From the NCBI GenBank assembly GCA_031310005.1, contig CM062380.1, positions 3,844,001 to 3,908,000 of the forward strand: a stretch of 64,000 nucleotides of DNA. The letters run 5' to 3'. The notes under the pieces were generated by a model. That model was not told the DNA's origin. It worked only from the letters and a program-made list of their open reading frames with translations, and searched no databases. This document shows, one piece after another, positions 1 to 64,000 of the stretch (the stretch's first letter is position 1; the number at the start of each line of letters is the position of its first letter). Made by a program: the position numbers and the translations under genes. The DNA comes from Dactylellina haptotyla (Eukaryota; Ascomycota; Orbiliomycetes; Orbiliales; Orbiliaceae).

Positions 1-62
1 ATCAGAGCATGAACGACGAGCGAGTGGAGAGGCAGAGGTTCCAGCTGGAGGACTGTAGATAA
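1..62 (+). CDS. possible 3' end of a gene entering from the left (partial)
   Basis: Reading from base 3, the plus strand stays open for 19 codons and ends at TAA (60-62). The codons are rich in Glu, Arg and Gln, ending in LEDCR, and the stretch is more GC-rich than the sequence after the stop. This would fit the last codons of a charged or coiled-coil protein that begins outside the window. The minus strand is also open here, so chance is a real alternative. No family can be named. Confidence 0.25.
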   Translation, partial: QSMNDERVERQRFQLEDCR

Positions 63-3000
63 ATTTTGGCACGCTGAGATATCTCTGGAGGCTCCCGGCG
101 ACGCAGGATTGTCGTTAGCTGAGGCAAAAGGAGTCGCGAGAGGGCGTTGATGTCATATGCTGGGCGGCTATATGGCGAAGCTGTCACTGCGAGCAAGGGT
201 CTGGCCAGCTGGAGTATAAGATGTGCATCTATGCCGGTGAGTGATCTAGTCGCAGGTACAGCAAACAGACTCCTTGGTTACGTAGATAGATAGGTAAGGA
301 GAGGAAAGTTCATGGGTGAAGCCAAGTATAGAAACAGATTTCATTATCGCCATCACAGATGCATATGTTAACAGCAGCATTCCAGCCAATTATCGCCCCC
401 AGCCAGCCAGCCAATAGCCCTGAGTTACTGCCTGACCGCCTTACTGCCTTACTGACTTGCTAGCATACTTTTTACTACTGCATTGCACCTGCTGGCCCTA
501 GGCATTCGATATTTTTTACTCGTTGGCTTTCTTTCACTTAGCTGCCCCATTTCTGCTGCTGCTCCCGTGCCTCTTCGGCCCGTTTGCGCAATTTCTCCCT
601 TCACCTTGCTGGCCTCTCCTCCTGCAGACCAAATTCCCTTAGGCATTCTCCAGTGATTGCCAAAGCAGCACTGCGTCTCTGATGCTTCAAATCCTGTATG
701 TGTACGAGGTCCGGACGGCCTGTACTGTCCTGTCTTGTCAAGGGCGCGCTGGGTTTGGGACTTGTTGCCGAACCAACAGCCTACTAGTGCAGCTACCAGT
801 ATCGGCGCGTTCGAACATGTCTCGCCCGTAAAAAAGGGGACGGGCAACAGCTACTTTCCGAGATAGCTCATTTCCTGCCCTTATAATTGTAAACTGTGAC
901 GGTTAGTGGACTTTCCAGCGATCTAATCCGCCAGTCCAGTGGCGTATATCCGAAGGCACTAGCTATTTGATATAAAAGCTGCAACGAAGGCGCATTCGAC
1001 ACGCCGTTTTATTAACTTCATGCGAGTAATCAGCTTACTATCCCAACAGCAGCACGACGGATATGCGCAAGAACGGCAGCAGATGTTTATTCTTGGAACT
1101 TGCCGGCCTGTCCGTTCTTTCCCCAGATGCACCTGCGAGAACTCCAACCGGATTGGCTGGCCCCGACCAACCCCAGGAAAACGCCACAGCTGTTTTCAAA
1201 TTAACGACCTGCTAGTTTCTTGTTGTTTCCTTGTTTCTCCAACCGTCCCAAGTGCCCCTTTTCGTTCCTGTCTGGTCACCGTTTGTACGGCAGGGCGTTT
1301 GTCCGGTCCCAAACTCGCGCTCTGATTTGGTGGAATCCGGCTTTTCGTCTGATGTGGACGTTTGCGGAGGGATGCTGTTGTCAAGCCACACGCAACACAG
1401 AAACAACGCATTTTTGGGCCGACGTGATGTTTCCCTTTGCCGGGTTACTTGCCCGTGTGCCAATTCCGGCCGGAACTCGATTCTGCGCTATGACATTGAC
1501 AAAGCAAAAAACAAAAAATAATAGTGAGGGGTAAAGTGGACGAAAGAATGAAGCGGGATCTCGTGCCTCGTTCTTTTCTCTGACTAAGAGATGATCCATA
1601 CTCAAGTCGGTGCCAACTTTTGTTGGGGGTGAAATTTGATCAGTTGCTTGCATTATCGCATCGCTTCAAATGGAGTAATTGCGAGGGAGCTCAATGGAAA
1701 GCTACTATTAACTGTATTGGACATGTTTGATAATTCTGTGTATAAAAACAATATCCTAAGAGGGTAGAAAAAACCCTCGTTGAAAAACCCCATGCGCGTA
1801 TGCCAGGTGGAAACTCACCACTGAAAAGGTCCGGTGGGGGGAATTCCAAGCCAGACCTACCAGGTGCAACTACCAGCTTTATGACTTAAGTAGTTCTACT
1901 CCTTGCACCCGTCTAGGTCTGCCTCGTCAAACCCCGTCGAACTTTGGCTTACCCCGCGCTGGAATTCCGGCTTGTCAAAGGTAATCTCTAGACCTTGGTC
2001 CGTCTCAAAAGGAAACAAACTATATGTCAGATCCACTTGAGTCAAGAGATATATCGGATCCACTAGCTAGCTCCGGCAACCAACGACGCCCAAAGCCATG
2101 GATTATTTTTCACGCACCCCAGCTTTTGGGCACTCCGTAAACACCCCAATACATAAGTGCTTTTTTTTCTCGTAGATAGCAAAGAAACCAAAAGGAGAAA
2201 ATAGAATACGGTACTTGCTTCGCTCGCTCAATAGGCCCGGAAGCATAATATCCTGCATGTAAAAATGCGCTCTCTCGGATTCTCCTTTGCATTCGAGTCT
2301 GCATGCATTCGTTAGCTGGTTGCATGTCTGCGTCGTGGCTTCTGTACCTCCAATGACAATTTTTATCTGTGTATTAACGATGCCCCCAACAAAGGGAGTA
2401 CCAGCATCTTTGCTCCTAGCTCATAACCTCAACTCGTGATGACATCCTTATATGCACGTTGCTGCAGAAGAGCCTCGATTAATTTCCAAACGAGCATGGT
2501 CTGTAAACCAGTTTTCGCACCGGGTTGGGCGAGGAAACCACGCCAGCCAGCCAAAAAACACACATTTTACACTCACTCAGCGCAACCGCAAGCTCCCCAC
2601 CTCAGATGCCCCATTCCATGTCGACATATTCGCACACACAATCTCATGAAGCAACCACTAAGAAAAAAAGAGTGAGAAAAATAGCTCTCTTTCCAGATAT
2701 GATGGAAACTGTGTCGCGCTGCCGGATCAGATAGGTTTTTCATCCGCAAAAACTGGAAAAACTTTTTTGCAGCGGCGGCGGAAACGTTAAACTAGTCGAG
2801 GACCATTCATGCCGGAGTATCCACATTTAATATATCGTGTGTACCCACAGACGCACGCACCGCACGGTAAACTGCCACACCTCATCGGCATCTCGCACCT
2901 TACCAGCCTGAAATCTGTCCTCTTTCTTGTGGTTTCAAGAGTACATTCCAAACAGCCAAGTGAAATACATAAGAAAATGCTGCATAATTTATATAATTTT

Positions 3001-5798
3001 TTGATTTTTGTTGAAACGTTGAGCAAAATTAGAGCTTTTTTTTTCTCGCAACTGAAGAATTCCACGTCGAATTGACATGTGACCGATATATACAGTCGAT
3101 TGGCAGGTACACTCACGCACATGAGCAGTTACTTCAGACTTTCATTAATAGCCGTGAGGAATGCCCTGGCCTTGATCCCGCAGTACCTCGAAAGTACGGC
3201 ACCGCCGTATGTTGCATGTATCTAGATCATTTCCGGCTGAACTTTTTTACCACCTTCAGAATCCATTTTTATTTTATCCATATAGATCAAATCTATAGTA
3301 TAAACGCTATACCTTACAGCACAAACGTCAGATAAACCTATAGCGTGCTTTCTGTTAAAAAAGCCGCCAACCGAATAATATTCCTCCAACAAGCTAATGT
3401 TTCATCTAGTCTAAGGAAGAAAAATATAGAGCCGGCGAATAGAAAGAAAAGGGAAAAAATAGAAACCTACCCGTAGTTACGTCGTAAAAGTAGCCTAGTT
3501 TAGACGATAATTAGCTAGCGAATAACACAAACGTCAGACCTAGAACCTGACCACTTGACGGAGATGAAAGGTGGAGAAAGCACGCAGAGTTCCACCAAAC
3601 GAAACGGCACAGCTAGATGTTCACCGAGTGGAGCAGCATGGATACAATGGAAAGAAGTGAAAAAAACAAAATTGACGCTAGGAAACCAGAAAAGGAACGA
3701 CATCCCGGGCGAACCTCGAACATGGAACCCAACTGCAACGCAGATGCACCTATCCTCACCACCCTGAACCTTTCACTGGGTGTGAATTATCGTATGATGG
3801 CCTCTTGTGAGATCATTCTTCTTCTTCTTTTTTTTCTCCCTTTCCTCACAAATTTTTTCTGGGCCCGATATGCAGTCCGAGATACAAGGGGTTGTTAATC
3901 GAATTCCTTTTTTCACCCTCGCAGCTCACTCACGGGGAAGTGGGCAATCTATCAAGGTCAAGCCCTTTGCTAAATTGGCGGGAAAGTTTGCAAGGAAGTA
4001 TCGGGAACAAGGACGGTAGATGATGGGATGATAGGATATGGGGGGTAACATATATTGATTTTCATATGCTTGAACCGGTACAAACACACTCTGCAGATTA
4101 GCAACTGCGAACAGAAAAAAAAAACAATCCCTGAGGTTTCTGGATGAGGATGAAAAAATTTTCCTTCTCGTCAAAAAAAAGGGTAATTGATAAAAAGAAT
4201 GCACAGAAGAACATTGAAGAACAGCACCCTACCGGTAAGGGAAACTTCTGAATCCGGGGTCTTTAGAAAGATTAATATCACACAACGTTGAAATTTAAAC
4301 GATTAGCTCGCATGTACAGATTACGTACTAGACCCGGTACACATTATAGTGCCGTAACCTCGAGCCGAGGATATATATCAGCCATGCCTTCGCAATTTCT
4401 CTCCAAATCTAGAGATCTAACAATACTTTACCCTATGATATCATGCCATATTGCAGCTCCCCTGTGCATAATTTCTAAATAAACTCGACTGCAAGTCAGA
4501 TATGTCGGTATACATGTTAATGCGTTCAAAGATTAGCAAGCCGTAAGGGGGTATAATAACAAATAATTTTGATAGTCTGCAATAAAGAGGTATTTTCATA
4601 ATTTTTAAGCTCAAAAAGATATCATTCATGCATCAAACACGAGAACTCGACTTTCGAATAATAAAAAAAGGAGAAAAAGCGAAATTTTGAGAAAAGAAAA
4701 ATAATAATAATGTATACGGTAGAATATTTGAGAAGGGGAAAAAACCGGCGTACAAAGAGAATTCCGAAGGTATCACAAAAGACCCATGAAGAACGAGCAA
4801 AAAATAGTCATGCAAAAAGCAAAAGGTATAAAAAGAGAGGGAAAAGGAAAACGTTTAAACATGAAACCGCTAAACTGAACGTACCCTTTATGGAGAAAGA
4901 AACCAATTGGTCAACCCCACAGTCTTCCAAGGACATGGTCGATAGGAGAATTATCGGAAAGACAGGCTTTTGAAACCCACAAGTCAACATGCAACAGTTC
5001 AGCGCACAAGTAGTACCGCCTAGCAACAAAATGGTAACCACAGGTCGAAAAAAAAAAAAAAAAAGCTAAATACCAGCCGAAAAGAGGCTTGTGCGCACTA
5101 TCTGCGGATCTCTGCGTCTGGTTTATCCTTTCTGTTTCTCAAGCGTCTGTGGCCCCCATGCCCCCAACGTAACGATGGAAAATAGAAATGCCAGGTCGGC
5201 TTTTCTTTCTGTATATTGGGGTTTCTTTTCTTATTGCTTCTTCTCGATCGATCCATGCCTTCGGCGGGAGCTTCGAGAAGATGAGAGGAAAGGTTCCCAA
5301 AAGTGGTAGGATTGCGCGAGGTGCACCAATAGAAATAGGAAAAGGTGCTAGCGCTATAAAAACGGCCGCCCGAGGATATCGTGATTGAAACTGGGGGCGG
5401 GGGAAATATTGGCTAACCACCAAAAGACTGCGCCATGCAGATGAATTCGGTTTTCTTTAAATCCGTTCCGATCAGCCTGTCAATGGCTGTTATTGTAGAT
5501 GAATATGAGAGAAAAAACCCAAAAGGGTGAATCTGCAGAAGAGTTCGTTAAAAAGAAACAAGAAAAAAGAAAAGGAAAGGCTATTTTGAGAAAGATGTAC
5601 GTCGGCAATAGTAGATATCATTCGATATAAGCAAAAAAGTGAAGATAGACCCAGATCTTTCGTAAGCAGTCATAAGTTTGCCAGCTGAAAAGGCAAGGTA
5701 TCTCTATAACACCCCCCCTTTCAATCAAATCGCAAGCTAAAGAAAAGCGGCTCAATGCAAAAGCAAACAAGGTATAAGCTTATAGCTCAAAGTATAAG
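63..5798. other. long non-coding spacer
   Basis: No supported gene was found in this stretch. Open frames are short, occur on both strands and resemble no family. It contains many short A and T runs, including a 17-base A run at 5048-5064, CCAGCCAG-type short repeats near 390-415, and AT-rich tracts near 4270-4720. The right end is the 3' flank of the minus-strand regulator that stops at 5799. It may hold UTRs or regulatory DNA, but no specific element could be assigned. Confidence 0.6.
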
Positions 5799-8700
5799 CT
5801 ACAGAACAAGGCACCCCAAGTAACCATACTTTTGCAACATATGGGTATCAATAACCAGGTTTCTAGATTCTGAAGACATTCCAGATGCTCCAGGGCCGCC
5901 AACACCCGCACCCTCCCCCACCGCCAGCTCCGCTAGATGTTGGAGATTTCCGTGTGGCAGGGGATGTTTTCCGGCCGTTGTAGTTGCTCCAGAGTTAGTC
6001 CGAATATGACTGGTTCTGCGAGAAATGAAGTCTTTAATGGTTCTGTCCCACCCATTACTATCTTCCCGTGTCGAGATACCCCTACGCTTTTCCAAGGCTT
6101 CTGCGACAAGCATTATTCCCTTCTCCGCTTCAATCCTAGTCTCGTTGAATTCCAGAAGGTCTACTAACGTCAGGATCGCCAATGCTGCAAAGTGGTAGCT
6201 GAGTGGGGTGACCGGCGTCTGGACGGAGTTCAAGATAGTCGCAATTCTCGTCGCTGGCCCAATAAGCTGGCCTGGTTCCGTAGCATCAGTAATACAGAGA
6301 AACAGCAACTTTACATGCCAGTAGGCGATATGGACGAGATTCAAGGATCCAAGCACACTGTCAACGCTCTCACGGAATCTCTCGAGCTCCCCTCTCAGCA
6401 ATCTCGAGACATAAGCACTACTTGCCGTGCTTGACACGGCTTGGTCGGATGACGTTAGATTTTCCGCTAAGTGGCCAAGAATCATGGACAGGCCTAATAC
6501 ATCCCGCTTATATTAGCACAGACCGTCTTTTGTAATTTTGGAAACCGTCCCTTCCAGCCATTCCAAGAGGAATATATATTTTCCGCCAAGGAAACGGAAC
6601 TACGAGGCGGGGGGCGGTTTATCAGGAAGGAAGAAAAGGGGAAGGGGCGCTCTCGAAACTTACGGGTGATTTGGTAAGCTGCGGAGCCCAGAAGAAGTTG
6701 ATCTTCCTGCAGCAGAACCACGCTAGAATCAGGGATGTGAAGTGGACTCGATGTGCTCACTGCGTTCCACCTATCCAGCACAACGAGCGTCCACCAGGCT
6801 CGTCTCCCTAATTTTTCATCGCTGTCGTCATGATCGCCTTCTGATGCTTTGATCCCAGTATTTCCATGATGTAGTCTCAAATTATAAGCCAATCCAATAG
6901 CGGCTCCAAGCCAGAGTGCTCTTGGAGGACCGAATTGCCCTTTGATAGCAGTTGGACCCCGATTATCCGCTTCCAAAATCAAGAATATCAATGTTTGAAG
7001 ATAAATGAGATTATCAGCAATTGATCTGCTCGCTGGATCTTCGTACTGGGCAGCAAAAGCCAGTTCAGCAACTCCACGGGACTCAAAGGGGCCCGTGGGA
7101 ATCAGCGTTGACGCTGGATTGGATCTTACTGCACAATAGAGTGCCTGAAGAACTGCCTCCCGTACTCGAGAAGAGGCGAGAGAAAGTCTCAATCTCAACC
7201 TCGCCTTAGAGTGAGGGAGAAACGGAAACGTTGGGTGTATGATTGTATAGTATCTACGAATATAATCGTTGGCATCAAAAGTATTCCAGAAAAATATACA
7301 ACGAACCACAACGCAAAACAACTAAAATAAAAAAAAAGATGGAATGTACTTACTGATCGATTGTAGGCTCGTCCCAGTCAAAGGACTTGGTGGGGCCTTT
7401 CATGATATTTGAACTCATGGTGATATCTATAGGATCAAGAGGACCACTTAAACTCTGTCTTCTTATTACTTCCTCAGAAGAATCGGGTCTCCAACAGGAC
7501 GACGAACCAGAAGTAGGTGAAGTGTGAGCAATTAGAGATGGAGGTACGGAGGCTGAAGAGATAGAACCTCTTTGAGAATGCAAACCGCTGGAAGAGTGGG
7601 AGGGGGGAATGTGAGGAGGAGGGAGCTGCCTCTGTGGTATTTGAGGACCCGGCTGGTGATGAGGACTGTGAAATGAATCAATCGGAGGTAGCCTTTCGCT
7701 GCTACGCTGTAATGTTGGGCTCTGCGCAAGCGGCTGCAGATGCATGCCTAGTGGAAAATCACTCGACGAGGATAGGGTACGCTTCCTAGATTGCCTCAGT
7801 CCAAGGTTAGGTGGAGGCGATGTCCCTTCCGAATCCATTGGTGATGATTCTCCTTCAACCGACGTCAAGTTTCCGTAAGGATGCATATCGCTAGTCGATA
7901 TTGTATTCTCTAAGGTATTTAACCGGTCTGCAAGTTCCTTAATATACCTAGTTTAGATTGCGCAACGTTTAGTAGTGTTAAACATAGGAGATTCCGAACG
8001 ACACACAGCCAGGAGCCAGAAATTCGCGCATGGAATCAGCCCAGGAGTCGAAGGCGGAATGGAATGTTCTACAGATTCCATAACCCGGCCCTGCCAACTT
8101 GCCTGCCAACTTTACCAACGGCGACTACGACAAAAGATGCATGTGTGTGGGAAAGCCAGAGAACATACAACGGTCTGCCACATAGGGACAATAATAACAG
8201 TAAGGCAGGACAAGGCAGATGAAATGAAATGGTACATGTATGTATCCAGGTTCGTTTGCTTACCCTTTGCTAGGCCCTCTCTTCATCGGCACCCGACTGA
8301 ACGAACACCGTACACCTACTCGCTTGCAGCTTGAACACTGCTCGACTCCTGTCTCAGAAGTTGCATCGCACCGAATCTGTGCAACGCAAAAGAACGCGGG
8401 TTACCATAACCAGACCACCTACAAAGGGCACGGCCAAAAGAATTTTCAAATAGGGTAAAAGTGTTCAGGACTATAATACCTTTTTCCTACGACATTCATC
8501 ACAGGCCCGTGATACTTTCGATCTTTTTCGAGGCGCGAGGTCGCTACCTCCACCCAGATCCATTGAACTGTCGGCATACCCACCAGGTGCCGTCCTTGGA
8601 GACGACGGTCGTTGGTCATAGCCTTGCATTGGGGCATCCATAGGAGGGATAATAGGAGGGAGTCCTCGAGAAACGGGTATAAACGACGACGAAGGCGAAC

Positions 8701-9019
8701 TTAGAAGCATCGACGGCGAAAGGTTGTTGTGGCGTCCTCTTTCCAAACCGCCTAGGCCGTATTCGACTTCGTCGACAACGCTCGTTCTCGTAGGTGAGTA
8801 TGTTGCTCGCGAAGGTCCCAAGTATCTCGGCTTGATTATAAAGTCGGAATCCGTCCCAGAGTACTCCTTCGAAGGCCAGTGCGAGTCGGCAGGAAATGTC
8901 GCAGACGAAGGAGGCGAGTATATAGACCGGCGCAATGGAAGTGTAATCGTCAAGTACTTTGTGGGGTTGGAGCGGTGGGTCACTAGTTGAGATGAGGGTG
9001 CTGGAGCGACCTCCGCCAT
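5799..9019 (-). CDS. RGT1: Zn2Cys6 transcription factor, Rgt1/COL-26-like glucose-response regulator
   Basis: Five exons can be joined with matching phases: 9019-8480, 8376-8264, 7947-7354, 7253-6664 and 6493-5799, giving 843 residues. The Zn2Cys6 cluster is split by the first intron; its ligands are C173, C176, C183, C194, C197 and C204, in the spacing CX2CX6C...CX2CX6C. It is followed by VPMKRGPSKGYIKEL and a short linker, the signature of the Rgt1 family, which controls hexose transporter and glucose-response genes in fungi. Exon 3 is Ser/Pro/Gln-rich. Exons 4 and 5 carry the fungal-specific regulatory domain, starting near YYTIIHPTFPFLPH. Introns are 103, 316, 100 and 170 nt; the 316-nt intron is long for a fungus, but the SKG/Y junction fits the family exactly. 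A nuclear DNA-binding role is inferred. Rgt1 membership is strongly suggested by the zinc-cluster flank; orthology to one named gene is less certain. Confidence 0.88.
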
Positions 9020-9729
9020 TTACTCAGGTACTGGCTGGAAAAATTCCCTACAGCCAGCGTTCCTTTAGTGCTGCAGATATTCCCATAAGTTACCCCCCTG
9101 GGTGCGTCAAACGGTTTTGTCGAGGGTACAATGGTTACCCTGGACACAGTTATGTCGAGACGATGTTGCTCTTCCCTTTCGAATCGTTGCTTTGCAGTTA
9201 GACGGCAGGAATTTAACGCTAACCAGCTTCTTGATGAAATAAATTTCCACCAGAAGAAAGGTACTTCTTTTAGAGAACCAAAAAAAGAGTTATACTGAGA
9301 CCAGAGGGGATGGCGAGATATTAAAGATAGAAATGAAGATAAGAAAACTACCACCCGTCAGTATGCGGGGAAGTAATACTTAGCCTGTAGCTGGAGGTAC
9401 GATTGCGTATTTCTAATTGCTCCAGCAGCGTGATATCTTGGATATGTCTGCTTTTAAGCTACGCGGCTAGAAAATCAAATATCTACAGCTAGTTTGCAGA
9501 TGAACATGCGGGTGCTAGTGGTCTGGCTTCGAATTCATGAATTGGACAGTAAGTATAACAGGGCGTTTAAGTGGCGGGTTAGCTATTCTGCTTCCCGGGT
9601 GTAGCGGTAGGCAAGGGTAGAAAGACGGTATTTCCGCCAGATCGGAGTGCCTCCGCTTTTTGGGCAAGAAGACGAGACGAAAAGCAAAGGCTAATATTAC
9701 TTTGGTCTCGTGGTAAGTGCCGCCTAGGT

Positions 9730-10194
9730 TCAAATTTCAGATAGACTCAAAGAGAGCCGTGGAGCATATGACCACCTGATTCGATTTCGTGCAGCAACGG
9801 TTTGAGAGATCGCAGTTTCGTTCGTAGCAGGGTTAACAACGTCGGCAGGAATGATTCGCTTGCTCATGCAGAGGTTCAATTCAACCAGATTAGAGGTGGG
9901 CCGGATCAATTCAGCATGCAGCAGAAGCGGTGTGAATTCCAGGCAGTCTGGCCGGTCGTTAAGCACGCTAGCTGCACACCGAAACGAAAGGCTCTGTAGA
10001 CGAGTAATAGTAGGCAAGGTCTCCCGCCATGCGACACCTAATATATTTCTAAAGGTAACGGGGCCAGGTGGCAGGGTGGGTGCGAGGGCGAGGGACCTCC
10101 CCGGCGCGGAAGAAAGGCGATGCGAGGCTACGGTTGTGAGAAAGGTACGGTATATGAAGTCCCGGATGTTTTTTGGACAGCGGCGACAGGATTC
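9730..10194 (-). pseudogene. 154-codon open frame without start, leucine-rich, possible gene remnant
   Basis: The minus strand is open from just inside a TAG (10197-10195) to TGA (9732-9730). No ATG lies near the 5' end, so this is either an internal exon or a decayed gene. The product has regularly spaced leucines, including TRLQSLSFRCAASVL and SNLVELNLCMS, which recall the leucine-rich part of fungal F-box-like proteins. That resemblance is only impressionistic; no F-box motif was found. The segment is locally GC-richer than its surroundings. Confidence 0.25.
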
Positions 10195-13100
10195 CTATAT
10201 GCTCATTCGGTCCGATGCTATGAAAGATCTTTAGAAAGCTGTTGAGTGGATCCGAAGTAGTCGGCTCGAAATAACGCTTTGTTCACAGCTTTTCGTGTGA
10301 ATTCGACTTCTTATTGAGAAAGGGCAGGGTGAGAAAATCCGTCGCCTTTCAAAATTCAAAGGACTAGGGTAGAATTTGGAAGAGGCGCTCTCGGAAAAAT
10401 AGGTAAAATCGTTTCGTAGATCCGTCTCGTCCTCCGGCATATATATCCCCACGACGAAAAGTATCTCGCCTAGAAGTATGCACAATGACAGCTGTAGGTT
10501 CCAAGCCCAAGGGTAAGGTAGAATAAACAAGCACCGTACGGACGGTAAGGATCATGAGAAAAGAGGTCTGATAATTTGAGCGATTTGTCGACAGTTAGAA
10601 AGTCTGTAGAATGACTAAATTTTGTGAAAAATGCAAGGTAAGCAAGAAGCCATTGTCGTCAGGAGAGACTAGGTAGTCGGGATTTCTGGGGAAGAGTTCA
10701 ATGCAGTCAATTCTGGGGTTTGGCTCCATATGGCTAGGATAAAGCAGGCGAGCAACAACAGCTTTCCAGGGTTTGCACTCTAACGGCTGACTGGTCCGAG
10801 AAAGAGGCGCACGAGGACGTGATCGCAGCGGATATTAATAGGTTCTTTTTCTTTTTGTTTCTTCTTGTCCTTAATTGAGGGGTGTGCCTACCAAGTACTT
10901 CCGTTAAAGTCGAATAGCGAGCCTGCAAGCAACAAGCCTAGACGAACGGGGCCGATGCGTAGCTTAGTGCCCTTTGCAGCGTCAAAGCACCCGCTGAACT
11001 CCCAGTTGCCAACCGAAAATAAAAAAATAAAAAAATAAAAAGCAGCAGCGGGGCATATATCAAAGTAACTTGAGTTCCTGCAAAATTAGAGCTGGGGATG
11101 TGAATCTTTAAATGTACGAGATCCGCATAAAACGAGAAATGTATACAATTTAATAAAGCCAAAGTAATCCGCGGAATATCCCAAGTGAACGTATTGGGTT
11201 TAAACAATACAAACATTTAAGGGAGGAAGTGGGAATGAGAGGGTGCGAACAATACGAAGTATCGTTGCATAGAGGGAATTACGAGCAACGAAGGGCAGAA
11301 AGGGGAAAAAGAAATTTGCAAACGTCAAATAGCCTTGACGGGCTTGAGGTCAATGGATGATGGTTATTATCGTCAAGTAAGTTACCCAGTAACCCAGCCT
11401 TGGGCTAGGAGGAACGTGCTTTTTGCGAACCTCTGCCGCAGATCACGACCTGCTTCATCCAACACATATGCCGGGCGCACCGCGCATGGACTATCTCAGA
11501 ACCGATGCTGGTCGCAGAACCCCAAGCTAGTGATTGTAGTAGCATCGCTCTATTCGAGATTCCCACCTACTCGCCGTTGTGTCGGGTGGGAATCCCAGAG
11601 ACATCATTTCATTCGTACGGGAGGGAGGGAGAAAAATATTTTTGGTTGTGTAAGGAGTCTGGCTCCGGGGGCTAATAGATGACGGGTGGTTGGCATGGTT
11701 TGTGCGGACTATACAGCCTGGACCGTTCACGAGCCGACAACCAGGTGTCGCCAGCAGGAAACCGAGTCGTTTCAATTACCCCATACTCCCTTTCAGTCGG
11801 ACATGGACGAGGGAACCGGGGCTGTTGATCCTTTCCTCCCTTTCTATTTGGCATCTCTGAAGCAAGAATCTCATCTAAAAAAGAAAACAGTTATTGTTGC
11901 ATGGGCCTACCTCTCGCTTTCCTTACGTTCTTCCTTTCCGACCCAAGCGAATACTGTGCTGCCAATCAGGGTTCCTCGTCTGAGCAAAAAGCCCAGCGTT
12001 GCGAGAAATGACTTCGAAATCGGGAAGATATGTGCGCATGTTAAAATTTAAAAGGCTTTTCCAACCGGACCAAACAAAGGAATTCTTCTGTATGAAAAGC
12101 TGGAAGGTCCGAACGTCCCGCCATTCTTTTTTATTACTGTTTCTTTAAATCGTTTTATTTTATTTTTTAAACTTTCGGTCTTTCATCCGAGGGACTGGTG
12201 CCGGGCTTCAGCTGACGTTTACAAGTCTCTGAGCGCAAGATACCAACTCTACTATACACCCGCAGTGCTTGGAATTTAACTTTTTTTCGTTCTGGTTACC
12301 TATGTTGCCTCAATAGTCTGTGTGTTCTTTGGGTGTAAACCAGTTGCTTGCTGCCTGCATATACCCCCAGAAATTTAATACTTGCCAAGTATGCTTGCTC
12401 TAGCCGCTTCATGTCCCGGGCTTTCTTTTTCCGGTGGATCTCATTTTCTCGTCCCTATTACATTATTGACACACCACCCTCCTCCCCAAACCCCGCAAAA
12501 GGCGGAGAAGCTTGCCCAGTCGTTTAATAAGGCTATCGAGATTAGCATTCCCGCACGCTCGAACCGAGTGATAATGTAAGAAGTAGGTCTGAAATTTACC
12601 CCCCTGTTAGCATTTAGCATGCATTGGACATCAAAATATTATCCTTCAAAATTCGACACCCTATCATAAAATCAGTACGCGTTTTGTCTCCCTTAGAGGA
12701 CGAGGGCTTCGGTCCCGTTGGGTTCTTCCCGTATCCTTAAATCGTAGTCCTCACTAGATTGTAACTGACCTAGAACTAGGCTAGGATTATCTAGCATCAA
12801 AGTCTAACGGCCGAGATCCAGGGCTGGGACCGAGCATGGGGTCAAGGATCGCACCCCGAAACTAAAATTTCAATCCCGATACTTCATTGAGCCCCTTGGT
12901 CCTAAAGCTTGCTGAGGATCATACCTACTTTAGATCGATTACATGTACGTATTTGTTAGCCACCTGTGGGACAGCAGGTTCTATTTGCACAGCTCCTTGT
13001 TGTCCTATCGCTCCCAGAAGCAGGCCGCCACGATCCACGAATTAACAATGATAATCGGGACTCTGCTCGCTGATTGCATGATACATGGGTTAGAGCTGCA

Positions 13101-14361
13101 AGTGTCTCAAGACATGTATTATTCCGTTGTCGACCTTGCATCTGCATCGTGTACGCTCTTGTTGGAAGAGACTACTGATGCAACGAATTTGAGCATTCTT
13201 TCGTCATTCGTCGCCTGGTAAGTTCGCCAAAATGGAAGCGGGGAAGCCATTCTCGGGGACAAAGCTTTTGATTCAGGAAAGATCGGGCGGATAAACAATT
13301 GATTTCTGCGATTCTTGACCCACTTATATCCAAACCGTTCAGAAAAGAGCTGCAGGAAAAACACAGGACGGAACAACAGAGGTCAATGCGTCAAAATTCT
13401 GCTTTATCCTATTATTCAACAGCATGTTGCGGCGGTGGCTCCTCGGTTAGTTGCGAAGTTATCTAATCCGATAAGAAAGGATATCTCTCTTTGGGAATCT
13501 AGAAAGATACTGCTGTAGAATTCACGAACAAAAGTGCTCGTCAATACCAACAACAAATCATCGATTGTGTATTTGAAAAGCAAAACCGCGATCACACCTC
13601 GGTTTAACAATGCTCATGATCTGCAAGTCAGCAATTCTTAGTTAAAAGTCTGCTTTCCCATGCTGGCTGCCTTGCATGGAGCACGGGGATGCAGATGCGG
13701 TTTAAATCTTTATTTTCGAGCCTAGAGGTTTCTTCAACTTTCGTCTCGTCTGATCCACCTCCTGCATCAATTTGGTGCAACACAATCCATGTGACTGGCC
13801 TACATTTACTGGTCCTCGCGTATGTATGCCAGGCTCTTGGGCGCACTGATACTCCCTCCCCTATTGCCAACCTTTTCCATCCCCAGAAAGCCCACTCTCA
13901 ATCGTAACGGGACAAAGCAAGAAATGTGTATCGGGTTTCGCCAACGACTCGCACACACAGAAAAAAAAAAGCGTAGCTCCAAACTTTCAGGGATCGTCCT
14001 CCTGTTCCGAGACACGTCGTGCGGGATTTCGGAATTGCAAAGCGGTGGAAGAAAAAGTAACGTTTCACCCAAGCACATTAGTATCAAATTACTGCTCAGA
14101 TCCGAAAAACTCGGTTGTTTCTCCACATTCGCTTTCAACAATCCGCCGGAGCTAGAGCGAGCTACTAGTGGAGACGGGTTGGCTCTCCCATGGCTTGGAT
14201 AAAGACACGGAAAAACTTTTGAGCTGGCCGGGAGGATCCCGGGAAGGCTCCATAAAATACGAGGAATTGGAGTTAAAGGCAGGAAGCTGAATATCTCTCC
14301 CTAAGAGTTTCTTTCGAAAAGAACGGGGCCTAAGATCCTCGTACCCAACCGTCAGGAAACG

Positions 14362-14505
14362 ATGGCCGATCTATTTCAACCGAGGACGCTTCAGCGCTAT
14401 GAATTGATCGACTGGAGGACCATCGACAGTTCTGCACGCGAGATACGCACATTGGACGAATTTTTGACCACAGCCACCACTTCCCGTGGTCATATTAAAT
14501 TTTAA
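14362..14505 (+). CDS. 47-residue hypothetical small open frame
   Basis: A 48-codon frame starts with AACG-ATGGCC, a favourable start context, and ends at TAA. The product begins MADLFQPRTLQRYELIDW, is soluble and charged, and has no signal peptide or membrane segment. It matches no family known to me. It could be a short protein, the first exon of a decayed gene, or chance. Confidence 0.15.
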   Translation: MADLFQPRTLQRYELIDWRTIDSSAREIRTLDEFLTTATTSRGHIKF

Positions 14506-16352
14506 CCAATTATGTTCTGTATTAAACCTTGCTCCCGTCCATTATTGCCTGGCAACCTTATATGATTTAAAAACGCGGAGCCGCGAAAATCGATTTGCTG
14601 GCATATAGCCTATTTAGACTCACGGACACACAAGGAGTCATGGGTTCGTTCGGGTATCAGGAAGAACTTCTCATCCGATAATTTATATTTTGTTTTTTGG
14701 CCAACGCTACAGCGCTACCCCACTTGGTATCGATGGTGGGGACAAGAGAACTACATGTTATGTCGTGCTCGTTCTGCAGCACGGGATTCTGCAAGCACCG
14801 TCATCTGGGAGGGCTGGATTCATCTCGGGCTTGGTATATGAACCTCGGTTTTTTTAATGCTTACTTTCAGAACAAGCTTCGGCCACGATTCTAGGTCACC
14901 ATGGTTTTCATTCATCAGTGGCACCTCGAAAATGGCAATACCCACCCAATCGAATTAACTTGCATATGCGACTGTGCTAACTTGAAGGAAACCAACATAT
15001 ATTTAGCACCTCGTGCTTTGCATAGATCGCTGATTTTACAAGACTGGACACCCGCAGCCTTGGCAAGTTCTCACTGTACGCATTTTGAGGCGAATTCTTT
15101 TCATGCAATGTCTTGATGCCCGCAGCTCTACTCCTGGGTTAGACTTTCTGGGCCGGAAACCGAGGAGACTCTCCATTCCAAAAACCAACTCCGGCTTGTG
15201 GGTTGCACAAGAGCTCCGTTTCCACGTTCTTGTGTTTCACTTTGACAGATAGACATGTGCGAACCACAGTTCGGCCCCAAAGCTTACGACACTGCCTTGC
15301 GTTAATTCAGGCGACTTTGCCCGAAGACGTTTCACTGGCGCCTGAGTTACAAGAAGTCGTTTCGTGTGCTCTTAGGGTCTAAAACTCGCCAGTGCTCTCG
15401 CCTAAACTTGTAGTTCACATTCCGTTCACCCTTGGGCAAAACGGTGCTATACTCCGGGTGGGACCCGTCAAGTGACTATTTCTGCAAAAGCCGAAGGAAA
15501 GATCAGTCCAAGTTCCGAAATTCCCTGGCAATACCCTTAATTTACTTTATTTGTAACTTTTAAGTTTGCTATAGCTTTCAATTGATATAGCTGCAAGTCG
15601 CCTGTTCCTTCAAACAAAGTGGTTCGTCTCCCCCGTTTTGGGCTCTATTCTTTCGTTTACACAGCTCAAGCGAGGCATATAGCTCTAAAGGTGAAACAGG
15701 TTTGCACACTCGGACCGCTAGGCTGCCCGTCCTGTCGCTTAGCTTCGATCAATACTTGACGATTACCGACAGATTCCCAAGCAATTTTAAATCTACTCCG
15801 AGGCACTTCAGTACGCAAGAAGGCTTTATTGAAACATATTATGCCTTCAAATCGGTCTAAGCGCTTAGTAACTCTCATCTTACGAACAGTAAATACATCG
15901 CCGATTAATTTTATTATTTTGATAAATCAAGTTATTGCAGCTGGTAAATATATTCAATCGGAGGCACAGTGAGCAACAACACATGTTCCTATTAGTATGC
16001 ATACTCAACTGACATCGACGGAACTAACTGGAAACAAAGCATGCTACTCACAGAATTTCGAATTAGAGACCAATCTAGATCAATTGATATCATTCGCCCA
16101 AAAGACGCGTGGCTACGCTAATCATATGATCTTTCAATTAATCGTTCCGGTATGACTGTTAATTCGTGGGAAATATGGTAATTGGGTTCATATTAGCCAG
16201 TCAATACTTTAGCCTGTATTGCTATTCTACCCTCTCTATAACCTTTTCTCCCTCCCCCAAAGATGATACCTATATAATCGGAGGAGGCATAAATAAATTG
16301 CAACAAATGCAACAAATAATTTGTATCAGAAAAACGACATGACAGTTTCCTT

Positions 16353-16701
16353 TTACGAGATGGAGTGAGTCTTTTCTGCCGACGGGCGGTGGTCGGCTGG
16401 CAACTTGGCGAGGTTGGAGGACCGCGGAAACACCCCTAGTTCGGATTCGCGGGGCGCACGGGGGTCGGCATGGGGATTTAGGATGTCCGTTCCGGAAATA
16501 AATTGGCTCATCTGTGGCATGGGATAGAGGAGACAGGACAGCAATTGAAGAGCGAATATTGCAAAGGATATCAATGCTGCGGGATAGCTCAAACATTGGG
16601 TCTAAAATTTCAAGGTATTGGTCCACTTGAACGCTCCCCCACGAAAATACCGGCTTAAAAACCCAAAAAGAGGTATGGCCAAGATAATGCACGCAATTCA
16701 C
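16353..16701 (-). pseudogene. coding-like exon pair, possible membrane-protein remnant
   Basis: On the minus strand, an exon ending ..FWVFKP at about 16647 can join across a 49-nt intron (GTATTT..TTTTAG) in phase 0 to an exon starting TQCLSYPAALISFAIF. That exon continues to TAA at 16355-16353. The second exon has one hydrophobic segment and then a Pro/Arg-rich tail ending in ..KTHSIS. It is markedly GC-richer than the surrounding DNA, with coding-like codons. No upstream exon with a start codon could be fixed, so this may be the end of a broken gene. Family unknown. Confidence 0.25.
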
Positions 16702-19700
16702 ATTCTAACTGCAAAACGCTCCAGAGCTAATTTACATAAGAAAAGTGGTCCCCCAAACCCGGCCTGGTGATCGGTGATGTGAATACCGAAACCTTAAGGA
16801 CATCAAGCCTCGCTTGTACCCGTTCGAATCGAGGTGGTGGTCTAACAGGGCTGCCGTGGTCTGCTTTGCATCAATCCACCGGGGATGGATGCCTATTGGT
16901 TATCTCTCACCTAAACCCGGATATCGATGCAGTCTGCTTTGGGGCTCGAGCCAATAGTACACGTGAATATGATCGTCATCCTCGGTTGCGTTTATGATAT
17001 AGCTGCAATAAGTTGACTAAAAGGTCTAACCACTAAGGTTGCAGTTGTCGACGAGGAGCTCGTATTCACGGCCTACTTGTGGCAAGCAGGTGACCGGTAG
17101 CCTGCTCCCTCGATGGAACAAAGTTTGCATCGATCCTGCTGGTGGTGTGCCAGAAGCATCCGGGAAAGAGCAGATGTGTCCATGTTGGTTCTGCATGTTG
17201 CGGATTTAGCCAGCTTCGATCAGCAGGAACGGGAGGCGGTTCAACGAAGCTGGGACAGTCAGATCGTGTCTTCATCGATATTTCGAGCCTGTGCACAAAA
17301 CGGATAGCGTCGAGCTCGGACCTCGTTCAGATTTCAGAATGAATGACAACTGCAAATAGTCATTCTTGCAAGATATCATCCGGTCTGCCTACCCGAGCCC
17401 CACTCTGGTCATGATGTTTCTGTATTCCCGCTCCAGCTTGATGCCAGCTCACAAGCTCAGACACCTGGCTTGCTTAAAGTACGGGCCTCCGTCATGCTTA
17501 TATTGCTACATGCATTTCGATTATCATCGCAAGGAGATCCAGGAATTATAACCCGGGCAACATATCGCCCGATCGTCAAATGGTTGCACGATCGATGTTA
17601 TTGAGTTCATCACATACTACGGCATTTGGTACCAAAACGTTCAATTCGTTATATATTTCAATATGCAGTTAATACTTCTCGTCTCCAGCTCGCCTATTGA
17701 CTTACAGGTACATGGATATATGCCTCTGCATGACAGGTTAATTAGGGCTTTCGCGAGGCCGACGGTCATGGATGATCATCTAGGCGAGTCGGGCGGGGTA
17801 TTTTCATTTACCAATGCCCTGGTCTGAGCGAGCCCGTATTCATCGACTACGGTGCTCCCCACTGGTTAACCCCTGAATTGATGGTAAGCAAGTTTAGAAT
17901 TCACAATCTGCGGTCTAGAGTCAAACAGCTCGAGATATCATTTTAGTGATCGAGGAAATGTTTTAGAGCGTCTCTAGCAAAGATGTCCCCACCATACAGC
18001 ATAATAGATGGCCTCTTCTGAGCTGATGCCCAACGAATTTACAACCATATGCATATTACCCGCTACAAAACATACCATGTCAAATATGTCGTATGTGCAG
18101 GAATAGCGTGGCTTGCATCGGCGCGAAGCCTTGATTATTATCTTTGATATATGATTCCTAAGCTCCACACCTTCCAATTTTCATATTTTCCCAGCGTAAC
18201 ATCCTAGTACACCCACCCAATCTTCGATAATGCCAGCTGATTGACGGGTCAACTGAGTTCTATATTTGAGCGATTGAACCAGCTGCGTTTTGATCCTCAC
18301 TTGATTCAAGCAGTTCTGACATTTCTTGTTATCCCGTATTGCACACGGCATGCCTGGGGCCGGCGCGCTCCCTGAAAACATGGCCCGGCAGACCAATTGA
18401 TTTTCTAGACACATCCTCGCGACAGACGTCTAAAGGTCCCGGATATCGTAAAAATTACGGGCTCTGGACATGGAACTTAGAGACCAGGACAGGCTACTAA
18501 ATATAGCTATGCCGTATTCTGTATTTCAAGTAAAGATAGTAGGAGCTCAGAATCGAGCGATACGAAATGATCCACCTTTGTTTTCATGGGTTCTTACTTG
18601 GAAGCGAGATTAAATACGAGGTCGCGTATGTTGTCACATCATATTCGTCCGAGGTAAGAACAAACATTGATGTTTAGAAGATTTTTTAGAATCGACGTAG
18701 GCAAAACGAGAATACATAACTAGGTATAGACTTAATTCGGGCTTCAGAGTCTTTACGTTCTGAAATATGACATTTTCGTCCCACCTTATTCGCAGCCAGC
18801 CCACGGTTTTCTGCCGTGCCACGCGGGCTGCTTCCACTCATGTCTAATTTTCTTGGGGTTTGAGGTGGGTCACTGTCGCCTAACGGGTCCACTGATCAGC
18901 ACAAGGATTCGATGAGAAGGCAATGTCATGCTTCCGCGGTCAACTTTCCGTGCTCATTTCGGCCATTTCTCGAAAATAATCCATTCAAGATTATTCAACA
19001 CCTCCTTAATCATATATCCTTGTGTTGGAAGATTATGAATAAATCTTCTCTTAACTTTGTAACTTTTTAAATTAAACATTTTCCTACTCCGAATCAAACG
19101 AACTAAGCCAACACTCCCTGACCCAATCGTTATGAAAAGGCGACCAACCCGGGCTGTATTCGGGGAGCGGAGATGATAATCGGGGTTTTAGAACAAATAT
19201 TTTAAATGACATCAAATAAAAGGGCGTTTACCTACAGACAGGAAGACCATTCACATGTTCATAGTAGGAATTCTCTCAGAAGAATATTGACAGAATAGAA
19301 AGTCCCTTACCGGCTCGGAGATGGCCCTTGCTACTCCAACCGTAAGGCATACAACGCCCAGTACTATCGATTCTTGCTCCTTTTGCGATAAATCACTTAG
19401 AACCAGGCAGCATTATTTATTCTTTAGCACCTGGTCTGAAACACAAGCCTGTCGTATCGCCATACCAGTATCGCAAACGCGATTGATACCTCAACCAGGT
19501 CGTCGTCCACCAGGAAACAATATCTGTCGAAACAGATAGCGGTATCACAGCAATAAATCTAAACCAAGAGATGCTAACATCGACAACTGAGTTTCAAGTT
19601 CTGCGCGTCTCTTGGTAACCCAAAATAGGAGCATCGTGGTAGCAGTTCTTGTACTTCTAAAAAGGTGAACAGATTGCCCCTCGGCTGCATTCACAATCGA

Positions 19701-21811
19701 GAGCGTGTATCATTTCGAGTAGTGGGCATGACGCCATGATATCGTAAGCTGGATTATTATGAATCACCTGGGAAGCTGAGCGGAAGCAACCATCCCCGAG
19801 AGTTCGTCCCTCGAAGCATCAGCCACATCGCGCTTCCTAGTCGCCACAGTCACAGGATCACAACAGATGTGCAAAGCCCCATCCCGAAAATGTTGGTTCC
19901 CTAATTGTGTTGTGTTGGGCATATCCCAACACTTGAGGTTGGCAGGTTGTACCGAGAGTGCATCGCCGGATTCGGCAATTCTTTCTTTCAAAACAGGCAG
20001 CGATGAAATTTTGTGTCGCCCCGCACATGGACACACCCATCGGCAGAAGGCGACAGAGTCAAAAAGGTGGCGGCACCTCCATAGTGTAGCTGCGTCTTCA
20101 CTTGAGATATCGTTATCCGGAAGCCAATTGACGCAACCCGAAGAAAGAGAATCCTAACCGATCCGAAGCTCTTCAAGCCTGAGCGTTTGAGTTAACCAGT
20201 TTGCAACGGTTGTAGTTGGAAACAATGGCTTCGTTTGACTCGTACGGGCTGTCCTCAATGAATAGACAGAATCCCCCTCCATGCACTCGCGATCGTTCGA
20301 GTGACTTGTGACCAATTGATCAAGCAACCAAATCCGAATCTTGTTCTCCTCGACTCACGTAATTTGAAAGGAATAGCTACGAGATATTCCGGGACATTTG
20401 TGCCGCAGTCGAACTCTCTTTCCCTGTACCCTTCCGTCCTTTGAACCCAATCGAATCAAATATAGTACAAGCTGAAAGTACACCGTCCGATGAAGCAGTA
20501 TATCGGAAAGACTTAAACGAGAAGGGCCATCGGCTGTATTCTCTTCGTATCTAGTGATGGGATTCACTCGGGCGACTGTGATGCGATGTGGCTTTGCGTT
20601 GTCTAGCTTGAGATTTGCCTGAATTGCATTAATTGACTTTTCTAGAAGCTGGAGATTGGATGTCTCGTTCCCCAGGGATCTGAGTCGGCTGACTGGGGGG
20701 TTGGTATCTCTTCCCCAGACTGCGAAATCGGACTACAACCAAAGTGGAAAATACAAATGGACTGCTAAGGGTTGATAAGGACTGTGCTTCCGAAGGGAAA
20801 TCGAGGGTTGAAGGGATGCCTATCATATCATGTGCAAAATTTGCAGCGGTCCGTCAGCGGCTCCATAGTCTTCTTTTCTTTCCCTTGTTGGCGTCAGCGC
20901 ATCGATTCGTGCCGAACCCACACCGCTTTAAGTCAATTTGAGCATGGGTTACGGAAACAAAGATCATGCTGACTTGGAATAGATGATCCGGTCTTTTTCG
21001 ACAGGATTCCTGCCTGTTTTCACGGGCCGGAAAAAGTCGTCGTATCTTAGTGATAACATAAGATTTTGAGATGCTCGTCTGGTTATCGGAAATCCTGATT
21101 CGCCGGGTGGACGGAATAATAGAGCGGCAGGTGGCATTATCTTATTTGCTAGGTGAATAGCTAAAAGCACTAGAGAGGGGATGGAGAGCGCCACTTTCCT
21201 TGTCGCCTGTTACGTTCGCGAAATAAACATCAACTTGCGCGGTTCGCAGACGAACGAATTCAATTCCATGTATCAAGACTATTTCCACAGGGTAAAAATC
21301 ACGGGCATCGTAGTCAGCGTGAGATAACTGCTGAGTTTGGTCCTGCAATTGCTACATGCTTGAATGAACCCTCATGTGGATGGGATGCCAGTCAACATTT
21401 TCGGCTAGCTCCTGATCCAGAGAAAAACCTGACGTGCGAACGGGTGGGTACCTTTCAAGTGCTCACACATGTCAAAACAACATGAGGTTCAGCAAGCTAC
21501 CAAAAGGGACTAGATATATGGAATTAGAAACTGCAACCCGTAGTAGGCAAGCGGCACGGAGGGAAATCATCATCGATCGGCCAGGGCAACTACGCTAGCG
21601 AGCTACAGTAGCTAAGCTCTTCTGGCAGCACCACGACCGAATCCCCTAATCAAGGTCTCCGTACTTGTCGATGCCAGGGAGCTGAATTCGTCGCTATTGC
21701 GTCGTATAGTGATGGGTGCGATGGAAGGGAGTTAAGGGTGGCTATGGCACTACCGGGACCAACACAGACACGAGCTCTGGATGTTCTCTCGTCTTCTCCG
21801 TGACCATAGTA

Positions 21812-22366
21812 CTATTGTGTACATCCAATGTCTAGATCGACATGTTTTTTGTAAGGAAAATATCTGTTCACGCAAGACACATCGTGACTGATCCGCCAGA
21901 CTCGTTTTATTCCCTTTAGAGTATACCCCCTACGTGTGCAAGTATTGTCATTCCATAGGTAAGCACCCGAGAACAACATGGAAGGACCTCCGTCGCAATA
22001 AGGTACTTTAATGGGCTTGCTTATTATTCGGTCACCGAGCAAAAGCCCGTAAGAGGGTGGTCGCGTCGCGAGGTTCCAAGATATAGGGATTTGTGAACGT
22101 AATGACATCCCACGGGCTGGTAAAAATTTTCTCGAAAGATGGACATTTTGGATTTGCTTCTGTTCGCTGCAAGTTGTCAGCCCTTCATTCTCATTACGCG
22201 CTGCATTTTTGTGGTGTGTGTGTGTACTGCGTGGGCGTAGTGAGGAGCAGTAAACGATGCGTTTGACAAAAAAAGTGTGGTGAGGCGGACCCTTAAAACT
22301 CGGCCGGCTGTTGGATTTGATCGAAGAGAAGAAAATTCGGCCGCTTTTGCATATCCTTACATACAC
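21812..22366 (-). CDS. hypothetical 184-residue open frame
   Basis: This is the longest uninterrupted frame in the 9-23 kb spacer: ATG at 22366, TGA-type stop at 21812. The product is basic and Ser-rich at its N-terminus, with no signal peptide, membrane span or recognised motif. Several shorter minus-strand frames follow it downstream (21142-21348, 20964-21194, 20355-20567, 19764-20036). Clean splice joins between them were not found. Chance cannot be excluded. Confidence 0.18.
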   Translation of the reverse strand: MYVRICKSGRIFFSSIKSNSRPSFKGPPHHTFFVKRIVYCSSLRPRSTHTHHKNAARNENEGLTTCSEQKQIQNVHLSRKFLPARGMSLRSQIPISWNLATRPPSYGLLLGDRIISKPIKVPYCDGGPSMLFSGAYLWNDNTCTRRGYTLKGIKRVWRISHDVSCVNRYFPYKKHVDLDIGCTQ

Positions 22367-22594
22367 GATTCTTGGAACTGCAGACCTATCGAGACGGCGT
22401 ACCTGTAGCGTTGCAGTCGGCGCTGTTGCAGCTGCATCGAGGGTCCCCTTGGTGATATTATGGTGATGCGCCTTTGAAAAGAAGGCAAGTCATAATCTCG
22501 CCTACTTTACCACGACCTGAACTCTACGGGAACCAACCAGTTGGAGCTAACCACCGCGGCCTAGTTTTAAATTTTTCGAGTTCGCTTGTTTATG

Positions 22595-22720
22595 ACCTCC
22601 CCCCCTTCTCCTTTGCTCCCGTTTCCTATTTCTTTCCTTGAATTCCTTTTCCCTTCTACTCTTCTTGATATCTCTTTTCATTCCCCCTCCTTTTTTCCCA
22701 AACTTACCTTTCAACCCAAC
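22595..22720 (+). promoter_or_regulatory. pyrimidine-rich tract upstream of copper-fist gene
   Basis: Long runs of C and T (CCTCCCCCCCTTCTCC, then TTTCTTTCC- and CCCTCC-type runs) lie about 0.63-0.75 kb before the copper-fist start codon. CT-rich tracts of this kind mark core promoters or leaders of many filamentous-fungal genes. The exact transcription start is unknown. The stretch from here to the ATG at 23348 is presumably promoter and 5' leader. Confidence 0.45.
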
Positions 22721-23347
22721 CCATCCGATTGTTGACAGCCTGAATATTCAGGCTTGCCCGCCAATACTGAGGTCCCGTTCGGTGGTTAGTCTCATACGCT
22801 TTGCGGTGACCCGTGTCCTCTGAGGCCGGCACCAACCTGTTGCTAAGGCACAGGATTGCTTTTTCGCACTTTAATTCTCCAGACATATTCCTGGCTGGTC
22901 GTCTTTGGCCTCCACCACCACCTCCTTCCTCCGATCCCGTTTTTCCCTAATCACCTTTAATATCCGGTAAAAGAGTGTACGATGATCCAATACACCTGGG
23001 AGGCCCTCGACGTTTTTTAGCGTCCCTTTTCCTATTTTTTGTCTCGTGTTTCCACTTTTCATAATACTTTTTTTTATATTGCCCGGGGTAGTTTACAGCG
23101 GAACTGGCGTTCAAACGGAAAGCACCTGTAAATCATCGAATCTCATTACTTTTTCTCCAGCTGTGAAAACACCATCAGCCTCCAAAACCTAGGTCGACAG
23201 AAAACACTGAAATACAGACGAGCCGTCGAACGAAAATCCGCTTCCAATAATCGGCTTGATTTTCTCTTGTGTCTTTCCTTTTGACCGCATATAGATTTGT
23301 TAGTGAACGTTTATATACGTTCGCAAACGCAAGTTGCTCGACGAGCT

Positions 23348-25007
23348 ATGTACGTTGATGGGAAGAAATATGCATGTGACGCTTGCGTCCGAGGGCATCG
23401 CGTGAGCGGTTGCAATCACAACGGTATGTGTGCTTACCTTCCAAGAAACATGAACACCCGCCAGCTCTGAAGAGAAAGACTCTTGGTGTTGTGGTGTTGT
23501 CGCATCGGCCCGAAGGACCTCGCATGAAGTCGCGATGTATAACTAATTGCATCACCAACGTATTATAGACCGTCCGTTGCAAGAAATTGCAAAGAAGGGA
23601 CGCCCGGTATCACAGTGCCAGCACTGCCGGAGTCTGAGGAAGTCGCGCTCGTCTCACGTCAAGTGCGACTGCGGAGAAAAGACGAAAGGAGCCCCTAAGC
23701 ATCACTATATAAACGAAAATGGGAAATTGGTAGAACTGGACGAGTCAAAAGGTGATAACAACCATTCGTTCTCGCTCGTTCGGATCTGTAACAATACTAA
23801 TCATTTTTGTCGAGTTAAAGAAGGCTCGCATTGCCAATGTCCTCACGGCGGCCGATGCACTTGTTCTATCAAGAAGGAGTACCTGGAGCGAGTCCCGGAG
23901 ACTACCACTAGCACTCCGGGTTCTTCGACTTCCAGCGACGGCCCTCGAGTCAAACCACGATTACAAACGACGCAGTCTGAAAGCAGTTTAACTCGTTTCA
24001 CTAATGGACACCATAGAGTGGTTCATAGACATCATTCTTCTCACGGAACTGCGCCATACCACATCCCGGTCCATCATCACCACGCAAGTGAGAATGGCCA
24101 CGAGAAGATCACAGAGGTCGATTTAACATCCCCACATGGACATATCATCATGCCCTCCGACCCGGAAGACGTACCCGCAACTTACCAACGGTCCAACCTC
24201 AGTCGCCAAATCAAGTCCGAGAATGGATCGCCTTCAGTAGCTTCGTCAGGATACCAAGAAGGAAGCGATACTACTCTCCCGCCAACCTTGAGCCGCACTG
24301 TTTCTGATTTTAATCTGCCTGGATCCCGTAGAGTCTTCGATTTGTCGCTTCAAACAACAGATCTACCCGCTTTTGATACACCGGACTACTCCGCCCGAGA
24401 TTTTTACTTTTCCGCCGTTGATTCCGAAGCCGGACTCCCATTCTCAACATTCAACCCCCCAAACTCGGCGACATGGCCATACGAGACTAGCTTCGATAAC
24501 TTCTGCGAGGTACCGCCTGGACTTACTCAATCTGTCTCCGGTGATGATTCCGAAGTTGAGAATTGGGGTTACCCCACGCTTCCCAGCCCGGTGCATAACA
24601 TTACCCCTGGATATATCAATGGACCCTTTTCAGCGGAGTCCTCCGACTTTTATGAATCCGACCATCACGATGGCCTCAGTACCGTCTCTTCTAGAGTAGG
24701 ACTTGCCAATATTGCAAATCTACCTGCTACCGATCTCGGATCTATGGAAAACTACCTGAACACTGGCTTTGATGGAAGCACATTCAACCTGGGTGTCCAG
24801 GAAGGCGTATCCCTCGCCGAATTGGGTTTTGACGAGATTCGCCCAACCGCTTTCGAAGACGGCAAAACTATCCCCTCGGCCGAAATTGGATCTCTTGCCG
24901 CAGCGCCTGACCGTGGGTCACACCTCTTTGCTGATTCCGAGGTTCTGATGATGGTTCCTGTCACAACACAAAATGTAGCTCTACCTCCTGAATTCGAAGC
25001 CCGGTAG
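23348..25007 (+). CDS. copper-fist DNA-binding transcription factor
   Basis: Two exons, 23348-23423 and 23569-25007, join in phase 1 across a 145-nt GTATGT..TATAG intron to give 504 residues. Residues 1-62 are a copper-fist domain: C10, C13, C22 and H24 are the expected zinc ligands, KKGRP (34-38) is the minor-groove contact, and C42, C45, C58 and C60 are the conserved copper-binding cysteines. A second Cys cluster (C99, C106, C114, C116, C122, C124, around CQCPHGGRCTC) adds CxC motifs. The remaining sequence is Ser/Pro/Asp-rich and probably an activation region. The family (Ace1, Mac1, Cuf1, Haa1) senses copper or weak acids and activates transport or detoxification genes in the nucleus. Which branch this protein belongs to cannot be decided here. 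The start is fixed because the domain begins within the first ten codons, which lie on the short first exon. Confidence 0.92.
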
Positions 25008-27229
25008 CATCACCACTATCCAGAGTGAGAAAACGAACCTGGGGATTTTTTTAGGTCCCGACACCTTGACACGCCAATTTCAACGGGACTGGATTACTAA
25101 AAGTTATTGCTTTCTGCGTTTTTGCTCTATTTTTCCGATATGATTTTACCGTCCCTCTTTTTGCTTTTTTCGCTTACAGAAAATACCACCCTCTCTAGAC
25201 TTTTTGACTGATTTTATTTTTACTTTGGAAAGCACAACTTTTGCTGTAGCATCTTTGTACCCGTTGTTCAAGCACTTTCTGAGATACCTTGTTATATTTT
25301 TCTAACAGGTCAAACCTTCAGTGTTATTTGAATCATGTCTTTGGCGTAGCATTGCTACCTGTCTGTCCGCAATTCTGTTTAGATTACGATACTTTTTTGA
25401 TTGGGTTCATCGGCAGCGTCTTCCCCCTTTTTAGAATACAAGATTCTACGTTTTCTTTCCTTTCCTTTCACAAGGAAACAAATGCTCGAGAACTGCAACC
25501 CTCCATACCCCACTATGCTTCTATATACCCCAACGTCACGAGGCGGGAAGAGGAAGGCAATCTTTTTTTTTTTTTTTTACTTTCTTGGAGGAAACCAGGC
25601 GCCCCAGTCGAGAATCATGTTTTCCTTGGAAGAGTCCCATCACAAACACCAAAAACGCATGGTCTTCTGGTATCAGAATTTCTTTGATGTTATTCATACC
25701 GTTGGTTGTCTGTTCACATGGAGGATTGAGTGTACCTTCTCATAGGGGTTTGATAGTAGAGCTTCACGATGCCATCCGTCATTGCCACAGCTTTGTGTGT
25801 GTGTTCATTCTCGCGCTTGCGTGGTCGTGTCTTCATCGTGTGTGCCTATGATTTGAATTATCCTTAGGGGTCTAACTGTCCTTGTCTGGAACCACGACTT
25901 CTGGTAAAAAGAGAATAATCTCATCGCCCGAAATTCGCCCCCGCTAACCATTTCGGAAGCCACCAGACCATAGCCATGTCAGCTTTGCCCAGCGCCTGTT
26001 CCGATACACCCACCAAAAACTATATTCGTGCACCCATTCCTATTTTCCAGATACGTATATGTACACATACTCCCTGTTTTACTTGTCTTGTGCGGTTTTC
26101 TGCTTTTCATAGATTTCTCCTCTGCTCCGAGCTCATCAAGTTCCGAGAATTTTAAGGCGCCCGGTGTTTTTTTAGTTTTTGTTTTCTGCACTTGGTTTCT
26201 TTGGAAATTCGCACATTGAGACGAAATTCGCTTGATACCAAAAAAAGGCTTCCATGGTTTTTTTTGCTTGCATAGACTACCATGTATTATTACAACAGTT
26301 ATTCCGATGATTTTTCTAAATGAAGGAAAAAAAGTATGCACACCTTTGAAATCGAAAACAAGGCCTGACCCGACATATACCGATACGATAACCAGCTAGG
26401 GAGCACTCCTCCGTTCAGGCGAGATCGACGCATTTTACGATCCATCCATCCGTTAACCTTTTTTTTTTTTCGCCATTTCTTCAATTTACATGCTACAGTG
26501 GGAGCATCGTGACCTGAGCCCGTTCGCTCGAATCAGAACGTTGCCATTTCTGATCAGCTAATCCTAAAGCCGAGGTCCCACATGACGCCTCATTAAATCG
26601 AGTACCTTTTAGCTTTCTCTGGAAGTATATCGTCTTTGGGAAGTCCTAAAAAATAGATTTCAGTCCCATTCTTAGGGGACTTCCCTCCGAAAATCATTAG
26701 CGCCTTAAAGCAGTTTAATCGAATCCCAGGTCACGATGATATCCACGAGTCACGCAAGGTCTGCTGTTCTAGTGCTCCACTAATGCAGCTACATGTCGCA
26801 ACCTACACCTTATCGAATCGCGGAAGCTGCCGACTGCAGAAGCTTTCAGCCACCTGGGATGTCAGCTCCTCTCAGCTCCTGACAGTTAACCGACCGGCTA
26901 GAAAAACCGAAGAAGGGAGTTCACTTCCCAATCCTGCATCTGAATCCTAGCGATTCGATGGTAAAACTTTCTGTGATCTTGTGTTGGTGCTCGTTGCTGC
27001 TATCTCCTTCGTAGACCACCCCGCCAGTTAGCTTAGGAACCCCGCTCCAGCAACCTCTGAAACCTGCTATCCAGGGACACGTCTAGTGATTTCATTCGTG
27101 ACGGACTGACTTTCGATCAGATGATGCGGGAACTCCTCAAAAATGAATATTTGCATACATCTCAGCCAAATTTACAAGCCAACAGGAATAAATGTCCGCC
27201 TAAGAGGAGCGGGCCACCCTCACAATGAG

Positions 27230-27286
27230 GTGTGTGTGTGTGCGTGTGCGTGTGGTGTATGTTTGTGGGTGTGTCGGTGGTGTGGT
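27230..27286. repeat. GT-rich microsatellite-like tract
   Basis: The segment is an imperfect run of GT/GTGC/GTGG units beginning (TG)n and continuing with GTGCGTGTGCGTGTGG. Alternating purine-pyrimidine DNA of this kind can adopt Z-form and is prone to length change. No gene overlaps it. Confidence 0.7.
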
Positions 27287-28499
27287 CCAGAGACATCCCA
27301 CTTCGGGCGTGGCGACTCGGGCTATACACGGCATTACGTTCAACTTCTTACTCTCTCGGGTCGCACAAGGCTATAATTTAGAAATTACTTTTGAGTAATC
27401 GGTTTAGGAGATCGTAGCCATTTTTTGCAAGTCGATGATGCCCGGACGGTCATCGCAGCTTCCCCTATCGGTGCCGTCCGTTAGGCGAGGTTTAGTGCTG
27501 CGAATCAACCCTCTAGAACAAGTTTAGAACACCGAGTAAGAGAGCATCCAGGTACTGCCGAATACAATGATTGACTTAATTTTAAAATTCCTTTTGCAAC
27601 CCGCGCGAGCCTCCCAATAATCGATAACGAGACCATTTCTAGATGGACAGCCGGATATCAAACCCTCGCTTGTTTGTAACAGTTCGGAGAGGCAAGCGGC
27701 GAAACCGGCACGGTCGGGATCTAACCTGGTCGCAACGGGAACTATTATGACAGGAGACTATTTACTGTGTGGAAAACGGCAAATTCGTAAGAACGAAGTT
27801 GCCCTTCGTAAATTTAAGACAATAGATTACGATTTCATCCGATGGTTCAGCCACAGTTTTCGCCAGCGGCCGGCCGTTCTTTGTCTTATCCAATTTCTGT
27901 TTCTAACTAAGCTACCATGTCTGGCATGTCTGACCGAGGTTATGTTTGAAGGAACGTGCGTATTTTCTTCGTAGTTTGCTGATGTTGTATCACATTTTCA
28001 CAGCATGGACCTCGTACCACGGCTAGGTTGATTAGAACCTGGAAATGAGCTTTCTGAGAACCGCATTGATCATTTGAAATTCTAAATGGCTGGTGTTAAC
28101 CTGGTTTGAGTAGGAATCTAAATCCCCAGGGCTCGCGCTCATTTGTCCCGAACAAACAAAGGTGGGAGGTGGGAAGTGTAAAATCCGAGAAGCGGACCAC
28201 ACCTTTCGAATTCGGGATGCCATATCAAGCCATCACAGTATGCGTCAGCACAGCCCTGCAGCAGCAGCAGAAACGGCAGCAAGCAACGACGGCAGGCCTT
28301 ATCCAACAATGTAAAATGCCGCATACAAATTCTCCTGAGACTTTGAGACTTGATAACGTATATAATAATGATATTTGCAATTTTTTCGCACATTTACATC
28401 ATGTTGCAGCTCTACGCGGGACAGATGTTAGAACGTATTTTTGTGGCCTCCAAGATCTATCAAACACGTCGCCTATCTAATCAGAATGGACGCTAGCAA

Positions 28500-28517
28500 G
28501 GGAGGGAGGGAGGGAGG
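28500..28517 (+). repeat. (GGGA)4 tract, canonical G-quadruplex motif
   Basis: Four runs of three G (500-502, 504-506, 508-510, 512-514 in the 28 kb block) are separated by single A residues and followed by a further GG. This is the tightest class of quadruplex-forming motif. It lies in the spacer, inside a weak 160-codon minus-strand frame. Confidence 0.75.
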
Positions 28518-31500
28518 CAACATGCAGTCTCGCGCATTGTGGGAGATGTAAGTGGCTCCGTAAACGGTTCTTTGATGTTGTTGGCGTCGGCGATGTGAGA
28601 ATTATGTGTTGTTTCGAGTGGGTCACAGCAACAACACTCCTACCAGTGGATAGAATTTGAGTGATTTCGAACTGTACTTTTTTTCTTTTAACGAAATTAA
28701 CGGCAGGTGAGTACGTACGTGGAATAGGGAGAGGATTAGTGTCCGGGAGGACAATCGTGAAACCAAGTCGTTCGCTGTTTGATAAACCGAGATGAAGATA
28801 GACCTTGCGAAAACAGATACGAATTCGTAGAACTCCTGCGCCCTTACAAGCATGCCTTCCCCAGAAAATGACCTGTTCGGAAACAATCATTAGCTGGTCC
28901 AGATTGCGAAGCGGGGTATTACCACGGAGCAGTTGAGAGGCCCGTGCAATGGATCGCAATGCGCCTTTTCCGAATCCCGAAAGCCTATTTTCTGGGTTAA
29001 TAGCAGGCTAGCCACGTATTCTTCAAACTCCGGGATTTGTATCGCGATTTCGTAAATAAACTCACTCAAGGAGGCACGGACTACCGGGTACGAAAGATTC
29101 CAAGTAAAGACTCGCAGGTACGATCTTTGGTACGATCTTAATTTGATCGCTCTAATTCAACTTCATGCAATGCTTCGGCAGTCCTGCCTAAACCTGCAGG
29201 GTAATAAGTTTTGATATATATAACCCTGAACCTCAACATCATGCTTCTAGGCCCTGTATATGAGATATATTCTAACTTTACTTGCGGGTTTGATACGCTA
29301 TGTCTTACTATCAATCCTAGACACTAACGGAGAGCTTGCCTGAAATTTTTGATTGGATGGTTACGTGGAGAATTGTCGTTCAAGTGAATAAAGATTTCGA
29401 CCAATGATATGCATCATGTCTAAGTACCTATATCTGGTATAAAGATGATTACTCTACGGGGACCATTCGATGGCTGTGTACTTTCCAATGCCTTCGCATT
29501 AGATGCCTCGTGACTCCAAATCATGTTTCGACGTTATGTGTTGGTGCTCTAAATACAACAAACTCCTGTCGTGAGCTGCATTGCTTATTGGGTTTTCGGA
29601 TCTCTGTCGGAATCATCAGCACCTTTGTTTTTTCAGGGCAGTTTCTAGAAGGCTAATTTTTGCCACCGCTGGCCTGGCTTACGAGATAGAGGCCAAACAC
29701 CCTTGCTTTAAAAACATAATCCAGATGTTTCTGCTCTTGTGATCTGACTCTGTCTCTGACAAAACTGTAAAGGCAATCATTTTCGTCCTGAAATATCGGG
29801 TCCGAAGAGATAGTCTCCAATACGACGTTCCTGGCAAAATGAAGAAGGCTATGGTCTGATACGATATTTGGATAACCCCAGCATTTTGACATCTGGCCCG
29901 CACCCCTCCTCTTCCCCTCCACCTTCAAACTCCGAAGTCTCCCCAGGTTCCATAGCGGGATGAATCCTAAAATGACAGCGCTTAGCGAATTAGCCTGTCT
30001 ATTTCCTTGTTCAAATATATCACCTCCACCATCTTTCGCCGGTCCTGTTTCTTTTTCGTGGCGTTGGTTGAATATCAAATGGGGTCGTGGAAAAAGCTAT
30101 GGCAACCCCGGTTGTGAATAGATAACCGTTCTACCGCATCCAAATTAGAATAATCCTTCTTGTACGAAATGTGCGGCACAGATGGGACCGAGAGTGTCTC
30201 ATGCTCCCGTTGAAGATGAGGTGGTCCAAGCTCCAGCGCCCTCCGTCCAGTAGATGGAAAGCACAAAGGGACGTTACGTTAGCAAAATTCGTCGAAGTTG
30301 CTGGCATTTGTCGCATCCTTCCCGTATTCGCCAACGCCTCCCATTCCTTTTGTTTTTTCATCCAATGTCCCAGCATAACGATTACTCAACCGATTCACCC
30401 GTCCCTATTAGCATTTACAGCCATCGGACCCGATAGGTTTGAGCTTAGGCGACCTGACTTTCCCTCCCAGGTAAAGCTTTGGTCGTATATGCTCGAGCGT
30501 TCTAGCAGCGACTCCCCAAAGCCGTCGCCAATCACGTATGATTACTTTCACAGAGCCTAAGCCCCTCGCGGCATCTCCCGGTCGAACACTCTGGTTCCTC
30601 TGGGGCCTCATACTTTCCCGTCACGCAAGTAAAGGAAAGCACAGCACGATAATTGTATGCACACACGGAATAATTTTACCGTCGGCACGGCGGCGCGTAT
30701 ATCCGGGTAAATTCGTAAACTACAACCTGCACACCTGATTCCCCATCGGAGTTGGCTGGTGGGCACAAAACACGAGAAAAAGGGTGCAGAGCAGGTACTT
30801 AAACGAAATTGCATATAATACACGATACTAACATCGCGATGACTCGGGCAACGCATTTTTTTTTTCGCGTTATGGAGTATATTCGAGGGTGGAGAGTGTT
30901 AGAACAGTATTGACCAATCTGATGATTAAATTACTAGAAGGGTGCGCGTTCAGCCATCTTAATATCCGTAAGGCTTAGACCGTCTTGGCTTGGCTGTAAA
31001 AACACGGGATAAACTATAGGTGCATACACGGAACTGCAGCTTGCACTTGCCCCTCAACAGTTTTCGTATGGAGGGGAGGCATGGTTATCCTGTATCCCCG
31101 TTGGCTTTTGGTGGCGTTCTTTCGGCTTGCAGTCAAGATGCACCTGGGGTCGAAGACAGTGGATCACGGAGGGGATAAGTGGAGGTGGAGGAGAGGAAGG
31201 ACTGGCTGGGTGTACTGGAAGAATGGCTCGTCTCGCGAATCCTGGCCGCAGCGAAATTCATCTCCTAATTGAGGAACTTGCAGTCTCTATTCGCTTCGAG
31301 CCCGCTCAAGACGGCCGTTCGGAGCAAATTCGTCGAACTGGGTATTCTTGTAGGCCAAGACTTGGGTTAAAGCAAAGCGTTAGCGATCGATCGCGGCCAT
31401 TCATTCTTGATGAAGCTTGATGGGGATGCTCTCCCGTATCCACCCTCGATCTCTCTTTTCGGGGTCAATCGCCCTCCCTGCTTCTGAACTCAAAACAAGG

Positions 31501-31943
31501 CAGGAAATGTACATTGATGTATGCAGGTAGTTTTACTCAGGGTAGAGATAGCTTGTTCTGGCCACTCGTAAACCCTGTTCAGGCGGTTACGCTATCCTCG
31601 TTCGCATTCGTTGGATTTGTAGCACATCGCAGGAACGCATAGTGTGTAATCAAGATTCATTAGTTTTCACTTAACAAACGTCAAGGCATCTGGTGGTATC
31701 TATCTATCTGAAAACGCGTAAACGCATTATGCCCTATATGTTTGAATACCATGTACTCCTAAGATCTGCGAAAGATAACGCCTAAAAAACAGAAAGATAG
31801 AAAGAAACCGGTTTCCAAGATAGTTGCAAGAGTGACTAAGATCATAAAGCCCTAGTGATACCCATGTATTTTGGTTTGGTCCCATGTATTAGTCCAACAA
31901 GTCTGATATTTTCCGTCAGACTAAGCTATATACTATGATTATG

Positions 31944-34510
31944 CTATCTAGTTGCACCAGAGTTGTTGCTATAGTCCATCGAGGCAGGCGAAGAGTTCTT
32001 AACTTCATTCTTGAGCCTTGATTGCATTGTATTCCTTGTGGGTTGTTGCTTTGCAGGTGGCTCTGGAGATGATAATGCCATCGGTGATGTCCCATAATTA
32101 GTCCAGCTAGATCGATTACTCATTTGCTTTGCTGGGGTAGAGGTAAATGCAGGACTTCGAACAGATGATTTGCTAGAATTCGTAGGGGAAGGTGTGCTTT
32201 GGAATGGATTAGCATTGGCCTGCTGAACAAATGGAAGTGTCCGAGGGGGTGCTCGGATTGGCGAGTCCTCCTGCATCCATGAGTGATCATCATCGTCATC
32301 TTGGAAACTATCTTCGTCTAGAGGCGTCCCACCACGGGCTAGACGACTGCGGAAATCGGCTGCTTCGCCGAGAATGGTGACGTTGGGATTGATTTCAACC
32401 CCGCGACGAGGAACCGCCGGAGTTCCAAATGGGTCGAAGCCAATCTTCTTCTTCGCTGCTGCCCTCTCCTTTCTTCTGCTCTTTTCATTGCTGTACGTAT
32501 CGGACAAGAACAAGTTGAGGAGTTCATCATGCACGAACAAATGTGAGGTTTGTTGATAGTTCTGGAGCCCAGTGAGCCGTAAGAGACATTCAAGAAGGGA
32601 TAAAGATGATAACTTTGGATTTGCAAGGCCGGGTATTCCACGTTGATACCCTCCTGAAGGTGGCTCTGCAACTGTACCTGGCTTCCTGACTGATACAGCC
32701 GTGCTAGTCGCGCTCTTCGGTTGGGGAGTAGGTTTTCCACGTAGCATAGTTGAAAATCCTGGGATCAGGGAGGCTATACTATAGGAAGGTGTTTCCTGAC
32801 GACTGTCTTTACCATCAGATGTAACCGATTCCTCATCTTCATCATCTTCGTCATCATCGTCGTCGTCAATAGGCTCCTGCCAAAACTCGAATGCCAGCCA
32901 CTCTTTATCGAGATGGTCTGGAAAGTTCCATTTGGTTGGATCTGATTCTGGGTGATGAGATGTATTGTAATCCAGAAGGCTTTGGTTAAGCTGAGCGGAG
33001 GGGCCCTCGGTGTCGGAATAATCATCGTCATCTCGCTCATACCTGCTGATTCTGTCTAACAGACGACGCGGAGGCTCTGCGAGAGGATTCCGCTTGAGCA
33101 ATAGAATCGGAGTGACCGAGTCAATGCCGAGCAACTTCCCGGAGTTTGTGTAAAATATTTTTGAGATCTGAGGCATGTGGTTAGCATAATGTGCGAGGGC
33201 ATGAAATGATTGGAGTTGGCGTCTCTACCTGATGTATTGGGACGCTCATTCTCCGTCCAGCACTGGGGACGTCGTCATAAGGTTCTCCATCATATTCGTG
33301 TACGCGACCATCATCCAAATCCTCGATGATACGAAGCTCATAGGCATATTCGTCCGCCTTTTCTGCTCCTCGCATATAATTTCCTGCCGGACCAGCGGCA
33401 CCAAGGTCATTATCAGCTTCACTACCGCCGTAATGCAGCGGTACCCTTAAGATCTTAACCCTGCATTTATGTGCGACTTCCTGCCAGGTAAATTCATCCA
33501 TCTTGGTGCCAGTACGATGCGAATGTCCTGTGAATAATTGATACAGTGTCAATGTAAACACGGTTCCAATTTGCCGCTCTTGAAATGGGTTCTGCATATA
33601 TAACTGATCCGCGACTGTCAAGATGGTGGATGCCTGTAAAAGACGGGATGGTGAGACCCCCTGAGGCATTGTAGTTGATAGAGAAGCTCCAGAGGCTGTA
33701 ACGGACAGCGATATAAGTGGCACAGCCTACAGCAAGTATGTTAGTAGAGTCGGAGGGCCGCGGTATATAATCCTTACATCTTCTATTCGCTTTGTTAAGT
33801 CCCTGATCTCTGCTATGATCATCTTGGCGGTATCTTTGTCGTGTTGGCTCTTTCTTTTTGTTCCCTTTTGTTTTTCTTCTGTTTCTGCGGCGTTCGAAAT
33901 TCTCAGTCCGAGATTCTCGATATCATCTCTCAGGCTTTTGGTTAAAGCCATCGCTGACTCAAGGGAAGTGTTTCCACGAGCTGCCCTAACTTGATTGTTA
34001 GCTTGGACTGATTTCCAAGGGGGCACTACGAGGCCCTCACAATATTTCTACTAGGTCTATCGCCGGTGATACGATCTATAACATCGGTTATATTAGCATT
34101 GGTGCTAAGAGATGAGCTTGAACCACTGGTTTTCTGACCTTGATCTTCGTATCTAGCCGGTCCTTTAACATCATTATTTCTGAGCGCTCGCTTCCTCTGA
34201 TAACCTATAAGCTCTTGTTTAGAGGAGCCAGCAATATGACCATGAGGTATGACCAACTAACGCGTATGTACCGAGTGCATTGTCCGATAGCGAAGCTGCT
34301 CGCAACGCCTATGCCGGAGCTGCCCACCGGGAGTATTAGATCGAGGGACCATTAGGATCGTAAGATAGCGACTGGTGTAAGTTGTACCGTATGGCAAATG
34401 TGACCGTCTGGGACACGATCTAAAAAATCGCCGGGGTATGTTAGCAGCTTGAGCTTCACATGCTTTGGTGGTTTTAGTTTGTTACCCACTTTCGCAAGGA
34501 GATCGTCCAT
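31944..34510 (-). CDS. YRB30: Ran-binding protein of the Yrb30 family
   Basis: Eight exons join with matching phases: 34510-34490, 34419-34388, 34319-34272, 34196-34139, 34075-34041, 33985-33778, 33726-33229 and 33167-31944, giving about 707 residues. The N-terminus reads MDDLLAKIVSQTVTFAIRSG, then ..KIKIVSPAIDLVEIL and AARGNTSLESAMALTKSLRD, then VPLISLSVTASGASLS with SPSRLLQAS. Together these match the fungal Ran-binding (Yrb30) domain, which binds Ran-GTP and inhibits Ran-GAP action in nuclear transport. The C-terminal third is acidic (a D/E-run) and Ser/Pro-rich, and looks disordered; it is longer than in the 440-residue yeast protein. The five 5' exons are only 21-58 nt. The 34197-34271 intron is the least certain join. 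Introns are 51-75 nt, several with clear CTAAC branch sites. Confidence 0.85.
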
Positions 34511-35063
34511 ATTGGCGAGAGGGAAGAAAAGCTTCAGCGGAAAGGAACGATATTATGTTGCCAAAGACTAGGTCTGTCGTATCAATAGATGAAGTTCTTG
34601 GTGAGTTTTAGTGATCCCAAGTTCGATCGCAAACAATCGAGCATGCGAGCTTTGTTTACAGATGCAGAACGAGTCGGCGTGGAGGGGCTCTAAGACCAAA
34701 ACAAAGACCAATCCCGGCAACGTCATGCAGGCCGTTTGTGCCTGAGCTCGGGCAACACAAAAAATACAACAAGACACAAAAACAGAAGAAAACGACGGCA
34801 AACGCAAGACAACAGAGGGATTATTCGGAAGGGAATGGAGCTAGTATTTGGAATTTATTCAAAATAGGAGAGCTGGCAGTGGGCCAGGAGATCCTAAGGA
34901 ACAGGATGGAAGTTGGGCAAGTGTGGGTGCAACTAGAATGTGGTTATTGCGTTGGAGTTGTGCAGCGCTTGTGTATACCCTAGTTTATTTGGGGAAATAA
35001 GCAGAAGAATGAGGGGAGAATATGAAAATCGGGCTATTGATGTTGGTGGGCTCTTTAAACGGG
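34511..35063. other. spacer holding the YRB30 promoter and the 3' flank of the APH-like gene
   Basis: Both neighbours are on the minus strand, so this 553-bp gap must contain the terminator of the kinase-like gene and the promoter of YRB30. No separate gene was found. An A-rich stretch occurs near 34760-34800. No TATA box could be fixed. Confidence 0.5.
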
Positions 35064-36755
35064 TCAGTTAAGTTGATCTTGCGAAGCAACTTTGCTCCTA
35101 AGGGGAACTCTATCCTTCGTATCTGCGACATTTGGCGCCGCATCTTGTTGAATCATGAGGTCGTGAGCGGCGTCCAGGATGCCTGGCTCAAATACATTCT
35201 TGTACTTCGCCTTAGGGTCTGCGAACAACTTGTTGGTTGCATCCGCGTACTCGCCCCAGCGGAACATGAAATTTCGGAATCTGACGAGGTCGGTTTCGTT
35301 ACCCAGATAGATTCCGTTGAGTGCGAACTTCCAGAGCCTGCGGATCCAGATATACTCGTTCTTGTACATCATGCCGCATCGTTTCTCTCCCACAGCGCGG
35401 TCGAACTTGGCCTTGATGGCGAGCTCGTCAGGGTTGAGGCGAAAGTCGAAACGACCAGCGGGGAGCTCGTCGGAGTCGCCATACCATTCCTCCCAGGCAG
35501 GAACATGGCCAGCGGTGGGACCACCTAGTTCCCAAAGCCAGGCACAAGGACTAGATCGAAGGACCTCGGGGAGAAAAGTGGTGTCATCCCAATCGATAAC
35601 GCCTTCAATTTCGAAGGTGAGGTTGTCAGGGCGGCGACAGGAGGCACCAATGATGATATTGCGTGCGTAAAAGTCCGGATGGTGCAGGGCAATGTTTTCT
35701 CTACAATTCTTGTCGAAGAAGCCGCGTGCTCTCATGGCGTCGAGAACATCGGAAAGCATTTTAAAACAGTACACATAGGCTTGATTGACATAGGGGTGGG
35801 TGCTTTTGTTGCTACCACGGCCTTCTGCCCAACAATGGAACATTCGTTTCATGAGGGTGTGTGGGTGGTTGCTGTATTGAACCGTGTACTTATTGTTACG
35901 ACCGATAACGAAGTTCGCGATGATGACGCTGAAATTGCGAGGTTTTTCCTCCTGAAAGCCGAATTTGATGGGGATACCGTTCTCGGCGCCTTTCAACGGA
36001 CCCGTTACGTCGCTTTTGACTTGATCGAATCCTAGGAGCATCTGTGCCACAAGGATGGCAACTCGTTCCTTCTGTTTCTGAGTCAGTGCTGGATAAATTT
36101 CCTCGAGGCGGATTCCGGAGATACGCTGAAGAAGCATGTATGGAACACAGACTGTGTTGTTCGAGGTCGAGTCGTAGGCTAAAACGTTAGGGACTTTGAG
36201 CCCACGAGCGTTGAGGATCGTGAGAATAGCGTAGTTGTCAAGAATATCTGGGTCTTCGCGTCCTTTGATTGGCCATCTTGAAGCGCGAAAGACGGCTCTA
36301 ACCTCAGAATCCTCAGGTCGAGCATTGAACCCAAGCTTGCCATTGACTTTGAATTTCTTTCCCGCAGGCCAATCGAGGCTAATGGACGCGGTTCGATTGT
36401 TGCCACCACCTTTCATTCTACCAACCCTATCGATGCTAACATCGCGAGGGACAATGCCAGCTAGAAGCTTAAATAGTTTTGGCTGGTACTTTTGGAATGA
36501 TTCTTGGTTGTAGTAGTTGGTGGATGTCATCGAGGCAGTGTCACTTGGGAAGAGGTCGGCTTCCGTGATTTCTTTCTCGTCGGTTGGCTCGACTGCCGTG
36601 AGCCAAGCGGTTATCATTTGATAGTCATCGACTGGCGGAGCGTTATCGACCCAAGCCTTCGAGACTTTGTATTGTTTGGTGCGGTCATCGAGGGAACTGT
36701 CTTCCATGACTATGTCGTTGCTAGAGTTAGAGCCTTCAACTGGATTTGAGGCCAT
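35064..36755 (-). CDS. aminoglycoside-phosphotransferase (APH) family kinase-like protein
   Basis: A single exon of 563 residues. The start is taken at 36755 (MASNPVEGSN) rather than the upstream in-frame ATG at 36806, because the upstream codons are compositionally unlike the rest and include a UTR-like stretch. The catalytic loop HHPDFYARN (H358, D361, N366) and the metal-binding DWDD (D388) fit the APH/choline-kinase fold. Fungal genomes carry many such proteins; most have no proven substrate and are not antibiotic-resistance genes. There is no signal peptide, so it is presumably cytosolic. A pyrimidine-rich tract on the coding strand (36791-36840) lies just upstream of the start. It is transcribed toward YRB30. 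Confidence 0.88.
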   Translation of the reverse strand: MASNPVEGSNSSNDIVMEDSSLDDRTKQYKVSKAWVDNAPPVDDYQMITAWLTAVEPTDEKEITEADLFPSDTASMTSTNYYNQESFQKYQPKLFKLLAGIVPRDVSIDRVGRMKGGGNNRTASISLDWPAGKKFKVNGKLGFNARPEDSEVRAVFRASRWPIKGREDPDILDNYAILTILNARGLKVPNVLAYDSTSNNTVCVPYMLLQRISGIRLEEIYPALTQKQKERVAILVAQMLLGFDQVKSDVTGPLKGAENGIPIKFGFQEEKPRNFSVIIANFVIGRNNKYTVQYSNHPHTLMKRMFHCWAEGRGSNKSTHPYVNQAYVYCFKMLSDVLDAMRARGFFDKNCRENIALHHPDFYARNIIIGASCRRPDNLTFEIEGVIDWDDTTFLPEVLRSSPCAWLWELGGPTAGHVPAWEEWYGDSDELPAGRFDFRLNPDELAIKAKFDRAVGEKRCGMMYKNEYIWIRRLWKFALNGIYLGNETDLVRFRNFMFRWGEYADATNKLFADPKAKYKNVFEPGILDAAHDLMIQQDAAPNVADTKDRVPLRSKVASQDQLN

Positions 36756-38307
36756 GATGAAGGTGTTGCGATATTGAATAAGGAAATATTTGAGAGAGAG
36801 AGACAAAGAAGGAGAGGGAGGAAGGGGAGGGAAAGAAGATATGGCCAGAAAATGAACTCGTCGAATGACAAGAGAACGGTACGTATAATATTCCTAAGGT
36901 AGCAACTATAATACAGGCTACGTGGGAACCGCTCGTAAGTGAAGTCAAGTATCTTGGTCCATACCTCTCTGTGTCGAAGTCTATCGGAGCGCATATACTG
37001 CTTGCTATAGGCTACTCTCATAGGCCCCAGTTCACGCGATCTCATAGGCCTAGCTCCTAGAACAAAGCTATAGAGACATTCCTCTGTTATCAATCTAAGC
37101 TTATCCCACTGCTACTCTTTGATTTATCTGACTCAAAGAGAAGACTGGCCTGATATTTTTATAAGAGGCGATCGCGATCGCCGCATTTATAGAGTAAGCT
37201 ATGATTATATGACAAGCTGACTCTACGAGTCTGCCTCTGGGTTCTCTCTATATCTTAATTTCAAGTGATGAATTACGCTTCCCTGGTAGGTTCTGCCATG
37301 GCCACGGTGTGTTTATACAGGGCAGATATCTATTTATTTTACAGAAGGGCGTATATACGTGCATTGAGATTGCTGCTCTGGCTTTAGTGGCGATAATCGC
37401 TGCCGAAATTAGGCGCGACGACGAAACGACGTTGCTGTGAGTTCTCGCAGAAACTAACAGGCGGAATGCACTGTGTTGCAGATAACTCTTGCTAAACTAA
37501 TCAAGCTGGTTTAACTCGGTCGGCACCACGACTTTGTCTAGGTACAAGACTGCTGGTTTAACTATCTGGTGCGAACTATTGCGTGACCGGAGATCTTAGA
37601 AGCGCAAGGCTTAAGATAGATAAAGTCTACAGACTTATCGTTACGAATTTGTTGGATTATCCATTCAATTCCACCATGTGCATTCCAACAAAATCACAGA
37701 ATCGGGGATTAAGCTCACTAGTTCGAGCTTGTGAACCAGGCTGCCATTTTAACAAATAGCGTTATCGTAATAAAGTGGTATTCGATGATTGGGTCTTAGG
37801 ATTCTCTTATCTCGGGAAGCTCGAGTCGATCCTGTTGATGTTTAACTGAAACCATGTCAATGGCTTGCCTAGAGCACACCCGTACAAAGTGGTTCTCTGA
37901 GTTGGCTAATCGGGTCGCTTTTGGTGTTCGCGACTCCCTGTTGCGATATCACCATCCGAGTTTAAACTTTACATCGGGTTAAAATCTGGAGCGCGTGCAT
38001 ATGCATGGAACGTCGGAATTTCGACTATACGAGGGCTTCCTTAACTATAGTTGCGATATCAACGTCTATACACCCCCGATGTGTTCCGATGTGTATAAAA
38101 GGGTGGCTATTACCCTCGAAGTTAATGCGATATTGACTATCAAAGCGCAAGCTTAAATCATATCACTGTCTAAACCCAAAGACTCTCTTCATCTAACCAT
38201 CCTCATAGCAATCTAAAAGTCTAAAACCTCGACTTTATCCAGCTATATAACATCATATCTTTACCCTATACTATCCAGAGATCTCAAACTACGTACATTT
38301 ACCAAAC
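36756..38307. other. intergenic region between the APH-like gene and the secreted peptide gene
   Basis: A divergent promoter region: the APH-like gene reads left and the peptide gene reads right. It holds the purine-rich tract (36791-36840) and a 16-bp perfect palindrome at 37167-37182. A minus-strand frame overlapping the APH 5' end (36710-37093) shows no recognisable family. Otherwise nothing assignable was seen. Confidence 0.5.
38094..38101 (+). promoter_or_regulatory. TATA box of the secreted peptide gene
   Basis: TATAAAAG occurs about 214 bp before the ATG at 38308 and is the best TATA match in this spacer. The intervening DNA is A/C/T-rich with no upstream ATG-rich frames. This arrangement fits a strongly regulated fungal gene with a leader of about 150-180 nt. 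It is inferred from position and sequence only. Confidence 0.5.
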
Positions 38308-38730
38308 ATGAAGGTTTCTACACTCTCAGTTGTTTTACTATCGGCCAGCACAATGGCCGCAGCTTTACCAGTTGCTACCGACCCGATTATATCTCCCTGT
38401 CTGCCTGATATACCTACCGGAAATCCTAAGGTACTACCGCCCTCTAGCAAACCACTTGAAGAATTTCTAGGAACAAGCTCCTAACGATCGAAACCTTAGG
38501 AACCCCCGTTCTTCCGGGTTGGAGAGGTACAAAAGCGACAGGTACCTTCCATGGACTTTATGAACCCCGGCGAACCTTTTATGAATGTACGAAACACTCT
38601 CTTAACAGATAATCCGCAGCAATTTAAAAGTGGGCTTCGAGTCAAGCTAACATCGATTTAGAGATTTTTGAATAATGTCAGTAGTTGGTTTGAGAAGATG
38701 ACCTCATTCTTTGGAGGGGGAGTTCCTTAG
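38308..38730 (+). CDS. small secreted peptide precursor with Kex2 site and amphipathic C-terminal helix
   Basis: Three exons, 38308-38430, 38500-38586 and 38662-38730, join in phase 0 to give 92 residues. The introns are 69 and 75 nt, GTAC donors with CTAAC branch sites and TTAG acceptors. Residues 1-19 form a signal peptide (hydrophobic core LSVVLLSASTMAAA). A single dibasic site, QKR at 52-54, would let Kex2 release a 38-residue peptide (55-92) beginning with Gln, which could cyclise. Residues 71-87 have hydrophobic positions F72, L73, V76, W79, F80, M83, F86 and F87 with polar residues between, the pattern of an amphipathic helix, ending in Gly-Gly-Gly. The only cysteine (C31) is in the propeptide. 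No family was recognised. It may be a secreted signal, effector or membrane-active peptide; function is unproven. Confidence 0.75.
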
Positions 38731-39891
38731 TTTCTGGAGGTTCAGAGGGAACCTTTTATTTAAATTATATATGCTATGAGAATGTTATTTGGTTGTGTCA
38801 AGTTATTTTTTCGTGTCTGGCGTCGGCTGGCTGGGCGCGGGATTTCGTATTTTTCTTGTTCTTTCTTTTTTTGATTAATATATATACGACATCGGTTGGC
38901 CGTAGTGTAGTTTATGAAGGATAAAATGGGCGGTGAGCCAATATACACATTATTTCGAAGCAAATTCATTTATTTAAGCGAAAAGCTCGGATCCTGGTGT
39001 AGTCTTCGTAGACATTAATATTAGCTGATCATATATATTTATATTTCTGAGGATTGTTAGAGAACTAGTACTAGTTTAAAGCGCGTGGAGGAACATGAGG
39101 GAGTACTCGATCTCCAAACGTGAAAATTTAAACCTTTGTATGTAATAAGTTGGGTCATAGTAACGAAAAAGAAGGCTGGGTGGTTTGGGAGACAAAGGCT
39201 GGATAGATTGGGTTCTCGAAGGGGCTGTGAGTTTCTAACTTCGTCCGCTGAGCTTAGCTTGGGTTGGTTGATATTCTAACATGAAGCTTCAGGGAAATTA
39301 ATCCAACATCCAACACTCAGACTTAGAACAAGCTTCGTAGGCAAACACGCCGTCACATCGTTTATTAATAATCTGGTGTAGTATTAATTCGCTTCTGTTA
39401 GTATATCTGATCAGATGGCATGTTTTGGTTTGGTCATCTGTGCAATTGGCGGATTGTACTCGAGTACTCGAGTTGGCCGCGGTGCTGTGGCACGATTGCT
39501 ACGTGATCTAGCTTGGCGCAATAATTATGAGACGCCAGTTTGTACTCCATCTGGTGTGTTCCTGCATCATGTTGGCATTGAGCAAAGTTCTATACATAGG
39601 AACCCCGACCAACAGTTTCATCTGTTTTGTTGTTTTAACACCTCTACGAGTATTCGATAAAATTTGTCGTGCGGCAATGCTTTTTGGAGCTATGAGCAAC
39701 TTCGAGAATGTAACTGCCGATTCATAAAACTGTGTGATTTTCTTGTAGCGATAGACATATAGTCTCTATTTATCCTACGAGCTCATATTCGACCTTGTTA
39801 CCCTAATTTTACTTACTATTATTAAAAAAATTGAAATTTATGTCCCAGATGATGGATTAGGCTGGGCCGAGCTAATCTACATTAATTCAAG
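38731..39891. other. spacer between the secreted peptide gene and the S28 peptidase
   Basis: The first part is AT-rich and suits the 3' end of the peptide gene. A 16-bp perfect palindrome lies at 39458-39473. An 81-codon plus-strand frame at 39415-39660 resembles no family. The last 200 bp should hold the peptidase promoter, but no clear TATA box was identified. Confidence 0.5.
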
Positions 39892-42173
39892 ATGACAGAC
39901 TGTAGACACTCTGCGAAGGCGACGGTCAGCTGGTACATCTTGACTATCGCGTGTTACTTGATATCGATATCCTCGGTGGTAGACGCCCGGATGGGGACTA
40001 ATCGAATAGGAGGTCTGAGTTTAAGACTTGCAAAGGAGAAACAACAAAAGAACAAAGGGATTAGCGGCCACGCGTCTGTTAAAATTGTAAATGGAACGCC
40101 AGTAACTACTATGAATGCTATCAACAGTATACGGAATATTACAGAGCATTCAATCGAGGTATGTCGAACTAGCATCTGAGTCTGGCTAGCCATTACTAGA
40201 TCATAACTACGAGTCGTTCAACCCGGATACTAGGTAACTGACTACTTGCTATTTTAAGATACCAGTAGACCATCACGGATCAATAAATGAAACCTATCCT
40301 AATCGTTATTGGACTTCCGAGCAACATTATGCCACAGGAGGGCCTATATTCCTGTACGATTGCGCCGAGACGGACGCCTCCGATATGTTTTCTTACGCAC
40401 TGGAAGGGGACTTGATGCAGACATTGATGAAGGAGTTTGGGGGACTAGGTATTGTGTGGGAGCACAGATATTACGGCAAGTCGAAGCCTAAGAGTATATA
40501 TCCAGATATTACCGTCAATACGCCGGTGGAAGCCTTTCAATTCTTGGATACAGAGCAATCTCTTTTGGATATCCAATATTTTGCAAACAGATTTAAGAGC
40601 GAAAGATTCCCGAAGGATGATGTAACACCCAAAGGGAGTGCGTGGGTATTCTTGGGGTGTTCATACGGAGGAGTACGGTAAGTCTTGCGGGCCACAGTTT
40701 CGAAAAACGGACGTCTGAGTTCCAGGTACTAATGAGATTGTGTTCCGTATAGCGGGAGTCTTATGCGACAGAAATATCCGGAGACGATATTCGCGAGCTT
40801 TTCCTCTAGTGCGCCTGTAGAAGCTCAGTTGGAGATGACTGGATATTTCGAGCAGATCTATAGATCGGCATCCAAAGAGGACCCTGCGTGTCTGAGAAAT
40901 ATCCACTCGGCAATAACATATATTGACGAGGAGCTCGAGAAAGGAGGGAATTCTAGCGATACTATAAAGAATCTATTTCTCGGTCCGGGTGGAGCGGCCA
41001 ACGATAATGGTAGGTTTGCAGAGTTGCTCACGGCTCAGCTTTTGTTCTATCCAGTTGTTGGTATGCGGGACAGTGTGAACCCGGACCACGACTTCTCCCT
41101 CTCCAACTTATGCGATTGGTTGAATAATGATAATGGTGAAATCTCGCCGTCGGAGGGCTGGGAAGAATCGGGACGGAAGGATGGGAAATGGATCGCTACC
41201 AAGTGGGCTCAATATGATAGCTGGCAAGATCTAATAGTATGGTTTACGGGCGCCTATTGCGGTGGGTATAAAGCCAACCTAGCACCAAGCGCTCCAGGTT
41301 GGGATTGCGAATTGAACAAAAGATTTGGGAAGCCCGATGATATCGCCTGGCAGTGGCAAATCTGTTCCGAATGGGGGTACGGCCAAGTTGCTAACGTTGG
41401 ACCGAATCAAATATCATCCAAGTTCAACAATGCTGAATATTTCAAGTATACGTGTGACCGCCAGTTTCCAAACGCCACGGAATCGGGAAAACTCCCAAAG
41501 TTCCCGCTGGTGAAGAAGATCAACGATATATATGGGGGTTGGCTCCGACCACAAGCCCGGACATTCTATACCTACGGTGAAAGCGATTCTTGGAGCGTCC
41601 TAGGCTTCTTTTCTAACGAGACTGGGGCTCCTGGCAATGTTGTGAGCCACGAAATCCCAGGGCCCGAGACCAAGAATAGGGGAAATAGGGTCTTTGGGTA
41701 TGCCTTGGACCGGGGGGTTCATTGCCAAGACTTCTCGGGTGGTCCCCAATCGAAAGAATCAATTCAACTTTTCTCCCAGGCGCTGCGAAGCTGGCTCCCG
41801 TATTTTGTCCCGGCGAATAAGAGCGGTGGAAAGGATGGTGGAGATAAAGATGGGAGAGGAGGTCAGAAAAAGGATGGAAAAGGTGACCAAAGTAGAGACG
41901 AAAAGACGCAACAACCAGGTAAGTTTCAATAATTTGGGGTAATATATATATCTTGAAAGTATTTTGAGATTATAATGCTAAATGATTTCGCAAGCGATAG
42001 GGATCGTGAGTCCGAGTATTCCGCACTTGAACTCGACGGCAAAGACATCGAATTTCACGCTGAGTGGCCCCCGCAAGAAGCTCAACGAGACAGTGCCACG
42101 GGAGCTGCTGAGGACCATGAGGGAACTCAAGGATGTCAAGCTGCAGCGACGGATGAAGGAGTGGGCTGCGTAG
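39892..42173 (+). CDS. secreted serine carboxypeptidase, family S28 (prolyl peptidase type)
   Basis: Four exons, 39892-40158, 40259-40677, 40753-41918 and 42001-42173, join in phase and encode 674 residues. The first 32 residues form a signal peptide (core ILTIACYLISISSVV). The domain starts near IPVDHHGS..YPNRYW. GCSYGG carries the nucleophile S224; D507 (TYGESDSW) and H552 (DRGVHCQDF) complete the likely triad. S28 enzymes cleave at proline residues and act outside the cell or in acidic compartments. Several N-x-S/T sites fit a glycoprotein. Beyond the catalytic domain lies a Gly/Lys/Asp-rich linker (about 585-617) and a basic tail encoded mostly by the last exon and ending ..RRMKEWAA, which is unusual for the family. 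The last intron (41919-42000) retains an in-frame stop soon after its donor, so intron retention would give a protein lacking the tail. Confidence 0.9.
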
Positions 42174-42718
42174 ACTGGAACTAGCATACGATATATATAT
42201 CGAGCCTGTGATTTCTCTTTAGTGTCTCAGAGATGTAATGTTATTTAGCATAGCTACCGTGTACTGATATGATCATATTTCGTTACAATTAATTAATTCG
42301 AATTAATTCTGTTTCAATAATGTCCCCGTCGAACGCGGATCGGTGAAAAAAGGCTTCTGTTTATAAGGCCGACTGTGTTGTGCGTGTTGGAGTGTTTGCG
42401 CAAGTCACTCCCCACCAAAAACGGGCGGCGGGGTACCTCCGTCGGCCGGAGCGCGCCCCTAAACACCACGTGGGGAAAGCCGGCGGGCTTCAGCGCCGTG
42501 CAATTGGCGAGCTCGAGCACTCGACGTTGCTGTTTATTTGTTCAGGAGAGCTGCAAACCCACCCACCTCTGTCCGCCAGCTCACCACCTTCCCCAGCACC
42601 CCCATCACCATCACCACCGACGCTGCTCGCCGTACGATATTGCAGACCCGTGCAGAAGCATAATCGAACACTTCTACCAATTACCAGAGGCGCGGTCATT
42701 TCAGTTAGAGAATCGGCC
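42174..42718 (+). other. spacer with the promoter and leader of the GMPPA gene
   Basis: An 18-bp perfect palindrome (42291-42308) lies in the AT-rich first half, near the 3' end of the peptidase gene. The second half is GC-rich, then carries a C-rich tract with CCA/CAC repeats (42560-42624) that probably belongs to the GMPPA promoter or leader. No separate gene was found. Confidence 0.5.
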
Positions 42719-44161
42719 ATGGCTACCAAAGCTGTTATCTTGGTATGGAGGGCCCACTCGCTTCTAGCTCGGCTTCGGAGGGTTTAAGCTAACCGCGGTG
42801 TTCGATGATAGGTCGGAGGCTCGCAGCGAGGAACTAGATTCAGACCCCTTTCTCTCGATCTACCGAAGGTCCGTGCTTCCTTGGTTGCCATCTATCTGGC
42901 GGGGCGTGCCTCGAGCTCTATTAACTCCCCCTCTTTCGCTCCCCGTAGCCCCTCTTTGAGGTTGCCGGCCACCCAATTATCTGGCACTGTCTGGCTGCCC
43001 TTACGAAAATCGAGGTCAAGGAGGTTCTTGTGATCGGTTACTATGATGAATACATTTTCCGCGACTTCATCAGGGACTCTTCCAAGGAGTTCCCTCAGTT
43101 CACAATCAAATACCTCCGTGAATACGAGCCATTGGGAACTGCTGGCGGTCTCTACCACTTCCGTGATAACATCTTGAAAGGTGCACCGAAGAGGTTCTTC
43201 GTCTTGAACGCGGATGTCTGTTGCTCCTTCCCACTCAAGGAAATGCTCCAGCTTTCCGATGACCGTGAAGCGGACGCCGTCATTTTGGGCACAAGGGTGT
43301 CCAACGAAGCTGCCTCCAGCTTTGGTTGCATCGTCTCCGATCCCTCCACGAAGCGTGTTCTCCATTACGTTGAGAAGCCCGAGTCCCACATTAGCAATTT
43401 AATAAACTGCGGTGTCTACTTGTTCGACACTTCCGTCATCTCCAGAATCAACAGGGCCCGAGTTATTAAGAATGAACGCAAGCAAACTGATCCTCTCTAC
43501 GACCCAAGCGATGACACTGGCTCCGCCGACGTACTCCGCCTCGAACAGGACATTCTCGGTGCTCTCGCGGACGACAAGAGCTTCTACGTCTATGAGACCC
43601 GCGACTTCTGGCGCCAGATCAAGACTGCGGGCTCGGCCGTCCCAGCGAACGCGTTATACCTCCAGAAAGCACACCAATCCGGATCCGAAGACCTCGCCGC
43701 AGCGAGCTTGAACATCATCCCTCCTGTCTATATCCATCCAACCGCTAAAGTTGACCCAACTGCCAAGCTGGGACCGAATGTCTCTATCGGTCCCCGCGCG
43801 ACTGTTGGGCCCGGCGCCCGTGTCAAGGAGTCCATTGTCCTTGAGGACGCCGAGATTAAGCACGATGCCTGCGTTCTCTACAGCATTGTTGGTTGGAACG
43901 CGAAAATCGGCGCCTGGGCTAGAGTTGAGGGCACTCCCATTTCTGTCACACAACACTCCACCACCGTGCTCAAGAACGGTGTCAAAGTCCAGTCGGTAAC
44001 AATCTTGGCGAAAGACTGCATTGTCCAGGATGAAATCAGGGTACAAAACTGCGTATGCCTGCCGTATAAAGAATTGAAGAGGGTAAGTCTGAATCGTAAG
44101 AAAATTCTCATCTATAGTGCTAACTGGTTTACAGGATGTTTCGAACGAGGTCATCATGTAA
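42719..44161 (+). CDS. GMPPA: mannose-1-phosphate guanylyltransferase alpha subunit (GMPPA type)
   Basis: Four exons, 42719-42742, 42812-42868, 42949-44082 and 44135-44161, join in phase to give 413 residues, the usual size for the family. The N-terminal nucleotidyltransferase domain begins MATKAVILVGG with GTRFRPL at 15-21 and PKPLFEVAG; later come LREYEPLGTAGG and VLNADVCCSF. The C-terminus is a left-handed beta-helix with hexapeptide repeats (IHPTAKVDPTAKLGPNVSIG). The GGSQRGTRFRPL motif, and not the GGYGTRLRPL of the catalytic beta subunit, marks it as the alpha (regulatory) type, related to fission-yeast Mpg2. It works in the cytosol in GDP-mannose supply for protein glycosylation and cell-wall mannan. 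The first exon has only eight codons and the last eight plus stop. Confidence 0.9.
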
Positions 44162-44401
44162 ATTGCCTCTGTTATATGTAATGTGTAGATTAATCTGTTC
44201 GAAATCACGCAAAAGTACCTATCATGATATCACTACCCGCCGCTGTTACCCTCTGACTGGAAATAAAGGAAGCTTTTCGTATGAACTACCGCATTGCGAA
44301 TACTGAAATAACTATGATGGTATATACTAAACTGAGCCTCTTTGTCCTAAAATTTGATACCTTGACACTGCAAATTAAACTTACAAACGAAAAACATACA
44401 C

Positions 44402-45562
44402 CTACTGCCCACTCGGACTCCATCTGACCGCATCTCCCACTCTATCAGCCGTCAGCCCACCCCTTCCGGGATCCCTGTACCCTCGCTCCAGTTGTCTTTC
44501 GTAACTAATCTTCCTCAATCTCTCCGTCTCCCGCGGTGTCAGTGCCAAATAAACCTCCACCCCGACTAGATGCACCATGATCGCGACCCATGCCGCCATA
44601 CCAAAGCTCAACTTGAACCCGACAGCAACCTCCTCCGCCATCCCATCCGCCAATCCCTGGACAGCCACATGCCCGTCAACAGTCTCCCCATTTAATCCCA
44701 CACAAGCCGGGTACATCTGTCTGAACATATTCGGGTCTTGATACCCAAACTCAACCTCCTTACACTCCACCACGGTCCAATAGCTCTTCTGCGCATTGAC
44801 CACAATCGAACCAACCAGCAGAATAATCCGCATGGTAATAATCATCCCTAGATAAAACATCGCGCGTAACATCCACTTCCTATGCTGCTCGATCTGTAAC
44901 CGTTTGATATTGTAATACGCTAGCGAAATGCTCGTGGTAACCATGATCACCATCGTTCCCACGGCCGCCTGCGTTTCCACGCCGCCCCCGAACGCCCGGC
45001 GCGCGATCATTAACGCGCCGACATTACTGATCATGACGAGGATTATGATGATGTATCCGTTTATACGGTGCAGGAGGAGCAGTTTATACCGAATCACGGG
45101 GACGAATTGGAATACCATGAGGAGACCGGCGGGGAGGACAGTGGAAAGGTGCAGGGTGATTCCGATCCGGTAGATGGAGAATTGGGAGTACCAGTATCGT
45201 TCGGAGGGGAGGATATTGTTGAAGAAGGAAGAGGAGGCGGTGCCGGAGATGTTGAGGTATGGGAGGCGGGCGAGGGTGAAGCCGAACATTGCACCGGCGA
45301 ATATTACGACTGTGATTTATAAATTTTGGTTAGCATTGGAGCCGTTGGTGAGTTGCGAAGAGAGGGTTTTACATAGAGAGAAATTGTAGCCTTTTCGAAA
45401 GCCTATTGGATGGTACACTTTGCGTGCATAGTAGACGAGTCTGTTGGGTGAATCGAATCCTGATTCTTCAACCCGGGAAGTCGAGATGGCCTTTTGAGAG
45501 GAAGCCCCTTCGTCTGTACCGCTGCCATCGCTGTACACTTCCTGGAGATTATGCTGCATCAC
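44402..45562 (-). CDS. DUF2306-type multi-pass membrane protein
   Basis: Two exons, 45562-45373 and 45309-44402, join in phase 1 across a 63-nt intron to give 365 residues. The N-terminal 45 residues are polar (MMQHNLQEVYSDGSGTDEG..). Hydrophobic segments follow: FVIFAGAMFGFTLA, then the stretches around GITLHLSTVLPAG, NGYIIIILVMISNVG, GTMVIMVTTSISLAY, MFYLGMIITMRIILLVG and FGMAAWVAIMVHLVG. LLLLHRINGY and the downstream EQHRKWMLRAM are the conserved His-containing loops of the DUF2306 family. The biochemical role is unknown. Two ATGs are adjacent at 45562 and 45559. The gene is convergent with GMPPA, with only 240 bp between the stops. Confidence 0.82.
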
Positions 45563-47488
45563 TAACGATTCGTGTCACCAGGACGCTGATTTTGTAGTTA
45601 AAATTGAAAGAAATGATTTTCGGTCTGAGAATTTAAATAATAGATGATTATTTAGAGTATGAAAGTATTGACTTTGAGGGTATAATGAATACAGACTAGA
45701 CCTTAATAGAGATGGTATATATAGATTTTACACAGTAGCATCAAGACCAGGTTGCGAGGAAATCCCGCTCCTAGTAGGCTTCAGTTTGAGAGTAATATTG
45801 TGTCGTTTGACGCTGCTTCTACATCAATCCAACCTCTTTGGCCAATCTGACGGGGCCGCACTCCATACTCAATTGGCAAGTAGAAACACCCTCGCTTACA
45901 CTAGCGTACGTAGACCTAGTAAGATCGAGAAACGATACAAAACAATGCTGTACGTAATTTGACTTGGAGCGATCTTTGGGTCGATTCCTGCCAGAAACCC
46001 ATCATGGGGGAATATAACGTTACCAAAGACCATAAAAAAATACCCGACAAAAGGAAATATCTCACGAGAAACCGAGAATCACCTACGAAAGCGCCTCATA
46101 AAATCTCCGTCTTCAAGAACTTTAAAAGCACTTCCTTGCAGCGCTAGCCCTCAACGTGCAGCCTCATTACAATTGTCTAGCCCAGATATGTGGACGAAGG
46201 TATTCTAGCTTCCTTGTACGACTAGTGAAACCCGCTGCCAATTTGCAGCGGCGTCTGGCGTTGTAGTGTGTGGTTGTACTACTCCGATTTCTCGCTTCGC
46301 TTACCGGATTAGGACGTTTCACCACTGCTATTTCGCATGGCGGACTTCTCCGCGCCCTGGTTTCCGGGTTGCACACCACCGTATGGGGTAATATATTTGG
46401 GAAATTTAAACTTTTTGTATACGTAATCTGAGTATTCCTGCGTGAAGGGTTCCTATGCAAGGGAACACCCCTCGTATAGCGTACCGCGTACCGTGAGACA
46501 AATGTAAGTTGCTTACAACTGTAACCGTAGATCAGACGAAGGCCGCAAGAAAATGCGATTCTGGGACTGTATTAAGCTTAAATCGACCGCAACCGAAACG
46601 GGAGAATGTCGCACAGGAATTTGTTTAGACTCGTGGATATCACGTAATGCGTTAATGGCGCAGCAAGCGGAATTCTGCGAGAGCATTATAAGGGAAATAC
46701 AAGGGCAATTTCTGGTTCAATTGTTCCTTCTTTATGATTGTATTCAGGATATATTGCATATGCTTCTTCTTTCAATTCTTATTAAATATACTTAATTAAA
46801 TTGATATCGATTTTAAACTGCTTTCCTTCCGCACGGGTGTGGTTGTTTTTAACCATATGGATTAGCCATTATATCCGAACGCGAATTCTCAACCAAAAAG
46901 ATTTCAATATTTAAAGGAACGTAACCCGGCCGGATGAACTCATCCTTCGATTTCGGCCCTTGCTTCTAATGTTATAACTCATTAGTTCATCGTCCTTCTG
47001 GAGCAGAAAACTAGACTAGTCTCGAACCCAAACCAAACTGCGCGTTTTTTTTTGGCTGGCAACGAAACTGAAACTAGACCTTCATGGGGGAGAGGAATCC
47101 AACTTGAGATATCAACGACTTGGTCGCTCTATCGAGCTTTTCTAATATTGGAACCCATGGTTGGTAAACCTCATAACTCCTTCAAGAGCTGACAGTTTTA
47201 CTGAATTCATGATACCGAGGATATGAATATATTCATATTAAATAGCATGCAATACGCAGTGTTTGATTAATTACTATACTATAGATATCTAACTAAAAAC
47301 ACGATTTTAGGAAATACATATATTGATTGCGAGAATTGTACATGTTTTACAAATTATGGTAAGTAAGCCTAAGCCAGCTCCGATGCGCAAAGATAACGTC
47401 TTGGAACTGTTGTTTTATTCTTCATAATCCCTTATATGAGCCAGACCATGGAAAAGTCAGACCCTAGAGCTGTACAAGTGAGTGTTTT
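45563..47488. other. intergenic region between the DUF2306 gene and the giant adhesin
   Basis: About 1.9 kb, AT-rich, with no supported gene. The left end is the promoter side of the DUF2306 gene; the right end is the 3' flank of the adhesin. A short run of eight-plus T residues lies near 47046-47055. Open frames are below 100 codons and unrecognised. Confidence 0.5.
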
Positions 47489-50400
47489 TTAAGGACTTTC
47501 ATTCCCCCATGCTCTCGTGAATTGATTCACAAGGCTCGTATCACACGTTTGTGTTACGAAATATTCCGAATACTGGTTTCTTGTCAAATAATGATTGCCG
47601 CTTGCGTCGGTTATATCTAGAGCAAAAGAGCCACCCGAATCGCCATCGGCAAACATGATACGGATAGGCGTATATGTCCCAGCGGCCAACGTTATATTCC
47701 ATGAACCGGATGCCGGGGGGCTCGAGGTTGTGGCCATTCTTACCGTGAAATTCGCATTAGTAGTCTCATAGGCTGTGTAGGCGTTCGTACCCGTCCATAT
47801 CCAGGCTGCATTATGAACATCGCTGAAAGCGAAGGTATATGTTGAGCTGACTGGTGAGTAGAAGAACCCACGGTACATAATGGTCATTACATAACCGTTT
47901 GTGATAAGGCCCTGTGGACTGTTGCAAGGATAAGCGCAGCCAAGACTGGTATTATTCAACGGAGTGTTATTGGGCGTTGTCTTGTAACGAGAGGCTGTAT
48001 AGCCCGGTAGCACTTGAGTTCCAGAATTCATTGGCCTGCAAGGTGCGATGTAGGCCTGCAAACCGACGTTGCCACAAGAAATGTCCGGCTTGGGTTTAAC
48101 AGCGTATGCGGGGAAATCCGGCTTACTGCCGCCACAATCTTTCCTGACCAAATGCCGCGTCATAATGTTCTCTTGGACGTAATAAATCCCATTGGAATCT
48201 GTAACTGTCAAGACCCACTTAGTGAAACCACCGGTATTTGAGTACAAGATCCTGATAGGTAAATATGTCCCAGCCGTGAGAGTGACGCTATAGGTGTAAA
48301 TGAGACCACCGATCCCGGACCTGGCACGTAAGACACTATTCAAAAAGGTCCAACCAGTATAAGCTAAGTCTCCCACCCAAAGGTCGAAAGCATAATTAGC
48401 GTCGCTGGAGGTCGAGAAAGTGTAGGTAGCGTTATATGGTGCGTAAAAGAAGCCTTGAATATTTAAAGTGTAGGGCTTAGGCGCAGGACGGTTGTAATAG
48501 GGATACGGGAGTGGGTCGAATTTCTTAAATTGCCAGTCTGAATACGGAATGTAAGTTGTAGTGTCATACCTCCATCCTACATACGCGGCTGGTCGGCTGT
48601 TGGTTGACGCTGCTACTGCCTTGACTACATCTGTACTTATTGGGTTTTGAAGATCATAGAGCGCAATGTCTACTCCTAGATTGTCGCAGCTATCATCTGG
48701 CTTCGGAAGTTCTGACCCAAAGGGTGGGAATGACCTCAAGTTGCCTTCGCAATTATCCGTCACCAGATACGGGGAGTCTACTCCTTTGCTGACGTAGCTC
48801 ACACCATCGGCGCCAACGATAGTGAAAGTAAATTGCGCTACATTTCCTCCGTTATGGAATACCAATCTGAATGGGAGATACGTGCCAGCTTCTAACGTTA
48901 TAGAGGGCGAGTTCGGCTTACCTCCCGGATCGGAGTCTCCAGTTGCGTTTTTGGCTTCCCAGCTACTATAGGCGTTGTCACCCAACCAAAGTAGTGCACG
49001 GTTGTCCACATTGAGGAGGTTGAACGTGTACTGCTGGGTTTTGGGAGCATAGAAATACCCGCGATGGTTTAAGAAATAAACGCTTCCTATAGGACGAGCA
49101 GTATAGACAAATGGACCGGTGAGGCCGTAAGGATTTTGCGATCCGGGGTTACCCGCAAAATTGGTGTTACTGCCAGTCCAATAGAGACCAAGAGCGCTAA
49201 ATTGACCAGTAGAGGATGGCGGATTAACACCAACCCATTCAAACGAGGTGGTTTGAATACCAACGCTGGTAGCTGGGTTGAGAAATTCACTGTGGTAAAT
49301 TGCAACTTCCATGCCAGCGTTGCCGCAAGAGTTTGGAAGCGCTGCTGGTGTGGCGTAAACTATTACGGAAACGGTGCCGGTAATGGCGGAGGGAGTAACG
49401 GTAGTTGTAAAGCCAGTGGACGTGCCCGTAACATGTCGGGTGATTGTCGTAGAGGCTTGCGTGATATAATTGATGACAGTGGCGGTGCCGCTAATATCGG
49501 TAGGTACGGGGAAAACTGTTGTCAGGCCTGGAGCACCTGGAGTCGACACACTAGTGACGGTTGTAAACGGTGGTACACTGACTTGGATAACAGTAGCTGG
49601 TTCCGATCCGTCATCGATGGTCGATCCTGCGCTATTTGTTGGATAGACTGTGGACGTATAAGCGCTAGGCCCGACTTCCATAACTGTGGTAAGTGGTTGG
49701 TCAATGAATTCAATAACGGTAGCGGGGCTGTCCAAATCTGTCGAATCAGGATAGGCCGTGCTTTTTCCTAGCCTGCTTCCGACTCTCGTTATCGAAGTAG
49801 TTGAGGAGGGTTCTTCAATATCGATAATCTCGATTGGGTCTGACACATCCGAAGGCACAACAGTGGAGGTCAAAGCTGAACTTCCCACTCGTCTCACAGT
49901 GGTAACAGATCGAGGAGGGTAGGTGATTATTGTGGCTGGTTCGTTCGGATCATTAGGTGCGATCGTGGTGGCAGATGCTACCGTACCTGTGTTCGTACCA
50001 ACGACTGTAGTATAAACCCTGCTAACGAAAGTGATCACCTCGATTGGAGATGTAAAATCGTCGGTCGGGTCAGGTGTTATGGTAGTCGCGGAAGCGCCAC
50101 CAGTAGCGGCGCTGGTAATTGTAGTTGTACGCCTTCCAGCAAAAGTAATAATGGTGGCTGGTTCTGAGGGATCAGTTGGGAAGATAGTCGTGGCTGAAGG
50201 CCCACCAGGGCCAGCTGCACTGGTAAGTGTAGTAGAGGTTGTGGGCGCTGCGAAGGTAATAACTGTAGCTACTTGAGAAGGATCTGCCGGGAAAATGGTA
50301 GTAGCGGAAGGACCACCAATGCCAGCCGCGCTGGTAAGAGTTGTGAAGGAATAAGTAGCCGTGGCGAAGGTTATAACCTCGACCGCAGATTCGTATGGCG

Positions 50401-53400
50401 CGTCACTGGCTGGGAAGATGGTAGTGGCAGAAGGCCCACCATATTCGTCTGCCAAGCTTGTGATGGTAGTGGTTAGCCTGTTCGCGAAAGTAATAACAGT
50501 GGCAGGCTGGGAAATGTCCGTTGGCAAGATCGTAGTAGCAGATGGTCCACGGACGCCAGCAACGCTTGTGAGTGTTTTCGACGATGTCGGGGTTGCGAAT
50601 GTGATAACCTCAACTGGCGAAGCGAAGGGCGCATCGGTGGCAGGAATAACGGTGGAAGCAGACGGTGCGCCAGTCGCAACGCTTGTGATAGTTGTCGTAG
50701 ACCTGCCTGCGAAAGTAATAATTGTAGCTGGTTGAGAGGGGTCTACCGGGAAGATTGTAGTCGCGGAAGGTCCACCAGGGCCAGCTGCACTAGTAAGTGT
50801 GGTAGAGGTAGTAGGGGTCGCGAATGTGATAACTGTAGCTAGTTGAGAAGGATCTGCAGGGAAGATAGTAGTGGCGGAAGGTCCGCCAATACCCGCCCCA
50901 GAGGTAATTGTGGTAAACGAATATATAGCAGTGGCAAAAGTAATAATTTCAACGGGGGATTCGTATGGCGCATCGCTAGCGGGGAAAACTGTACTAGCTG
51001 AGGGACCACCCGAACCTGCCCGACTTGTGATCGTAGTTGTGAGTCTGTTCGCAAAAGTAATGATAGTGGCAGGTTGGCTAGGATCACTTGGGAAGACAGT
51101 GGTAGCCGATGGTCCGCCAGTTCCAGCGGCACTGGTGATTGTCTTGGAGGTGGTAGGCGTAGCAAACGTGATAATGGTAGCCGGCTGGTTAGGATTACTT
51201 GGAAAGACTGTGGTGGCCGATGGTCCGCCAGTTCCAGCGGCACTGGTGATTGTCGTAGAGGTAGTAGGAGTCGCAAACGTGATGACAGTGGCTGGTTCAG
51301 AAGGGTTGGCTGGGAAGATAGTAGTAGCAGATGCAACACCGCTACCAGCTGCACTAGTGATAGTAGTGAACGAGTAGATAACAGTGGCATAAGTGATAAC
51401 CTGAACTGGTGAAGTATAAGGGTCGTCACTAGCTGGGAAGACTGTTGAAGCAGACGGCCCACTGCTTCCTGCTAAACTCGTAATTGTTGTTGTAAGCCTG
51501 TTTGCAAAGTCAATGATGGTTGCTGGTTGTGCTGGGTTGGTTGGAAAGATTGTGGTAGCCGATGGTCCGCCAGTTCCAGCGGCACTAGTGATTGTAGTCG
51601 AGGTGGTAGGCGTAGCAAATGTGATGACAGTTGCTGGTTCAGAAGGGTTTGCTGGAAAGATAGTAGTAGCAGACGCCACATCGTTACCAGCTGCACTAGT
51701 GATAGTTGTGAACGAGTATATAACAGTGGCATAAGTGATAACCTGAACTGGAGAAGCATAAGGATCATCACTAGCGGGGAAGATTGTTGAGGCAGACGGC
51801 CCACTGCTCCCTGCTAAACTCGTAATTGTTGTTGTAAGCCTGTTTGCAAAGGTAACGACAGTTGCTGGCTGTGCTGGATCAGTTGGGAAGATGGTGGTAG
51901 CTGATGGCCCAGCGCCGCCAGCTACGCTAGTCAGAGTTGTGGAAGTAGTAGGAGTGGCGAACGTAATGACAGTCGCAGGGTCGGACGGATCTGCAGGGAA
52001 AATAGTCGTAGCCGATGGTCCACCAATTCCAGCAGCACTGGTGAGAGTTGTAAAGGAATAAACAACCGTGGCATATGTGATAACTTCGATCGGTGAGCTA
52101 AACGGCGCATCAGTGCCTGGATAAACGGTTGTGGCGGACGGACCACCAGTCCCTGCTAGACTGGTGATTGTGGTGATCCGCCTATTAGCATACGTGATGA
52201 TGGTGACTGGTTGAGATGGGTCTGTAGGAACGATAGTTGTAGCGGAGGGAATACCGGTAACGGGGCTTGTGATCGTGATAGTAGGGAGTCTGGTGACAAA
52301 CTGGATAACAGTGAAGTCTCCAGTGGAATCTGCAGGTGCGACAGTCGTGGCGGATTGTCCACCATTTCCAACGATTGGACTCGTCACAGTAACCAATGGT
52401 CTGAGATCCAGAATAGTGAATGTTCCATCTGGGTCGACCGGAGTAACCGTCGTTCGAGAGGCAGACGCTCCAGAGAAGGGACTTGTGGCGACTGTAGCCG
52501 GTCTAAATTTGATCACAGAGATGGCACCTGTTGAATCGGTTGGGAATTCTGTGGCAATAGAGGTACTACCCCCAAGCGCTACCCTAGGGACGGTAGTGAT
52601 GGGCCGGAAATCTACTACCAAGTACGTGCCACTCGGATCACTTGGTGTGATAGTTGTCTGCGATGCTATCGTACCGCTGTAAGCGCTCGTAACGCTGGTA
52701 ACCGGTCTGAATTCAATGACGGAAATTGCGCCAGTTGGATCATCCGTAGCTGGGAAAATAGTAGTTGCACTTGCACCTGCACCGCCGTTCCCAGTTACTG
52801 GGCTCACAGCCGTAACCACAGGGCGGAGGTCGATGATGGTATAAGTTCCGCTGGGGTCACTTGGCGTAATAGTTGTTTTAGAAGCGACGCTACCAGGATA
52901 CGAACTGGTCAGTGTTGCGACAGGTCTGAATTCGATAACAGAAATCGGACCAGTGGGATCATTAGTGGCAGGGAATACAGTAGTCGCAGTTGCGCCACCT
53001 GCTCCCGTTATTGGGCTGATGGCGGTTACAACAGGTCGTAAATCTATAACGGTGTAGGTTCCGCTGGGTTCAGATGGAGTAACTGTGGTATAAGAGGCGA
53101 CCGTGCCTGAGTAGGAACTTGTGATTTTCACCACAGGCCGAAACTGAATGACTGAGATAGGTCCGCTCGGATCAGTTGCTGCAGGATACTCGGTAGTAGC
53201 AGTTGCACCATTTGCGCCGCTGATAGGGCTTAGCACTGTGATGACTGGTCGCAGATCAATTACAGTGAATGTTCCACTAGGATCAGCTGGAGTAATAGTA
53301 GTTTGAGAAGCAACGGTACCAGTATACGAGCTCGTGATTTTCGCGATAGGTCTGAACTCAATAACCACGATTGGCCCGCTAGAGTCAGTTGCTGCTGGAT

Positions 53401-56400
53401 ATTTGGTGGTAGCAGTTGCTCCACCAGCTCCGGTGATAGGTTCAAGGCTTGTAGCAACTGGTCTAAAGTCAATAACTGAGAACGTTCCACCAGGATCCAA
53501 AGGACTGATGGTGGTCTGCGAAGCAGTTGTACCGGAGTACGAGCTGAAGACTTTAGTAAGTGGTCTAAATTGGATGACTGAGATTGGGCCAGCGGTATCA
53601 GTTGCCGCTGGGAAGAGGGTGGTCGCAGTTACTCCAGCATCCCCAGAGATGGGACTGGCAATTGTGACTACAGGTCTGAAATCTATAACTGAATATGTTC
53701 CACTTGGATCGGCAGGAGTAATCGTTGTTTGAGAAGCGACCGTACCCGAATATGAGCTTGTGACTTTGATAACAGGCCTGAACTCAATTATCGATATTGG
53801 ACCAGTGGCGTCAGTTGGGAAGGCCGTAGTGGCAGTTGCTCCACCAGACCCAGTTATTGGGCTGAGAACGGTGACCACAGGTCTCAAGTCAATAACTGTA
53901 TACGTTCCACTGGGATCGGACGGAGTGATGGTCGTTTGAGAAGCGATCGTACCAGGATATGAGCTTGTGACTTTGATAACTGGTCGGAACTCGATGACCG
54001 AAATAGGGCCAGTGGCATCAGCCGGGAAGGCTGTAGTAGCAGTTGCTCCACCAGGCCCAGTTATTGGACTGAGAACGGTGACCACAGGTCTTAAGTCAAT
54101 AATTGTATACGTTCCGCTGGGATCAGATGGAGTGATAGTCGTTTGAGAAGCAACAGTACCAGAATAAGAACTGGTGATACTGGTAACTGGCCGGAACTCG
54201 ATGACCGAAATCGGGCCAATGGCGTCCGTTGGGAAAATGGTGGTGGCAGTTGCACTACCAGAGCCGGTATTTGGACTGATGCTGGTAACAAGAGGGCGCA
54301 GATCGATAACGGTAAATGTTTCGCTAGGATTAGATGGGGTAATAGTGGTTTTCGACGCCACCGAGCCAGTGTAACCCCTGGTAATGCTCTCAACTGGTCT
54401 AAATTTGATGACCGAAATTGGACCGGTAGCATCAGTTGGGAAAATAGTGCTGGCAGGGGCACCGCCAGCGCCAGTGTTTGGCCTGATATCAGTAGTAACA
54501 GGTCTGAAATCAATAATCGAGAAGATTCCACTGCTGGGATCAGAAGGAGTTACGGTAGATCTCGACGCGACTGTGCCGCTATAGCCGCTGAAAACAGTGG
54601 TAGCTTGCCTAAACTGGATTATAGAGATCGGTCCTGTGGTATCGGTGGCAGCTGGAAAGATGGTAGTAGCGGTCGCTCCATCAGAACCGCTGATAGGACT
54701 GAACAGTGTAGTGGCTGGTCTGAAATCGATTACCGAGAATGGGGCAGTCACATCAGTAGGAGTAACTGTTGTCTGCGACGCAACAGATCCACTATATGCA
54801 CTGTAGACGCTAGTAGCTGGTCTATAGTAGATATTGGTAATAAAGCCAGTGGAGTCTCTTGGGAAAGCTATCGATGCGGAAGCACCGTCAGTCGCGAGAA
54901 CGTAAATTGAAGTAGCGCCTCTGTAGTCGAATATTGTAAACCCTTCAGACGCACCAGTAGGGCTGGCTGTGGATCTACCCGTCCTGGTTCCAGTCCGCGA
55001 AAGGAAAACAGTGGTAACGGACCGATAGTCGATGACGGTAATGGGCCCTGTTGCATCAGTCGCAGGGAGTGTTGAGACAGTCGGGGTTATTCCAATGGCG
55101 GGCTTGGTCACTGAAACAATAGTGGGGGAAACAATGGCACTAGTTATATACTGGACAACAGTGATAGTACCACTTGGATCTTGTGGGAGCACTGTCTGCG
55201 TTGACGGGCCCGCCGATGCTTGAGAAGTAACGGTAGTAAATGGACCTGTGATATAAACGACGACACTCTTGGGTTGCGAACCATCAAGAACTGTATTGCC
55301 GGCGCTATCAGTTGGGTAGCTGGTTACTGATGAAACCTGGCCACCATCGGCAAGCCTCACCAAAGTCGTTGCTGGTATTGAGACGTAAGTGCTGATAGTA
55401 AACGGTTGGCCAGGGGCTGCTGGAAAGACGATAGTGGCTGACGCAACTCCAGTAGCTGGTGCAGTGACAGTAACAAATGGTCCAGTAGCGAATGTGATAA
55501 CAGTAGCTGGCTGTGAGCCGTCATAGACAGTCCCACCGTTACTGTTAGTTGGGAACACTGTCGACGCTGATGCCGCACCGGTTGCCAAGCTAATGACGGT
55601 AGTCTTGCTAAACGAGACATAGGTGCTGACTGTGATTGGCTGCCCGGCTTGGGCTGGCAGAATAGTGGCGGCAGAAGCGGCACCAATTGCAGGGGCGGTG
55701 ACAGTAACAAAGGGTCCAGTAACAAAAGTGACAACAGTAGCTTGCTGTGAGCCGTCGTAAACCGTCCCACCGTTACTGTCAGTTGGATACTCCGTCGACG
55801 CTGATGCCGCACCAGTTGCTAAACTAACAATAGTAGTCTTGCTAAACGAGACATAAGTGCTGATTGTGATTGGTTGACCGGCTTGGGCTGGGAGGATGGT
55901 GGCAGCAGAAGTAGCGCCAGTCGCAGGGGCGGTGACAGTAACAAAAGGTCCGGTAACAAAAGTGATAAATGTCTCTGAGCTTGAGCCATCAAGCACGGTA
56001 TGTCCGTTGCTATCTGTGGGATAAACGGTCGATGCTGATGCCGCACCGGTTGCCAAGCTAATCACAGTCGTCCGGCTGAGCGAGACATACTTACTGACTG
56101 TGATTGGTTGACCGGCTTTCGTAGGGAGAATAGTCTTGGCAGATGCGGTGCCAATCGCAGTTACGGTGACAAAGGGGCCAGTGATATAAGTAACCACAAT
56201 CTTGGGTTTTGAGCCGTCAACAATTGTATGCCCGCTGCTATCGGTTGGGAAGATGGTTGAGGCGGAAGCACTTCCCGTCGCTAAGCTGATACGCGTGGAG
56301 ACTGGCAAAGTCACATAGGCGATGACGGTAGCCACGCCATTACCCCCACTGCCTGGCTGGGCCGTCGTCCGGCGGGGATTTGATCCGACCACCTCAGTGA

Positions 56401-57380
56401 TGGTTGTAGTCGTGGTAGCGCCGCCACTGACATATTTGGTGACAGTTGACGTAACAGTCTTCGTTATGGTCTTATTGATGACACTTGTGGATGTGGTGGT
56501 GATGTTCGTGGTCTTAACCCCGTGGGACGTCTTTGCTCGTTTGATCGTTTTGGTAGTATACTTCGTCGTCTTCGCAGTTGCGACTGTTTTAGTGACAATG
56601 TATTTTTGGGTGGTGGTCTTTTGCACGAAGCCGGTGGGAACATTGATAGTCTTTGTTTTGCAGGCAGGTGTTTTGGTGGTGAGTTGGGTCTTGGTGGTGA
56701 AGCAGGCTACAATAAACAACACATCGTTACCACAAATGCCACAACATATATCTTGACACAGTCTCGTAACTAGACTTGCACTCTGAACTTACAACAGGAT
56801 TTGGGAATACTGTCCCCATAGAGGGCTCGCCGGATGTCGCGGATATGATTTCCACCCGGAGGTGTTCCAATGACAGTCGTGGTTTTGGTGACGGTTGTAG
56901 TTTTAGTATGCCAGCTTGGTGTAACGCGTGCTTATTAGCATCCGAACCCGAGACCAAAAGTGGTAGCCCGATAGCTTGGATTGAGGAGGAAACTTACCTA
57001 GTACGCTTGGCAACAGTTGCCTTCAAATTGGTCTGGGTAGCCCATCGGGTCTTAGTTGACCACTTTGTAACAGTCTTACGAGGGAGAGTGATGGTATTGC
57101 AGGAAGTGTGAACAGTTTTTGTCGAGGTAGATGTTGCTTCGTGGGTACAAGTAGATTTGCCTTTCTTGACGTACTTGATTGTCGTCGGCGTAGCCTTGAG
57201 CACAGTACTGGTGCAAGTCGATAATTGGATGCCCTGGCTCTTGAAATACTTTGAGCAGGATACGGATGACTGACCCGCATTATAGTTGCCCTTACAGCTT
57301 GCCGCTGCAGGCTTGCAGGAACCCGCGGCGACAGTGCTTATAAGAAGCACTGCCTGTAAGGCTGCCTGGATAAACAGCAT
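47489..57380 (-). CDS. giant secreted repeat adhesin with three C-terminal PA14/GLEYA-like modules
   Basis: Three exons, 57380-56998, 56914-56793 and 56706-47489, join in phase to give about 3,240 residues; the last exon alone is 9.2 kb. Residues 1-19 are a signal peptide (LFIQAALQAVLLISTVAA). A short Cys-rich module follows (CKPAAASCKGNY..CSKYF), then a Thr/Lys-rich stalk. Residues from about 300 to 2620 are Ser/Thr-rich repeats of at least three kinds: TGPFVTVTAPATG-type (about 300-630), GPISVIEFRPV/SQTTITPSDPSGTY-type (about 760-1570), and GGPSATTIFPADPS/ATVITFA-type (about 1630-2400). Three related modules end the protein, near 2628-2840, 2840-3040 and 3040-3240. Each has a GYFYAP or GFFY(A/S)P core strand and a GLEYA-like motif (LLWLGDNAYSSW, LWVGDLAYTGW, IWTGTNAYTAY). 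PA14/GLEYA lectin modules bind glycans in fungal adhesins. No GPI-anchor signal is visible at the end (..WGNESP). Binding modules at the C-terminus rather than the N-terminus are unusual. Confidence 0.88.
51231..51914 (-). repeat. two tandem 342-bp near-identical units inside the adhesin
   Basis: The segment 51231-51572 is repeated at 51573-51914 with a constant offset of 342 bp (114 codons). For example, GTTCCAGCGGCACT occurs at 51231 and 51573, and TAATTGTTGTTGTAAGCC at 51481 and 51823. Shorter 37-codon units (offset 111 bp, seen at 51108 and 51219) lie beside them. The high nucleotide identity, compared with other repeats of the protein, indicates recent duplication in frame. Confidence 0.75.
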
Positions 57381-57520
57381 TACTGCGATACTTACCGTGA
57401 TTTTTCTCCGCCAGGCGGTTATAGGATACTTACCTCTTTAATCAGGACTTACCTTGTATCGGGAAACTCACCTTTTGAGCTCAAGAAAGAAAGAAAGACT
57501 GCTTACCAACTTACCCCTTT
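57381..57520 (-). promoter_or_regulatory. adhesin 5' leader with five donor-like GGTAAG motifs
   Basis: Read on the minus strand, GGTAAG(T) occurs at 57515-57509, 57507-57502, 57453-57447, 57434-57428 and 57396-57390. A GCAG acceptor-like site ends three bases before the ATG. These would suit a spliced leader with alternative donors. Which of them is used cannot be told from the sequence. Confidence 0.4.
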
Positions 57521-60143
57521 TAGAATTGCCAATTTATCATGACATTGATAGCTGACAGATTGATTGCTTCTTAGAAAAAGGTTATCAGTAACGTGAGGAT
57601 GAGGACCCTTTTATACAGCATTGGGCAAGAAATTCACAAGAAAATCATCCGCTCGATCCTGGGTATCTCCCTACTCACCATAGTAAGCACGGCCAGGTTG
57701 AGAAGGCTGGATCGAGAAGTCGTTAATCAATATGCGCTTCTGGGCTCGGCTTATTCCAGTGAACTTTTTTTTACGATTTCCCCTACCACAAGCCCCTGAA
57801 CGCCCTGCCTAACTCAAGAATTATCCAGTGGTATACTGGGATGGCGAGGCTATGTGCCAAGAGTTTTGCACCAAGCCCAGTATCGTCGGCCAACGGGCCG
57901 CTAGATCGATCGAGTATAAGCTTGAATTGATGCGAATGGTTGATTCACTCGTTGGGCCTAAATCTAAAATCCTCGTTAAGTGAAATACTATATTAACCTC
58001 CTCGTTTAAGCCTTTAGTAGCCGGACCATACCCGGATTCGGATTCAATGATCCCTGTAAATTATTCACCATCCATATTGCCACTCCACCCCAAGCCGCAG
58101 CCTCTTGAACCGGGGGGGTTTGTGATTAGCTTAATTGCACGTCGCCATGGTAAACCACCGTGTGGACTCGGTCGCCGTCGCGTATTCCGATTTTACGAGA
58201 TCTCCTCAGCTGTATACTCTGGACCTCTATCGAAACAAATACCAGTTTTGTAAAAGTTACGAAGATAGGTTTAAACCGTGGAGTTAGGTAAGTGCTTCAA
58301 AATAAAACTTTATGGTGTAGAAGCCTGTAGTCATCAAAGTAGTAGGAAGAGTGTATTATTCTGGGGCATCTGATCTATAAATGGCTATCGTCCGCAGAAC
58401 AAGGGGTAGCACGTAGAGAGGATGTGTACAGCAAAAAAATAGGTCGAGTTCGCAAGGATTTTCGAGGTTGGCGTAATTAGTCACGTTTCTATTCGATTTG
58501 AATTCCGTTTACGCTAGATCATTCTAGTATACTAACGGGAAGATGATTCAAGTTACTTCAAGATATCTGTTGGCAATTTCTGCTATGACAATGACTAGTT
58601 GACAATACTGTGATACAAATGATATTAACGTTTAGCTTGGATCACCATGAGTTTTTTTGCGTTGTCAAAATGGAATATAATTTACAAAGAAGGCTAGATC
58701 ATGGGGATCATTTGGACTAGATTGGAAGGATACCGAGAATAGGTTTAACTTGGGTCCCGGGATAGACACATGCAGATATCTGTATAGGCATAAATACCCG
58801 ACATCACCAAATTGGGAGAATATGGCTCGGAGCAGTTAAGCTCCATCATGCACCTTTCTGCGGGTCAACAAAAAAGCTTAAACGTTCTTATATATTATTG
58901 ATCTAAGCTCAATTCCAATGTTCTTACAGTTCTGCTGCGTTCAACATGGCCTGCCTTCCGTGTTTATACGGGCGTCCCGGATAGCGTGGGGACGGCGCCG
59001 CTTAAACTATCCACAATTGTACAACCAGAAACCGGAATTGGAGTTTTTTCCCACAATCCCTGTCCAGATTATGGCGCGCGGATATTCGTAGAGCCCAAAA
59101 CTTTTGGTCGGCGCTAGCTACTATTGATCAACTCCAAATATCAGGAACCTGCAAAAATCAGGAACATGCAAAAATCTAGACTTCTCCATTATTTTTCCAC
59201 CATGTACCTCTTTCCCAGCCCCACAGTTTTCATTTTCAAGAAATTTAGTGCTTTGATATCTTGGGAGGCAAATTCAGTAGCAAAAGCATTTGAAAGCTGC
59301 CCGGAATCACAGAGCGCGGACGAGAGCTGGCCAACCTCATCTATTCTGCTAGAACTTCCTATCCAACTGGAACTCCCTTTATCGCGCGCATATTCTCATT
59401 AAAAAGGATTTTCTCTTAACCAATTTTCACCTTCGTTCCTGTACCAGGGGAAAATTCAGCCTCCAAATCTTAAATGATTTAAGAATTAAGGTAAAAGTCA
59501 TAGCAGTCCATATTTCTATCAGAGAATCTTTGATGAATAGATTCCGTGGCTCGAAGGCGTGCACCTATCACGCAATTGGAAAAATTCCTGCATTAGTCAT
59601 TGGCCTCGACGTTCTTCCAAAACAGGGCAAAACGTAGAAAGCTGCTGCTACAAGGGCATGGTCTGGGCCCAAACGAGATCACCTGGCTGCTGGTCGTTCC
59701 CACCCGAGAAACTTCTATGGTAACTCTCACTTGCACCCACTTACACGCCCTCCCGTCCAGTCACCCATCTTCTCTTCTCTATCCCCTGCAATCCCCTCCA
59801 CCATGGCGCCTCTACCTCCAACCTACCCAATATTTCAACTCCTCGAGGTACGCCTACCGTTTCTATGAAGACCCCACCGATTCCGCCCCTCCCATATCGA
59901 ACAGAGTACTTTCCCTGGTCCCTATATTATGTTCGATAACCTTCAATGGTAGGAATATGGAAGTTACTAATTGGTAAAGTAGTTGCCCCCGGCAGACTTG
60001 CTTCGCAGGCCCCCATCGGCATTTGGTTTACGAGACAAGTAAGGTAGTATATGAGAAATATAATTGAAAATATAAAGTTATTGTTTAAAAAGCATTCTAA
60101 GATCAAGTTTTTTGGATATATTCTCACTAGCATACGAAATAAC
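57521..60143. other. AT-rich spacer upstream of the adhesin
   Basis: No complete gene was found. The nearest part is presumably the adhesin promoter. A 15-codon open stretch starting ATGGCGCC at 59803 ends at a GTACGC donor-like site and is preceded by a CT-rich tract; it could be an orphan first exon. Other frames are short and unrecognised. Confidence 0.45.
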
Positions 60144-60530
60144 TTAAGTATATAATCCCTTCGGCCAAACCTAGGTTCGTCTCGGACTGGGTACCAATGG
60201 TACCAACACGAGGCTGATAATTTCAACCTGACCTGGTCCGCGGATCCTTAACGTGCTTCTGGCGTGTTCGTGCATAAGGCTGCGCCAAGCTTGTTTGTAT
60301 TGAGCGCTCGAGCGCGAGGAGGGATGTTCCCTTCGATCGCTGCTAATATATATATACATACTATTCTGACTGTTCTTACCATCGTTGTTAATTGACGGAA
60401 CTTCCCTAGATTATTTGCTAGTCTATATTAAGACAACTACACAATTGGAACTACAAAATTAATTTACACCCATTTTGTATATAATATATAACTTATGCTA
60501 CGGAGCGGGGTAATGAAAATAAGCGGAGAT
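60144..60530 (+). repeat. mutated copy of the 5' flank of the gene at 62452
   Basis: This segment aligns with 62061-62463. Shared blocks include CCCTTCGGC, ATGGTACCAACAC, AGGCTGAT-ATTTCAACCTGACC, GTTCGTGCATAA, GCCAAGCTT, TATAATATATAAC and the GCGGGG just before the start. Differences are mostly C-to-T and G-to-A. Where the other copy has its ATGAGC start, this one reads ATAAGC, so the start codon is lost. No coding sequence follows. It appears to be a decayed duplicate of a promoter plus gene start. Confidence 0.65.
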
Positions 60531-62060
60531 AGCTAGGTAGATTGATGTCTTCCAGAAGGCTATCGAAAGGCGCCAGTAGGGCAAGTCTGCATCTTGCTGC
60601 GATTGATACTACTTGATTGTAGAGCCGAAAAACTCCAAGTTGAGGATGGGTAGGTCGACAATGTGTTTTTCTTCATCGAATTGCAAACCTTTGTGGGTGG
60701 GCATATATATGCGCGTGGACCAACTAAGCACAACTTAATACATGCAATAAATATATACGGCATCTGGCCTTGCGAGACAATAAATATATTAAGAAGAAAG
60801 GAAAAGCAGGAATAAGCGGGTAAACTGTCGGCTAGAAATTCAAATTCTCGATTCACACGAAATACAACAGCCCAGTCGCGTGCCCAAAAATTCCACCAAT
60901 ACAATCGTGGATACGTGGATCAATTCTGTATGTCTATGCCCGACTGAAAGGAGTGGGCGTTTTCTTTAGAAAACACTTCTTACTCCCCTGTCTGGGCGAG
61001 TTGCACACCAGATTATATCGATTACTAAGATATTTCCCAGTCTCATAACCAGACTTGTGGTTATGAGACTTATCCAACTAGCCAGTCATCCAGCCAGCTG
61101 CCCAGCCAGTCACCCAATCATCAATTTTTATAATAATTTTTATGGCATTGATTTGTTTGGATTCAGTCGGGTTTGAGTGCTGCGCCAGCGGCCTTCCTAG
61201 CTAGGCCTAGTCAAAGCATTAAACAAGCGGCGACCATGATTGTTCAGCCGCGCTGTTGTGGGGCGTCCGTGTGGTAGGGCGTCCGTGTTGTAAGGCGTGA
61301 GGATCATCGATCTTTGATAGATGGGGTACCCCTGTAATATCGTACGTATAACCACCAATAACAGCAATAGAAAGGACGATCACTTCTGGAAGGCATGTTT
61401 AAAGTAGGGAGGGGAGCGTGGCTCGTTGGGAACCCTAACGTCCGAACGAGGCGATGATTCTGATAGGGAGATCATCTGCAGTGCAATGTCTGACAATCTC
61501 GTCCCTGGAAAATTCGAAAGAAAATAAGTCCCGGAAACAATCTCGCTAACGAGGTCGTCTTGGTTCCGCGAAAGATGCCTACCGACAACCTTACACGTCG
61601 CCAGAGTTTATACGTCTATAAAGCGGGGTCCCATTCCTCCATTCGCTCTAAAATTTCCCTTTTCTCATTCCATAACTCAAAACAACGTTATAATAACCGG
61701 GTCCTGGATTCTGCAAAAGCTTGCAAAGTGAATATATATACCTATATCACATCATTCGGCTTTCTATTAGTCGCTGGCGATATGCGAGAATCGTCTTCTA
61801 TTTGATCTATACGTCTATCTGACGAATCTCCAAATTCAAATTTCATTTTAGAACACGCTGCAGCTGCTGGTAAGCTAGACTTTAATTAGTACGGATAAAA
61901 AGCACAGGTTCTTCAATTGTTGCTGCCAAATATATAGATATATATATATATAGTATGGTGCGTAATACAACTATATTAAGCTATAAGAAGAGAGCTAGTT
62001 ATGTCACTTATGATTCTTCGTCGGGATGCGTCGGTATCAAATGATATATAATATATACTC
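60531..62060. other. spacer between the two promoter copies
   Basis: AT-rich, no supported gene. A perfect 13-bp inverted repeat (61039-61051 and 61058-61070) is followed by CCAGCCAG-type short repeats up to about 61120. An AT dinucleotide tract lies near 61932-61952. Confidence 0.5.
61039..61070. repeat. perfect 13-bp inverted repeat (hairpin)
   Basis: AGTCTCATAACCA (61039-61051) and its reverse complement TGGTTATGAGACT (61058-61070) flank a six-base loop, GACTTG. It is isolated in a non-coding spacer, and no neighbouring transposase-like frame was found. Confidence 0.75.
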
Positions 62061-62451
62061 AAGTATACAATCGATCCCTTCGGCAAGACCTAATACAGCT
62101 CAATCTCGGGCTATTCACCCATGGTACCAACACAAGGCTGATCATTTCAACCTGACCCGGGCCGTAACGTGTTTGGTTGCATCTCGTGCGTGCTTCTTGT
62201 TGTTCTGGTTTGTTCGTGCATAAAAGCCAAGCTTATTAGTAGTGAGCGCGAGCACGTCGGCTAGGTCTCTCCATCAATCGCTATTAATACTCAATCCCGG
62301 ACTTTCCTTACCGTTATTGACTGACGAAACTCCTCCAGACTATTTTGCTCGTCCATGTTCGAGAGATAATCGTATAACCAGAACTAAAAGCCGAATTCAC
62401 ATTTATCTCATATATAATATATAACCCATACCGCTGGGCGGGGCGATAGAG
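62061..62451 (+). promoter_or_regulatory. promoter and leader of the small membrane-protein gene (intact copy)
   Basis: This is the counterpart of the decayed copy at 60144-60530. It leads directly into the ATG at 62452. It contains TATATAATATATAACCC about 45 bp before the ATG, which may serve as an AT-rich core element. Conservation of blocks between the two copies is not evidence of function by itself. Confidence 0.45.
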
Positions 62452-63327
62452 ATGAGCAGGATAACCCCTCAAATGATGCTCCTTTCCCTTCAGCGAGACG
62501 CCAACCTGACATGGAACTCCCCACGCCTCTTGTTCCTCAAAATCACGGGCAACGAGGAGCCAGCTACAACCCCCATCGAGATCGCAAAGACCCTCTCTCG
62601 CCTCCCGTATAACGTCCGAGAGCTTGTGTTAACCGCCAAAACCACACAGTCGAATGCAAACCCCGACCGCGACTATGGAGAACTCGGAGGTGGCCATGGA
62701 GAGCCCGGAGGCGGTCAAAACCACGATAAGTATACTGATAACAATGGAATTAAGCGCTCGAAACTATTCGATATCGCGCCGTATGCCCTCAATCTAGGCG
62801 TTATTGTCCAGCTCGGCATTGCTACAGCAAGGTGGATAGACTTCTTCAAGGTACCAACTCAATTTTTATGAGCCTTTCCACAAACCAAAGGTCAGAGAAT
62901 TAATGATGGCCGCAGTCACAAGAGGTTACCTTTCCAGCTACCCTATCACTAGCTAGCTCCACCATTACCGACTGCATGTTATTCCTTACCCTTCTCGCGA
63001 TTGGGAAATGCGTGGGAGATTTCGCATTGAGCCAGAATTCTCTTGAGGCGATCGTAATCTCGATAGGTTCGATCAGGTAAGCGATGACCAATATACCTTC
63101 AGATTTTTTGAAATCAACGAGAACCCTTTGTACTGATATCTAGCAATTACAGCGGCAGTTCTCGAGGCAGCGGCTCATCCATCGCCTCTTCAATCGCCTC
63201 CTCCACAACTTCCTCTATCAGGCGCCGAACCGCTATACCCGAGCCCATGGAAAGGTTTCTTCGAGGGGAGGATTACTGTTTTGAATCCGATCTGGGCAGG
63301 ATTGCTGGATTGCAAATTTTTGACTGA
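62452..63327 (+). CDS. hypothetical small membrane protein
   Basis: Three exons, 62452-62831, 62957-63076 and 63144-63327, join with matching phase 2 to give 227 residues. The first donor (AG/GTGGAT) is weak. A stronger one 19 bp downstream (AAG/GTACCA) would read into an early stop, so a truncated variant is possible. The protein has a polar N-terminal half, with a Gly-rich stretch near 78-90, then hydrophobic segments around ALNLGVIVQLGIATA and CMLFLTLLAIGKCVG, then SLEAIVISIGSI, then a Ser-rich region (SSIASSIASSTTSS), ending ..GLQIFD. No family was recognised. Its upstream region has a mutated duplicate 1.9 kb away. Confidence 0.5.
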
Positions 63328-63839
63328 GTCTTACTTAGGACATTTCGCAGTTCGGTACGAACTTGCGGTCGCATCTTTAGGTTGAGCACCGTATTTGCCT
63401 TTATAGTAATTCTTGGTTCCCACTAGCCAAGATTACGATTATGGCGTTTGGGAGGAGGGGAAACATACGAAACCTTGTCGTAAATTCCGTGCGAATATTT
63501 TTGTTTTAGTTTAATTGAAGACGACTGAGGACCAGTTCAGTGACTAGTTACAGTTGCGCTTTTGTCAATGGGTCTGAAACCATTGTTTATGGGAATTTCG
63601 GAGCAATGAATTTTCTTTTCACATTCTAGCTTTACCGAAAATCTAAAAATCTAAGCGTGCTAAAAAATATTCAATCTCGTGAATCGATGAAATGTCTAAC
63701 TTGATCTTTATAAGAAGGATCTATTGCTAGACGGAATACCATGCCATCTTTAGTGTGCTTGCTCCCCTGTAATCAACGACAGCGTTCAAATATGCACTGC
63801 ATCCAGAATCCCCTTTTCCCAACAACACTATACTCACGT
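63328..63839. other. convergent 3' flanks
   Basis: About 0.5 kb between two convergent genes. It is AT-rich and contains poly-A-signal-like A/T tracts on both strands, and no open frame of note. Confidence 0.5.
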
Positions 63840-64000
63840 CTAATCCTCCTCCTCCTCATTTTCATCCTCACGATTCAAAGTCGTATGCAACTTGTGCTGC
63901 CCCAAACACGCCCCCGCCAGCCACCCGATCGCCGCCAACCCCAACGCCACCCCGAACACCGCCCTGAGCGCCTCCATTTCCGCTTGCAGCACCATCCCCC
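63840..64000 (-). CDS. 3' end of a minus-strand gene running off the right edge (partial)
   Basis: From the window edge the minus strand is open for 52 codons and stops at TAG (63842-63840). The frame is GC-rich and coding-like. It contains a hydrophobic stretch (AVFGVALGLAAIGWLAGACLG) that may be a membrane segment, followed by a polar tail ending in an acidic run (REDENEEEED). The rest of the gene lies outside the window. Family unknown; it could be a tail-anchored or multi-pass protein. Confidence 0.6.
   Translation of the reverse strand, partial: GMVLQAEMEALRAVFGVALGLAAIGWLAGACLGQHKLHTTLNREDENEEEED

What the first reader, a model, noticed from the sequence alone, without database searches (positions are those of the whole stretch)
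38308..38730. Unrecognised secreted peptide precursor with a single Kex2 site and a strongly amphipathic C-terminal helix
Three short exons, each joined in phase with good branch sites, give a 92-residue precursor: signal peptide, propeptide with one Cys, one KR site, then a 38-residue peptide. Positions 72, 73, 76, 79, 80, 83, 86 and 87 are all hydrophobic with polar residues between, a textbook i/i+3/i+4/i+7 pattern, followed by three glycines. Established knowledge: fungi release pheromones, RiPP-like peptides and membrane-active peptides through Kex2. Nothing in the protein matches a family I know, so it could be a new effector or signalling peptide.
Basis: partly seen in the sequence, partly recalled or inferred. 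Interest (0 to 1): 0.75.

Follow-up and report, generated by a model that had tools for sequence, protein, structure and literature searches.

The report
Orphan fungal secreted amphipathic-helix peptide precursor
A nematode-trapping fungus probably has a small one-copy gene for a secreted peptide that the enzyme Kex2 would cut free and that ends in a strikingly two-faced (oily/watery) helix; the gene looks real, but orphan small secreted proteins are common in this fungus and what this one does is unknown.

Summary
Exons 38308-38430, 38500-38586 and 38662-38730 join in phase into 92 residues with a signal-peptide-like start, one KR site and a helix whose eight hydrophobic residues fill one 140-degree arc. 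The full architecture arose in 0 of 435 generated 64-kb windows (thresholds set after seeing the gene). A TATA box and a G-poor leader precede the ATG. The genome is very probably Dactylellina haptotyla YMF1.03409, a nematode-trapping fungus: one contig has exactly the published length. It encodes a kexin. No paralogue was found in it and no relative in the libraries searched, but no other fungal genome was available. Both keep KR and helix. Best reading: an orphan small secreted protein, matured by Kex2 into an interface- or membrane-seeking helical peptide. By the features tested it is not a dikaritin RiPP, alpha-pheromone or Kex2-processed repeat protein. Orphan small secreted proteins are common in this species, so this is a good candidate rather than a surprise. 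Splicing, secretion, cleavage, expression and target are untested.

The parts
38094..38101 (+). TATA box TATAAAAG, 214 bases before the ATG
   Evidence: inferred function
38180..38307 (+). G-poor leader (6.2% G) before the ATG
   Evidence: transcription start not known
38308..38430 (+). exon 1, residues 1-41; residues 1-19 (38308-38364) look like a signal peptide with A-x-A at 17-19
   Evidence: own simple rule, SignalP not available
38431..38499 (+). intron 1, 69 nt, donor AAG|GTACTA (weak), CTAAC 14 nt before the end
38500..38586 (+). exon 2, residues 42-70 (ends at 38541 if donor 38542 is used)
38533..38538 (+). codons of K53-R54, Kex2-type site VQKR|Q
38542..38547 (+). competing in-frame donor CAG|GTACCT, best-scoring donor of 38380-38660; intron would be 120 nt
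38662..38730 (+). exon 3, residues 71-92 and TAG; carries nearly all of the amphipathic helix (residues 70-87)

Best explanation
A real, single-copy gene for an orphan small secreted protein of a nematode-trapping fungus (very probably Dactylellina haptotyla YMF1.03409). The precursor enters the secretory pathway by its signal peptide, the kexin of this genome cuts after K53-R54, and a Gln-starting peptide of 38 residues (or 23, if donor 38542 is used) is secreted. On contact with a lipid or other hydrophobic surface its C-terminal 18-residue stretch folds into an amphipathic helix, so that it works as an interface- or membrane-seeking peptide, either against cells of prey or microbes or as a surface-active coat of the fungal cell. 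Shown: exon arithmetic, excess over chance, a kexin gene, no relative in what was searched. Inferred: splicing, secretion, cleavage, helix formation, membrane or surface action, biological role. My odds: gene real 0.88; Kex2 cleavage given the gene 0.75; interface or membrane activity given both 0.6; together about 0.4.
For: Gene: 1 model in the window, 0 of 435 generated windows with the full architecture; G-poor leader and TATA box. Processing: VQKR site fits the Kex2 preference in PMC8528282; one P-domain match in the genome, in an ORF that also carries the S8 domain. Helix: moment 0.596 / 0.665, reached by 20 and 11 of 20,000 shuffles, all eight hydrophobic residues between 60 and 200 degrees. 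Context: 55 DUF3129 matches and the contig length 7,783,607 place it in D. haptotyla, a species with 695 small secreted proteins.
Against: No transcript, peptide or orthologue evidence could be had. Codon usage is neutral and the intron-1 donor weak. Net charge is -1 (38-mer) or +1 (23-mer), not the strongly cationic charge usual in lytic peptides (the comparison is recalled). The lipid-binding discriminant is 0.95-0.96, only in the 'possible' range (formula and ranges recalled). Chance secreted 3-exon models do arise when any GT is allowed.
Confidence: 0.4

Rival explanations
1. Same gene, but intron 2 starts at 38542 (CAG|GTACCT), alone or as an alternative: a 77-residue precursor whose Kex2 product is the 23-residue helix peptide with net charge +1.
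For: Donor 38542 scores 3.28 bits (82nd percentile of 78 confident donors) against 2.52 (68th) for 38587; it is in phase and keeps SP, KR and helix. Published mean intron length in this species is 108 bp (PMC3828140 Table 1).
Confidence: 0.4
2. Ordinary small secreted protein in which the KR is not used, or only trims a pro-region, and the helix packs against a partner protein; no membrane or surface activity.
For: About 30% of 120 plant-pathogen effectors had a putative Kex2 pro-domain in PMC8528282, so a single site is common; net charge near zero.
Against: The hydrophobic face is unusually clean and there is no Cys after the KR to hold a small fold.
Confidence: 0.3
3. Surface-active structural peptide of the fungal cell wall, working like Ustilago Rep1 repellents.
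For: Similar length of the released peptide (37 residues in Rep1), Kex2 release, amphipathic, near-neutral.
Against: No repeats, single site; no expression or localisation data.
Confidence: 0.15
4. Chance open frame: no gene, or a different gene structure.
For: No transcript or orthologue; neutral codon bias; 1.16 chance 3-exon secreted models per 64 kb when any GT is allowed, 0.36 of them with KR.
Against: 0 of 435 generated windows show the full architecture; leader and TATA box fit.
Confidence: 0.12

Closest known systems
Orphan small secreted proteins of nematode-trapping fungi (PMC3828140, sections 11 and 14)
   Same: Under 300 residues, signal-peptide-like start, no Pfam domain, no paralogue found, same species
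   Different: 15 of the 36 infection-induced ones have at least five Cys; this one has one, in the pro-region
Kex2-processed pro-domain (K2PP) effectors, e.g. SnTox3 (PMC8528282, part 1 of 3)
   Same: Signal peptide, Cys-poor pro-region, one Kex2-type site with aliphatic P4
   Different: KR lies past the middle (53-54 of 92) and the product is a short helical peptide, not a folded domain
Candidalysin from Ece1 (PMC5784256, passages)
   Same: Kex2 release of a short amphipathic helical peptide from a secreted precursor
   Different: Candidalysin is cut on both sides from a 271-residue precursor with several KR sites and trimmed by Kex1; here one site and a natural C-terminus; no sequence relation tested
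Ustilago Rep1 repellent peptides (PMC6339444 and PMC8528282, passages)
   Same: Kex2-released peptides of about 37 residues, amphipathic
   Different: Rep1 is a repeat precursor; here a single peptide

Membership tests
Orphan small secreted protein (SSP) | Under 300 residues with a secretion signal (PMC3828140) | tested here: met
   92 or 77 residues; signal by own simple rule only, SignalP not run
Orphan small secreted protein (SSP) | No Pfam domain and no homologue in other species | tested here: inconclusive
   No Pfam family at E up to 10; no relative in the collections searched, but these hold no other fungal genome
K2PP effector | Kex2 motif after a pro-region | tested here: met
   VQKR, residues 51-54
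K2PP effector | Motif in the first half of the protein (search rule of PMC8528282) | tested here: not met
   KR at 53-54 of 92, or of 77
K2PP effector | Pro-domain shown to be removed by Kex2 | not testable with these tools
   needs mass spectrometry or an in vitro digest
Kex2-processed repeat protein (KEP) | At least three repeated motifs separated by KEX2 sites (PMC6339444) | tested here: not met
   one dibasic site
Ascomycete alpha-pheromone precursor | Repeated peptides, KR followed by XA/XP dipeptides (PMC6339444) | tested here: not met
   one site, followed by QVP or QRF
Dikaritin-type RiPP precursor | Repeated cores with a UstYa/DUF3328 gene nearby | tested here: not met
   no repeats; the 3 UstYa matches lie on C1, C6 and C10, the window on C2
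Candidalysin-like cytolytic peptide | Released by Kex2 cuts on both sides, then Kex1 trimming (PMC5784256) | tested here: not met
   single site; C-terminus is the natural end
Candidalysin-like cytolytic peptide | Amphipathic helix | tested here: met
   20 and 11 of 20,000 shuffles reach the moment
Candidalysin-like cytolytic peptide | Permeabilises membranes | not testable with these tools
   needs a liposome or cell assay

The most novel reading that the evidence does not exclude
A lineage-specific Kex2-released amphipathic helical peptide with which a predatory fungus acts on membranes of its prey, with alternative use of two in-frame donors (38542, 38587) switching between a 23-residue net +1 form and a 38-residue net -1 form of the same helix: one gene, two peptides of opposite net charge.
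Probability: 0.1. Interest if true: 0.72.

Novelty: new member of a known kind. Interest (0 to 1): 0.36.

Why it matters
If the peptide is made and binds membranes or interfaces, it would be a Cys-free, peptide-type candidate among the secreted proteins of nematode-trapping fungi; those I read about in passages (NipA; DUF3129 proteins) are cysteine-rich or domain proteins. RNA-seq, secretome mass spectrometry and a gene deletion would test it directly. As it stands it is one unverified orphan among hundreds.

Tried and rejected
RiPP: rejected, no repeats and no UstYa match on contig C2. Pheromone and KEP: rejected, one site. Paralogue family: none at E up to 10 with the 92-residue or the 38-residue query (six-frame search that scores only its best candidates). 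Relatives elsewhere: genome contigs, 61 pattern matches, 0 confirmed; viral contigs, 13 matches, 0 confirmed; plasmids, no match; PDB, 0; Pfam 0, PHROGs 0, NCBIfam 0. The genome collections hold no fungus beyond the window's own genome, so their silence says little. Codon usage as a gene test: uninformative. A first intron training by strict coding score kept 9 candidates; the EM donor model replaced it, with 38000-39000 left out of training; some of its 78 'confident' donors look like noise. Species by an A. oligospora TEP1 primer with up to 2 mismatches: no match. Fungal lectin family: 1 weak match below cut-off. Literature: 7 answered searches; I saw the listings, cut to 4 of 4, 20 of 36, 20 of 20, 11 of 11, 15 of 373, 10 of 36 and 15 of 1,270 papers; none of those listed is, by title and start of abstract, about this gene or a comparable peptide of a nematode-trapping fungus. 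Supplementary files could not be read, so whether the gene is already annotated is unknown.

Full report
What is there. The window lies at C2:3844001-3908000 of a genome of 39,806,839 bases in 11 contigs. Exons 38308-38430, 38500-38586 and 38662-38730 (+) join in phase 0 into a 92-residue product. The introns are 69 and 75 nt, both divisible by three; intron 1 has an in-frame TAA, intron 2 closes only at the TAG that forms its acceptor. Residues 1-19 look like a signal peptide (own simple rule; SignalP was not available), C31 is the only Cys, KR is 53-54, and the C-terminus has the claimed pattern exactly.

Which organism. Contig C1 has 7,783,607 bases, the number that Table 1 of PMC10580851 gives as the longest sequence of the Dactylellina haptotyla YMF1.03409 assembly (passages). 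The paper's total is 39,557,028 bases in 10 scaffolds, 249,811 fewer than here; I did not test what the difference is. The genome has 55 matches to DUF3129/Egh16 (some genes give two), a family with fewer than 5 members in about 99% of fungal species and more than 20 in several nematode-trapping ones (PMC10662756, passages). An A. oligospora TEP1 primer has no match with up to two mismatches.

Is it a gene. One search covered the window and 200 order-3 Markov windows (both strands) for 3-exon secreted precursors with CTAAC branch motifs: 1 in the window (this gene), 0 in 200. One search used three laxer settings: the window held 1, 1 and 6 models, of which 1, 1 and 1 (this gene) had KR and a comparably amphipathic C-terminus; generated windows with that full architecture were 0 of 150, 0 of 60 and 0 of 25. 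Without the KR and helix terms chance models average 0.007, 0.2 and 1.16 per 64 kb, so at the laxest setting the splice pattern alone proves little. In 195.6 kb of other stretches of the same genome there were 0, 0 and 4 models; of the 4, 2 had KR and 0 the helix. All thresholds were set after seeing the gene. Further support: leader 38180-38307 has 8 G in 128, as low as 0.13% of all windows, and TATAAAAG stands 214 bases before the ATG. Codon usage neither helps nor hurts.

A correction to the gene model. An EM donor model (148 effective introns from about 249 kb, 38000-39000 excluded) scores the donors at 38431, 38527, 38542 and 38587 at 0.66, 0.96, 3.28 and 2.52 bits. Its intron would be 120 nt, longer than the commonest class (60-79 nt) but near the published mean of 108 bp (PMC3828140 Table 1). 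It gives a 77-residue precursor and a 23-residue Kex2 product of net charge +1, against 38 residues and -1. Donor 38527 would remove the KR site (72 residues) but is weak. All three forms keep signal peptide and helix; intron-2 retention would lose the helix.

The helix. The best 18-residue stretch of the whole protein is residues 70-87, moment 0.596 (Eisenberg) and 0.665 (Fauchere-Pliska); 20 and 11 of 20,000 same-composition shuffles reach it, and 3 and 0 of 5,000 shuffles of the whole 38-mer hold any such window. On the wheel F86, W79, F72, M83, V76, F87, F80 and L73 occupy 60-200 degrees with no polar residue between. All but N70 is encoded by exon 3. The lipid-binding discriminant (formula and ranges recalled) is 0.96 and 0.95 for the two forms, in the 'possible' range.

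Processing. The site is V-Q-K-R|Q: P1 Arg, P2 Lys and aliphatic P4, as Kex2 prefers (PMC8528282, part 1 of 3). The genome has one match to the proprotein-convertase P domain, in an ORF that also carries the S8 domain, so a kexin gene is present. Cleavage itself is inferred.

What it is not. One dibasic site rules out Kex2-processed repeat proteins (three repeats at least) and the repeat type of alpha-pheromone precursor (PMC6339444, passages). The 3 UstYa matches lie on other contigs. Neighbours identified are a Ran-binding protein (31947-33726, -), an APH-type kinase (35067-36893, -), an S28 peptidase (40238-41929, +), a GMPP-type nucleotidyltransferase (42949-44178, +), a DUF2306 protein (44405-45316, -) and a GLEYA ORF of 3,099 residues (47492-56788, -); I see no logic that links them to this gene.

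Relatives. None found: own genome, PDB, Pfam, PHROGs and NCBIfam, prokaryote, viral and plasmid collections. No other fungal genome was available, so 'orphan' means only this. It would be unremarkable: PMC3828140 reports 695 small secreted proteins in this species, 181 of them in homology clusters of three or more (section 14), and 36 among the 117 most induced and expressed infection genes (section 11). Whether this gene is one of them could not be looked up.

Mechanism. I commit to a Kex2-matured, interface- or membrane-seeking helical peptide (about 0.4 for the whole chain). Shown: exon arithmetic, excess over chance, a kexin gene. Inferred: splicing, secretion, cleavage, helix on a surface, role. 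Whether it meets prey, microbes or the fungus's own surface cannot be told; the near-neutral charge speaks somewhat against a classical cationic lytic peptide and leaves a repellent-like surface role open.

Verdict. Observation confirmed with one correction (donor choice); interpretation partly supported; new member of a known kind.

Noticed in passing
window 47492-56788 (-): Open frame of 3,099 residues with three GLEYA stretches and PA14 matches: a very long adhesin-like protein in a nematode-trapping fungus, with long antisense frames in its body.
   Followed up: no
window 38527, 38542, 38587: Three GTAC donors in exon 2, all in phase 0, so that donor choice would remove the KR site or shorten the peptide without a frameshift.
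   Followed up: partly
own genome, 55 places listed: Large expansion of the DUF3129/Egh16 family; several matches contain stops or are partial.
   Followed up: no
own genome C1:6153432-6153986, C10:2581764-2582075, C6:1480367-1480621 (all -): Three UstYa (DUF3328) matches, candidate dikaritin-type RiPP loci elsewhere in this genome.
   Followed up: no
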